Origin: Anniella stebbinsi
Taxonomy: Eukaryota; Chordata; Lepidosauria; Squamata; Anniellidae
Length of the DNA: 64,000 nucleotides
Direction: 5' to 3'
Assembly (NCBI GenBank): GCA_029215795.1
Contig: JARDYH010000002.1
Span: 15,617,001-15,681,000, forward strand
A model generated the notes under the pieces. The model was not told where the DNA came from. It made no database searches and was given only the letters and a program-made list of their open reading frames with translations. The position numbers were made by a program, and so were the translations under genes. Shown here piece by piece: positions 1 to 64,000 of this stretch (its first letter is position 1; each line of letters starts with the position of its first letter).

Positions 1-299
1 TAGTTCGGAAATATCTGGAAAGATGTACCATGTGGTTTATCGGATTGTAAAAATAAAACAAAGTATGAGTTTGACTGAAATGTGTCCAAGTAGACAAGTG
101 CCTTCAGCATACTGGCATCCTGATACCCAGAGTTCTGACTTCTCCCATAGATCGCTAACTGGGGCAGTGACAGCACAGCATCTTTGACCGAGGCTCAGTC
201 TCTGCCAGGAACCATCCCATTCATGTTGCCTTATATTGTTCTTCCTCACTAGAAATGCTCTAGTTTGAAATCAGAAATGAGCTGGCTTGATCTGGTTGT

Positions 300-936
300 G
301 AGCTCCATCACACCTAATTCCACCCCCACCCCCCGGTTTGTCTCCGCGATTTCCACCTCCGTTTCATTAGTGCTTCAAGCTAACGGTCCCTTTCACGTGG
401 GTTTGGTGGTATCGGTGAAACCTCTTTTCGCTTGTTTGCTCTCCCACTCCACCCCACCTGTTCTCCTTCCCCCTCCAGTTCATTGGTTCTTGTCGTTGAT
501 GGACAATGTGATGGTCGTGGGTGTCTTCCCCCTTGCTCTGGCTTTGTTGTCTAGTGTTTTACTGATTTAACATTTCGGCTTGGTGCCGTTTCTACAGGCA
601 ATGAGAGTGGAGTTGGAGTGGCAAAAGTCTGTTTGTTTGAAACGGCATACTGGAGGAGGAGAACCATCCTGCCCTCTTTCCTCAGCAAGACCTCCCTTCA
701 GAGCACCCCCCCCCCCCAACAAAGGACATAGCACAACAATACATGGGGGCAGAAGGGTGCTTTAATCCCACATGGAGGCAATAAACCAGACTTTCCCTGC
801 TCTAGGAAAAGATGGGAAATGGAGGGGAAGAGGCGGGGTGACTGCAGGACAGGCATGACGTCATGTGAGTACTGCGCTGCAAAACAGCAAACCAGGCATG
901 ACAAGAGTGCTATAAAATGCTGGTGTGATGAAGCCC
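300..936. mobile_element. PIF/Harbinger-like non-autonomous element, GGGCTCCATCACACC family
   Basis: Left end GAGCTCCATCACACC and right end GGTGTGATGAAGCCC are inverted repeats, flanked by TGT at 297-299 and 937-939. Three-base duplications fit PIF/Harbinger. It carries a palindromic TGACGTCA (CRE-type) word at about 857. No transposase frame is present. Confidence 0.75.
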
Positions 937-2035
937 TGTGTAGGAGGTTTCCAAGCTTAAAGAATGTGCCCTCTGCTTATTTACCAGGAATGCTGTTGAA
1001 GTGCAATTTGGCAACCATGCTGTGCAAATATTAGTACTGACAGGGGAAAAAAGTTTAGGTCACCTTGACATAGAATCTTTCATTTAAGATTTAGCACAAA
1101 GGCTCAGTTAAAATAGTGACTCCGACTGTGGGAACATCTGTGTGGGTGGAAGAGTGGGTGTGTGATCTTCCCCTCCATTATGCATCTAGTTGCTGTGGCT
1201 GCTCCTCCTGACAGCCAAATTTTTTCCTCTCTCAAAACAACAGAAAGTTCATATGATGCAGACTCGTATATGTTCTCCAGAGACCATCTACATGTGTTAT
1301 GGAGGAGAGAAGTGCCCATCTACCTTGCAAAGAGGATCAATAACCTGCTAACTGTCTGAACCAGGCTGATTTTTGCAACCAATTAAGGGTACAATAAGAT
1401 AAGGAATTCATATAGTCCCACTAACTGTGCTGTTGAGATGTTTGCAAGGCCAAGTAATGAGAACCCATAGGACAGACTTCTCCAACCTGGTACCCTCTGG
1501 ATGTGGTGGACTGCAACTCCCAGCCAGCATGGCCAACGGGAGTTTCAAACCAACGCATTTGAAGGGGTCCAGGTCGGAGAAAACGGCTGTAGGGTAGTTG
1601 TGACCCGTATGTTAAAACACCCCAGATTAAGGCATAGAGAACTGATTGATTTCCAGCATTAGAACTATAGAAACAGAAAATGTGGAATGTTATGAACAAC
1701 TCTGGGAAGGGAAAACAAAGACTTCAGAAACTTTGGGTGAGCTCTGTATTTGCAGTTCTAGAATCAGTGAAGAGTGCACACACCCCTTCATACCGTGGTC
1801 ACCAAGTAGACTGTTGATTCCGCCTCTGGCATCAAGCATGTGCCCCATTCTTGGATATTCACATGTTGGTGTGGACAACTGCCCTGATGAAGCCTATGCA
1901 GGAGCAGCTGCTCATGTGTTGACCTTCACATGATCAGGACCTGTCCACACTCGAGAACCCACACAAGCAGCTGTTTACACATAGGCTTTGTCAGTGTGGA
2001 TTTTCATGTCAGTGTATGGATATTTGCCTGATACT
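937..2035. other. Upstream non-coding stretch
   Basis: Apart from half a palindromic repeat at 1470-1545, no coding signature, RNA gene or repeat is recognised. Frames in it are short and have no protein-like pattern. Confidence 0.5.
1470..1545. repeat. Squamate palindromic repeat (CCAACCTGGTGCCCTC family), half
   Basis: CTCCAACCTGGTACCCTCTG and GACTGCAACTCCCAGCCAGC are the left arm. Confidence 0.55.
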
Positions 2036-2265
2036 GGGCCTGTTCAGACAACACGCTAAGCCATGGATAGGCCGCTAACCCCTTTGCAGCAAATTGTTAG
2101 TGAGTGTTTTTAAACTGTGGTTATGTAGCCACCATGGTTAGGAATGGTTTACATGGCATGCTAAGCCATGGTTCACACAATATGCTAAGTCATAATGTTT
2201 AGCTCAGAATGCTTAACCACCGTGGCTCAGCCTGTCATCTGAACAGGGTCACTGTGGGTAGGGCC
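2036..2265. repeat. Palindromic MITE, CCTGTTCAGACAACACGC ends
   Basis: CCTGTTCAGACAACACGCTA to CAGCCTGTCATCTGAACAGG with repeated AAGCCATGGTT words. A second copy at 39435-39890 is interrupted. Confidence 0.6.
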
Positions 2266-2779
2266 TGGGGAGAGTTGGTCATTCAGGATCACTATGATGT
2301 AGGGCAGAAGGAAGAAATGGCTTTGAAGATGTGCAAATAGAGCAAACTGGTTCAAGCTGGACATAAGGTTTTTTTTTTTCATTTATTAATCTAATAATTA
2401 AAAAAAAAACAGACCATAGCTTCTGTCTTGGCTCTTGTATATGAAGATACTAGAGACTGAAGCAAATGAAAATGCTATTTCAAAATAGAAGGGTTCATTA
2501 ATAGTCCCTAAGAAGGGAATTCAGGTGACTGGATGATAACGTTCGTTGAACATCTTTAGTGCTACGAAGCTTGTGGTTTCCTGTGTGGCGATTTTCAGGG
2601 TTTTTTTTGTTGAGGGTTTTTTTTTTTTTTGCTTGGATCAAGTGGATGAGTTCTTGGCTGAATTTAGAAATAGATTTGTCACCTTCAGATCCTTCGTGAT
2701 AAACAGTTTTGCTTAAGAAAAGGGGTTTCCTGAATTTCAAGCTGTTTTGGCCCAAGCATATGGTAGGTATTCATTGCTG

Positions 2780-2900
2780 TGTGTGCATTCTAAGATAACC
2801 AGATGCCTTCTTCAGCTTTGAAGTACTAGTCAGAAATCCAAGACAGTGTTGGATTTCGCTTTGGGTGCATGCAAATTCTACTTTGCTCTGCTAACTTGAA
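2780..2900 (+). promoter_or_regulatory. Possible proximal promoter or 5' UTR of the bicupin gene
   Basis: An octamer ATGCAAAT (POU/Oct-factor site) lies at 2867-2874, about 30 bases before the start codon. No TATA box or CpG island is visible. The transcription start cannot be placed from sequence alone, and an acceptor-like site at 2806-2815 makes an upstream non-coding exon possible. Confidence 0.25.
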
Positions 2901-2984
2901 ATGGATAATTCAGGATTTGAAATGGATGAAGACCTGCCTCAGAAGTCCTCAGCCAAAACAGAGAGGATAAAACAAGTACACCCA
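2901..2984 (+). CDS. Bicupin exon 1: cytoplasmic N-terminus
   Basis: The 28 codons start MDNSGFEMDEDLPQ and run to QVHP, followed by a consensus donor GTAAGT at 2985. The start codon has G at -3 and G at +4, a good Kozak context. The exon ends in phase 0, which fits the phase-0 start of the exon at 9136. Its product is acidic and then basic, suitable as a cytosolic tail before a signal anchor. The weakness is its short length and the 6.1-kb intron that follows. If the exon is wrong, translation would start at the methionine that opens exon 2. An acceptor-like CCTTCTTCAG ending at 2815 leaves room for an upstream non-coding exon. Confidence 0.68.
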
Positions 2985-5900
2985 GTAAGTTGTTATCTTA
3001 GCTCTATAGGCAGCAATCAGGTCTAGAAACGTGTGTTAAAGAATATGTAGAGAAGTGGAAGAACCTTGAGAATGGGCAGCCAGATTTTGTTGCTCACCAC
3101 AATTCTACCTAGTTCTGAAGAAATAGGCATTCGCTGGATATCTAGAACTGAACCGGTCAAAGCAGGAGCCCACTTTCCATTATGATAATCCAGAATTTTA
3201 AAAAACGGTTCCCTCCCGCAATTTGTCTTTTAAAAAATCTGGATTTTCATGACATGCGAACTGGGCCATTACCTGCTAATGAAAAGCTGGTTTCTAAAGC
3301 AGTGAGGTTTGATACATAAAACTATTGGGAAAACAAAAACAAATAATCAAGGGTTGTCCTGGTACAGCAATATTTGTGTCCAGATTGATTTTTTCTTTCC
3401 CCCCCCTTTTTAAATTTTTTAATATATTACTTTAGATATAACAGAAAATAGAACAGTCCCCTAACAGTTGGGGTTTAATAAGCTGTTACAGAAACCTTGG
3501 TTAATACAATTTTAGGGGGGGAAACAAGAAAAAAGAAAGAAAAGCGAAACAAATAAACTAATAAATAAGTGTGCTGTATAATCTTCATTTGTTGTTAGAA
3601 TGTCCAAGTGCTCAGAGCGGAAGCTGGCATATATATTGTTGTAAGTCTGGTTGTGATGTATGCTAACAGTTCTGTTTTTCCATGGATCAAAAGCAAATCA
3701 TGAGTTATTTTTTTCTGATATTTCAGTACCATGCAGGTAAATTCAAATTATCCAGCTTTTTCCACTGCTGTGTAATTGTCTGGCTTGCGGCAATTAACAA
3801 AAATGATAACAAATCTTTTCATTTCAGATTTACATTAGATCCTTTGCATATTGATAGGAAAAATAGTTCTGAATCGTCTACAATCATTTCTCTACTAATA
3901 GCCATTATTTCTTTATGTACTAACCTGCAGAATCCCTGTATATGTGGACAGGTCCTCCATAAATAAATGAAAGTACATGCCTTTTACCCCGCAGCCTCTC
4001 CATCAAAAGGGGCTGCACGTTGAAGTGAAATGCACCAGCTGTATGGGTGTGTGATACCATCTGTGCAGTACTTTCAAAGAGGTTTCTCGGATAGAAGCTG
4101 CTATTGATCTGAGTGGTCTATTGTCCCATAATTTATTCCAACTAGCATCTTCTAATTCCCTTCCGAAATCTCCTTCCCACACTTTCCTCAAGCCCACCAT
4201 CGAACTCATCTGGGTGTCTATTAAGATAATATAAACTAAAGATACAATTTCCTTCCCTCCCTTCAGCATAGCTCATTCTAATCCTGCTAGGGTTCTGAGT
4301 GCATATGTCTTTATGTTAGGATCTCTGAGCAGGTGAGATAATTGCAATTCTTGTAGCCATCCTAGGCCTAGGTCTCCTAGGTCAGTTCTGAGTTGTTCTG
4401 TTGTTTTTGGCGTATTCTGAGCATAAAAATCTCTCAATCAAAAATATCCCTTATTTTCCCATTCAGAACTCCTAGTGACAACAGTTGTGTCTAAATTACC
4501 CGGATATATTTGTACTGGGGTGACGGGAGACCACACTGGAGACAGCCTGGCTTGCCACGTTTTTCCAGATAGTGAAAATAGTTTTGGTATACGAGTTTTT
4601 GATATTATCTAGCTCCTTTATTTTTATAGACTGAAAAGGGCCCTTGTTCAGCATTTCTTCTTCCAGACGTATCCAGTTTTTGTTTGCCTTCATAATGACA
4701 AAGTGGAGGTGCCGTAACTGAAAGGCTTCATAATATGTTGCAACGTGTGGGGAGTACCCAGCCTTCTCCACCTGTTATTTATTTTATTTTTTGTAGTATA
4801 GTTTTAATGACAGGCGAGGTGCTTTGGCTTGGAAGACAAATATGTTAAGTTGACTTTGCCAGGACTTTAAAAAAAATTGGCTGGAGGAAAATGGGTAAGA
4901 CCTGAAATAAGAATAGAAACCTGGGGATCAAAGACATTTTATACTGTAGCAATTCGCTCTGAAACTGACAGATTCAATATATTCCTTCAGGTCTGTAATC
5001 ACAGTTTTAATAAGGGGAGCATGATTTATTTCTAATAATTTGTTAATTTTCATGGTTATCTAAATTCCCAGGCATCTAAAGGAAGTTCTACAAATTGATG
5101 CTCCCAAAGTATGTCTAATAAAGTGTTGATGGTTGGGGTGAACATTGTGTGACAGTGGATTTTTCATAATTAACTTCTAAACCTGCCATGTGTTTGAAAT
5201 GTTCTAGTTCTTCCTTTAGCTTAGAGACTGACTGACGTGGGTCCCACAGCATAATTATCATGTCATCCGCATACATATTAATCACGTTTTTCACCCCGCT
5301 CCTCTGTATTCGATAACACCTGGGTGTTGACATATGATATCAGCCAATGGTTCCAGGGAGAGGGCAAAGAGCCGAGGTGACAAGGGGCAGCCTTGTTTTG
5401 TTCCCCGTTCCAAGCTGATAGATGGAGAGTCTGTATTGTTAGTACGCACTGTTCTGTCCAGATTGATCTTCTGATTCTGTTCTGATATACTTGGGAGAAC
5501 AGAATTTAGGGAGTAGCAGCAGGTAACATCCAGCACCTGAAGTCTAAACCTGTGGTTTTCCTGCCCAAGTCATCCAGCACCCAAAAGGAGGTTAACATTG
5601 CAAAGTTTGTGGGAAACAGAGGAAAGAGAATTCAGGGGTTTCCTCCCTTCTTCATCCCGATCAACGATGTCAGAATTGATAGTACCAGTCATGTGGTGGA
5701 TGGTTGAGATCCTTGGGAGCAGAAATGGGTGGTTGTGCGCACTTACCCTAATTTATTTTTATTCATTTATTACTTTTCTATCCCACCTTTCTTCCAAGGT
5801 GACCTACATAATTCTCCTTCCCCCACGCCCCACCATTTTATCCACACAACAGCCCTGTGAGTTAGGCTAGTCTGAGAGATATTGAGCTGTACAGTCATCT

Positions 5901-6912
5901 GTCAGGGATCCTTTAAGATGGATTCTTGCATTGTGCAGGAGGTTGGACTCTATGGCCTTATAGGCCCTTTCCAACTCTACTGTTCTAAAATAGGCTGACC
6001 ATATGAAAAGGAGGACAGGGCTCATGTAACTTTATCAGTTGTAGAGAAAAGGGAATTTCAGCCAGTGTTATTTGTATGCAATTAGTACCTGGAGAAATTC
6101 CCTCTTCATCACACCAGTTAAAGGTGCAGGCACTATACTAGAGTGACCATATACAAAAGAAGGCAGGGCCCCTGCAACTTTAACTGTTGTGATGAAGAGG
6201 GAATTTCACCAGGAACTAATTGCATACAAATGACACTGGCTGAAATGCTCTTTTCTCTACAACTGTTAAAGATAGTCCTCCTTTTCATATGGTCCTCCTT
6301 TTCATATGGTCAGCCTATCTAAAAGAAAAGGGGAAAAAAGAGCTTTGTGGTTGAGTGTGTGGATTTGGACTTAAGTTTTCGCAGCAGTAGACAAGCACTC
6401 TAACCACTACACTGCACTGGTTATGAGATTAAGTGCTGAAGCAAGAAAGCCTTAGCCAGCCAGGTGCATTTGCAAAACTGAATCTATTATCAGGTACAAA
6501 CCTGATCAACATCAACAGCTGAGGTACAAAAGGAGAAAGCACATACAACAGGAGGACAAGTCAAAGGGAGTGTGCTGAGCAAGAGAGCAAAGAAATACAT
6601 TATGATTTAAGGAACTGGATCTCTGTCCCCCAAATTTACCATTCTGTCATTTATTGTTATCTTTTTGGCACCAGGTCAAGACTTTCCTCTTCTCCCAGGC
6701 ATTTAACAGCATATGATGAGGGTGTTGTTGTTGTGCTTTGACCCAGAATTGTTGTTTTCTTAAGGATATTGTAATTATAACTTGTTTTTATTGCTTTTTA
6801 TGGTTTTAAATTTTGTATATCGGTGTTTTTAATGTTCAATGTTTTTTAATTTTTGTAAAACTCCTAGAGAGCTTTGGCTATGGGGCGGTATATAAATGGA
6901 ATTATTGTTGTT

Positions 6913-6943
<31 letters not shown>

Positions 6944-9900
6944 TTGTAAGGATAAGTAAGGTAAGAATTGCAGGTACTTTGTAGCAGTCTTAAGAGTTCC
7001 ATTCATTTAATTTCATTTCTAATATTTCTATACCACCCCATAGCCGAAACTCTGGGCAGTTTCATGTAATATACAAGTCTCGTCTCATCCCTTAACTAGT
7101 GACGTGTTCATCATTATGACAGTGAGGAAGTCTAGAGAGGGCAGCATTTTAACTTTTCCCGTTGTGTAAATGGCTGCCATTTATTCCATGTGGGAGAAAG
7201 GGTAAGACTTAAGGATGCTGTTAGGGTGGGAACTTAGCATGTCCTTGGTGACTTCAGCGTCTAGGTTGGATGCCATGTTGTGCCCTTTCTGAACTGAATT
7301 CTAAATTGAAATCTGTTTTAGTTTTGTTCTAGATAATTCAGTGGGAGTTATCGCACAGATTCTAGCTTGGTCATGCTACAATATGACAAAGGGGCAAACA
7401 CGTTGGAACTGGCTTTTTAAATATGATGGTGATAAATTTATGTGTCATGTATTGAGGCTGGTTTTTACACCTTGAGTCCCAGTATTGGGGAAAATGTGGG
7501 ATGATGATGATAATGATGAGGATGTTGAGGATGATTCAGACATAGCACTAAACCAATCCTTTAACATTGTGAGAATGAGCCCTCTGGGCTCACAGATCCC
7601 CACTCTTCCGATGAAGCTAGAAGGAGATTTAACTTCAATTTTTGCTTAACTGCACCTCAGAAGCTTTAGTTTGCATTTTTGATTAACTGCAGCTTGCCAT
7701 GTCATTTGAACTGGGACAAACTGCAGGCAATCTTAACTATGGCTTGTTGAAATAAAAGAACTTCAAGCTAAGGACATTGAAGAAATCCACAACAAAATCA
7801 AATGAATTCAAATTTCTGTGAATTCAACCCATGGATTCTGTAATGGACCAACTTTTCCCAAGTTGCACAGAATTCCATAGACTTGCGGACTTTTTTTTCT
7901 TTTCTTTTTTTAACTTTCTGGAATTTTACGCAAATACAGTCGTAGAATAATACATCATTTAAAAAACCCTGGCCAAAAATGTGCATTCCCCCCAAAGGCT
8001 AAAGCATGAAAATGACTTGGGGGGATTTGCACATTTTCACAAGTGCAAATTTGTCCAAATGCGAATGTGTGCAAATTTAGGAAATTGGGGAAAAATCTGT
8101 TTCTGTCAATGAACAGAATAATGGCACAAACGGTTCCTGCCAATCCGCGGACACTGACAGAGATAAGCTTGCATAGATTCTGACGTTCTAGACAAGTTCT
8201 AATCAAATCTAACTACCAATTGCAAGGCCTCACAGCCATGCCCAGACCTATACCTGACAGTTACGCTTATACGTTTGAGTTAACCAATATTCACTGGGTT
8301 TTCTGTTTGGGTTACGAAAGCTGGGTTTCCTGTTTCCCATTCAAGTTAGGGAAGTTTGGCTAGGCCAAATTAATGTAAGTAACAGGGAGTGTGTCAGGCC
8401 TGAAGGATCAATGGAAAGAGGAACCTTTCCATGCAGAGCAGAACAAAACCAGCTGGCCCTGCTCCCCGTTGCAGGATACTTACTAACTTAATAGGGCCTT
8501 GTGCCGGCCAATCCCCCCCACCCCGCCCCACTCTTCATTTGCTTTTAATTTTCTTGTTTCTTTGGCTTTCAATTGACATCTCATGTTCCATGGCTCAAAG
8601 GCTCTCAATATTTCTTAGGTCTTGAAGCTCATGGGTTCTTACTGTGCCATTGGATGGGGACAGTTAACAATCTTTTCCCCAGTTCATTTACACGTTTATG
8701 CTTCTGCACACCTAGGAAGCCTTTCAAGTATGTAGAAACTACTGCCTTATTTGGGGGAGGCCCCATTTAGCTCCCAAATTCGTTGGCGTGCAATCACCCA
8801 AGTTTACTGTTAGGAGAAAGGATGAGAGCCTATCTACACTAATGCTTTAAAATGGTTTATAACAGTTTTAAACTGGTTAATGACCATTATTGACCAGTTT
8901 AAAACTGTTATAAACCATTTTAGAGCAGTAGTGTAGATAGGCTCTACCTGATGCTTTCATGGTCAGAGTGTTTGATCCATAAGCTTGTTACCTGCTCCGA
9001 AAAGTTATGGGTAGGGCAGCTTATTCGTATATAGCAGGACTGTAGCAGTATTGTTCTGTTTGCTAATTCTGTAGAATTAGCTACTAATTCTTCCTGTTTG
9101 TTTGTTTGTTTGTGTGTTTGTGTGTTTGTTTACAGATGGAGACAAAAAGCCACTGGTCCAAGCTCAACTTCTTTCTGCTTTGCCTCCTGACCTGCATGAT
9201 AACTATTGTGGTGGGGGTGATAGTTTTGTCTCTGTTTTGGGTTAACGGCACCGGCTATAAGGCAAAACCAAGATATGAAGCGAACATAGAGAGGAGTGAA
9301 GTATTTCCCCAAGAAATCTCAAGGATGTCTCTGCCCCAAGCCCAGGTGGACACCAAGTTCCAATTTCTCCACCATCTCACTGCATCCAAGGTACGGCCGT
9401 TTAACCAATTCCCAAAACTTGTTTCACACAAGATAATTTATTTTGCCTCCATTATATAACAAAATGAGGAGCTATGCAGACTTATACAGACTTGGGCCAG
9501 ATCTACACCAAGCAGGATATAACACTTTGAAAGCGGTTTGAAAACGGTATATGGAATGTGTCCTGGGCCCCAACCGTTGTCAATACCGTTATAAACCGTT
9601 ATAAAGCAGTAGTGTAGATCCTGTCTCGGACAATTGATGGAGAGGACATAAAGCCCCAGAACAAGAGAACAGAGCCCTGCTGGATCAGGCCGAGGGTCCA
9701 TCTGGTCCAGCACTCTGTTCACACAGTGGCCAACCAGCTGTCTCACAGGGACCAGCGAAGCAGGACATGGTGCAACAGCCACTATAAGACACTGGGTCAT
9801 GTGCAGTGTTGCAGAGGCCTCTTGCTAGATGGATGTTCTATGTTTTATGGCAATATAAGTGAGACAATTAGCACAACTCACACTAAAAATAATATTAAAC

Positions 9901-12900
9901 CACTGCCAGTGGAGGTTGGTGGCTCCTGTTCCAGAGGGGTGGTGAATCCGTTCAGAACTCTAAAGCAGCTATCCAAGGTGTGGGACCCATTTTGGGAGTA
10001 TGGTTCAGCACTTTGGATAGCTCCTTTAGAGTTCTGGCTGCTCCTGACTATGTGTTGAGGTGTTGCCTCAATAAACCATCTCCCACATCTCAAACTGCTC
10101 TGAGTTTTCCCATTTGGAATCTCATGGTAAACGTTCTTACCTTCCAGCACTTTATCCTGGACTTGGAATCTAACTATGTTCCTTGGGCCATGTTTTCTTT
10201 TAGTGCAGCTATTTGTCAAGATCCACAAGTGATTCGCGTAGTAATTCTACTTCAGATACACGGAAGAGGTGGAAACAGTTGTTCAAGAATCTGGAAAAAA
10301 ATTAAACTAACAGATGTCATTTTATGAACCAGATCAATCCTAACAATATCTATTGTTGACTCTGGCTCCACTCCCTGACCCCACCCACGGAATCAGCATC
10401 CTTTGATATCAAATATTAGCAGCCATTTTCAGGATCGGGATTGGTGGTTCATTGGATTTTTTTAAAAAAAAAATTATGTAGGACTTACAATCATAAATAT
10501 GACTGGGTTTATATGATTTGATCCAGAAATTCGAATTCCCAGGTGGTACTATCCAGTGGTCCAGATTTCGGAAAAATGCCAACCAATATGACAATGAAGA
10601 AGACATGCAGTTTGGACAAAGTATCAACAATCAACGCTCCAAGATTACGTTTGGAACTTTACTGCTAAAGAGTAAAGGCCTGCGTGTTCCACACTGGCAT
10701 TCCAATGCCAATGAGCAAGGCTACGTCTTAAAGGTACTGTTTTGGTTGGTTGTTTATGTAAGGTGTATCCTACCTTTCTGATGGAAAGAACCCCAAAGCG
10801 GCAAACAACAACAATAAGAACAGTATAACAAAATATCGTAACAAATATACACACCAATGTATAATAATAGAAGAGGATGTGTCTGTGTCTGTCTGTCCAT
10901 CATTGCCATAGCACCAACATGATAAAACCTAGACAACGGACACTTGGCATGCATACTAACGGGATCCTAAGGATGTGCACTTCAGGGATATTTTGTTTTT
11001 AAAATCCATTAATTGATTTTAATTTAAGTGTGTCCATGTGGATGAAGCCTGTAGTTCCACCTTCAGTAACTAGGTGGTAAGCTTCCCTATCCAGCATGTA
11101 GCTTTGCAGTTGATGTAGTTTGAACCCAAGGGGAGATTAGTAGTTCAAGAGATACAGGCTGAATTCGGACGACATATTAAGCAACGGAGGAGGGGGGGAA
11201 CAATCGTCAGTTGTGTTGCTTATTTTGTCGTGTGGGGAGTAACACACAACACACACACAACTGACAGTATGCTAAACGGGCAATTTAAACAACGGAGGGA
11301 AACAACGGGCTTGCACGTTGTTTAGCCCCAAGCACCGTTGCTTAAAGTGCCGTCCGAATTCAGCCCTCCCTCTCTCTGTGGACTATTCCGTTTGAGGATA
11401 GAGTTCTGCTGGCTAGAGCAGCCGAAAACCCCCGGCTGCTCTATACAGCCAGCAGAACTCACGGTGCATGCTGGGATATGGCTGGGGGACTGAGGGAGGG
11501 GGAGGTAGGAGATGCTGCAACCAAAATGGCCACCGCACGTTCGTAGCAACCGGGGCATTTGCCGGTGCCGAGAAGCGCTGGCTGCAGCATGTCGTCTGTG
11601 GAGCTCCACCTGCCTAACGCATTGTCAGTAAGCTATTTACCCCTCCGTTGCCTAATATGTCATCCGAATTGAGCCACAGTCTTATGTTTGCTCCCTTCCC
11701 CACTGCAGTGAGGCTATCCCTACAGGGCAATGGAGTGGGGGGGGGACAACTATGTTTATGGGTGCCAGAGGGAATCATTTCACTCAGACAGGTTGGGCAC
11801 AGTGTGTCCAACTCTGATAGCTGCATATGTTTGCTTGCAGTCTTCCTTGTATCAATAGGCTGACCATATGAAAAGGAGGACAGGACTCCTGTAACTTTAA
11901 CAGTTGTAGAGAAAAGGGAATTTCAGCCAGGGTCATTTGTATGCAATTAGTTCCTGGTGAAATTCCCTCTTCATCACAACAGTTAAAGTTGCAGGGGCCC
12001 TGCCTTCTTTTGTATATGGTCACTCTAGTATATGGTCTGCAACTTTAACTGTTGTGATGAAGAGGGAATTTCACCAGGAACTAATTGCATACAAAAGACA
12101 CTGGCTGAAATTCCCTTTTCTCTACAACTGTTAAAGTTACATAAGCCCTGACCTGGATTTTATCTGGTCACCCTAGTCACTGTAACCAAAAGGGGGCTCC
12201 TTCAGGAGGAAAGAAGGAGGAAAGAGGGAGTTTGGAGGAGGAATGAATGAATGAAAGGGCAAGACGAAGCGCTACATCAGCCTTCCCCAACCTGGTGTCT
12301 TGCAGATCTTTTGGACTTGAACTCCTATGAACCGTAGCCAGCATGGACAATGATCAGGAATTCTGGGAGTTGTAGTCCAAAACATCTGGAGGACACCACG
12401 TTGAAGGAGGCTGCTCTAGTTCCTAAACACTTTTAAAACTGTTTCATTAAAATATATATTCAACACACTGCACTGGATCAAGAGCACTGGTGCAGAAGAC
12501 TGTTCAATACATTTCAATAATCCCTAAATGTCAACATTGTTTAAGGAACTGCTGGGGGCTCCGTTTTCTGCACCATAGTGGTGCTGTAGGAACGACACTC
12601 ACGTGCATTTCCAGTTTGATATACAAATCCTAGTTCTCTCTCTGCTTATGCTTTTCAGGGCACATCTTGGATTGGGGTAGTTGATGCTGGTGGAAATACA
12701 GTAACTACATACAATGTCACGGCGGGCCAGCTCGTTTTCTTCCCTCGAAACACGCTGCATTGGCTCAAGAACGTCGGTGCAGAAGATTGTTTGTTTTTGC
12801 TGTTTTTTACAACCCACGAGGAGCTTCAGACGGTGGATGTGGATGATGCATTTTTCTCAACGCCTGAAGACATTGCTGCAAGGTCATTAAAGGTCTGTAC

Positions 12901-15900
12901 AGAAAACAGATACACCACATCATCATCATGATGGTCACAATTATTCTGTTAGTCACATCAGTCACAGGCATCATCACATTAAAAGAAAACTATAGAGAAA
13001 ACCTTCAGAAACTGGGCCTACCAAAATACATCCACACCAACATCCAGAAAGCAGTCATAATTAAAACATGCTCAATCGTCAGGAAATTCCTGAATCAATA
13101 AAAGACAGCATGGCTGGTTTCGCACGACACATTAGGCAACCGGGGGGGGGGGGGAGCAACCGTCAGTTGTGTTGCTTATCGTGTCATGTGGAGGGTTACA
13201 CACCACGCACACACAACGGACGGTATGCTATTCTGCCCAATTAAGCAACGGAGAGAAACAACGGAGAGAAGCCCGTTGTTTAAAGCGTCGTCCAAAACCA
13301 ACCCCACTCTCTCCGTGCACTATTCCGTTTGGGCATAGAGTTCTGCCTGCCGGAGCAGCCCAAAACCCCAGCTGTTCTGATACAGCCGGCAGAACTTGCG
13401 GTGCATGCTGGGATATGGCTGGAGGATTGAGGGAGGTGGGAGGGAGGAGACGCTGCATCCAAGATGGATGCCGGAACTTTCAGCCGCTCAACAGACGGGG
13501 TAGCAACGTGTCGTGTGGGGAGCACTGCCTACCTAATGCACGGTCAGTACACTATTTCCCCCTCCGTTGCCTAACGTGTCGTGCAAAACCAGCCCATGAC
13601 TTGGCAAAGTCCGTCATGTCCTTCTAGAAAAACCACCGAGAGTGAGAAAGTGATACATATTAATAATATAAAAATATCGACAAATGCTGCGATTTTCATT
13701 ATAAATATATGCTCATTAGGGAGTCATGATTGGTTATAAATCCTTCTTGGGCTGCCTCTACAAGAAAGGTTTAAAGCTCTTTCAAGGCGCTTTAAAAAAT
13801 TTACCTCTACAAGAATGGAGCACAAATCGGGCGTAGAGGCGCGTTATCTCTCCGATTATGCGCATTATCGAATGCGCGTTTAATCGCGAGTTTTATTTTG
13901 CTCCGGCCGTTAAAGCACATTTTGACTATGTGAACAAGCGCTTATGCGCATTAACTACTTGTAAAGCGCATTTTGGTCATCTGTTAATGTGCTTCGCCGC
14001 CTCTCGTGCAGAGGTATTAGGTGTAAATGCGCTTCAGCGATTATGCGCATAATCGCCTAACCGGGCGCAAAAGCGAATCCTTGTAGAGGGGACCTTGGGC
14101 ATATGCCTTTTGACAAACGCATTTCCTTCTGTGTCATATAGGAAACAATCCTAAGTTTTCACCAGCAATTGGCGACAAATTTTCTCCATGTTCATCCATA
14201 GAAACCTTTTTTTTCCCTATTAAAGAAGACTTTAATGTCTTTTAACTTGGCACGATGCATTCAGTTCCTCCCATCCCTGCCTCTTTTAAAGCTGAAGCCA
14301 TTTTCATTCAAACTTTTATTTGCTAAATGCAATATTTACTGTGCGTGTGTTTTAGCCAAAAGGTGGAGTGGACTTCATCAGGACATTCCAGAAGCAAGCA
14401 GAAGACCAGGCTATCAACCTTCCACCCAATCTAGCAGAGCTCGTCCATAACCCCAAGTATGAACAGTCTAAGGATGCTCTTGTGTGGCGGTACTTCTTTA
14501 ACCTCAAAGGTACTACACACCAAGCTATGATAGCCTGACCTCTGTACCTGGACAACAAGCAAGGCAGGTCACTTCTTCAGCACAGGGTCCAGATAAAGTA
14601 GCGAACAACACTCGTCCTGGGGACGTACCCCCAGACTTCTAGCGCAGCAAGGCATCAGTGACGTCACCATCTCCCTAGGTGCACAAAATTTCCAGCCAGG
14701 AAAGGATTGGCTAGAATGAATTGCGTAGCCCATTCTTGATTCCAGAATTTGTTCTGGAGCTGAGTACAACTCCTCTGCTCTCTGCAACTTCAGATCACCA
14801 ACTTTTCAGAGCAAAAATATTTGGAAAACCCAAAAAAGAGACACCCAGTGTGTGTGGGGGGGAATGACGTGCTTTCCAGAGGCCCCGGAAAGTGCGCTTT
14901 CCCCTCCTCCGCTCCTTAAAGGTTCCAATTGGAGCAGAGGAGGGAAAAGTGTGCCATTCCTCCCTCACCCCCCCCCCCCCCCGCACTGCTCCAATCAGGG
15001 TCTTCCATAATGTCCGGGAATGACAACGCTTTCCCCTTTAAGACCCCAATTAGAGCAGTGAGGGGAATGATGCACCTCCAGAAAGCACATCATTCTCCCC
15101 TGCCACACTAATGGTGACCTTAAAAGGGAAATCATGCCATTCCAGAAAATTACGGAAAATCCCCCCCCACCCCCGACACCCAGGATAGAACAAAAACCAG
15201 GACAAATCCAGGGCTTTGCTCATCCTTAATTAGCGAGTAAGTATAATATTCCTTTTAAAGAAAAGAAAGAAAATGACTTGAATTTATTGACGGTTCCATG
15301 GTTCAACATGGGCTTTAAAAAGAGGAGACAAAAGGAAAATGAGCTAGAAAGAGGAGGAAATGAGATGGAAGGAGAGATTTAGGAGGGAGGAAGGAAGGAA
15401 TTAAAGGGTAAGGTGAAGCTCTAGGTCAACCTTCCCCAAGCTGGGATCTTCCAGATGTTTGAGGCTTCAATTCCACATCAGCTCTAGACAGCATGGCCAA
15501 TGGTCAGGAATTCTGGGAGTTGTAGTCCAAAACATTTGGAGGACAGCATGTTGAAGAAGGCAGTTCTAGATCCTAAACTCTTTTGAAGCTGTTTTGTTTC
15601 AACACACTGCAGTAGATCAAGAGCGTTGGTGCAGAAGACTGTTCAACGCATTTCAGTATTCCCTAAATTCTTGGCCGAGGCTGCTCCATCTACGTAGTTC
15701 TGAATTCTGTACACCAGCCTTCCCCCACCTGGTGCCCTCTGGATGTGACTGGCTGCAGAATTCTGGGGGTTATAACCTAACACACCTGGAGGGCACCAGG
15801 TTGGGGAAGGCTGGTCTACGATGACAGGCAGCGATTCTCCGGGGTTTCAGGAAGGGTGTTTCCCACCCCAGTCTGGAGATGCTTGGGATCAAACCTGAGG

Positions 15901-18468
15901 ATCTCTGCATGCAAGGCATTTGCTCTATACTTCAACTATGACATCTCCCCAGGCAACAAGGGTACCCTAGCAAATAATGTAAGCGAAGAAACGTTCTATG
16001 ACTACCACAAAGAAGTTCTACAACCCTTTCCTGATCACTGAAGCTGCAATGTTATTTCTTCATTCAGAGTCGACCGAATTCCATTTTCCAGGGGGAATAA
16101 TGCAGTGGGCTCGGTATGTAAAAGATGGTAAAGGCCTGAAACCCAACGAAAGAATTTACAGCGAGTTTCTCCATGTGGTAATTATTCAGATATAAGGTGC
16201 TATCTTATATGCAGGGCTACACAAAATTAGAGATCTGATTCAGATATGTCAATTAAAACTCCTGCAAACGATGAAATTTGTATCTCTTAATTCTTTGTAA
16301 CAATAACATATAAAGGATGATATAAAGAGCTTTTCTGCCCATGGTATTAATCATGTGCTCCTTATTCCCTCCTCACAGTTGTTTACGGGTTCTTTAGTCA
16401 ATGTTGTGACCCTCCAGTTTCGCTTCTGTATCTAACCAGCACTTTCAGTGATTTTCTTTATAGTACAGAAAACATGGCACTTAATTATAAACATGAAAGA
16501 AAACGTGATTTCCTCTTGTGTATTTGTGCTATTCTGCTATTACACAGCTCCACCTAGAGGTTATATAGCAGAAAACCAGGAAAACCTTATATAGTGCTCA
16601 GAATTCAATTCTGTGATGAAACCAAAAGTAGATAAAGTGGATTAACAGCTAACAGTGTTGTGTAGAAAAGCTCATAACCTCTACTTGCACCCTGGTTGCT
16701 AGCATACGAACTCCATAGTTCACATCTTCTTTTTCTCTTCTTGTTCTCAGAAAGAAGATGCTCTTACCTTGGGAACACTCAGGATTTATAGCACTGGTCT
16801 ACGGCAGCCACACTTTCACTTCAATGCCAATGAGATGGGATATGTCATCAGTGGGTGTGGAAAGGTAGCTATTTAATTTGAACCTCTATGATAGAAGTGA
16901 TAGTGAATCTTCCTAATTTTAGGGTGACCATATGAAAAAGGAGGACAGGGCTCCTGTATCTTAACACTTGTATAGAAAAGGGAATTTTAGCAGGTATCAT
17001 TTATATGCATGCAACATCTGTTGAAATTCCCTTTTCATCACAATGGTTAAAGCTGCAGGAGCCCTGTCCTCTTTTGTATCTGGTGAAGAGGGCAGGGCTC
17101 CTGCAGCTTTAACTGTTGTGATGAAGAGGGAATTTCACCAGCTGCTGCATGCATACAAATGACGCCTGCTGAAATTCCCTTTTCTATATAAGTGTTGAAA
17201 GGTACAGGAGCCATGTCCTCCTTTCCTTATGGTCACCCTACCTAATGTCAGGGCTCTGGAAATCCCCACCCCTTGCACTGGTGTAGTGAGGCAAGAAAAT
17301 CAAACTGGTCCAGCTATGCTTTACTCAGGTTTCCAGCAAGCCCCTGTGTATTGAAGCCCCTGATTTGGCTCTTGCTGACATGACAAAGAACTGGGTTTGT
17401 GATGGGATCCTTTTTTCTAAAGTCCCTTGAGAGTTGCAAGATCAAATTGTCTGGATATATGATTGTATTTCCCATTGCTGCATCCTTTCTCCAGGTGGGT
17501 GTGATAGTTTCAGCTACTCTCACCACTGACTTCACCATCAGCGTTGGAGACGTTGTGTTTTTCCCCGTTGGAACACAACACTACATCAAGAGCACATGTG
17601 ACGAGGACTTGCTTTTCATTTTGGCATTCAGCACTGGAAACCAGGTGAGAAATTGACTTTCAGATGTGCCCTGCAGATGTGTTGGACTGCAACTCCCATA
17701 ATTCCCAGCCAGCATAATTCACATCTGCTGGGCACTAGGCTGCAAAAGGCTGTCCTAGGAGTTGTGCTGAGCTTGCCTACAATTCCCAGCAACAACCCTC
17801 AATGAGTTATTGACCCGGTTTGCACATCCTAGTAAGCCGCTATGGGATAATTCACCCATGGGGCTCCGAGACCTACACCAGACACCATTTTGAATATGTA
17901 AGCCACGGTGGAGGTGCTTCATGGCTTGTGTTGTTCAAACCTGGGCATTATGCATTATTTGAGGGTTAACCCTCAAATAGCCCATGATGCCCAGGTTTGC
18001 AGGATACGACAAGTTGCAGTGCACCCCTGCTGCTGCTTGCATATTCAAAATGGCGGCCAGGATGCATCTTGAATTAACCCGCAGTTACTGATTGTGACAT
18101 GTGAACCAGTCCATTGTGAACCAAATCCAAGTTTAAATGTTTTCAGAGATTAAAAAAGACATAATATTCATAATAGTACTTACTGCATATGATGGCAATT
18201 TTAAACGTTTTTTTTTAAATGTTCATTAACACCTCCACTCCAAATGTATATATTTCAATATAACACATGAATAGTATGTTAAAAATACTAACATACCTTC
18301 TCCACAATGCAAATGTTATTTGTTTTTTGGCAGTTGGAAACTCTTGATATGGATGACTATTTCCATGCTACAGCAGACCATATACTGGCTCAGCTTTTCT
18401 TCAAAAAACAAGAGGAGTTTAAGAAGATTCCAAAGTTTAAAGTGGATCAAGCAATTAATCTACCATAG
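2901..18468 (+). CDS. Membrane-anchored bicupin (oxalate-decarboxylase/germin-like), nine coding exons
   Basis: Joined exons 2901-2984, 9136-9390, 10527-10733, 12659-12892, 14356-14509, 16068-16177, 16751-16864, 17495-17644 and 18334-18468 total 1443 bases and encode 480 residues plus stop. Residues 1-37 are polar and acidic. Residues 38-64 are one hydrophobic span with basic residues before it and an N-G-T sequon just after, so a type II membrane protein is likely. Cupin 1 (about 114-310) has PHWHSNANE with His169, His171 and Glu176, then His216. Cupin 2 (about 312-480) has PHFHFNANE with His369, His371 and Glu376, then His415. Both domains begin with a PGG-x-x-QW-[SA]-R motif and end in QAINLP, so they are duplicates. 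Metal binding (Mn, Fe or similar) is family knowledge; the substrate is unknown, and oxalate decarboxylase or oxidase chemistry is only one option. I cannot assign a gene symbol. Confidence 0.86.
3393..5545 (-). mobile_element. 5'-truncated L1-type LINE, ORF2 RT and C-terminus
   Basis: Read on the minus strand it has reverse-transcriptase motifs RGTKQGCPLSPRLFALSLEP (5291-5536), MYADDMIIML (5115-5333), and further down LKVLHRWYHTP and a WRGCG-like end (about 4003-4269). These are the RT fingers, the catalytic YADD and the C-terminal region of L1 ORF2. Frames are broken many times and the T-rich block at about 3393-3420 is the likely poly(A) tail. It lies antisense in intron 1 of the bicupin gene and is inactive. 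Confidence 0.8.
5755..5992 (+). mobile_element. LINE-tail fragments: L2-like tail then CR1-like 3' end
   Basis: 5755-5875 is the common squamate tail with TATCCCACCTTTCTTCCAAGG and ACAGCCCTGTGAGTTAGGCT. 5885-5992 holds GGTTGGACTCTATGGCCTTA and CCTTTCCAACTCTACTGTTC, typical of CR1 3' ends. The strand and exact split between the two are uncertain. Confidence 0.5.
5991..6317. mobile_element. hAT-like MITE, TAGGGTGACC family
   Basis: Ends TAGGCTGACCATATG and CATATGGTCAGCCTA are inverted repeats of more than 100 bases. TCTAAAA flanks both ends (5984-5990 and 6318-6324). It carries the family interior AACTTTAACTGTTGTGATG and GAGGGAATTTCACCAGG. Confidence 0.8.
6640..6945 (+). mobile_element. L2-type LINE 3' end
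   Basis: It starts with a piece encoding HQVKTFLF-like C-terminal residues, then an AT-rich 3' UTR, GAGAGCTTTGGCTATGGGGC-GGTATATAAATG, and a (TAA)n tail at 6914-6943. The same tail appears antisense at 19080 and 50590. Confidence 0.7.
6914..6943 (+). repeat. (TAA)n microsatellite
   Basis: About ten TAA units forming the tail of the L2 fragment. Confidence 0.9.
6985..7085 (-). mobile_element. L2-type LINE tail, antisense fragment
   Basis: ATACCACCCCATAGCCGAAA followed by CTCTGGGCAGTTTC is the reverse complement of the tail motif at 6860-6900. Confidence 0.55.
8825..8945. repeat. Near-perfect 53-base inverted repeat (intron 1)
   Basis: Arms AGAGCCTATCTACACTAATG and onward match their reverse complement at 51 of 53 bases around a 15-base loop. 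It is a short palindromic MITE of the TCTACACT group, lying about 190 bases before exon 2. Confidence 0.85.
9136..9390 (+). CDS. Bicupin exon 2: transmembrane anchor and stalk
   Basis: A T/G-rich tract ending TTTACAG precedes the exon and the donor is GTACGG at 9391. It encodes residues 29-113 and is phase 0 at both ends. METKSHWSK is followed by about 27 hydrophobic residues (LNFFLLC to LSLFWV), then NGTG, an N-glycosylation sequon. The remaining stalk, including YEANIERSEVFPQEI, leads into the first cupin. There is no cleavage-site-like small-residue motif after the hydrophobic span, so a signal anchor is more likely than a cleaved signal peptide. The exon has its own ATG as the first codon, which could act as an alternative start. 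Confidence 0.87.
9494..9630. repeat. Palindromic MITE, GGGCCAGATCTACAC group (intron 2)
   Basis: GGGCCAGATCTACACCAAGC to GTAGTGTAGATCCTG with an ACGGTTTATAACG-like core. Relatives at 42722-43160 and 50901-51023. Confidence 0.65.
9655..9850 (+). repeat. Interspersed repeat, CCCTGCTGGATCAGGCC type (intron 2)
   Basis: GCCCTGCTGGATCAGGCCGA, CATCTGGTCCAGCACTCTGT and CACAGTGGCCAACCAGCTGT are words of a repeat common in reptile genomes. Class not certain. Confidence 0.55.
9930..10045. repeat. Inverted repeat in intron 2
   Basis: CAGAACTCTAAAGCAGCTAT and ATAGCTCCTTTAGAGTTCTG are inverted around GTGTGGGACCCATTTTGGG. No second copy noticed. Confidence 0.55.
10527..10733 (+). CDS. Bicupin exon 3: first cupin, metal motif 1
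   Basis: The acceptor is TTTGATCCAG and the donor GTACTG at 10734. The exon encodes residues 114-182 in phase 0. It opens KFEFPGGTIQWSRFRKN, continues through a polar acidic loop (NQYDNEEDMQFG) and ends GLRVPHWHSNANEQGYVLK. With the first residue of exon 4 this matches cupin motif 1 in the form G-x4-HxH-x4-E-x6-G. His169, His171 and Glu176 are the expected metal ligands. The N-A-N-E run is reminiscent of the 11S-globulin and oxalate-decarboxylase branches of the family. Confidence 0.9.
11157..11675. mobile_element. Harbinger-like element, GGCTGAATTCGGAC family (intron 3)
   Basis: GGCTGAATTCGGACGACA to GTCATCCGAATTGAGCC with ACA on both sides (11154-11156 and 11676-11678). The interior has GGCAACGGAGG-like arms, CAACTGACAGTATGCTAA and a GC-rich centre with GGATATGGCTGG. 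Confidence 0.75.
11856..12175. mobile_element. hAT-like MITE, TAGGGTGACC family (intron 3)
   Basis: Starts TAGGCTGACCATATG and ends ATCTGGTCACCCTA with the family interior. The two ends differ from each other and no target duplication is visible, so it may be a recombinant of two subfamilies. Confidence 0.75.
12190..12545 (+). repeat. Intronic segmental duplication, copy 1 (intron 3)
   Basis: A purine-rich start (GGAGGAAAGAAGGAGG), a palindromic CCCCAACCTGGTG-type repeat at about 12278-12413, the line CCTAAACAC-TTTT, the exon-4 relic and the words TTTCA-TCCCTAAAT appear in the same order as in 15335-15680. Because the order is shared and includes gene-specific sequence, this is a local duplication and not two independent repeat insertions. 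Confidence 0.65.
12462..12504 (+). pseudogene. Relic of bicupin exon 4, upstream copy
   Basis: This 43-base stretch in intron 3 matches exon 4 positions 12749-12791 at 35 of 43 bases by eye. Read in the same frame it gives NTLHWIKSTGAEDC, against NTLHWLKNVGAEDC in the exon, and keeps the metal-ligand histidine. Similarity fades on both sides and there is no matching acceptor, so it is a decayed exon piece rather than a usable alternative exon. Confidence 0.6.
12659..12892 (+). CDS. Bicupin exon 4: first cupin, metal motif 2
   Basis: The acceptor is GCTTTTCAG and the donor GTCTGT at 12893. It encodes residues 183-260 in phase 0. It contains AGQLVFFPRNTLHWLKN, which is cupin motif 2 (G-x5-P-x-G-x2-H-x3-N) with the usual second glycine replaced by Asn213. 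His216 is the fourth metal ligand. N201-V-T203 is a second possible glycosylation site. A 43-base part of this exon, positions 12749-12791 covering His216, also occurs as decayed copies at 12462 and 15601. Confidence 0.9.
12918..13108 (+). mobile_element. R4/Dong-type non-LTR retrotransposon, ORF 3' end
   Basis: An open stretch after a CATCATCATCATGATGG word ends LQKLGLPKYIHTNIQKA and KTCSIVRKFLNQ, then TAA at about 13099. I recognise this as the C-terminal signature of R4/Dong (R2-like) retrotransposons. It is severely 5' truncated. Its 3' flank is the start of a Harbinger-like element at 13112. Confidence 0.65.
13112..13594. mobile_element. Harbinger-like element, same family, GGCTGGTTTCGCAC ends (intron 4)
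   Basis: GGCTGGTTTCGCACGACA to GTCGTGCAAAACCAGCC with CAT at 13109-13111 and 13595-13597. It abuts the R4/Dong 3' end. The end sequence differs from its relatives while the interior is the same, which marks a subfamily. Confidence 0.75.
13753..14093 (+). mobile_element. MITE with CCTCTACAAG ends and TGCGCA palindromes (intron 4)
   Basis: TGCCTCTACAAG to CTTGTAGAGGGGAC. CTTGGGC occurs on both sides (13746-13752 and 14094-14100), a 7- or 8-bp target duplication. The interior has repeated GATTATGCGCATAATC-like palindromes and GCGC-rich words unlike the AT-rich surroundings. Confidence 0.75.
14356..14509 (+). CDS. Bicupin exon 5: inter-domain helices
   Basis: The acceptor is GTGTTTTAG and the donor GTACTA at 14510. 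It encodes about residues 261-311 and ends in phase 1, the only non-zero phase in the gene. The product is PKGGVDFIRTFQKQ, then QAINLPPNLAEL and HNPKYEQSKDALVW. This is the helical tail that closes cupin 1. The words QAINLP recur as the last residues of the whole protein, so the exon corresponds to the C-terminus of cupin 2. Confidence 0.87.
14797..15235. mobile_element. Non-autonomous element with CCAATTGGAGCAG core
   Basis: GATCACCAACTTTTCAGAGC and AACCCAAAAAAGAGACACCC at one end, CAGGACAAATCCAGGGCTTT at the other. The core has alternating CTTTCCAGAGG, TTTAAGG and CAATTGGAGCAG words. Related to 48423-48843 and 33426-33775. Confidence 0.55.
15335..15680 (+). repeat. Intronic segmental duplication, copy 2 (intron 5)
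   Basis: It repeats the order of 12190-12545: purine-rich block, palindromic repeat at about 15423-15567, CCTAAACTCTTTT, relic exon piece, TTTCAGTATTCCCTAAATT. The divergence is substantial, so the duplication is old. Confidence 0.65.
15601..15643 (+). pseudogene. Relic of bicupin exon 4, downstream copy
   Basis: It matches exon 4 positions 12749-12791 at 36 of 43 bases by eye but carries a TAG where the exon has Trp217, and Gln in place of the ligand histidine. It lies in intron 5, inside the second copy of the intronic duplication that also carries the first relic. Confidence 0.6.
15713..15817. repeat. Squamate palindromic repeat, CCAACCTGGTGCCCTC family (intron 5)
   Basis: CCAGCCTTCCCCCACCTGGT and GGCACCAGGTTGGGGAAGGC are near-perfect inverted arms. 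Confidence 0.7.
16068..16177 (+). CDS. Bicupin exon 6: start of second cupin
   Basis: The acceptor is TTCATTCAG. The first two bases complete the split codon from exon 5, giving Lys-Glu-Ser-Thr. The product STEFHFPGGIMQWARYVKDG is the second-domain equivalent of KFEFPGGTIQWSRFRKN in exon 3. The donor is taken as GTAATT at 16178; a GTGGTA three bases earlier would remove one valine. It covers about residues 312-348. Confidence 0.85.
16335..16668. mobile_element. GGGCTTTTCTACAC family element (intron 6)
   Basis: GAGCTTTTCTGCCCATGG to GTTGTGTAGAAAAGCTC with CAGTTGTTTACGGGTTCTTT inside, collinear with the copy at 48040. Confidence 0.65.
16751..16864 (+). CDS. Bicupin exon 7: second cupin, metal motif 1
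   Basis: The acceptor TTGTTCTCAG is preceded by a strong pyrimidine tract and the donor is GTAGCT at 16865. It encodes residues 349-386 in phase 0. It includes LTLGTLRIYSTGLRQPHFHF and then NANEMGYVISG, matching G-x4-HxH-x4-E-x6-G. Ligands are His369, His371 and Glu376. The exon aligns with the second half of exon 3, but the intron before it has no counterpart in the first domain. Confidence 0.9.
16920..17240. mobile_element. hAT-like MITE, TAGGGTGACC family (intron 7)
   Basis: TAGGGTGACCATATG to GGTCACCCTA. Flanks CCTAATTT (16912-16919) and CCTAATGT (17241-17248) match at 7 of 8 bases. Confidence 0.85.
17495..17644 (+). CDS. Bicupin exon 8: second cupin, metal motif 2
   Basis: The acceptor is CTTTCTCCAG and the donor GTGAGA at 17645. 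It encodes residues 387-436 in phase 0. VGDVVFFPVGTQHYIKS is a near-canonical cupin motif 2 with the expected glycine and with His415 as metal ligand; the final Asn of the consensus is Ser. The strand CDEDLLFILAFSTGNQ aligns with AEDCLFLLFFTTHEE of exon 4. Confidence 0.9.
17656..17760. repeat. Squamate palindromic repeat (intron 8)
   Basis: TGCAGATGTGTTGGACTGCA and ACTCCCATAATTCCCAGCC are the family interior; arms are worn. Confidence 0.5.
17812..18112. repeat. Palindromic repeat, ends near GGTTTGCACAT / ATGTGAACCAGTCC (intron 8)
   Basis: GACCCGGTTTGCACATCC to TGACATGTGAACCAGTCC. The centre has an inverted pair around TGAGGGTTAACCCTCA. Resembles 31725-31965. Confidence 0.5.
18334..18468 (+). 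CDS. Bicupin exon 9: C-terminal helices and stop
   Basis: The acceptor is TTTTTTGGCAG. It encodes LETLDMDDYFHATADHI and a basic helix, ending KFKVDQAINLP and TAG at 18466-18468. LETLDMDDYF parallels LQTVDVDDAFF of exon 4, which supports the domain duplication. The 3' untranslated region runs about 110 bases to the poly(A) signal. Confidence 0.88.
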   Translation: METLDMDDYFHATADHILAQLFFKKQEEFKKIPKFKVDQAINLP

Positions 18469-18580
18469 CAGCTTGGAAAAATGGCAACAATAACTAAAAC
18501 CTCCATGAATTCACATTATTAAAAATGGTTAATGCTGCCTTTCATTTTGGAGTCCCCTTGGAGATTTATATCTTTTTTTA

Positions 18581-18586
18581 AATAAA
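18581..18586 (+). terminator. Poly(A) signal of the bicupin gene
   Basis: AATAAA occurs about 113 bases after the stop codon, inside an AATAAATAAATAAA run that gives overlapping signals, with a GTGTTCTG stretch downstream at about 18617. Confidence 0.7.
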
Positions 18587-18983
18587 TAAATAAAAGTAAA
18601 ATGATTAAAGTAACCAGTGTTCTGATCACATTATCACTTATCACGCCAGGAAAAAGCTTCAGCTGCAGCTGAATGTCAGGCTAAAATTAAAGGCAGAGGA
18701 GCAGGGCTGGTTAAAAATGTTGGCAACCTTCTTAGAGGGAGATATACACACATTGCTTTTTACCGAGGGACAGCTTATCCCTGTTTCATGGCTTACAATG
18801 TCTACATTCCAAATGTGATGTATTGGAAAATCAGATTTCTGGAACTTAAAAAAAAAACATCTCCTAGTTCATCAGGGAGAAAATTAAATAAAAATATTGT
18901 GGAGATGGGGCAACTGCATTATTTATTGACTATCAATTCTAAATTTGGTTATAGTCTTTGGGCATAGATTTCCTATATAATAA

Positions 18984-19014
18984 TCACACACATACACACA
19001 CACACACACACACA
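18984..19014. repeat. (CA)n microsatellite
   Basis: About 15 CA units with one interruption, roughly 400 bases after the gene's poly(A) signal. Confidence 0.9.
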
Positions 19015-19074
19015 CTTCATGTTTGTAGAAAGCAGGTATTTGTAGAGAGAGAGCAACAGGTTGGATCCTGAATT

Positions 19075-20165
19075 ATTCTTTCATTTATTTATTTATTGAT
19101 TGATTTTTTATACCGCCCTATAGCCGAAGCTCTCTGGGCGGTTCAAAAAAATTAAAACCATGAAATAATTTTAAAAATATAAAACAAACCACAATCTAAA
19201 AACACATAATAACATACAATATAAAAACACAACCAGAATAAAACCAAGCAGCAGGAATTAATACAGATTAAAATACAAATTTAAAACAGCAAGAATTAAA
19301 ATTGAGTTAATTTAACTGTTAAAATACTGGGAGAATAAAAAGGTCTTCACCTGGTGATGAAAAGAGTGCAAAGTAGGCGCCAGGCGAACCTCTCTGGGGA
19401 GCTCATTCCACAGCCGGGGTGCCACAGCGGAGAAAGCCCTCCTCCTAGTGGCCACCTGCCTCACTTCCTTTGGCAGGGGCTCATGAAGAAGGACCCCTGT
19501 AGATGATCTCAGGGTCCGGGCAGGTACATATGGGAGGAGGCGTTCCTTTAGATAACCTGGCCCCAAGCCGTTTAGGGCTTTAAATGTTAGTATCAGCACT
19601 TTGAATTGGGCCCGGATCTGGATTGGCAGCCAGTGAAGTTGGAAAAGGACTGGCATAATATGGTCTCGTTGGCCAGTCCCCGTTAACAGTCTGGCTGCCC
19701 TGTTTTGTACCAGCTGAAGTTTCCGGACCGTTTTCAAAGGCAGCCCCACGTATAACGCATTGCAGTAATCCAAACGAGAGGTTATGAGAGCATGGATAAC
19801 TGTAGCTAGGCTATCTCTGTCCAGATAAGGGCGCAGTTGGTATATCAGCCTAAGCTGGTAAAAGGTGCTCTTTGCCACCGAGTTCACCTGTGCCTCAAGT
19901 GACAGTTCTGGATCCAAGAGCACCTCCAAACTACGGACCCGATCCTTTAGGGGAAGTGCAACCCCCTCCAGAACAGGGTGAACATCACCTCGCCGGACAG
20001 ACGAACCACCCACAAACAGTACCTCCGTCTTGTCTGGATTGAATCTCAGTTTGTTAGCCCTCATCCTGTCCATTACCGTGCCCAGGCACTGATTCAGAAC
20101 AACCACTGCCTCACCTGGGTTTGATGAAAAGGAGAGCTAGAGCTGGTGTCATCCGCATATTGATT
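19075..20165 (-). mobile_element. 5'-truncated L2/CR1-clade LINE, ORF2 C-terminal part
   Basis: A 264-codon open frame on the minus strand (19312-20106) reads the region after the RT catalytic site: NKLRFNPDKTEVLFVGG, SRLDYCNALYVGLP, RKLQLVQNRAARLL and HWLPIQIRAQFKVL. The sequence breaks off at about 20165 just at the YADDT-like catalytic motif, so the element is 5' truncated. The 3' end has the GGGCGGTATAAAAAATCAATC-type tail with TAAA repeats near 19080-19140. The long open frame suggests a fairly young insertion. Confidence 0.85.
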
Positions 20166-20229
20166 TGTGGAAGGTCTCCTGCTGTTCATAGACAGGACTG
20201 CAATCCAGCCGAGGTTCCCAATGGCAGAA

Positions 20230-20475
20230 AGGGGAGAAACTGTGAACTTTTCTACACAAGCCTTTTATTGTGCACTCGTGCTTGCTCGCTCGCTCGTGGT
20301 AGTTTGCGGATGCTTTCTATGACATCCTCCTCCAGGGCTTCCCTTGTGTTTTGCAACCATTATCACTTTATTTTTCCTAACAGGGAAAGACTGGTATTTT
20401 TTAGAAATGGCGGAATGAGAATCTCATGTAAATCTGCAATTGCGCTATACCACAGTGCCATCTAGTGGGTGTATA
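20230..20475. mobile_element. GGGCTTTTCTACAC family, partial
   Basis: AACTTTTCTACACAAGCC and CTATACCACAGTGCCATCTA are shared with the family; the right end is missing. Confidence 0.45.
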
Positions 20476-20769
20476 ATGAAACTCCTAGAAAGGCAGAGAT
20501 AGCAAATTCGGGGGGAGGGACATATGTAAAGGAGCTGATCTTGCAAAGAATCTGGAGCCAGAAGCCTCGGTAAAAGTACGGGAGAAAAGCTTCATACACA
20601 ACTGCCCTGAAAGACCATTTTATTTGATTACCCTGCACCACTTTCAACAAGATGATCCCCAACCCTCCAGAGCAGGTTTTTAGGGGGTTGTATGGGGAAG
20701 GAGGAATAGTTGAAAGTCTGCCTCCCCAAACTCCCTCACCAGGAGCATTCCATGAGCAGAGTTCCATAT

Positions 20770-21037
20770 TAAGGTGATCATATGGAAAAGAGAACAAGAC
20801 TCATGTATCTTTAACAGTTATATAGAAAGGGGAATTTCAATAGGTGCCATTTGTATGTATGGAGCACCTGGTGAAATTCCCTCTTCATCACAACAGTTAA
20901 AGCTGCAGGAGCCCTGCCCTCTTTAACTAGAGTGACCAGATATAAAAGAGGGCAGGGCTCCTGCAGCTGAAATTTCCTTTTCTATACAACTGTAAAAGTT
21001 ACAGGAGCCCTGCCCTCCTTTTCATATGGTCACCCTA
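20770..21037. mobile_element. hAT-like MITE, internally deleted
   Basis: Starts TAAGGTGATCATATG and ends CATATGGTCACCCTA; about 50 bases shorter than full copies, with part of the right arm missing near 20970. No clear target duplication. Confidence 0.7.
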
Positions 21038-21969
21038 TAATCCACACAGGTACGCTGGCTCCAAGGCACTGTCTTCTTTTTCATTTTCTTTCCCTACTTA
21101 ATTTCTAGTTCTTCATTAATATTGGGATTAAAAAAAATCCCCCTTCTGCTCCACCAAGAGTTTCCTTTCCCCCTTTAAGATCCTCACAATTATGAGTGTT
21201 GTAAGCAAACTTTGCAAACAATCCTGTAATTAGTGTAACACGAACAACGCTGTCGCTTTCTACTACATTGTAATTAGGTGGTGGTTGGTTTTCATTTAGG
21301 GAGAAGTGGGATTAACAGACTGTGAAATGCATTTTCTGGGATGTAATCATGGATTTCATCCATTCCGGGGGGGGGGGGGTGTGGCATCACATACTGTAGG
21401 ATGCTGCTGCAACTATTGGCCATGGCTAAGGCTGCAGTCCTATGCACCCTTCCTTGAAAATGAGCTCTATTGGACTCAGAACTCTCCTACACATGCAGGA
21501 GGCCTTGGCGGTGGAGTGGACTGTGAACAAAGTGAACCAGTGAACAAAGAAGTGGAATAGGCCCGGGCTCCCTCCACTGTGAGTTTTAAATGTTCTTTTC
21601 AGAGAATGTTTTGCATTGTTTTAAGGTGGGAGAACGTTCAGAAATGGTAAGGGCCATTTTATCACCACATGTGCTACATGCGTAGCTTGAGCCTTACTTC
21701 TGAGTTAGCAGGCATCGAATTGGGACCTTAAAGCAGTCTGTCTGTAAAAGGTCCCATTTAATGTAATGTGTGAAGAATGTTATTCGTAAGGGCGGTGTCC
21801 GCACAAGCTCTTGCACGTTATGCTTGCACTATCACTTGTGCAAGCGGTTGCACGACCACGTTTGCACAAATGTAACTTTAGTGGGATTCTCCTCTTGTAC
21901 ATAGTTTGGGACTTTGTTTCTGCTCCAGCTGTATCATTTGCGTTAGAGGAATGAATTGGTTGGATACTT

Positions 21970-22467
21970 AGTGGGAGGGTTTGGACGACATATTAGGCAA
22001 CGGAGGGGGGAATAGCACACTCACCGTGCATTATTTTCCTAGTGCCTGACACACAAAATGTTGCCCCTCCCCACCGTCACACTGCTGAAAGTCCCGGCAT
22101 TCTTCTGGGCTGCTGGTGCTCTTCCCTCCCTCCTCCCTCAGTCCTCCGGCCCTATCCCATCATGCACTTCAAGTTCTGCCGATGTATAGGAGCGCCTGGG
22201 GTTGTTTGGTCGCTCCTGCTGAGGAACTCTATGGCTGACTAGAATAGTACACAGAGAGAGGGGGGGTCCCGACACACAACATTTTAATCAATGGGTTTCA
22301 GGATAAGCAAGGGAGCAGCCCATTGTTTTTCCCCACTGTTGAATTCACCAAAATAGCGTACTGTCAGTTGTGTGTCCATTGTGTGTTGCCCCACACAGAA
22401 CACAATACAACTGATGGTTGATCCCACCCCCTCCCCCCGTTGATTATCATGTCATCCAAATCAAGCC
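21970..22467. mobile_element. Harbinger-like element, same family, inverted interior
   Basis: It begins near GGTTTGGACGACATATTAGG and ends ATGTCATCCAAATCAAGCC. Interior words GCAACGGAGG, TATCCCATCATGCACTTCA and ACTGTCAGTTGTG are shared. Target duplication not clear. Confidence 0.65.
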
Positions 22468-22534
22468 AGCATTTGTAGAAGCCAGCTGCCTGTAAGTACA
22501 ATTCAAAGACTTCACTTACAGGTAAAACGTTAGA

Positions 22535-22945
22535 CTAAGGGTATCATTAGACGGGAGGAAATCGTGTTTCCTTATCATCATTCTTGCTTCCTGTTGCACT
22601 TCTGTTATAGCAACAAAAAAAAATCACACGTGAGAGAAAAGGGAAGCAAGCTGCAACCACGTGGCCCATTCAGTGTAGTGGGACAAGTGCCCTCTAGTGG
22701 GTTGTTTTATTGCGAACCTTCTCTGCACACAACAGGAAATGCCGACCCATTTTGTTATAACTCAGAAGAGTCGCATTTTGTTTGGACTATATTACTACGA
22801 AAAAATGGCAGAAGGAGTGGGATACCAGCAGGAGGCGTGAAGGAGGCATGCAGGAGGCGGACGGCATCAGGAAAGGGACCCGCGAAAATCCGTGAGTGCC
22901 CAGTAATGAGTGTGCTATAAAACGCTCGTCTGATGAAGTTCTAAG
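22535..22945. mobile_element. MITE with TATCATTAGACG / CGTCTGATGA ends
   Basis: GGTATCATTAGACGGGAGG to AAACGCTCGTCTGATGAAG; the interior CGTGTTTCC, CACGTGGCCCATTCAGTG and GGAGGCGGACGGCATC matches 27140-27480. Confidence 0.6.
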
Positions 22946-22949
22946 AGGA

Positions 22950-23436
22950 GATCTACACTGCTGCATGAAACGTTTTAAAACTGAATTTACAAGGGTGTAA
23001 ATTACATCACTGTATTACATGTTAGGGCACACTACGGGTTAGCAACGTTTAAGTGCTTACTTTTTTCCGGTCTTGAAGTGTTTGCTGCAGTCACATCGAG
23101 TTGCTCTTCTTGCAACGTTTCTTCCGGAACTGTATAAAACCCACCCACTTCCTGAAAAGCAGTTCCTCCTTTCCGTAGCTGCCAATTCAGCTCTTAAAGC
23201 AAAAGCGCATGCTCTGATAATCCACAAATGAACTTTGCGATTACAGAACGGTAAGGTAGGGCACAACTCCTTTAAAAACAATGGGTTTTATAAGCAAAAG
23301 TACGTCTTAAATCTGTAAGACACATAGCAAAATGCAACTAATATAAAACTGTTCAGCATGTGCGTCATGTGCCCAAAAGAGTCTTCGCAACCCTTTTGTA
23401 ACGTTTTAAACCTACAGTGTAGATCGCCTCTAAGTT
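22950..23436. repeat. Inverted-end element, GAGGAGATCTACACTG ends
   Basis: GAGGAGATCTACACTGCTGC to TACAGTGTAGATCGCCTC with AAACGTTTTAAAAC-type sub-ends. About 490 bases, interior unrecognised. Confidence 0.5.
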
Positions 23437-23595
23437 TCTTTGTAAGCAAGCAAATTCCCGTGTTTCAGGGTAACTTTATAGGGGTTTCACCAGCAGATGG
23501 CATCCTACATCAGTAAAGATCTGTGTCTGATTGTAAAATATTTAATGAAATAATTTGACTAAAAAGGGAACACCTCAAGCCCATAAGATGTATAT

Positions 23596-23599
<4 letters not shown>

Positions 23600-23637
<38 letters not shown>
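23600..23637. repeat. (GT)n(AT)n microsatellite
   Basis: A GT run followed by a TA run. Confidence 0.9.
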
Positions 23638-23639
<2 letters not shown>

Positions 23640-23909
23640 CAGCTACCTGAAGAATCTTGTGCAATAGCTGCCTCCAAGCATGTCACAATGATAAAAGCCT
23701 GTTGGACGATTTTACATTATAAAGCCTTCGGAGAAAAGGCAGAAGTTGTGAAAAGAGCATTTTGCAAAAAAATTAAGGACTCAGGGCTACGGTTTCTGAC
23801 CGGAAAACTATTCCCCAGGGAACTAGTTGTGGTTGTTATCAGGATGTGTTCTCATATATGCCTTCAATCAGCAATAGTTTAACAGTATATTTCTTCGTTT
23901 CTGCACTCA

Positions 23910-24581
23910 GGGCTCCATCACACCTACTTTTTTCTCCTCTGGTTTGCCTCTGCGATTTCCACTTCCATTTCATTAGTGCATCAAGCTTATGGTCCCTTCC
24001 ACATGGGTTTGTGGTATCGCCACTGTACAAGTGAAACCTCTTTTTGCTTGTTCGCTCTCCCACTCCACCCTGCCCCACCCCACCCCTTCTCCTTCCCCCT
24101 CCATTTCATTAGTTGTGACATTGTGATTGACTTGGGAGCTTTCCCTTCCCCTTCGCTCTGGCTTTGTCTAGCATTTTACCGATTTAACAGTTCATCGCTT
24201 GGGTGCCGTTTCTGCGGGCAATGAGAGTGGGGTTGGAGCAGCAAAAGTCTGTTCAGCCAACTCAGCACAAGGCCATTTGTTCCACACAGCGTGCTGGAGG
24301 AGAACCGCCCCGCCCTCCTCCTTCATCACCAAGACCTCCCTTCAAAGCACACGCCCCCAACAAAGGACATAGCGTGAAGACGGCAATACACAGGGGCAGA
24401 AGGGCATTTTAATCCCATGTGGAGGAAATAAGCCAGACTTTCCCCACTCTAGGAAAAACGGAAAGTCGGGGGAAGAGGCAGAGTGACTGCAGGACAGGCA
24501 TGACGTCATGTGAGTGCCATGCTGCAAAACAGCAAAACATGTAAAACAAGAGTGCAATAAAATGCTGGTGTGATGGAGCCC
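23910..24581. mobile_element. PIF/Harbinger-like element, GGGCTCCATCACACC family
   Basis: GGGCTCCATCACACC to GGTGTGATGGAGCCC, flanked by TCA at 23907-23909 and 24582-24584. It contains GCATGACGTCATGTGAG at about 24498. Confidence 0.85.
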
Positions 24582-24646
24582 TCAGTCTCTCCTACAAAAG
24601 CAATAGAAAATTCAAATTCAAGTCCTGAAAACAAATTACTATTATT

Positions 24647-24818
24647 TAGGATGGCCATATGAAAAGGAGAACAGGGCTCCTGTGTCTTTAACAGTTGCAT
24701 GGAAAAGGGAATTTCAGCAGGTGTCATTTGTATACATGCATCATGAATTCCTTCTTCATCACAACAGTTAAAGCTGCAGGAGCCCTGCCTTCTTTCATAT
24801 CTGGTCAAGAGGGCAGGC
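24647..24818. mobile_element. hAT-like MITE, left half only
   Basis: Starts TAGGATGGCCATATG and stops near CATATCTGGTCAAGAGGGC, losing the right arm. Confidence 0.65.
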
Positions 24819-26050
24819 AAACATTTGTGTACTAGCAGAAATGCTTTTGCAGAGGGCAGGCCCAGCGAGTTGAATGGTCACCAGAAAACCCATGCCTTCC
24901 CTCCGTGTCGGGATTAGTCGCCGCCATCCCGCAGCAGAGAAAGCATGGCATTTTGTTCAATGCAGTGGCAACCTGGTGCTGTATAGGTAGCTCCCTAGGC
25001 TCAGTTGCATAATACTAATCTAGATCAGGCTGAGCCAGTCCTCTGTGTGCACTGTAAGGAACTCAAGTTTAATCACACGAGTGGGCAACTGGTAGCTCTC
25101 CAGATGTTTTGACCTACAACTTTCCATCAGCCCTTGCCAGCATAGCCGATGATGAGGGATTATGGGAGTTGTAGGCCAAAACATCAGGAGGGGCACTGCA
25201 CTTAGAGGGTGAATGAATACCCACCCCTCTTTGCCAAGTAGCAACCGGTCAATGGTGCATGAGTAACAACTTTATAGCTCCTCGTCTGTGTTGTCCAGTG
25301 GAGAGTCGGCAGGAGAATTTCCCCACTCATCACTTTCCTGGATTTATCTGTGATTAAATTCTTATCGATTGGACTGATGATGCGACAGGGAAAGTATAGA
25401 GCAGTTCTTTCCAGCAGATGTCCCTCTTGAGCTTCTTTATTGTTATGGCTGGTTTTAAGTGCAGTAATGCAGAGCTATAACTTTTGATAAAGGAAATCTT
25501 CCTCTAAAACATGAGCTAAAGTGCACTGTCCCAATAGAGAAGCCCTTCCAGTTTAAACTGTGCTACTGCCTGAGCGCAGAAGCAAACACTGAGCACAGTG
25601 CCCAAGTTGCTCAGAGTGGCTGGTTCTTTTAAAACATTCAGAAGATGAATATTCAGGCAATTTGAACACTTGAGCTGAAAAGTGCTTCCTAAATAATTAT
25701 AATTGTTTTCATTATTTTAGCACTTTGCACTGCACCATCTCTTACAATCATCAAATTGCAATCTTTGTATGAGAGTTAGTAGCTGTCCAAGAAGCATGCC
25801 CGATTGTAAGGGAACGTAAACTTTGCACTTATTCAGACAAGATTTGGCCAGGCACGTCCCTAATTCCAATTGTTTGGCTTTTATGAATGGTTCACCACTG
25901 GACCTAAATACTATGCCCCATCAATCAAATGTGTTTAATATTGCTTTTTCGCTTATCTAAACCTATGTAATCAATTTTTAAAAATACGAAAGTGGCTGTT
26001 AATTGGGAAATGCATTCACAATACTGAAACACATTTATATAATATCAATG
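24819..26050. other. Non-coding stretch
   Basis: Holds one palindromic repeat (25080-25200). The remainder shows no exon or known repeat. Confidence 0.5.
25080..25200. repeat. Squamate palindromic repeat
   Basis: CTCCAGATGTTTTGACCTAC to GTAGGCCAAAACATCAGGAG with inverted arms. Confidence 0.65.
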
Positions 26051-26052
26051 TG

Positions 26053-26604
26053 GGGGGAATCTACACTATAGGTTTGTTACGTTTTTAAAGGGTTCTGACT
26101 ACTCTTTGGGCCACATGACACACTTACTGTAACGTTTTAAACACGTGGTAAATTTTAACGATCTAATGTGTTTTGTTCTGTTTTTTAAATTGAAAAACAG
26201 TTGTAAATTGAATAATGTGTCTTTTCTTACCATCTTATAGTCTCTGCATTCAAACGTCTGATATCCAATCATGGAAGTGTGGAGGTGTGACATTAATTCC
26301 TGGCTGCCAAATGTTTTCTATTGCCGTAGGTGTCCCTCGCGGCTGCTGTAAGTGAATGAATGTTAGGGAAAGGAAGGGGGTTTAGGAGGAAGTGGGCATG
26401 TAATCTACGGTGAGAGGAAGGAACATAACATAAAGAAACAAAGAGAAGCGACAGTGAGACCCAACTATATGAAGAAAAGATGGTAAAACTTATTTACTAA
26501 GACGGAACTATAAGATAATGTGGCCTAAGACGTTTCAAAACAATGAAATTAAATACGTTAAAATCAACATTTTAAAATGTAACAAGCACATGTGTAGATT
26601 CCCC
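26053..26604. repeat. Inverted-end element, GGGGGAATCTACAC ends
   Basis: GGGGGAATCTACACTATAGG to CATGTGTAGATTCCCCC, flanked on each side by GTG. About 550 bases. Similar in layout to 22950-23436 with a different interior. Confidence 0.55.
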
Positions 26605-27029
26605 CGTGGTTTTCCCTCCAATAATTGACGAAAAGATACCATCCTATAATGATTTCTAAAATGTTATTTTCGCCTAACATAAAACAAGTATCCCATATTT
26701 TCTTCAGTCAAAGGGTCGGGGGAATAGAATTTAAGCCTTTCATTCCTTTGCTCAGTCAGGAAGTGACTGAGAGGGTTGGAATAAAATATTCAGCTACTGT
26801 TTGTCTAATCGAGGGCACTTAACTATTGCTATAGCTAACTATCTAACTTGCTGCAGTGAACTGGGCAACAGAGAACTGGATTTGATTGCTTTTGGTAGCC
26901 CTGTGTGGCCTTCAGGGTCCTGTTTGCTTGGAATGAGATGGAATTAGCCCTCCACATCAGGTAAGATTCTTGGTTGGCTGCCAAAAGCTGTTGAAGGCAG
27001 AGCCTGGAGAAAGACATATTTCTTTGCTT

Positions 27030-27545
27030 GTTTGTTTATTTCAAACACTTTCAATCCCGCCATTCCTCTGAGAGGGTCCAGGGCAGCTGATAGCAAATAC
27101 AGACATTACAAATATATAAACAGCAAACAAAGACAATGAGCATTGTCAGATGGGTGGGGGGAATCGTGTTTCCTACTGTCACTTCCCCCCTCTTCTGTCC
27201 CGCAATACTTCCTCCTTCTTTACAGGAAGAGGAAGTAAACAATGATCACGTGACCCATTCAGTGGGAGTTTTTATCCCGCTGCTTCTCTTGCACACAGCG
27301 GAAAATGGCGGGACGTTTCAGTACAGCTGAAAAAGTCAGATTTTCTGGGTCTTTTTTTGCGACGGGAAAACCAGCAGAAGGGCCAGGAGACACGCAGGAG
27401 GCAGACGGTGTTGTCAAAGGACCCGCGAAAAACTGTGAGTGGCCAGTAACAAGCTTGCAATAAAACACTCGTCTGATGACACACAATGAAAATATATAAA
27501 CAGCAAAATCAAGACTATAAAAATATATAAACAGACAACCAGCAA
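27030..27545 (-). mobile_element. LINE tail fragment interrupted by a MITE
   Basis: TTTCAATCCCGCCATTCCTC then an AT-rich run (27036-27135) resumes after 27480 with ATATATAAACAGCAAAATC-type sequence. A palindromic element at about 27140-27480 splits it. ACAATGAG on the left and ACAATGAA on the right are likely 8-bp target duplications. Confidence 0.45.
27140..27480. mobile_element. MITE with TGTCAGATG / CGTCTGATGACA ends
   Basis: TTGTCAGATGGGTGGGG to ACACTCGTCTGATGACAC; the interior GATCACGTGACCCATTCAGT and GCAGACGGTGTTGTC is collinear with 22535. It sits in a LINE tail with near-matching 8-base flanks. Confidence 0.65.
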
Positions 27546-27574
27546 ATGTGCAAAGAAAAGAAAAAAGAGCAGCA

Positions 27575-27613
27575 ATTATTATTATTATTATTAATAATAA
27601 TAATAATAATAAT
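27575..27613. repeat. (ATT)n(AAT)n microsatellite
   Basis: An ATT run followed by its reverse complement, so it is self-complementary. Confidence 0.9.
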
Positions 27614-28174
27614 GGGGGGAGACTAAAACAACTTATCAATAAAACTATAAGGAGAAGCATTTAAACACTTCAAAAACACAGAAAGTGCAAATGCCATTTC
27701 GGCATCCCACTGAATGGCCAGCACCTTGCTGAATTCCACTTTGATGTCTAAATATTAAAAGCATGGGAGCCTCTCTTAAGAGAGACATTGGCAAACCTCA
27801 GCAGCAATCAAGGGAAGGAAATCTAACTGATTTCTCCCAACAGCAGAAGTCCCAGAGGCTGATTTGCTTCTGTATAGTTGACAGTCTTTCTTCAGCAAAC
27901 CTGTACTCACGGTAATGTACAGTGCATTACAAAAACAAAACACACTCTGAAATGAATAAACATTAAAAACAAAGTGGAAAGCAGAAAGACAGTAGCAATT
28001 GAAATCAAATCACTGTCTTACCTTGCCATGTAAGGAGTTTTGATTTGTTTGAGTTTTAAAAAATAATGGGAAGCATTCAAACATACAACAAAGAACAGTG
28101 GTGTAAAGTGGCGCTGACCAGGATTTGGCCACCTCTTTCTGCATAATATGTAGATCAGCTGGTAACATCTCAAC

Positions 28175-28482
28175 TAGGGTGACCATATGGAAAGGAGGAC
28201 AGGGCTCCTGTATCTTTAACAGTTGTGGAGAAAAGGGGATTTCAGCAGGTGTCATTTGTATGCATGCAGCACCTGGAGAAATCCCTCTTCATCGCAACAG
28301 TTAAAGCTGCAGGTGCCCTCAGATACAAAAGAGGGCAGGGCCCCTGCAGCTTTAACTGTTATGATGAAGAGGGAATTTCACCAGGTGCTGCATGCATACA
28401 AATAACACCTGCTGACATTCCCTTTTCTATGCAACTGTTAAAGATACAGGCGTCCTGTCCTCCTTTTCATATGGTCACCATA
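28175..28482. mobile_element. hAT-like MITE, TAGGGTGACC family
   Basis: TAGGGTGACCATATGG to CATATGGTCACCATA with both arms present. Flanks do not show a duplication. Confidence 0.8.
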
Positions 28483-30604
28483 CTTCACTGTGATTGTCAC
28501 TAACTATATATATGAAACTTTCCACAGACTGACTAGAATTTCAGCTCGCTTAAGTCAGTAAGAAGAGTTATAAGCCTAATATTGCTATAGCCTCCAAGCA
28601 ATGTTTGGGGATTGTATTGCTTTTTCACTGAGAGAGAAAAAAATGCTGAATATATTTTCAGGATATCTTCTTCTGGTGTATATTAATGGCTGACTGATTC
28701 ATGGAAATAATATTACTTTAAACTGAGATGGATTACCAGCCAAGTCCTAGGAAAAAGCCTACACTTCACAACTTGGAGACTTAGTTTTCTATTTTGTGAG
28801 AAATAACAGAGGTGTGGAAACCCAAGCAGTATTTTAATAATTTAAATTTTCTTGTGCTGGTTTTTATTCTGTCAGTGGGTGAAGTTTCACTAAAGAAAAC
28901 AACAATAACAACAACAACACACTAAGGGCACAATCCTATCTAGATATTTGGCAGCTTCCGAACTCAGAGGCTGCTGAGCATCTAATGCAGGGCAGGAGGT
29001 GAGGTGCGGCTCCACATTTCAGTCGCTCTGCATTTCTGCTAGATGGGCAATTTCGACCATCTAGCTGCAGTGCATGGAGGGGGAGGGAAAGAGGCTGGGG
29101 CAGCCCTAGGAAACAGCATAATGCAGCCACCCTGATCTCCTCCCCTCTCCACCCCTGGGAATGCCCCTTTCCCCCATCTCTGAGCTCCATTTTCTGAGCA
29201 TGGAGCAGAAGCCGGCATGGTTCTCTCTGTGCCAGCTATGAGGGGATGGTGAGGGAACACGGTTGCCTGGCTCCAGGCCCAGAGCCAGGAAACAGAACTA
29301 TCATAGTGTCTGGGGGGGGGGGGGGGGGCATTCTAGGGACCATAGAGTTTTTCAAATTCCCTCTTCTGAGGCCGTAGAAACTCCTACAACCTCAGGATGG
29401 AGACTCTGATTTCTGCTCCATATGTGGCAGAGCATTTGCTATTTGGAGCACTCTTCATCAGTGTTCTCCTTCAAAGGGCATGAGATTGTGCCTGACGTGT
29501 TGTTTTTTAAAAATTAGGGTTGTGCCAAAACCAGCGGGGAGGTTGTTTTAAGGGGGGGAAGCCTTTGTAAAAGGCGCTGCCCCAATTCATAATTTGCGGG
29601 GAGACTGAAATGTAGCAAAAATGTTCGTCAATTCAGAGTGAGGGCAACAAGCATTACCATCATTCTGTTTTGGCTTTGTGACATCACTGTATAACCAAAT
29701 CTGATTGGCTCCATGGTGTTGTCAAGAAGTCTATTAAAAGGGAAGACTATGCTTTCTGCCATTGCTAGTTTGTATTGACATCATGGCACTCAGACAAACA
29801 TAATTGGTTACATGGTGACCATATATAGTTTATGAATGATCACTGATTGGCAAGGATCACCTTACTAAGAAGCCATCTTTTAAAAATTAGCAAAAGGAAA
29901 TGGTACGATAACTGCAAATTGGGGAAAGAGACAACTGTGATCAGGCACCGAAAGACAATGTGCAAAATAGGAAAACCACCATGGGGTCCATGAAACTTTT
30001 CTACCCCCTGAATCTCCTTTCATCCCCAAAATTTGCATTGACAAATTTTGCTGCAGCCCTACACACTATGGACTATGTGCACACATGTATGTCCATTGCC
30101 TGATGAATGCAGCATCAAGTAGTGGCTTTCAGCAATGAACATGTTGTTAGTGAGCAGAGAACTTGAATATTGCCTCAAATACAATACTGTTCAATGGGGT
30201 CAATTTACACATTCAGCTATTGAGCCATCCAGTAATTCATGCACATGTCTGAACTTGTTTGAAATCTTAACTACTTTTCAGCTATACTGTTCAAGATTGT
30301 CTCTTTCCTGAGCAGTGGGATGTTCAATTCAGCCTTTACATTAGATAAGCTTCCTTTACAGGAGAGAGGCCTGGGGATTTCGGTGTCTTTTTGATACTCT
30401 TATCACTGGAATAGGGAGTATAGTTTGACTGTCTCTTCCTTGAGGGCTTTGAATGATTTTGGAGGGTGTTCAAATGGTTTCCCCCCACTAAGGTATCACG
30501 TGAAAAGTCCACAATATGTAGATAATGCTTTTGCAATTGAATTTTATTTAACTTTGCTCATAGGCCTTAGAATTAATAAACAGAGGTTTCCTTTTTGAGC
30601 CACA
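28483..30604. other. Non-coding stretch
   Basis: No exon or named repeat seen. A GC-richer block at 28980-29330 with the poly(G) tract stands out, but its frames do not look protein-like. Confidence 0.5.
29312..29328 (+). repeat. Poly(G) tract
   Basis: A run of 17 G, able to form a quadruplex and likely length-variable. Confidence 0.9.
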
Positions 30605-30681
30605 GAAGTGTCCTTTAGATGTGTTGGACTACAACCTCTATCATCCCCAGCCAGTATGAGCATACTGGTTAGGGATTGTAG
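30605..30681. repeat. Squamate palindromic repeat, split by a hAT-like MITE
   Basis: TTTAGATGTGTTGGACTACA to TAGGGATTGTAG; the other arm (CATCAGGAGGCC) continues after 31006. Confidence 0.55.
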
Positions 30682-31006
30682 TAGGGTGACCATATGAAAA
30701 GGAGGACAGGGCTCCTGTATCTTTAACAGTTGTATAGAAAAGGGAAATTCAGCAGGCGTCATTTGTATGCATGCAGCACCTGAAGAAATCCGCTGTAGTG
30801 TTAATCACAACCGTGAAGACTGCAGGACCTATACTAGAGTGACCAGCTACAAAAGAGGGCAGGGCTCCTGCAGCTTTAACTCTTGTGATGAAGAGGGAAT
30901 TTCATGAGGTGCCGCATGCATACAAATGATGTCTGCTGAAATTCCCTTTTCTATACAACTGTTAAAGATACAGGAGCCCCGTCCTCCTTTTCATATAGTC
31001 ACCCTA
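30682..31006. mobile_element. hAT-like MITE with perfect 8-bp target duplication
   Basis: TAGGGTGACCATATG to TATAGTCACCCTA. GATTGTAG occurs exactly at 30674-30681 and 31007-31014. It sits inside a copy of the palindromic TGTTGGACTACAAC repeat. Confidence 0.9.
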
Positions 31007-31724
31007 GATTGTAGCCAAAGACATCAGGAGGCCACTCCATTGGGGAGAGCCAATTTAGAGTTTGCTAGGCCCTCGGGTGGCTACTTATGGATCACCAAAA
31101 ATGAGGACAAAGTTGTATCAAAATTGCTTCCAATTTATAGGTAGCGATGCAAAATTAATTTAAATAAAAATTCAGTTCATCTCAGAATAGTGTGGAAGAC
31201 TATGACAGGTAAGCTGTGAGCCTGCTCAGTCTGCTAACTGTAGACAGGAAATTTCAAGGGCCCTATGCTCCTTCTTTATGGTATTTTAAGGTGGACTTGG
31301 ACAGGATAGCCCTTCAAATAAAGGACTGTCCTCTGTAAAGTAGGACCTATGCTCACCTTAGGCCTTGTTGACATGTGAGCAACTGAGACAATGGAAGACT
31401 GCTAAATTTAACTGCCAAAGTTACAAAGGTCAAATGCCACTCTTGGTGTCATTTCTGCTGGGGAGATGACCCTCCAAAAGCTTCAGGTGAATAGCATGTT
31501 GCCCAAGGAAGATTCTGGGACTAGACACCCCACCTAGTCCCAGCCCTGGCTGAGAAAGTTGCTCTGCTGGGGCCTGGGGAGTGTTCGCCATTACTGCTGC
31601 CATCTTTGCCCTCACCCAGATTCTTGGAGGGCAGGGGATGGGAGTCACAGTGGCAGCAGAGATGATTTGCAAACACCCTCAGAGCTTTTTGTGTGTGGGG
31701 TGGGGTGGGGGCTGATATTATAGC

Positions 31725-31965
31725 CCAGTCTGCATGATCAAAACAAGCCACCATGGCTTATTTAAGCCACCATGACTTGTTTAATTTGGTGGCACATACC
31801 AGAATGTGTTGGGTGCCATTAGCCTAATTACCCACCCAGGGCCAGCTTGATTTGTCATATGAACCCAAGAAGCATAGCTAGTTTGAGCGGGAAACAGCCC
31901 TCAAATAACCCATGTCCTGTTATTTAAACCATGATGGCTTGTTTGATCATGTGAACTGGCCCAAA
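31725..31965. repeat. Palindromic repeat, ATGATCAAAACAAGCC / GGCTTGTTTGATCAT
   Basis: GCATGATCAAAACAAGCCAC and GGCTTGTTTGATCATG are inverted, with AAGCCACCATGGCTT words between them. Confidence 0.55.
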
Positions 31966-33425
31966 GACTTGCAAAAAGCTCGAGCTTTTGCAAATGTTCA
32001 CTCTGAGTGCTTACCAACTCTCAGCCCCTATCAGGGACAATAGTGAGAGGCTGTCGTTGCCTGTCTTTGATATGTGGTTGTTGAACCACCTAGTCTGCTT
32101 GGCAACGGATCCTCATGGGGCCTCTGACAAAGCCACGCAAAGACTGCCAGATCTTGGGGGAAACATCCTTTTGTCCTTTCCCCATTCTTTCTCAGCATCC
32201 TTGTGTACATGGTCTGTGTCTATTATGGATCTGCTTTCATGCATTCTTTTTACTTCTATAGTGAAGCAGCAGTTAAGGTCTGACAAGGCTAGTATGAGGG
32301 GAATTTCCAGGCAACAGAGTGAAAGCAAGCGATGGAAGGATGGTGGTACAACTTTGCCTCAATCCTGATTGGACGAGCTTCCTGTTACTATTAGACACGT
32401 GTTCCCCTTTTCCATAATAAAGCAAACAAAAGTGGATTTTTGTTCTCTCCTGAAGAGCTTGCTAAGGTTGCTTGACAGAACGCTGAGTCAGTGATTATGA
32501 CGCTAGTGCAATGTGAAAACATTAACAGGAAAGCAACACAGGTTAAATGGGATAAAGCCAAGTGGGATTCTTTTATTTTTTAAAAAATCTCGGTTACGGT
32601 GTATTTCTAAAATGAAATTGGGCCTCCTGCTTTTAAAACCCAGCAGTGTGGGGGGGGGGGGAACCACTTATAAAACAGAAACACATAAATATGGGCAGGG
32701 GGCGAGGGGGGATAAAATAAAATCAGACAGATTGAATGTACATACAAGTGTTGCTCAGAAATGGTTGCATGGCAACGGGAGGGGGGAGCATCGCCATGAC
32801 AACAGTGAGAAGCAACTGCTGTAGTGGTAAGGGAGAGGAAATTTAAATGTTCATAAGAGCACATGGTAGAGTCCTCTCATGGCGTAGCTTAGCCTTCTTC
32901 CTGGCATCTTGGGTTTTCTGTGTTTAGGGAGATCTTGAAGCGGGAACTCTTTCGGACAAGTAATCCTCGTCCTGTATTCTGAGATGGGATAGGCAAACAT
33001 GGTTTGGGGAAATATGCAGCATGCATGCTTGAAAAGTTTGAATCACCTGCAATTATGAAGCAGGTAAAGTTTGAAAGGGAGGCAGTTCGTTGAATGACCC
33101 TCTGTGCCAAACTGCTGAATGTGTCCTCATACCTCAAAATTACAATAATTGTAGTAGTGAAAGCAATGCCTTGCAGCTTTCAAGCTGCAAGGGTGGGGCA
33201 AGATACCTATTAAGAAAAGCCAAATTCTGCAGTCTGACTGAAAAGTATATGTTTTACTAAACTATGCATAGAAAAGCAATTATTTTTAAGTCAATATTGA
33301 TCCCATTAAAAAAAAAACATTGGTTCTAGCAGCAGGGATGGATGGTCCCACTATGCCAGGTAGCTGTTACACCAGGCAAATAAATGAGGGTTCGAGAGTC
33401 AATGGGGCTAGCAGTGATTACTGGA
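31966..33425. other. Non-coding stretch
   Basis: A 126-codon frame at 31988-32368 resembles no family and has no codon pattern or flanking splice sites I would trust. Nothing else recognised. Confidence 0.45.
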
Positions 33426-33775
33426 ACACTGAGGAGTTGGAGTCCAGCCATAGGCGTGCATACAGGGTGTGCCCAGGCGTACCCTAATGTCTCTGGAGCC
33501 TCCAGAAAGTGCATATTTCCCTCTGCCATGCTAATGGGGAAATACACACTTTCCGGTGGTTCTGGAATGCTCATTTTTTCACCCCCCCCCACTACTCCAA
33601 TTGGGGCCTTTAAGGCCTTAACATGTGGTTAAGAGGACTTTTAAGGCCCCGATTGAAGTGGAGGAGGGGGAAGCGTGCGCTCCCACTCTCCCACTGCTCC
33701 AATCGGGACCTTAAAAATAAAAAAATAAAATTCCCTGGGTGCACACCCTAATGTAATGTGCTGCACATGCCTATG
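33426..33775. mobile_element. Non-autonomous element, CATAGGCGTGCA ends, perfect 8-bp duplication
   Basis: CATAGGCGTGCATACAGGG begins at about 33451 and TGCACATGCCTATG ends at about 33775, flanked on both sides by AGTCCAGC. The core has the CTCCAGAAAGTGCATATTTC, CACTTTCCGG and CCAATTGGGGCCTTTAAGG words found at 14797 and 48423. The 8-bp duplication fits hAT. The element proper starts at the CATAGG word; the listed start is approximate. Confidence 0.6.
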
Positions 33776-34469
33776 AGTCCAGCTTTCTTATAATGTTTCT
33801 AAACAATACCAAACAAAAGGGACAGATACTCTGGACCAAACAGAGAAAAAATGAGGAAGATGGTTTTGGTCAAACGAACAGTTGTCTCAATAGGGCAGAT
33901 TCTCCCCTTACTATGGATGGACTAAATCTAACCAAGGCAGAACCTGCTTGCAGTACTGCTACCAATAGTGGGGACTTCTGCCTGGAAATCACACTTATCT
34001 GTAATTATACAGCTCCTCAGAGGAATGTGACGCTTTGCCTGGGGTGTATTCCTGCCTAGTTCCTGACTGATGTGCAAGACATTTAATTTGTGTGTATTTT
34101 GATTAATTCATACTGCTGAACTTTTGTTGTTGTTGTCCTGAGTGCATGATCAGATACTAATGACCTAATGAAAAGATTGCTTGCTTTGACCACCTCACCG
34201 GCTCCAGCTTGGAGATGCAACCCCTTGAGGTTTGTCTTTACACGGGGTGCTAGGCTGTGCTTCTTTTAGCGGGAGTACACAATTTCACAGAGTACTAAGA
34301 CGAAGTGGGTCTCAGGTCCTGTCGCTGAGCAAGCTGCTAACAATAGACAATACTGGATTAATGACCCACCCCCTTATGTTAGCCATGCAGGGAAGGACCA
34401 ATTAATATTTAGCAATGACAGCAACACCTTGATGGCATGATGCATATACACCCCTCTCATAGAGAGACT

Positions 34470-34825
34470 GAGACCCCCTCTAGATGGATTCCGTTTGATG
34501 CCTGGTTAGCCGATTATGCGCATAATCACTGAAGCGCTTTATCGTAAATGCTTGTATGCAGGTGGTATTTGAATACTCAACTGGTGACCTTACCGGTTGT
34601 TTCAAATGCGTTTTACAAGTAGTTAATGCGGAGAATCGCTTGTTCACATAGTCAAAATGCGCTTTAACGGCCGGAGCAAAAATAAAACTCGCTATTTAAC
34701 GCGCATTCGATAATGTGCATAATCGAATAGATAACCCGCCTCAACTCCCGATTTACGCTCCACTCTTGTAGAGGTAAAAATTTTAATGAGACTTCAAAGA
34801 ACTTTAAACATCTGTTGTAGAGGCA
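34470..34825 (-). mobile_element. CCTCTACAAG / TGCGCA MITE, inverted copy
   Basis: GACCCCCTCTAGATGGATTC to TTGTAGAGGCA, with CCGATTATGCGCATAATCAC near 34510 and the reverse of AATGCGCGTT near 34700. Confidence 0.7.
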
Positions 34826-36499
34826 GCCAATGACACTCTCAGACATAAGAAAACAGCACCCACAAGTCCCTTCAGAATCTCCTGTCCTGTGGACGTTTTC
34901 CTGTAGCAGCAAGATAGATGCTTTCTAAGAGGCTATGAATCCTACTTGGTTGCCAGTGATTCTACACAGACAATGCTGCTAATGCTGCACTTAATAGAAA
35001 TGCATTGGAGTTTGCGTGTAGAAGAAAAAGCTTTTTGCAAGGAAGAAGGAAGTCCTATAGAGAAGGAAGAATGGGAACTACATCAGCAAGCCCATAGGAT
35101 TTGGCAGTGTGATCTGGCTAAGAGTTTGCCTGGAAAGCACAGCTTTATCATATACGAGGCCTTGGGTTTGATCTCTGATTATTGCTTCCTAGGAAAAATA
35201 ACTAGCAAGAAACAGACATGCACCACTCTGAGAATGCAGTGTGACAGCTGGTCAAAGTAACTGGCACATAGACCAATAACATTGTAGGTAATCTGCCTCA
35301 TACTGCAGGATAACACTGCCTAGCCTAAACTCTTTTATTCCTTTCCACCATGTCTCCAAATGTTGCAAGGCCCTGGGTCATTATTTTCCCTGGACATCTT
35401 GGCGTGGTTAAGTGGGCATTAAACAGGCTGGGTCTAACTACAATACAAATGGCTCATGTCTTGTAGTGAATACAAATGACCACAACTAGGAGCTCATTAT
35501 TTGGCCAACCTTTCAAAGAAAAGTCACCTAGCAGAGCTTTTCTGAATGGTTAGGGGCCTCCTCCAACTAGATCCAGCAGCTGATTTAACCTTTTTAGTTA
35601 AAGCAAATAGCAAATAGCAAATAACAATAAATAGTTCTGCCATTATAAGTTTCAAAATATTACTGCATATCAAAATGATACCTGTTGAGGTAATACCTTG
35701 AAACATGGCATACATGATCCGTGACCTAGTGTGCCAAATTTCAAGCTGATCAGATAAGAATTGCCATAGGTACAAGTTAAAAACTGCTGAAAATTGACAC
35801 ATCCAACAGGCATATCATATATTTCTTTCCGATTTTAATGAAAATTACCAATGTCCTTTAGTTTGGTTTGTTGATGAAGGCATTCCTGCATTGGCTTGGT
35901 GAGGTTCTCAGTAGCAGTTAAAACTTATACAGGTAGTAGAATCCTTGTTAATCCAGGGTGCAGGTCATGTGAACAGATGAATTAGGGTTGAATGCACACA
36001 CATATAGTTGTGTGAATTTATGAACACATGTTCCCTTCAGGGATGTTACATTCAACACCATTTATAATCTACGTACATGTACAGCTAGCTATTCACACAT
36101 AGCATTCAACATGTGTACTATTTACACAGCACATAGATTCCTGATCTGTACACATGTACAGATTCACATATAATGGAGTATACATGTGTTTGTACAGGAT
36201 TCTTTTGGTGATAGCTCTGTGTCCTTTTGCTCATCAAAGATGTGACAGAATACTGAAATCTTCACATGTCCTTGCTGCTGTAGTATCCATACATTTTGAT
36301 TAACAAACAGTAGAAAAAAGGAATTTGAGGCTCTTTAGTTAATAGATGATGATGATGATGATGATTAAAATCAAGCAATTCATCATAACAGTGCTGCTGC
36401 TAATCTACATATAAATAAGTCCGACAGTATCTTCAGTATGACTTGCATAGTATTGTGCTTTCTGGGAAATGTACTAGTTCTAGCTAAAACATTATAAAT

Positions 36500-36591
36500 A
36501 TAAGTAGTCCAATTGTATATAGTTTTATGTATTTTATCACGTTGTTGTTCCCCGCCTCGATCTAGACGGAGAGGCGGGTAAGAAATAAATC

Positions 36592-36629
<38 letters not shown>

Positions 36630-36630
36630 A
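36500..36630 (+). mobile_element. LINE tail with (ATT)n
   Basis: CCCCGCCTCGATCTAGACGG and GAGGCGGGTAAGAAATAAAT lead into (ATT)n at 36592-36628. The first words recur antisense in the tail of the element at 60390. Confidence 0.55.
36592..36628. repeat. (ATT)n microsatellite
   Basis: Twelve or so ATT units at the end of a LINE tail. Confidence 0.9.
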
Positions 36631-37304
36631 AACGTTAGCTACCAAATACATTATGATGAAGCGGTTAACAAAAATCAAAATATCTGCTAACAAGAGTTTG
36701 GGTTTTTTATGAGTTCTTATAGAAAGTATTTTATAATATTTTATTGTATATTTATTTATTTATTGTCTATTTGCATTTGTATCCCATTGCATTTTTTAAA
36801 ATCCTGTATGCCACCTTGACAGCATTCTATCCTTACAGATGGGCTAAAATTAATTTAAATGAATGATATTTAATTCAGAGACAGAAAGAGGGAAAGAAAC
36901 AATAGGAACAATTCACATAACTATTCAATGTCTCTAAACAAATCCGAACAAAAAAATAAGAGGGGATGGAGTCCAATAAATCAATTATTTAGCACTAGTG
37001 AGCAATAAGGATCTCTTCTCAGGCCTGTCTGCTGCTAACACAGCCCTGGCCTCGAAGGCCTCAGCCTGCCACTCTGTCCTACTACCTCAGCACAAACTAG
37101 GCCCAACTGTGCACCTTAATATACACGTCTGAATTCTCTGTAATGAGCATGGGGCCAGCCATGACGTTCAACAGGGTGAAGTGACTCACTTCAAGCAGCA
37201 ACTGGTGGGGAGAAAGATGAAGGCAGAAATTGATATCTGAATGGTGTAGCAAGACTGTGTTGGCCGTAACACACAGCGTCATTAATAAGGAACTATTCCT
37301 GGGT

Positions 37305-37413
37305 TGATGCGTAGTTAGTCCTACATAGAGTAGACCTGTGAATGTAAATTAGTCACAATTAACTTAAGTCCCATTCATTTCCATTAGTCTAATCTAGGTA
37401 GGACTAACTACCT
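37305..37413. repeat. Palindromic repeat, TAGTTAGTCCTAC / GTAGGACTAACTA
   Basis: GTAGTTAGTCCTACATAGAG and CTAGGTAGGACTAACTAC are inverted around AATTAGTCACAATTAACTT. Confidence 0.6.
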
Positions 37414-37434
37414 GATATGCTCAGGGTTGGTTGT

Positions 37435-37755
37435 TAGGGTGACCATATGAAAAGGAGGACAGGGCTCCTGTATCTTTTAACGGTTGTATAGAAAAGGGGA
37501 TTTCAGCAGGTGTCATTTGTATGCATGTAGCACCTGGTGAAATTCCCTCTTCATCATAACATTTAAAGCTGCAGGAGCCCTGCCCTTGTGACCGGATAAA
37601 AAAGAGGACACGGCTCCTGCAGCTTTAACTGTTGTGATGAAGAGGGATTTCACCAGGTGCTGCAGGCATACAAACGACACCTGCTGAAATTCCCTTTTCT
37701 ATGCAACTGTTAAAAGATACAGGAGCCCTGTCCTCCTTTCCATATGGTCACCCTA
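37435..37755. mobile_element. hAT-like MITE, TAGGGTGACC family
   Basis: TAGGGTGACCATATG to CATATGGTCACCCTA with both arms. No flanking duplication; another repeat starts directly at its right end. Confidence 0.8.
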
Positions 37756-37756
37756 A

Positions 37757-37875
37757 CAGAAGTGGGCAACTTGTGGTCCTCCAGATGTTTTGGCCCACAA
37801 CTTCCACAATCCCTCACATTGGCTATGCTGCCTAGGGCTGATGGGAGTTGTAGGCTGAAACATCTGGACGGCCGC
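37757..37875. repeat. Squamate palindromic repeat
   Basis: TCCTCCAGATGTTTTGGCCC to GTAGGCTGAAACATCTGGAC; abuts the MITE ending at 37755. Confidence 0.6.
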
Positions 37876-38490
37876 CCCTACACGAAGGCCCAAGGCTATT
37901 CGTTCAGAGCAAAGAGGTAAGGGGTGAATATTTGGCAGGAACATACACTTGATTTTCCTTTCCATTTCCACAAATATGAGAGTGAATGATGTGAGCCCAG
38001 TCAATGGAGGCTTCATTTGAATATATTCCATTCTGAGCGGGTTGGGGCAGTTGGCTTTTTGAATGGCTTTGGGGGCTTAAGGCCATTGATCAGTCTGTGA
38101 GCCGAAGAGTTGACTGGCTGGTTCTGCTGAGAAGGAAAGGCAATTCGGAGGTGAATTCTTTGTGACTGGAGGAGCAAACACTAGGTTTATGTAGATACTG
38201 GCTGATATGGGAGAATGAAAAGAAGGCCTCAAACATGCTACCAGGGACAGTCACGTGCACTTTTCTGGGGTCCAGGGGAGTCCAGAGCCTGTTACCATAA
38301 ATGTGGGTGGGGTGGCTGGGGGGCTGAGACTGAATAGTGGAATATCGCTGAGCACATTTCATGTAAGTTGGTGTGAGATTTTCTGGAGCCCATCAAAAGC
38401 AGGGTTGGAAGAAATGAATAAGCAACATTCTTAACAGTGAACTCCTGGCTGTAATTTAATTATGTGGAGATGACACTTCTTTTGAATCCC

Positions 38491-38576
38491 TTCTCTCTCT
38501 CTCTCTCTCTGTCTCTGTCTCTCTCTCTATCTCTCTCTCTCTGTGTCTCTGTCTCTGTCTCTCTCTGTGTGTCTCT
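38491..38576. repeat. (CT)n / (GTCTCT)n low-complexity tract
   Basis: A pyrimidine-rich tract of about 85 bases. Confidence 0.9.
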
Positions 38577-38874
38577 TTAAAATCTCCTATGGAATGTCAG
38601 GAAAACAATGGAAAAATCCAGGATTTCAGTGTAGCTGTGATTGGCAAACACAGCATCGTGTCCTGTCCTGTCCTGTCCTCTCCCCCCACCCCCCTCTGCC
38701 ACTCCAAACAAAAGGTAGAAACTCTATCATACCCATCCATTCAGTGGGCAACCTTTTTGCCCCCAAGGGCTACATAGATTGATAGGCATGTGCCACATGT
38801 GGGTGATATTGGGTGGTGCCGGAACTAGCATCCACATTGCCCCATCTCACACTTACACACACTGTGGCTTAATT

Positions 38875-39379
38875 CGGACGACACATTAGGCAACGGAGGA
38901 GCGGGGAACAATCGTCAGTTGTGTTGCTTATTGTGTCGTTTGGAGGGAAACACACAACACATACACAACTGACAGTATGTTAATCAGGCACTTTAAACAA
39001 CGGAGCGAAACAACGGGCTTGCACGTTGTTTAGCACGAAGCTCCATTGTTTAAAGTGTCATCCGAATTCAGCCCCCCCTTTCTCCGTGGACTATTCCATT
39101 TCAGAATAGAGTTCTGCTGCCTAGAGCAGCCAACCCCCCCTCCCCCCGGCTGCTCTATGCAGCCGGCAGAACTCACGGTGCCTGCTGGGATATGGCTGGA
39201 GGACACAGGGAGGAGAGGCTGCAACTAAAATGGCCGCCGCAAGTTCGTAGCAGCTGGGGCGTTTGCCGGTGCCGAGCAGCGCTGGCTGCAGCATATCGTC
39301 TGTGAAGCTCCTCCTGCCTAACGCACGGTCAGTACGTTATTTATCCCTCCGTTGCCTAATATGTCGTCCGAATTGAGCC
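38875..39379. mobile_element. Harbinger-like element, GGCTGAATTCGGAC family
   Basis: GGCTTAATTCGGACGACA to GTCGTCCGAATTGAGCC with the full interior, nearly collinear with the copy at 11157. Flanks TGT and ACA do not match. Confidence 0.75.
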
Positions 39380-39434
39380 ACAGTCATTCTCATTCATGGA
39401 AGATAAGGCTATCAATGGCTATTAGTCACGATAG

Positions 39435-39890
39435 GCCTGTTCAGATAACACTAGGGTGACCATATGAAAAGGAGGACAGGGCTCCTGTATCTTTAACAGT
39501 TGCAAAGGACAGGGAATTTCAGCAGGTGTTGTTTGTATGCATATATAACCTGATGAAATTCCCTCTTCATCACAACAGTTAAAGCTGCAGGAGCCCTGTC
39601 TCTTGACCATGTACAAAAGAGGGCAGGGCTTCTGCAGCTTTAACTTTGTGATGAAGAGGGAATTTCACCAGGTTCTGCTTATATACAAATGGCATTTGCT
39701 GAAATTCCCTTTTCTATGAAACTGTTAAAGATACAGGAGCCCTGTCCTCCTTTTCATATGGTCAGCCTAGATAACACCCTCTGCTAACCCTTTCATAGCT
39801 AAGTCATGGTTCACATGACACACTAAGCCATAACGTTTAACTCAAAATGCTTTGACCACCGTGGCTTAGCGTGTCATCTGAATAGGGTCA
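39435..39890. repeat. Palindromic MITE, CCTGTTCAGACAACACGC ends, interrupted
   Basis: CCTGTTCAGATAACAC at the left, TGTCATCTGAATAGGGTC at the right and ACACACTAAGCCATAACG inside, split at 39452-39769 by a hAT-like MITE. Confidence 0.6.
39452..39769. mobile_element. hAT-like MITE with perfect 8-bp target duplication, nested
   Basis: GATAACAC flanks it at 39444-39451 and 39770-39777. The target is a second palindromic element of the CCTGTTCAGAYAACAC type (39435-39890), so the order of insertion is known. Confidence 0.9.
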
Positions 39891-39894
39891 CTCT

Positions 39895-40065
39895 ATATAT
39901 TACTTCCAGTATCAGGCAGAGGCTGTATGTCTCCGAGTATCAGTTGTTGAGAAGCACAAGCAGGAGGTAGCTATTATGCTCATATCTTGCTTGTGGGCTC
40001 CCCATGAGCATCCAATAGGCCTTTGGTCTGATCCAGCACAGCTTTTATTTCCATTATGTTCATCC
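39895..40065 (-). repeat. Interspersed repeat, CCCTGCTGGATCAGGCC type, antisense
   Basis: TGGGCTCCCCATGAGCATCC and CTTTGGTCTGATCCAGCACA are the reverse of the copy at 9655. Confidence 0.5.
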
Positions 40066-40077
40066 CCACAACACATT

Positions 40078-40304
40078 GGTTGAATTCAGACAACACGATA
40101 GTCAATGGTGGGGTAATAATCGACTTTACAGTTGTTCATCTAGGGGGTACTCCCTACACAACATGGTAATAAATAATCAACCGTGGTGTGGATTAGGATC
40201 AGCGCTGAGTTGACTATGGCAGCATTCGGACGACACGATAGTCAATACAACTGACGATTGTTTCCCCCCACCCCAGTTGCTTATTGTGTCATCCGAATTC
40301 AGCC
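40078..40304. mobile_element. Harbinger-like element, deleted copy
   Basis: GGTTGAATTCAGACAACA to GTCATCCGAATTCAGCC, with a second internal GCAGCATTCGGACGACAC at about 40220, so it is rearranged and lacks the GC-rich centre. Confidence 0.6.
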
Positions 40305-40740
40305 ACTGTTTCCTGCTGCCCTCAAACACAGAGAGAGAGGGGGGGGGGGCTTGCATCTATCCTCATTTTTGTGGAAATGGAGAAGAAAATGCAGTTTACC
40401 CCTAAATATTCACCCCTTCCCTCTTTGCTCTTTAGGGCCTTGTTTTTTAAACTCAACCTTCTCAAAACGCTAACATATAAACTTAACCTCTGAGGAATAC
40501 CTGTACACTAGTAATAGCCTAAATGTTATTTTAAAACGAAATTAATTGCCGTGCCAATAAAAATTAAAAATAATCCATCATTATTATCCCTACGTTACAG
40601 GCTGAGTGTGTGTCTGATAGATAGAGTAGTTTACAATAGCCTTGCTATTAGTTCAGTGTTAATATACCCACATGGCTGGGCGGAGGGGGGGATTATCATC
40701 ACAGCCTCTCCCACCCCAACCCAGTGCTTGGCAGAAGGGA

Positions 40741-40915
40741 GGGGCTCTAGCTCAGTGGCAGACCTCCTGCTTTGCATGCCAAAAGTTTCCTGGTTCAATT
40801 CCCAGCACCTCCAGGTAAAGATGAAAAAACACCTGCCGGAAAACCTGCTGCCAGCCAGTGTCAACAACGCTGGGTGCCTGACTCGGGAAAAGGCAGCTTC
40901 ATATGTTCCTATGAC
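40741..40915 (+). mobile_element. tRNA-derived SINE
   Basis: GGGGCTCTAGCTCAGTGGCA carries an A box and GGTTCAATTCC at 40792-40802 a B box, in tRNA-like spacing. The body ends AAGGCAGCTTCATATGTTCC. Right after it comes half of a palindromic repeat (40917-40975). Confidence 0.75.
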
Positions 40916-40977
40916 TACACCTGGAGGGCACCAGGTTGGGGAAGGCTGGTGCCCTCCAGATATGTTAGACTGTGCTA

Positions 40978-41030
40978 CAGGGTTGTGCTACAGGGTTGTT
41001 TTACAAGACAACCCTATAGCACAACCCACT
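40978..41030. repeat. Short hairpin GGGTTGTGCTACAGGGTTGT
   Basis: GGGTTGTGCTACAGGGTTGT and ACAACCCTATAGCACAACCC pair around an 8-base loop. Confidence 0.6.
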
Positions 41031-42368
41031 GTTATTAACTAGTTTTTGGGCTCCTTCTTTTTAAAGGGAAAGTACAGGCTGAGGAGAGGTATGCCGTGAA
41101 TTTGACTGCAACAGTTATGCTAGGGGAGGGGGGATTGACCCTTTCTTTGGAGATCATTTCTCCATGCAGATGGGAAAACAGTTGGTGTGTGTGATTTTGA
41201 TAGCAAAAATGACCCACTGGGAAAGCATTAACCACACAATCCCTATTACCACTGCTACAGTTAGCTTTGTCGTTGTCCCTCACCGCCTCCCCAAGATTGC
41301 ATTTTCCTAAAGCACAACAACATCCATCTGTAGTTCTTTGAGCCTCAGGCCTACTATTAAATAGTGCTTTAAAATACTGCAGTGAAAGTTGTTACACCTT
41401 CATCCTGAACCTAATCATTTTCTGTAGGGAATTGACTGGTTTGGATTTGCAGGAGAGAAAAAACAAAAACCCATGCAAAACACAGGTTGCAGCGTAGATC
41501 AATTTAGTTAAATTGTGCCCACACAACCTGGGGCTGTCTATACTCTTTGAAAGTCCTGTGGTGGTTATACAATGCAGCAGCCACCTCACAGCCATCGCGG
41601 GGCTTTCCCACGAAGGAGTGAATTAAAAAAGTTGGGGGCTTACCCTGACACTTTTGCTGGAGTGAGGTGAGTATGGTGCATCTGCCACCTGATTGGTTGC
41701 CATTTGCCCGGACTGAGGACAGGGGTGAGCCTGGCAAGCAGAACAGCCGCTGGAAGGCCCACACCTTCCCTCTGCATCGGGATTAGCCACTGCCAGCCAG
41801 CAGCAGAGAAGTGCGGAGGTTTCCTAAACACACTGGCAACCCAGCACCGTCAAGACAGCCCCTCAGCCAGATCATGCACTCTGTTGCAAGCAGAAGCCTT
41901 GCACTTCATTCACTTGCATGCAAGCTTGAGCTCATGTTCCTGGGATGTGCTAATGCAGAGAGGTCTGTGGGTAGTATTGTTTGTTGCAGCTGGAGATAGG
42001 CAGAGAGCTGAGTTTGGAGCTCTGGAAACATCTTTAGGGTGCAAGAGCCCCCCCCCCCATGGAATCCAATGGGGGGAGCTGGAATGTTAATGCTATGTCT
42101 CTCCACCTACGCTCAACCTATATATATGTGGAAATAACCCACATATATCAGAAAACTAGCATTAGCCTTCCTAATTTCATTCCAAGGAAACCAAACCCCT
42201 GGCTCAGGGTAAACCCTTGCACCCCTGGAGTTTTCACCACTCAAGGAAATTGGGATTTGCATGGAAAGAACTTAGTTGGCTATACTTTCCTTTTTAATAT
42301 AAAACAGTTCAAATGAAAACCCCTGTGAGTGGAATAGGTAATTTAGGGTGGGGTGGATGGCATATAAG

Positions 42369-42688
42369 TAGGGTGACCAGATAAAATCCTGGTCAGGGCT
42401 CATGTAACTTTAACAGTTGTAGAGAAAAGGGAATTTCAGCTGGTGTCATTCGTATGCAATTAGTTCCTGGTGAAATTCCCTCTTCATCACAACAGTTAAA
42501 GGTGCATTCACTATACTAGAGTGATCATATACAAAAGAAGGCAGGGCCCTTGCAACTTTAACTGTTGTGATGAAGAGGGAATTTCACCAGGAACTAATTG
42601 CATACAAATGACTCTGGCTGAAATTCCCTTTTCTCTACAACTGTTAAAGTTACATGAGCCCTGACCTGGATTTTATCTGGTCACCCTA
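42369..42688. mobile_element. hAT-like MITE with perfect 8-bp target duplication
   Basis: TAGGGTGACCAGATAAAATC to ATCTGGTCACCCTA. CATATAAG flanks it exactly at 42361-42368 and 42689-42696. The ends match the right end of the copy at 11856. Confidence 0.9.
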
Positions 42689-42721
42689 CATATAAGCCTA
42701 AAAATCATTCTCTCAAACCAA

Positions 42722-43160
42722 GGCAGGATCTGCACTATTGCTTTCTAACGGTTTATAATGGTTTTGACAACTGTTCAGGCCCAGGACACATCCATATACC
42801 ATTTTCAAAACTTTTTCAAAATATTATATTCCACTTTTAGGGCAGGGCTTCTTTATCTTTAAGAGTTGCACAGAAAAGGGAATTTCAGCAGGTGTCATTT
42901 GTATGCATGCAGCATCAGGTGAAATTGCCTCTTTATCACAACAGTTAGAGCTGCAGGAGCTATACTAGAGTGACCAGATACAGAAGATGGCAGGGCTTCT
43001 GCAGCTTTAACTGTTGTGATGAAGAGGGAATTTCACCAGGTGCTGCATGCATACAAATGACACCTTCTGAAATGCCCTTTTCTGTGCAACTGTTAAAGAT
43101 ACAGGAGTCCTGTCTCCTTTTCCGTATGGTCACCCTATGCTGGGTGTAGATCTGGCCTTC
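42722..43160. repeat. Palindromic MITE, GGGCCAGATCTACAC group, split by a hAT-like MITE
   Basis: GGCAGGATCTGCACTATTGC at the left and GGGTGTAGATCTGGCC at the right, with 42838-43137 inserted between. Confidence 0.6.
42838..43137. mobile_element. hAT-like MITE nested in another palindromic repeat
   Basis: It begins at TAGGGCAGGGC with part of the left end lost and ends GGTCACCCTA. It splits a GGCAGGATCTGCAC to GTGTAGATCTGGCC element (42722-43160). Confidence 0.75.
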
Positions 43161-45376
43161 TGAACCCTAGCCCTTCTTGCTGTCTTGCCTATTCTATGTA
43201 ATCCTTTCCCTCTGTAGATCGACGTAACAACGATGGTGCAAGGCTTACTATGGTCTCCCCCCAGCCCCGTTGCTGCCGCCGCCACACGACCCCATCATTT
43301 CAAGAACATTTACACCACAATCTTAGCAGGTTCACTTCCTCCGTGGAAAGCTTTCATAGGATGAAAGCGCTGCTGTTGTTTGCTTTTAAAATGAGCCAAT
43401 GGGCTATTCGGGCTGCCACAAGGCAGTTTTTTTTTTTTTTTGAGCCAAAATCTTTGCTGCTTCGATTTAAACACTTGATCCCTTTCCCTCCCCTCAGGGG
43501 CAACTTGAAACAGTCTGAAACAAGCGACACGGGGAGGGCCACTTCCCCAAGAAGAAACCACACACGCTGGCACTAGGACCTCACAGACTCTTATTTGAAA
43601 TGCTGGCTGGTAGCGTGTCAGTGGTACAGAGACGGAACAGCTCTTGCTGTTACACAAGACAAGGGGCAGCAGCGGCTGCAGCAGGAGCATCCTTTACATT
43701 TTGAAAGGTATTTCTTTTATGTGCTAGTTATCTTCAGCATCCTTAACCTTCCAGGCGCATTTATCAGTGCCTAACAGAGCCAGCTGCATTGCCAGATCCC
43801 GGTGGCTGCGTTTCCCCCGCCTCCCCTTCATACCTGTGTTTTCTTCTGTCCATAGAGCAGACAGGAGCAACAGTGCCATAAAGAAATGGGCTAGTTATTT
43901 TCTTGCTGGCAGGATCCAGGGGGCCCATTTCACGCCAAAAAGTGTAAGTAGATTTTGTATGATTTGCCCTTGCCATGCTGATTGCTGATCGCATCTTCGT
44001 CTTTTGCAAAGCATACCTTCTAGAAACCTGCCAACCGTCTTGCGGGTAGGGAGAGCCCCCCCCCCCCCTGCAATTTATTAAATAAAATGTTTGTAGTTGT
44101 TGTGGAGAAACATACAAAAGAGCCCTTGGAAAGTCCTGAGAGAGGCATCTTTGTATGATCAGAGACGTTTTTCATCGTTCCCCCCACCCCAAGTGTTTTC
44201 CATGGCCACTGAGGGTAGGGCAAGAGGTAAAGCCCTTGCATTGGATCAAGAATGACTTGGGTTGAAAACAGGAAGAAGCCAGTAAGTGTGGGAAGCCAAA
44301 GTATTTAAATTTAATCCAATTTAATCCCATTGTCCTCAGTGAAATCAAATACTTCTCAGTCTACTTTCGTGCATTTAAATTGTGGACTAGATTCCACAGG
44401 AGTAGAGGGTCTAAATTTAAAACCACCAGGCAAAAGCACCGAATGGTTTTTCTCCATGCTATCACAGACCTTTAAAAACAATTCTGTGGTGTTCTAGAAA
44501 CAAGTATCCAATCTGCACGTCAGGCTACGAACAGCTACTATGTGGAGTGATGCCTCCATGTAGCGGCTGTATAATATGTATGGGCCTAAATTTTCAGTGA
44601 TAAAGCACATCACTCATAATACCACTCTTTTGCAAAAAGAGGTGCGCTGCAGTCCTAAACACGTTTAGTCTTATTGAGTTAGGCTTGCCAACTTTATGTT
44701 CTATGCCTTGCACCTTGCAGGCGTGGTCCACATATAAATGGCTACTTTTTCATTAAGAAGAGGACCAAACCAGATGCTCAGCATCGGAACTGGGTCTGTG
44801 AACCCGGGCCATCGCCGAACAGCTGCAAAGCAATAAGGGAGGGTGTAACATGCAGCAGAAAAGTGGCTGAAGGGAAGACGAGTGCAGTCTTTCCCCTGTT
44901 CGATGCCACTTTCTCCAAAGATGCAGCAAGAACTCTGATTGTGGGGAGAAAGGATGGGTAGAGAAAAGTTTTGCCCATCCTTCACTTCCATTGCAAATTG
45001 CACCATCTTGCTTCTGCTTTGTACCTATTTAGTGATTGTGGTTACTAACCTGGGTTCTGTTGCCAATGTCTAGTTCAGCCCTGAGTAGGAGGTCTATTAA
45101 AGTCCCGTCTATTTACTTCTGTCCTTTCGTTTCATTTGTTACATTTCTATACTGCCCAATAGCCAAAGCTTTCTGGCTGGTTTATGAAGATTTAATGTGA
45201 ACTGGAATTTTTGGGATACTTTGACAAACCTTAAACCTGTTGCTTGGCTGATGCTGAAGGAATCTGTTTTGTTTTCAATCACTGATAAGATTAGTCTTAC
45301 TTGGGCTACTTTCTTTTATTTTCCCATCCTTAATGTTCCCAGAAGATGTGCAATTTTATTCACTATCAGAAACTCA
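43138..45376. other. Non-coding stretch with a CpG-containing block
   Basis: 43210-43850 has more CpG and GC than its surroundings (GCTGCCGCCGCCACACGACC) and could be a promoter or unannotated first exon, but no start codon plus donor pair is convincing. 44650-44690 has a piece of the common GCAGTCCTAAACACG-type repeat. Confidence 0.35.
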
Positions 45377-45730
45377 GACCCCCTCTACAAGAATTCGGTT
45401 TGACGCCTGGTTCTTTGATTATGTGCATCTTCCCGGAAGCGCTTTATGGCAAATGACTGTACGTGGGAGGTAACTGAGCGCACAACTGGTGGCCTTACCG
45501 GTTGTTTGAAATGCGCTTTAGAAGTAGTTAATGCGGAGAATCGCTTGTTTACATAGTCAAAATGCGCTTTAACGGGCCGCAGTAAAATAAAACTTGCTAT
45601 TTAACGCGCATTCGATAATGTGCATAATCGAATAGATAACGCGCCTCAACTCCCGATTTGCGCTCTGCTCACGTAGAGGTAAAAATTTTAATGAGACTTG
45701 AAAGAGCTTTAAACCTCTTGTGTAGAGGCA
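45377..45730 (-). mobile_element. CCTCTACAAG / TGCGCA MITE, inverted copy
   Basis: GACCCCCTCTACAAGAATTC to TTGTGTAGAGGCA, closely collinear with the copy at 34470. GATTATGTGCATCTTCC replaces the palindrome near 45417. Confidence 0.7.
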
Positions 45731-46499
45731 GAGGAGAAACTTCAGATCTGTAGAAGCCTATTTTCTCACTCTGTTGATGTGGAACAAAATCAAATTTGGG
45801 AAATGTGTTGATTTCCTTTTGACAAAAAAGCAACTAATCTGGGTTTTCCATATTACATCTAATTTAGTTGTCTAAAGTTGATGACAACTATGCATGGTTG
45901 GGTCCCGTGTCTCTTTAATGATTCTCCTTAAATAAACATAGTTAATAAAAAGGGGTGCAATCCTGAACGAAAAGCATTAAAATTGAAGTTGTAACATTGC
46001 ACCACAAATAATCCATTAATTGCTAAAGGAAATGGAGGCTTTGGGTGTTGTTTTATATAAACCTCTTATCATACAAGTGTGCAGAAGTGAAATGACCATG
46101 ACTTTATTTACGTGAGTAAATGGAAGCATTTGTATTCAGGAATACCCCATCCTATGGTTTGTGGAGCATTTTGGGTTTTTATGTTTGTCTTTATAGAATT
46201 TTAATATTGTTTCTACTTCATTTTAATAGAATACATTAGTTTGGATGATGTTCTTATTGATAAAAACAATGGATAAAGTTTGGTTTGACTAGGAGGGACA
46301 TTTCAGTCTTTCTGGACTCTCCATCCCTAACCCTAATGGCTCTGCTATGCCAGCAGCTGCTATACCATGGCTAATGCCAGTTTTACATAGTCACAGTCCT
46401 ATGCTTGACCACCAGCAGGTTCAATAGCACAAAATATATGTAGAAAGAAAAGCTAGTAATACTACAACAGTTGGCAGCTACAACAGCAAGCTCTTATCC

Positions 46500-46930
46500 T
46501 AACAGGAGTTAGAACTAGGAACTCTCAACTCTTATGTGTGCCGTTGTCTTGTCTGGTGAGCCATCAGAACTCCTGCTTGAAGCATCTTCCAAGGCAGTAA
46601 ATTGTTCTCAGGCTCTAGATTGCCTTCACCCATCCACACTGACCATTGGGCCCTCCTAGGTGGCTGGTCCCAGGGTCTGGAACACCCTGCTAAGGAAAGC
46701 CAGACCAGCTCCATTTGTGTTGACCATGCCAGCAGGCAAATACAGTTTTGATTTTATTTAGACCAGCTTACTGCGTTTGAGCTGACTTGCTTACCGAAGT
46801 AGATTGTAACTGGTGGGTGCTGTTTTTTGTTTTTTTATTGGTGTGTTTTTAGTTGTGATTTTAATTGATTATTTTATTATTGTTAGCTGCTGCAAGCACT
46901 ATTTAAGTAAAAAGAAATATATAAATGGCT
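46500..46930 (+). mobile_element. Probable L2-type LINE 3' fragment
   Basis: GGAACACCCTGCTAAGGAAA and a T-rich 3' UTR ending GCTGCTGCAAGCACTATTTA and AAATATATAAATGG resemble the C-terminal coding and 3' end layout of the other L2 copies. Support is by layout more than by motif. Confidence 0.35.
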
Positions 46931-47339
46931 TCCTACCTGGATCAGGACTTTGCCTGACCAACAATAGTCTTTCTGGCTTTGATTTGCTTTTTGGGGTTGA
47001 CCTGTGGCTTTGTTACTTGGCATTAGCTCCTGTCCTGACCCCCTTGCTTAATCCCCTGGCAGAACTCCTGGTATCCAGCTCTTGGATCCACTCTGGTAGT
47101 TGTTTATAGCCCAGCCCCAACAAAACCCCACAGAGGAATGTCTGGCTTCCCATCATGGCTATTGCTATTGTAGGGCAGTGAATTTGTGGAATGACCTCCA
47201 ATGTGTTGGATGGCTGCCTGTTTGCCTGTACTGAGACAGTACAGATATGGGGATAGTAATGAAGAATGGATAGCACCCAAAACAGATAATCTTAGTGACT
47301 GCATTCAGTGGGTAAATGAAAACAACTAGGTCATGATTA

Positions 47340-47472
47340 CTAAACATGGTGCTTTCCAGATGCTTTGGATTACAACTCCCACCACCCCTGACCATTGATC
47401 ATGCTGGCTGGTGCTGATGGGAACTGTAGTCTAAAAATCTGGGGGAGGCACCATGTTGGGGAAAGCTGCTCT
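47340..47472. repeat. Squamate palindromic repeat
   Basis: CATGGTGCTTTCCAGATGCT to GGCACCATGTTGGGGAAAGC with GGATTACAACTCCCACCACC inside. Confidence 0.65.
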
Positions 47473-48039
47473 AGGTGTTCTTCAACTAGGTGCCTCGGCT
47501 TAACTCTCCGCAATCCCTCTGATGTTTCTGTTGGAGGAGATAGTGTACTCATTAAGATAATACTCATGCATCCAATGTAGATGTTGCAGTGGGACTGTAC
47601 AGTATATTTGGTTATAGTAGAATATGTCATGTTCCCTGGCTCGTCTTCTGTAAGGGAAAAAAATAAGACATGAGTAGTTTAGTGTTACCTGGAGTGGAGG
47701 ATTTGTTGGCAGCAGGGGCTCCTTTAGTGTACTCTATAGAGGAGATGCTGAACTTGGGATTGAGGGGTTGGGAGACCCTCTAGCCATGGGCACAGCTGTC
47801 TCACTATTTCACCATTTAGTTTCTACCCTTAAAGGTAGCTTAAACTAAAGTAAAAAAAAAAATACACCCGCTCACCATTGCCCCTTAGGAGGGAGGAAAA
47901 AGAAACCTGGAAATGGGGAGAGCAATCATAAAAACATGGCTTGCATGCAATTGGATGTTGGTGTGGAGGTCCTGGCTCATACATTCTTTGAAGGAACTGA
48001 TAGAGGGCATAGGCTTCCATAACATGTAAAAGTGGCTAT

Positions 48040-48368
48040 GAGCTTTTCTACATGAGCCTTTGTTGTGTGCTCATCATTCCCTACTCACGGTTGTTTATGG
48101 GTTCTTTAGGTGATGTCATGACTCTCCAGTTTCCCACTTTCTGCGAGTATGTTTAGAGCAGGAAAAATGGGGTATTATTTCTGACAGCGAAAGGAAGTGT
48201 GATTTCCTCATATCAATTTGCACTATTACACTATACCACAGTGCTACCTGCAGGTTATGTTGTGGAAAAGCAGGAAAGGAAACGCTCCTCATGTAGTGCT
48301 GGGATCTCAATTCTGTGACGAAACTGAAAGTAGATGCAGAGGATTAACAGCCTTGTGTAGAAAAGCCC
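48040..48368. mobile_element. Harbinger-like element, GGGCTTTTCTACAC family
   Basis: GAGCTTTTCTACATGAGCC to CTTGTGTAGAAAAGCCC flanked by TAT at 48037-48039 and 48369-48371. The interior has CACGGTTGTTTATGGGTTCT, shared with 16360-16400. Confidence 0.7.
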
Positions 48369-48418
48369 TATGTGACTATTGTCATAAACAGTTCAATGAA
48401 CATGAATAGTAATAATTA

Positions 48419-48843
48419 GGGTGACCAACTGTCAGGATTTCCCCAGATTTGTCCTGGTTTTTGTTCTATTCTGGATGTCCGGGGGGATTTTCTGTGATTT
48501 TGTATATTGTCCTGGAAAGACACACTTTCCCCTTTAAGGCCGCTATTAGCATTTTGGGAGGGAATTATGTGCTTTCTGGAGGCGCATCATTTCCCTCCCA
48601 CTGCTCCAATCAGGACCTTAAATGGGAAAGTGTGTCATTCCCGAAGATTATAGAAAAGGCCCTGATTGGAGTAGTGGGGGGGGGGGGAGCAGAAATGACA
48701 CACTTTCCCCTCCTCCACTCCAATTGGGGCCTTTAAGGTGGTGGGGTGGGGGATGACGCTTTTTCCAGAGGCCCTGAAAAGTCACTTTCCTGCCCTGCCC
48801 ACAGGTTGTCCTCTTTTTTGGTTTCCCAAATATGGTCACCCTA
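48419..48843. mobile_element. hAT-like element: TAGGGTGACC ends, CCAATTGGAGCAG core
   Basis: It starts TAGGGTGACCAACTGTCAGG and ends AATATGGTCACCCTA. Flanks ATAGTAAT and GTAGTAAT match at 7 of 8 bases. The ends resemble the TAGGGTGACC MITE family, while the core is that of 14797 and 33426. Confidence 0.7.
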
Positions 48844-49171
48844 GTAGTAATTAACGTCATAAATCTCTTTACTTAAAAAAAAACTTTGCTGATAACGTTG
48901 GAGAGTGTAAAAAAGTAATCACAACAAATGTTCTTAAAATACATTGCTTTGTTTTGCAATTTAATCTTGAATATATCTTCACTTCTCCACTGAATTCATT
49001 TTGCTGAGCCACTTAATGAAATCTAAAATTCCATTAAGATACATGACATTGTAACATGTGGGTCCTAATGCATGTTATGATTTAGCATTCAAGCATTGAT
49101 TCAGGAGCACATAAAATTTCCATGCAGAACCGTTTTTGAAGTCCAGATGCTGAAAAGATATGCTCCTCATG

Positions 49172-49308
49172 GCCATCATCCAGGATAGCCTCCCCCAACT
49201 GGGTGCCCTCTGGGAGTGATGGACTGCAGTTCCCATCATCCTCAGACAGTATGGCTGGGGGTGTCATCCAACACATCTGGATGGCACCAAATTAGGGAAG
49301 GCTGATTT
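49172..49308. repeat. Squamate palindromic repeat
   Basis: CCCCCAACTGGGTGCCCTCT to CATCTGGATGGCACCAAATT with GGACTGCAGTTCCCATCATC inside. Confidence 0.65.
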
Positions 49309-49436
49309 AGGCACATTCATGCTTCATCCAGCGTACATGGTTTTGTTTTGGGCAGGTAATAACATGTGATAACCTGAAGTGTACAGCTGATTGGTACTCA
49401 ACTAGGAATGTGTGGCCCCCTACAGTGACAGAGACT

Positions 49437-49766
49437 GGAAACTTTTCTACACAAGGCTGTTATTCACTGCATCGACCTTCATCACAAGAACTGAGCTCTG
49501 AGTTCTACTCAAGGAGCTTTTCCTTTCCTGCTTCTCAGCTACATAACCTCTAGGTGGAGCTGTGCTATGGCAGAAGAGCGCAAACACACAAGTACAATCA
49601 GGGCTTTCAGAAATAATACCCCGTTTTCCCTGTTCTAAAAATAAAAACTGGGAAAGTGTTCTGAAAAAACAGAAGCGAAACTGGAGGATCGCTTCTTCTA
49701 AAGAACCTATAAACAATCGTGAGTAGGAATCAAGAGTCCACAAAAAATGCCTTGTGTAGGAATATT
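49437..49766. mobile_element. GGGCTTTTCTACAC family element, inverted interior
   Basis: AACTTTTCTACACAAGGCTG to GCCTTGTGTAGGAATATTC. The interior reads AGAACCTATAAACAATCGTG, the reverse of the copy at 48040. Confidence 0.6.
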
Positions 49767-50584
49767 CTCATTTCAGTTTACTTAATTTGCATTAGCCATA
49801 AGTCACCACAAAATCCTTAGAAGAAAACAACAACAATGTAAATTCAATACATAAAAACAGTGATAGACGTACTTCCAGTAAGTGTTTCTAGCAGTAAGTT
49901 GCTACTGTGAAGGCACCCCATGAATGAAGATAATAGCCTTTCCTTACATTCCTGGATGAATGCACAAAAGATTGTGAACTGCTCAGATTTTGCTCTGATG
50001 GGAGAGATACAACTTCAATAGCTTCATGGTTTTTTTTTTGTTTTTTTAAAAAAATCTCTATCCCACTAGGTAGATAGATTGAAAATCTGTTTACTTGAGA
50101 TCGCTAATTCAGCAAGGTAGATTCCTCTCTGTTAAATTTAACAAGGTTGCTATCAGTGGAATCGGATGTTCATCACTCGTGAAGGTGCTTTGTGAAGATG
50201 GCTGTTTGTAATATTAATTGTCTTGCCAATCAGAATTAGGGGGGCTACTGCCAGGACTGGCCTTATACAGTAACCTTCAAAAAGCATTGTTTCCCCTTCC
50301 CAGACGGAAATGTTTAGAAGTAGTTACTGTTATCTTCCTATGGATGGGCTTTAGATTGCAAGCTTCTTGGGGTGGAATCCTGTGTTTTTTTTTCTTGGGC
50401 AACCTACATCCCTCCCCTGCCCCCAAAGCACCATTTTATGTTGCTTGGGCTGAAATAGATAATAAATTACTTATATGTTTAAATGCTAGAAACGTCTTCT
50501 CGAAAATGAAAATTAGGGATTGTCTGTATGCCCTGTTTTTCACAGCTATATTTGTGGGACATTAATACAACCATTTTTAGTAAT

Positions 50585-50765
50585 AATTTTATACTCATTT
50601 ATTTATTTATTTATTTAATTACATTTGTATACTGCCCCATAGCCGAAGCTCTCTGGGCGGTTCACATAAGATTAAAACAATTAAAAATAATATACAAAAA
50701 TGTAAACAGCAAAAACATACAATATGCAGACACATTTAAAACCACTATAATAACTTTAAAAAGTT
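50585..50765 (-). mobile_element. L2-type LINE tail, antisense
   Basis: (TTTA)n then TGTATACTGCCCCATAGCCG and AAGCTCTCTGGGCGGTTC is the same tail, in the same orientation, as at 19080-19145. Confidence 0.65.
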
Positions 50766-50900
50766 ATCATCACCTTGAGAACTCATGGTTTATTGTTGGG
50801 CTATTCAGGGTGGTTATCAAGGCATTGTGTGGTTAACAAGCCATCGTGCAGAAAACGCACTGCATTCAGACAACACAGTAACCAATGGTTCCTCAACTTG

Positions 50901-51023
50901 GGCAGGATCTACACTGCTGCTTTATAACGGTTTATAATGGTTTTGACAACTGTTCAGGCCCAGGACACATTAAATATACTGTTTTCAAAGTGTTATATCC
51001 CGCTTGGTAGATCTGGTCCCACA
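50901..51023. repeat. Palindromic MITE, GGGCCAGATCTACAC group
   Basis: GGGCAGGATCTACACTGCTG to GGTAGATCTGGTCCC; core GACAACTGTTCAGGCCCAGG is shared with 42760-42790. Confidence 0.65.
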
Positions 51024-51533
51024 GTTCGACAATAACCCACATTCTACCACTGAGTGAGGGTTAGGGTGTTGTGTAAACCCAACCTTTATTTCCTTTCATT
51101 CAGGCTTGTGCAGATTGCCTTTACATGTTTTAGATAGATCTGGACATATGCACAAATAAGCATTTTGATTTGGCAGATCCCACTAACAGGATGAGATAAT
51201 CCAACTACTCACTAAAGGAATTTGGGTCACGGGGGACTTAAAATGAAAATTATGCCAATTGCTATGAGCATGATTAATAAAAATCACAAGGTAGGCAACC
51301 AAACTACCAAGGGGAGGGGGAATAGGAAGTTAACCAAGAAAAATGCAGAAAGTATTGGACTACTCTGAAACCATGTCCATATGTTTTTGTTCAAGACATC
51401 CAGTAAGCTACAAAATAAAACATTGAAAGACTGGAATATATATGGGATTTGTCTTGCAGTTTAGGATAAAGTGTTAAGACTATGTAAATGTGTGCAGTTT
51501 ATTTGGTGTTATATGATGCCCAAGGAATTCTTA

Positions 51534-52196
51534 GTGCTCCATTACACCTATTTTTGCCCCCTGGTTTGCCCCCGCGGTTTTTTAACACCTTTGCATAAGT
51601 GCGTCAAGGTAATGGTCCCATTCACGTGGATTTGTGGTATTGAGCTGCACCTTGAAACCTCCCTTTTGCTTGTTCGCTCTTCCATTCCATTCCACCCCTT
51701 CTCATTCCACCTCATTGGTTTTGGTACTCTGATGGCTGTGGGCTCCTTCCCCACCTCACTCTGGCTTTGCTGTCAAACGATTTACTGATTTAACGTTTCA
51801 CGGGCTGGGCTCCATTTTTGCGGGCAATGAGGGTGGGGTTGGAGCAGTAAAAAGTGCATTCAACAGACTAAGCACAAGTCCGTTTGTTCGTTCTACATGG
51901 CGTACTGGAGGAAGAGAACCGTCCCGCCCTCCCCTTTCGTCAGCAAGACTCCGTTCAAAGCGCATGCCCCCAACAAAGGAAAAAGCAAGAGAACAGCAAT
52001 ACACAGAAGCTTAAGGGTGCATTACATCCGCTTGGGGAAAATAATTCAGACTTTCCCCTCACCAAAATAATACACAAAATGGAGGAAAAGAGGCGAGATG
52101 GGTGCAGGACAGGGATGACGTCATGTGAGTCCCACGCTACAAACCCAGATATCAGATGTGGCAAGAGTGTGTTAAACCCTGGTGGGATGGAGCTCT
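51534..52196. mobile_element. PIF/Harbinger-like element, GGGCTCCATCACACC family
   Basis: GTGCTCCATTACACC to GGTGGGATGGAGCTC, flanked by TTA at 51531-51533 and 52197-52199. It contains GGATGACGTCATGTGAG at about 52113. Confidence 0.8.
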
Positions 52197-52199
52197 TAG

Positions 52200-53132
52200 T
52201 TTGTAGCAGATTATGGCATGCCGCATTGCATGTTCTTCTTACCCACTTCTTCCTGAATGGCTGCAGAATATCACTGTAGATGTTGTATCTTTCCTACAAG
52301 GAGAGAATGTGCACCATTGCTGTTAGAACAGTTGTGAAGCTTATCTTGACTGTGAAAAGTTTATCTGATATAAGTTTGTAGCATAGGCGACAGATTTTCA
52401 AAATGCTGCTGCTGCTGCTTCCTATATACCCATTAGCATAGCACAAAAGCCCAAACCAGATCTCGGGATGTTGAAACTGATCGGGGTTTTGTCTGATGGA
52501 ATGATGAGCTGCGAGAAACCTGCTGCTAATGTGCCTGCCACACGTAAAAGAAAGTGCCTTATGAAAACCAGGTGTAGCCTTGATTGCCTGTCCGACAGCA
52601 GGAATTGTGCATCTTTTGCTGTTTCTAGCTTGATCTTGTATTGCTTACAGCTGAAGTGAGGTGATTGTGGTCAAGAGACGTTGAGCTCTTGTTCATACTT
52701 GGATTCAATTATTGCATTGATTTATGTGAACAAAACTTAATATCTACATGTAGTAATTGATGCTTTTCAAAAGCGGCCTGAATACTGACTAAAGACTTGA
52801 TTGTGCTTTTGTGGGAGACAAAAGCAGGCAGAAACTTCCAGAATAAGAATCCCAAGGGATTCTGTGGGATACAGTCGGTTGAATTTAACGCATGTATATG
52901 GGATTAGGCCTGTTGTTTCCTTAGGAACAATTCATTATCCTCAGAAGACTGAAACATTAAATGTTTAGCATCGTCTCGTACACAACATTGCTGGGTGGTT
53001 GGAGTCACCACATGGTGGCTGTTATCACATGGGCAGCCATTGGTATACAATGACTCACCCTACAGGTGGCATGTTGAAAATCACAAGGATCTTCCTGGTT
53101 TACAAGGAGCTCTCTGTATCCAAAACTAAGGG
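52200..53132. other. Non-coding stretch
   Basis: Nothing recognised beyond a short GCTGCT run at about 52406. Confidence 0.5.
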
Positions 53133-53592
53133 TACCTCCACAAGAGAGGTTTAATGCTCTTTGAAGGCTCATTATAAATTTTACCTCCACACCAGCGGAG
53201 CGCAAAACGGGCGTAGAGGCGCGTTATCTCCCGGATTATGCGCATTATCGAATGCGCGTTAAATCGCGAGTTTTATTTTGCTCCGGCCGTTAAAGCGCAT
53301 TTTCCCCGTGTGAACAAGCGATTATGCGCATTAACTTCTTGTAAAGCGCTTTTTGGACATCAATTAATGCGCTTCGCCGCCTCTCGCCGCCTCCCGTGCA
53401 GAGGGATTAGGAGTAAATGCGCCTCTGCGATAATGCGCATAATCGCCGTCTTGTAAAGCGCTTTTTGGACATCAATTAATGCGCTTCGCCGCCTCTCGCC
53501 GCCTCCCGTGCAGAGGGATTAGGAGTAAATGCGCCTCTGCGATAATGCGCATAATCGCCGAACCGGGCGCAAAAGCGCATCCTTGTAGAGGA
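53133..53592 (+). mobile_element. CCTCTACAAG / TGCGCA MITE with internal tandem duplication
   Basis: TACCTCCACAAGAGAGG to CTTGTAGAGGAG. A block of about 113 bases starting TCTTGTAAAGCGCTTTTTGG is present twice in a row (about 53337-53447 and 53450-53560), which makes this copy longer than the others. Confidence 0.75.
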
Positions 53593-53768
53593 GTCTTAAC
53601 ACAGCTGCAGATTTTAGAAACATTTCCTAGATATACTCCCTGCAAGACTTTAGAAATAAATGTCCCACTTTAAAGTGCTTTTGCTAAACATTGGGCCTGG
53701 GGTCTCTAATGTGGTCTCTTGGCACCCATCACACTCCGTGATCCTCCTGCTTTTTATTTTATTTCTTA

Positions 53769-53769
<1 letters not shown>

Positions 53770-53807
<38 letters not shown>
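53770..53807. repeat. (AT)n microsatellite
   Basis: Nineteen AT units. Confidence 0.9.
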
Positions 53808-53808
<1 letters not shown>

Positions 53809-54129
53809 TTTATTTTTAAAACTGGGAGGCTGGCCCACTGCAAAGTGAAGTGCTCCCCACTGGTTCCCTCTTTATTTGGGTTCTGGAACTCAGACCCCAC
53901 CTATGCCTTGTATTAGTTTCTTGGACAAGTTACTTTTTGTTTAATCTCATCAGTTTGCCTCCTGAGAAATGAGTATTTTGTGAGTGGCCAAGGCTATCAT
54001 GGCAGCCATTTTGTGAGTGCAGCCATGACACATGCAATATTCCTTTTATGTCCATTGATCCAAAAGATTGAGGACCCCCGGATGATTAGCAAAGCCTCCA
54101 AACAGCTTGAAAGTATTGTCTGACCGCCT

Positions 54130-55490
54130 GGTTGAAACCTTTCTTGCATATTTCCAGATTTCCAGATCTCTTTGTCTCATCATTTAACGATTTATGATGA
54201 CAAGGATGATGATGGATATTTTTCAAATGACTTCCATTCATGTATTGTGTCATTCTTCCTGTATCCTTTTGTAGTTTTTCGATTTTGTTTTCAATTCTGA
54301 TTTGGCATTTTGGTTTGGTCTCTAATCGTCTGTGTGTGTTGGTGGTGGTGGGAGTTTCTGTTTGTTACAGATGAGGACTGCTGTGGCTGCTGCTTAGATG
54401 ACTGCATGGATTTCTTCTAGGTTGCTATCATTGTTAATGTATGGCATGAGTTTACTATTCGTTATGTTTATGAGTTTCTGTGTGTCCTTGTTAAACTTTA
54501 GTCTAGGTAGTGGGTTTCTTTTCGTCGGGTCAGTTTCTCTCCATTTCTCTCCATTTCTTCTGTCAGTTGCTGTTCTGTGTTCATGTTTGTTGGGTGGTTG
54601 TGTGTTTCAGGTTGTGTCGTTGTCTGGGAATCCTCTGGTGGGGTTGTAGTGTCTAGGGCTGCTGTTTCTTCTGTGGATGTTCGTGTGCTTGTTGGTGGTG
54701 CATCTGTGCTATTCATGTTGGTATTTTGTTGTGCTATTTCTTCTTTAACTTTTTGATTTTCATGTTGCGTTAGCCTTTTGTTGTTGATTATAACTCTTTT
54801 TTTATCTATTAGTCTTCGTTCTGTTACAGTGTCCGTCAGGTGGGGATGGATTTCCAGAAATAGTCTATGAAGTTCTGTTCGGTATCCTGATGCTATTGTT
54901 TCGAGTTGTGTGCTTTTATCATAACAACGCATAACGTTACGGTTCATTTCGTCTGACCAAACTATGTGTTGCCGTGGGTGTCCCGCCTTGGTGGTTGTCT
55001 GTGGAACAGGCAAAACACGCCTGGGGGAGTTTGGATGGTTGTGCTTTTCCTTATTCATTGCCTGTTGGTTTCCGTTTTGGCCGACTGTTAGGTTCGTGCA
55101 GCATTCTCGGCCTTGACGCTGCCCGTTTGAGGCTTTTTCTTCTTCTTTCTGGAACTATTTTTCACACTATCAGGTTGGTTAGCCCTGACTAGCGGTGGTT
55201 GGCTAGGGTCCACGGGTGTGTGTGTGCCTGTGTAATTTTGTAGGATTACCCCTTGCAGAGTTATTATTGTTATTATTTTGCAATAGCATGTGCTTTCTCT
55301 CTCTCTGTATATTTGTGTGTGTGTGTGTGTGTAGTGAGTGAGTATGTAAATTAATAATCGCGAGTCCCCCCCCTTTTTTTGTGTATGTGGAGTGTTTAGG
55401 TGCCTATGTATTTTCAACAAAGAGGGAGCAAAGACTCGTGAAGTTCTATTTTTCATGTTTTGAGGCCTGAAATATTTTGTTGTTTCATCA
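54130..55490 (-). mobile_element. R4/Dong-like non-LTR retrotransposon, 5' part
   Basis: A 186-codon minus-strand frame (54498-55058) contains HIVWSDEMNRNVMRCYDKST, YRTELHRLFLEIHP and a RLIDKKRVIINNKRLTQHE block, then a Thr/Gln-rich linker. In another frame it continues as PRLKFNKDTQKLINI and MPYINNDSNLEEIHAVI. This resembles the N-terminal region of R4/Dong ORFs. A 122-codon frame with a basic tail lies upstream (55088-55456), next to (GT)n and (CT)n repeats. The RT domain is absent, so this is an unusual 3'-truncated or rearranged copy. Confidence 0.55.
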
Positions 55491-56449
55491 AGGGTTATTT
55501 ATGCATTTGTTTTGAAGATTTATATCCCACCTTTCAACTGAATGATTGTCATGCTGGAATGATGAGAGTTATAGAGCAACACATCTGGTTGGCGGCACAT
55601 AGGGGAAGGTTAGAGCATGTTTCCCTTTGGTTCTAGTCCCAGGGCAGTTGGAGCTAAACAGGGGAATGTAGGTTCTTGTAGTTGCTCATTCATTGTCCTT
55701 TGACTGGGGCCCGCTTGATCCCCTCACCATGGCGTTCCTGATAGGCTGGGAGGGTGGTTGTTGTTTGTTTGGTCTGATGGTTGTTGGTTGTTGCCAGACA
55801 CCAGAATGTGCTTCCCTTCAGCTCAATCTACATTTGTTGATATTCTTATTGTATGTTTGTACAAAATTTTGTAAAATTAATTCAGTCTATTTATATTGTT
55901 CTTAGTACATTTTTAAAAATTATTTACATTTTCCCTGCTTTTCTGGACTTTGTGTAAATTGAGATTACTTTCCTCCTTGCTTTGTATGGTCATCCATTTA
56001 TCAGAGGACTTTCTTTCCCAAATAAAAAAAAAGTATATGATTAGTGGAAGCAGAATGTAATCAGCTTACTTATTGAACAAATACTGTATGAAAATGTTCT
56101 TGGCTCTTTTAAGTTCTAGTTATTAGCATTTCTGTTCTCCGTTCTAATAATCTCATTACATTTGCTTAACTGCCTTGCACGTTGAGAGTACATTGAACTA
56201 AATGAAACATCAGAAATATACAGCAGGGTGCAACATTCAAAAATAATTTTACTGATGATTCCACTGTGGAAGCACATTTGTTTTGGGTACACGTACAAAC
56301 TTTCCCCTGACCTTGGGTCAAGTACAGGAGAAACGTGTTCTCCCACCTTGCAAGGAAGCTGGATTTGCCCAGGGCTGATTGCTTACAACTCATTTTTGCA
56401 AATAGAAGATTGCAGGCGAAATCTCATCATCAGGTAGTTGAGCAGGGAA

Positions 56450-56570
56450 GGATTCAATCTGCCTGAGATAATGTTGAGCTGCTGCCATCTAGAGTAGGAC
56501 TTACTGGGTTGGTCAGATGGACAAATAGTATGACCCAGTGTAAGGTAGCTTCATGTTTCCATCCTTACTT
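56450..56570 (+). mobile_element. SINE 3' half, same type as 40741
   Basis: GGTCAGATGGACAAATAGTA, then GACCCAGTGTAAGGTAGC and TTCATGTTTCCATCC is the SINE tail; no tRNA-like head. Confidence 0.5.
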
Positions 56571-56744
56571 TGTTTTTCACATTGCCCATCAATACCGATC
56601 TGCTATGGTAATAAGAGATGTCAAGGAACTTGTGTTAAAGAACTTGCAGTGTCAAAAAAGTGTTGCTTTTGATTTTTAAAGTACTTCATGATTTTGGACC
56701 CATGGTACATGAAAGACTATCTATCTGAAATAAGCTGGTTCGCA

Positions 56745-57240
56745 CAAGTCATGCCCCCTCTGGAGGAATTCTCTTCAGATGAGGATCTGAAGCCTTCTGA
56801 GCCAGATGTCCCTGGGGAACAAGAAACTTCAGGGGATCCTGGGGATGACCAAGCAGCTCCTGGCCCTCAGGAGAGAGGACTTCAGACCTTTCCCCTCAAA
56901 AGATGAGGAGTTCTGCTTCCAAGTCAGAGGGAGATGCTGAGCCACTATCCAGCCCCTGAAAATGCTGGTGCCTGAAAGTACAGTCTCAGACCACGGCCAG
57001 TGCAAAAAAGGACCCCTAAAAGGAAGTGACTCCTAATGGGTAGAGCTCTGGTTAGAGAGCTCTAATGTACTGCAGCTGAGCCCTAGGTGGGGCTCAGCAG
57101 GCTGTGGTGATAAAAGCCTTCAGTGTCTGCCTAGCTAGTGCTGGAAACAAAACCGTACTTCCTGCTCCAGTGTTGTCTACCTGGACTGTGTAACGTATCT
57201 GACTGTCTAGGTGTGCTTTGACCTTCGCCTGTTACCTTGG
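56745..57240 (+). other. Possible decayed LTR or LTR-element fragment
   Basis: An acidic open stretch (SSDEDLKPSEPDVPGEQETS) is followed by GGTGATAAAAGCCTTCAGTG, a TATA-like word at about 57110, and CTGTGTAACGTATCTGACTG. This suggests an LTR with adjoining coding remnants, but no paired LTR, primer site or conserved enzyme motif is visible. Confidence 0.25.
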
Positions 57241-57243
57241 CAA

Positions 57244-57966
57244 CCCTGCCCTCTTTTGTATCTGGTCACTCTAGTATAGCTCCTGCAGCTTTAACTGTTG
57301 TGATGAAGAGGGAATTTCACCAGGTGCTGCATGCATACAAATGATACCTGCTGAAATTCCAGCTGCATTCGGACAACACATTAGTCAATGGTGGATTGAG
57401 TAGCCAACTCACAGTTGGTTATTTTGTGGTTACTCCCCACACAACATATTCCTACACAACTGTGGGCGGTTGGGGCTGGTGTTGAGTGGACTAATAGTCA
57501 ACCCAGCATTGACTGACACAGCCCCCACCCCTCTCCCCTCCCTCCCTCCCCCCTTAGTCCTCCCAGTCTTATCCCAGCAGCCCCTGCAAGTTGCACCAGT
57601 TGTAGCAGAGTGACAGCCGCCATTTTGGTCGCTCTTGCCACCTGCCTCTATGGGCTTGTGTTTTAACCCACTCATCACACACCATTAACACACTCACCCC
57701 TCCACACAACACTTTAAACAACTGGCTTTGAGCTAAACAACTTGCAAGCCAGTTGTTTCTCTCCGTTGCTTATTTGGGCGGAATAGCATACCGTCAGTAG
57801 TTTGTGAGCGGTGTGTTACCCTCCACACAACACAATAAGCAACACAACTGACGATTGTTCCCCCCCCCCCCCGTTGCTTAATGTGTTGTCCGAATGCAGC
57901 CTCCCTTTTGTAGGCAACTGTTAAAGTTACAGGAGCCCTGTCCTCCTTTCCCTATGGTCATCCTAG
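57244..57966. mobile_element. hAT-like MITE split by a Harbinger-like element
   Basis: 57244-57360 carries the centre and right-arm interior (TGATGAAGAGGGAATTTCAC) and stops at GAAATTCC. It resumes at 57905 and ends CCCTATGGTCATCCTA. The interrupting element occupies 57361-57901 and duplicated TCC. Confidence 0.8.
57361..57901. mobile_element. Harbinger-like element nested in a hAT-like MITE
   Basis: AGCTGCATTCGGACAACACA to TTGTCCGAATGCAGC plus C. TCC flanks both sides (57358-57360 and 57902-57904). Removing the element and one TCC restores the host MITE word GAAATTCCCTTTT. Confidence 0.88.
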
Positions 57967-58139
57967 CAACCCCTGCTAGGTTTCCACGTCATGACAAGCC
58001 ACAGTTGTGGCTAGAATATTCCAAAGCCGACTAGCACATGCCACAATTCACTGTAGCTTGTGCCAAAGGCTGAGTTGATTATGTGAAATGGTCATTATGT
58101 ACATGCCCATGCATTAAAACTTTCAGGAGTCTCTTGCGG

Positions 58140-58605
58140 GTGCTCCCATCACCTGGGGTGAAGCAGGTGGCTATGACAGAAGAGACATTTTTGGTGGTGA
58201 TGCCCTAGTTGTGGAAAGCTCTCACCAGATAAGTTTGCCCCTTCAGTGCCAGGAAAAGACATTTGTTATTTTCCTTGACGGTCTTAGATGCAATTTTAAT
58301 CCTGCTGAGTATTTCCTGCTGTTGTTTTTTAGATTATGTTTTTATGGTGTGTTTTTTCTCTCATTTGTATTATTGTGCTTGTTGTACTTTATATTGATTT
58401 TGTTTTCTCTGTTACATTCATTTGCTGTGGGAAGCAACTTATGACTTTTATAAATAATAATATAATTTATGGCTTTGTGTCTTTTTGCTCATGCTATCTC
58501 TGTCTACATTTTAATTGTTGTTGTTTTCTGTTTGTAAACTGTCCTGGGAATGAAGCTGTTGTATCAAAATACTTCTAATAAATAAAATAAAAACATCAGG
58601 GGTCA
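58140..58605 (+). mobile_element. L2-type LINE 3' end
   Basis: TGGAAAGCTCTCACCAG-like coding remnants, a T-rich 3' UTR and ACTTCTAATAAATAAAATAAA at 58570-58592 form a LINE 3' end. Confidence 0.45.
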
Positions 58606-58609
58606 AGAT

Positions 58610-59045
58610 CAGAATCAATAACTATTTATTTATTAAAATTATTCAATTCAAAATTTGGGGAGATTTATAGTAATATAACCAAACAATTAACAACAGTAAA
58701 AAAAAAAGGACTAAAAGCAATCATGGCAGGAATAAAAATACACCAGAGGCTAATAGGCTGAGAAAATAAAAAGAGTTTGACTGGTTCCTAAAATGATATT
58801 AATGTAGGTCAGTCTTCCCAACCTAGTGCTATCCAGATGTTTTGGACTTCAAATCCCATCAGGCCCAGCCAGAATGTCCAATGGACAGGAACTCTAGAAG
58901 TTCTAATCAAAACATTTGGAGGGTGCCAGGTTGGACAAGGTTGATGTAGACAGCAGGTGAGCCTCCCTGAGGAGAGTGTTCTTCAAGCAGGGTGCAATAC
59001 CCAAAAAAGCTCTGTCCCCCATAGCCACCTACCTCACTTCAAATG
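58610..59045 (-). mobile_element. L2-type LINE 3' fragment with a nested palindromic repeat
   Basis: The antisense tail (58620-58800) continues at 58950-59040 as CTCCCTGAGGAGAGTGTTCT and CCCATAGCCACCTACCTCAC, matching the L2 copy at 19390-19460. Between them lies a CAACCTAGTGCTATCCAG-type palindromic repeat, so that repeat inserted after the LINE. Confidence 0.55.
58812..58947. repeat. Squamate palindromic repeat nested in an L2 fragment
   Basis: CAGTCTTCCCAACCTAGTGC to GGTGCCAGGTTGGACAAGG, with L2 sequence on both sides. Confidence 0.65.
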
Positions 59046-60304
59046 ATTCTGTTGGAATGTGTGCAAGGAAATGATTTCATGCCATACTTTGCAAAAAGTA
59101 AAAGGGAAAAAAGATAGGGATGCCTGACACCCATTGTCCTGCTCAAGAAAACTCCCTAGTCTCATCAAAACTCTTCTAGCTTCCTTCAAAATTCGTCAGA
59201 CGTTTCATCCGTAGAGGAAATTCCAAATTCACGACCAGCCTTGCTTTTGGTGAAATTTAGTGGCAACTCCATGCAAAATGTTCATGTATTTATTTTCTAG
59301 TGAATCATATTCTGAGTGAGAGTGTGGAAGTTTTCATGATATATAGATCTTTTTGCATACCTGAATGGGAACAGAAAGATTCCTTGGTGAAGAGTGGTAT
59401 GCTATTCAAATGCTCATAAACACCCTCCAAGAGGAATTAGTTCAAATAAATAGTTATAATCTCTTCTGTCTGCAGTCCTGGAAAATCAAATGTAGGATGT
59501 GTCCTAATCACCTAAAAATGCTTTCCTTCGTGTACCAAGGGCCACCATTTTCATACATGGTTTTTCTTCCACTTTCGTAATACAGCGCCTAACAGGCGAC
59601 ACTACGGTTTTATCCCTTGAAATCTGAAGTTTAATGGTTTTACAATGAAGAATTCATTTAAGTTTTGAATGAGAGAGACAGCAGTTCAGTTTCAATGGGT
59701 TGCGACAAGAGGCTCCGATCAATACAACAGCTGAGGGATTCCCTCGCCCCGTCCTAAGGGGGCTTTGCATTTATAACAGCGCAGTTCAGTGACAGCAAAT
59801 TGCCTTTTACATTCTCTTTGTTTTTTCCTTGCAGCAAAGCCATGAATCGGCTTTGCGCTAACTATTCCAGCACTTTTAGGATCTTCATAGCAACATTCTG
59901 AAAGCTTTTGGGCAGCCAGGATGCTATGAGCCATGCTGTCCTGTTATTGGTTTGTTGTGGCTTGGCTATTAACAGCAGGTGCCTAAAAGGACTGATGATC
60001 AAAACAGCAGATCGCCTTGTGACGTTCAAGACTCAAACCCAGAGCATGTCTCGAAATTAGCACCCGAGGGCCAAGGATTTTAGCCAGTGCACCCACTGCT
60101 AGGCAATTAGGGGTAGCTTTTCCAGACAAGCAAGAAAGTCCTTTAATGGCAATAGGCCAGAGCTTTCAGTGTGAACTTCCTGGACCCCTATAAAAGATTC
60201 CAGGTTTCATCTAGGAACAAGTCTGACTCCTTATTTGGGGAGCCTTCACACGGGTCATCTCCCATGTTGATTGCCCCCCCCCCTAGTGGCGGGTAGTCTG
60301 GCCC

Positions 60305-63170
60305 AGTTCCTTCTCCTCTTTATTTATTTATTGATTGATTGATTGTATTTTTATTTATTTATTTGATTTCTAACCTGCCTCTCCATCCAGATCGAGGCGG
60401 GGAACAACAATAAATATAAATATAAAAATCATAAAACATATAAACCATTGAAACAGATAAAAACAAATACACTATTAAAAAATCTTAAAATTCAACTGGG
60501 TAGGCCTGCCGGAAGAGAGCAGTCTTCATGGCTCTCTTAAATTCAAGAAGACTGCTAATTTGTTGAATCTCCTCCGGCAGGCCATTCCACAGTCTTGGAG
60601 TGGCAGAAGAGAAGATCCTCTGGGTAACACTCGTCAGCCTAGTTCTGGCTGACTGGAGTAAATTCTTCCCAGAGGACCTGAGTGTGCGGGGCGGATTAGA
60701 CGGGAGAAGGCGATTCCGCAGGTAACCTGGACCCAAACCATGTAGGGCTTTAAAGGTAATAACCAACACTTTATACTTTGCCCGGAAACTAATTGGCAGC
60801 CAGTGGAGTGATTTTAAGATTGGTGTAATGTGGTCTCCCCTGGGTGTACCAACCTGGCTGCCATATTTTGAACTAGTTGAAGTTTCCGGACTAGGCACAA
60901 AGGTAGCCCTATGTACAGCGCATTGCAGAAGTTGAGCCTCGAAGTTACCAGTGCATGCACTACCATCTTTAGGTCTTCCAACTCTAGGAAGGGGCACAGC
61001 TGGCGTATCAGCCGAAGCTGATAGTAGGCACTCATGGCCGTCGCATCTATCTGAGCTGTCATTTGGAGCGATGGATCCAGGAGTACCCCCAAGCTGCGAA
61101 CATAGTCTTTCAGGGGAGGTGTAACACCATCCAGAACTGGTTGACACACCTCCAAACCCAGGTTGGGGCCCTTGACAGCAAGCATCTCCGTCTTGTCTGG
61201 ATTCAGCTTCAGTTTGTTTTTCCTCATCCAGCCCATTACTGCCTCCAAGCATTCATTCAGAGGAGACACACTATCCTTAGCTGACGATGTTGTCAAAGGC
61301 ATAGAGAAATATATTTGGGTGTCATCAACATACTAATAGCACCCCGCCCCATGCCTCCGGATGATCTCTCCCAGCGGTTTCGTATAAATGTTAAACAGAA
61401 TTGGGGAAAGAATGGCATCTTGTGGTACGCCACACAGCAGCTCCTTCTTTGCAGAGCAGCTATCCCCAAGCATCACCATCTGGAACCTACCCGAGAGATA
61501 GGACTGGAACCACTGAAGCACAGTGCCCCCGATTCTCAATCCCCTCAGGCGTTCCAGAAGGATACCATGGTCGATGGTATCGAAAGCTGCTGAGAGGCCC
61601 AGGAGTACCAACAGGGACACACTCCCCTTGTCAATACTCAGGCGTAAATCATCCACTAAGGTGACCATAGTGGTCTCAACTCCGTATCCTGCCCTGAAGC
61701 CGGTTTGAAATGGGTCTAGAAAATCTGTATCATCCCAAACTGCTTGGAGTTGGAAGGCAACCACCCTCTCAATCACCTTGCCCAAAAACTGAAGATTTGA
61801 TACTGGCCTGTAGTTATTAAGGTCCAGAGGGTCCAGGGAGGGCTTTTTTTAGAAGCGTCCGTACTACCGCCTCTTTTAAACATGTTGGAAAACTCCCCTC
61901 CCTGAGAGATGCATTAATAATATGTTGTAGATGTGATCGAACTGCATCTCCTCCCTGGACGACCAGCCAAGAAGGGCAGGGATCAAGAGGGCAAGTCCTC
62001 CTCCTCACTTGTCCAAGCAGCTTGTCCACGTTCTCAGTACTCACCAACTGAAACTGATCCAGTATAATTCTACTTGTGGAGTTACTGGACACTCCATTGT
62101 CAGCTTCTGCTATAATGATGGTGCCTAAGTCGGCTCTTATCCGAGAGATTTTATCTGTAAAATGGTCATTAAAGGCATCACAGCGATCTGCCGAAGGCTG
62201 TAAAATCGGGTTTAGGGGGGAAGATGCCTGAGTTAGACCCCTCACCACCCTGAACAGTTCAGTTGGATGTGAATTCGCAGATGCAATGCGTGCAGAGAAG
62301 AAAGCTTTCTTTGCTGCACGTATTGCCACTCCATAGGAATGAAGATGTTCTCTATGTTGTGTCTTGTCGGATACAAGTTGAGTTTTCCGCCATCGGTGCT
62401 CCAGTCGTCCTTCCCGCTTCAGCTCCCTGAGATCTTCAGTATACCAAGGTGCCCGATTAGGAGCGGGTCGGAGAGGACGTTTGGGGGAGATTGTGTCGAT
62501 AGCCCTAGTTAGATCTTGATTCCAACTGTTAACCAGGGCTTCTACAGGATCGTCGACGATACCAGCCATAGCACCCTCTAAGGCTTTCTGGAATCCAAGA
62601 GGATCCATCAGCTTTCAAGGGTGGACCATCTTAATCGGTCCGCTACCCCTGCAGGGGCGGGTGGTAGCTATGATACTAACCCTGATCAGAAAATGGTCTG
62701 CCCATGACAACATGGAGGTATTTATCACCTCCGCCCACAGATCTGTCTGTTCGGAACTGAAAACAGCATCAAGGGTGTGACCTGCTGAATGTGTAGGTCC
62801 AGAGACCAATTTGGATAGGCCCATGTTTCTCATGGATGCCATGAACTCCCGAGCTGCACCTGATAAACTTCCTTCGAATGGGATGTTGAAGTCGCCCAGA
62901 ATCCCTAGTCTATCCCTGGTCTTCAGACTCAGGTACACACACTCGATGTGATTCAATTCACAAACAGGAAGTCTGGTCAGGTTAAGATAGTCTTTGTAGA
63001 CCACAGCTACTCTGCCCCTCCCCGCCCACTTTCCCTCACCTGCTCACTGACACAGTACCCAGCTGGGAGGGCCTGGGCCCATATCGGGCCACTGTCATCT
63101 CCCAGCCAGGTCTCTGTGAAACATGACCTCTTCCTCCTCCCACATGCATTGCTCTCAAGTGTACAGCAGA
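60305..63170 (-). mobile_element. Long degenerate L2/CR1-clade LINE: endonuclease, RT and C-terminus
   Basis: From right to left on the minus strand it reads an endonuclease (FTETWLGDD near 63110; GDFNIPFEGS, 62615-63004), a linker (61817-62608), RT with AAFDTIDHGILLERL and GVPQDAILSPILFNIY (61333-61785), YVDDTQIYF just after a stop at about 61334, and the C-terminal region (60485-61302) with SRLNFCNALYIGLP. Several frameshifts and the stop beside the catalytic motif make it inactive. The tail has TTTATTTATTGATTGATT repeats at 60310-60360. It is the most complete mobile element in the window. Confidence 0.85.
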
Positions 63171-64000
63171 TGGATGGGCAGGTGGGTGTGAGTGGTGGTG
63201 GAGGATGGTAGAGGCAGGAGTGTTGCTTCCCTGATGAGCACCAAGCCACTGCCATTGAATAGGCCTATGATGCTTTGGAGCAATGTAGCATCACTCTGCC
63301 AGGACATTTTAGGTAACTACAATGGCAGCCACTCGACGCTCGTTGGACCACCAGGAGAGAAAGGACCCAGGGCAGTACTGGCAGCAGTGGTGGGCCTCTG
63401 GCTGCTTCTTGAGAATGCTCTCTGCTGATTCCAGGCCTGTCTAGGATTGTGGATATGCAGCCAAGCGCATTTATTTGTGACATGATTCTGCATCACTCTT
63501 GTTTCTACACTGCTTTAAGAGGAAGGACGGTGGTCCTGCAGATGTGCCTCTAAATCCCTCCATTCTCTCACCCAGTGGTGCATAAAATTTCAAAGCATGA
63601 ACGATAAGACCATTTTGTAATCCCCAGTCTGGTCCTGAGATTTCAGATCTAGTACTGATGATCTGCAGAAGTCAAGCATTTATTGCCCATGAGATGGATT
63701 TTCCCTCCTTTGATGTATTTTCCAGTGCTCTGTCTAATCTTTTTTTAAATGGTTTTTCTGTTGCTTTCTAAGTAAATTTTCTCATTATCCCTCTACCCAG
63801 ACAATAAAACTGTATAAAATACATACGATTTTGCAGGAGCGGAGTCACTTGTGGTTTTCAATTTGTGGATCCTTAAAGTAATAATAATATTGCCTCCATT
63901 CATCTCCTCATATCCCAGCCCTCGCCAAAGAATCCAAAATGTTCTAATGCCCCACTCAGACCATTTTACAGTGTGATCACTGGAACAGCTTTATCACCAT
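63171..64000. other. Unassigned right edge
   Basis: Beyond the 5' remains of the antisense LINE no coding or repeat signature is recognised. Confidence 0.45.

What the first reader, a model, noticed from the sequence alone, without database searches (positions are those of the whole stretch)
2901..18468. A vertebrate membrane-tethered bicupin with two intact metal sites
The sequence directly shows nine exons with GT-AG borders and consistent phase, encoding a signal anchor followed by two cupin domains. Family knowledge: bicupins with His-x-His, Glu and His in both domains are known as oxalate decarboxylases in fungi and bacteria, and as storage globulins in plants where the metal ligands are usually lost. 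A type II membrane-anchored, probably glycosylated version in an amniote is, to my knowledge, not characterised. Inference: an extracellular or luminal metalloenzyme, perhaps acting on oxalate or another small organic acid, or a metal-dependent binding protein.
Basis: partly seen in the sequence, partly recalled or inferred. Interest (0 to 1): 0.88.

Follow-up and report, generated by a model that had tools for sequence, protein, structure and literature searches.

The report
Lizard copy of vertebrate CUPIN1 gene
This is an intact reptile copy of CUPIN1, a membrane-anchored double-cupin gene with metal sites found in vertebrates from cartilaginous fish to mammals but recorded as a pseudogene in humans; I found no study of what it does, and its closest solved relatives by sequence are microbial enzymes that break down oxalate.

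Summary
Nine exons (2901-18468) splice into one intact 480-aa frame: short cytosolic tail, one transmembrane segment, two cupin domains with all eight metal ligands. It is not an unknown gene: it is the reptile orthologue of CUPIN1, named in horse, dog, cat and cow and listed as pseudogene CUPIN1P in human (PMC8574622). Full-length relatives occur in cartilaginous fish, coelacanth, amphibians, reptiles, birds and mammals including a lemur. It lies about 140 kb upstream of RAB27B, in the interval that holds DYNAP in human; many annotations even call it 'dynactin-associated protein'. The ligands are intact in 106 of 108 scorable rows and the N-terminal substrate arginine in 113 of 114. Among solved structures the closest sequences are oxalate decarboxylases, with a conserved glutamate aligned to the catalytic lid glutamate; by fold, storage globulins are nearly tied. 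But the curated oxalate-decarboxylase score is missed by far, the lid is two residues shorter, and second-shell tryptophans are mostly gone. I found no functional study in the listings searched. Best guess: a cell-surface manganese bicupin acting on a small carboxylate, oxalate first candidate, lost in human. Identity is secure; activity is inference.

The parts
2901..2984 (+). exon 1, residues 1-28: start codon and cytosolic tail (MDNSGFEM...)
   Evidence: consensus of 57 orthologues starts MDNxAFEM
9136..9390 (+). exon 2, residues 29-113: end of tail, transmembrane segment about 41-59 (CLLAC region), stalk
   Evidence: hydropathy; CLLAC PF15675 16.3 bits, below its cut-off of 25, in the window protein
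10527..10733 (+). exon 3, residues 114-182: start of cupin 1 with R166, H169, W170, H171, E176
12659..12892 (+). exon 4, residues 183-260: rest of cupin 1 with N201 sequon, H216 and lid glutamate E237
14356..14509 (+). exon 5, residues 261-312: linker between the cupins
   Evidence: partly low confidence in the model of the orthologue
16068..16177 (+). exon 6, residues 312-348: start of cupin 2 (GGIMQWARY)
16751..16864 (+). exon 7, residues 349-386: cupin 2 with R366, H369, F370, H371, E376, C384
17495..17644 (+). exon 8, residues 387-436: cupin 2 with H415 and C421
18334..18468 (+). exon 9, residues 437-480 and stop codon: end of cupin 2, stretch that aligns with the C-terminal part of an OxdC cupin domain
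   Evidence: alignment

Best explanation
The gene is the squamate orthologue of CUPIN1, an apparently single-copy, type II membrane-anchored bicupin of jawed vertebrates (identity: about 0.97). Shown: intact gene, hydrophobic anchor, two cupin domains, eight conserved ligands, conserved N-terminal arginine, conserved glycosylation site and cysteines. Inferred: the ectodomain sits on the cell surface or in the Golgi lumen and binds two divalent ions, most likely manganese. The N-terminal site is catalytic: its arginine holds a small carboxylate, E237 is the lid acid, and the C-terminal site is structural or redox support. The likeliest substrate is oxalate or a close analogue, so that the animal carries an oxalate-degrading ectoenzyme that the human lineage lost. 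The confidence below is for the identity plus a catalytic role on a small carboxylate.
Confidence: 0.42

Rival explanations
1. A metal-dependent ectoenzyme of another chemistry, such as an oxalate oxidase-like, dioxygenase or superoxide-dismutating cupin with a different substrate.
For: Ligands and arginine are conserved but the lid length and tryptophan network of the decarboxylase are not; lid changes turn OxdC into an oxidase (PMC3585803, passages). Weak matches to other cupin families, e.g. (R)-mandelonitrile lyase 6.4e-5.
Against: All NCBIfam matches, these included, are below their cut-offs; the best solved sequence relatives are oxalate decarboxylases.
Confidence: 0.3
2. A non-enzymatic, metal-stabilised surface receptor or adhesion protein, the animal counterpart of plant storage and binding bicupins.
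Confidence: 0.22
3. Gene-model artefact or pseudogene.
For: The human orthologue is recorded as a pseudogene.
Against: No stop or frameshift in 1443 nt; 0 of 20,000 random concatenations are open; 83% identity to an intact orthologue.
Confidence: 0.02

Closest known systems
CUPIN1 of mammals (VGNC:84140-84143; human CUPIN1P, HGNC:54490)
   Same: Same gene: cat and pig proteins in clusters named 'cupin superfamily member 1' align over 100% of the query at 62% and 61%.
   Different: Nothing structural that I saw; the human copy is a pseudogene (PMC8574622, one passage), this one is intact.
Oxalate decarboxylase OxdC (Bacillus subtilis) and MncA (Synechocystis)
   Different: Membrane anchor, insertions before each HxH motif, shorter lid, HFH instead of HWH in cupin 2, other second-shell residues, far below the TIGR03404 cut-off.
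Human dynactin-associated protein (DYNAP, C18orf26)
   Same: Type II single-pass topology; next to RAB27B in human as CUPIN1 is upstream of RAB27B here. That DYNAP has a CLLAC-type anchor is recalled; CUPIN1 orthologues have it.
   Different: DYNAP is 210 aa with a Ser/Thr-rich outside tail (PMC8329785, passages); I recall no cupin domain in it and could not fetch its sequence.
Plant 11S and 7S seed globulins
   Different: Storage proteins, metal ligands usually lost, no membrane anchor (family knowledge).

Membership tests
CUPIN1 (vertebrate orthologous group) | Full-length similarity with anchor and both cupins | tested here: met
CUPIN1 (vertebrate orthologous group) | Position between C18orf54 and RAB27B | tested here: inconclusive
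   A RAB27B exon identical over 52 residues lies about 140 kb downstream, same strand; human order C18orf54, C18orf26, RAB27B. LAS2/C18orf54 not found by PF15792, but no control rang; the POLI (PF00817) and STARD6 (PF01852) searches did not complete.
CUPIN1 (vertebrate orthologous group) | Single copy | tested here: inconclusive
   Only one PF00190 match in the genome, over one exon; no second copy within 344 kb. The whole-genome search with the protein did not complete.
Oxalate decarboxylase bicupin family (TIGR03404) | Curated score cut-off 254.2 bits | tested here: not met
   114.5 bits for the window protein; 131.4-152.7 for four orthologues
Oxalate decarboxylase bicupin family (TIGR03404) | Three His and one Glu in each cupin | tested here: met
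   106 of 108 rows
Oxalate decarboxylase bicupin family (TIGR03404) | Substrate arginine in each site | tested here: met
   R166 and R366 in the window; 113 of 114 and 99 of 116 rows, Gly in 16 bird rows at the second
Oxalate decarboxylase bicupin family (TIGR03404) | Lid glutamate (Glu162) in SENST-type lid | tested here: inconclusive
   E237 in the same column, 118 of 120 Glu, but lid HEELQT is two residues shorter
Oxalate decarboxylase bicupin family (TIGR03404) | Tryptophan pair W96/W274 | tested here: not met
   W170 present in 114 of 114, but cupin 2 has Phe in 113 of 116
Oxalate decarboxylase bicupin family (TIGR03404) | Mn-dependent oxalate to formate and CO2; hexamer | not testable with these tools
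   needs purified protein
DYNAP / CLLAC domain (PF15675) | CLLAC domain above cut-off of 25 bits | tested here: inconclusive
   16.3 bits in the window protein (under the cut-off), 49.9 in the lemur orthologue, 41.0-51.4 in three mammalian partial models
11S/7S storage globulins | Bicupin fold | tested here: met
11S/7S storage globulins | Loss of metal ligands | tested here: not met
   all eight ligands kept

The most novel reading that the evidence does not exclude
Most jawed vertebrates carry their own cell-surface, manganese-dependent oxalate-degrading enzyme, CUPIN1. The human lineage lost it, as it lost uricase (recalled), which would help to explain why oxalate is a dead-end metabolite in humans. 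Its anchor may survive beside RAB27B as DYNAP, and the interval emptied by the loss is where the macaque chromosome 18 centromere later formed.
Probability: 0.25. Interest if true: 0.93.

Novelty: new member of a known kind. Interest (0 to 1): 0.55.

Why it matters
[quoted passage not shown] A strongly conserved vertebrate protein with an OxdC-like first shell, with full-length copies in dog, cat, horse, pig and reptiles but a pseudogene in human, is a direct and testable candidate for a lost animal enzyme, and an animal alternative to the bacterial one if it works near neutral pH. Even if the substrate differs, a probable cell-surface metal bicupin kept since the ancestor shared with cartilaginous fish, and for which I found no functional study, is a real gap.

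Tried and rejected
Wrong exon 3 acceptors (10543, 10555 and 10557) were rejected by frame and by orthologues. Searches used the 470-aa model with exon 3 from 10557; searches used the corrected 480-aa protein. In plasmids 65 records match the alligator orthologue, 20 listed, at about 24% identity; I read four. Non-vertebrate animals: (slices of five of the 57 aligned sequences, candidates of about 130-413 aa) gave 66 proteins; every one with a named organism is a vertebrate, including a tarpon, and some carry no name. This does not show absence elsewhere: hides 52 of its 172 hits, and I had no collection of eukaryote genomes other than the window's own. Human DYNAP: a search with 183 residues of the lemur orthologue found 24 proteins, none named human, so its sequence kinship with CUPIN1 is unproven. 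Foldseek and VIA-align list only oxalate decarboxylases, MncA and seed globulins among the 50 rows shown each. Motifs of Rab27 and CLLAC in the window itself gave nothing; CLLAC gave one chance-looking match outside it. The model is of the alligator-lizard orthologue P0002, mean pLDDT 76.5, with tail, stalk and part of the linker below 50. Uricase loss in human, the CLLAC domain of DYNAP and the storage-globulin ligand loss are recalled.

Full report
THE GENE. The nine exons of the finding are real. They give 1443 nt in one frame ending at 18468, 480 residues, 54.8 kDa. Exon 3 starts at 10527: starts at 10543 or 10555 break the frame, and a start at 10557 keeps the frame but drops ten residues that orthologues have. 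All eight introns are GT-AG, seven in phase 0 and one in phase 1. Random concatenations of the same lengths were never open (0 of 20,000). The protein has a tail of about 40 residues, one hydrophobic segment, a stalk, and two cupin domains (Pfam Cupin_1, two stretches, E 1.5e-35). A sequon N65 lies just after the membrane segment; the sequon N201 is kept in 114 of 121 aligned rows. Basic residues before the segment and sequons after it fit a type II topology (inference).

WHAT IT IS. The protein search returned 172 proteins at E <= 1e-3, of which 120 were listed. All listed ones with a named organism are vertebrates: lizards, snakes, turtles, an alligator, tuatara, birds, marsupials, a monotreme, many placentals including a lemur, frogs, salamanders, caecilians, coelacanth, sturgeon, chimaera and rays. 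Common names are 'uncharacterized protein', 'dynactin-associated protein', 'oxalate decarboxylase OxdC-like' and 'legumin J-like'; a cat and a pig cluster are named 'cupin superfamily member 1'. The HGNC orthology paper (PMC8574622, one passage read) states that CUPIN1 genes named in horse, dog, cat and cow are orthologues of the human pseudogene CUPIN1P. So the gene is named and curated. Eight paper searches on cupins, oxalate decarboxylase in vertebrates, DYNAP and its neighbours, and the gene's names showed no functional study of CUPIN1 in the titles listed (at most 20 per search, of up to 2,548 papers matched). The one expression hint is a sheep study whose figure legend on cecal-epithelium genes lists 'CUPIN, cupin superfamily member 1' (PMC10100782, one section read); that section gives no direction of change.

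PLACE IN THE GENOME. The window lies in a 1.89-Gb genome; PF00190 has one match there, exon 4 of this gene. In 344 kb around it there is no second copy, and an exon identical over 52 residues to solved Rab-27B lies about 140 kb downstream on the same strand. In human the order is STARD6, C18orf54, C18orf26 (DYNAP), RAB27B, CCDC68, TCF4 (PMC2967069, one table passage; PMC4868023, passages, agrees). The lizard bicupin therefore sits upstream of RAB27B, where human has DYNAP; I could not show C18orf54 on its other side (one search found no LAS2 match, without a control that rang). The name 'dynactin-associated protein' and the CLLAC domain of the orthologues suggest that DYNAP's anchor and CUPIN1's anchor are related (that DYNAP has CLLAC is recalled). 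CLLAC scores 49.9 bits in the lemur protein but only 16.3, under the cut-off, in the window protein. I could not compare the human sequence. A paper on new centromeres (PMC2646277, one table passage) puts the macaque chromosome 18 centromere in a 0.247-Mb gap between C18orf54 and C18orf26. That gap is where a CUPIN1 pseudogene would be expected; this is inference.

EVIDENCE AGAINST A PLAIN OXALATE DECARBOXYLASE. TIGR03404 is missed by more than 100 bits in all five proteins tested. OxdC's tryptophan pair is Trp plus Phe here; W274F in OxdC keeps 0.20 of the efficiency per Mn while kcat falls from 89 to 1.1 per second (PMC8254039, passages). Other second-shell tryptophans are replaced. Hence 'works like OxdC' is plausible, 'is a member of the OxdC family' is not supported by the curated test.

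VERDICT. Observation confirmed, gene already named, function open. The value lies in the testable claim that many vertebrates, but not human, carry an ectoenzyme of the oxalate-decarboxylase type.

Noticed in passing
window 12401-12529 and 15551-15668: Two intronic stretches, 78% identical to each other, each hold a 43-bp piece 81-84% identical to the part of exon 4 that encodes the H216 region (12462-12504 and 15601-15643): perhaps relics of a partial exon duplication.
   Followed up: partly
window 2901-18468 and related bird proteins: The cupin 2 substrate arginine is glycine in 16 aligned rows, all birds by name, while the metal ligands stay: a loss of one substrate residue across many birds.
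   Followed up: partly
human 18q21 interval C18orf54-C18orf26 (PMC2646277): The evolutionary-new centromere of macaque chromosome 18 maps to the gap where CUPIN1 would be expected; gene loss may have made the gene desert.
   Followed up: no
window 19312-20136 and 60485-62614, minus strand: Long open stretches that look like pieces of LINE-type reverse transcriptase (judged by eye).
   Followed up: no
   Followed up: no
public annotations: CUPIN1 proteins are often labelled as dynactin-associated protein, lung adenoma susceptibility protein 2, legumin J or (once) ATF-4.
   Followed up: yes
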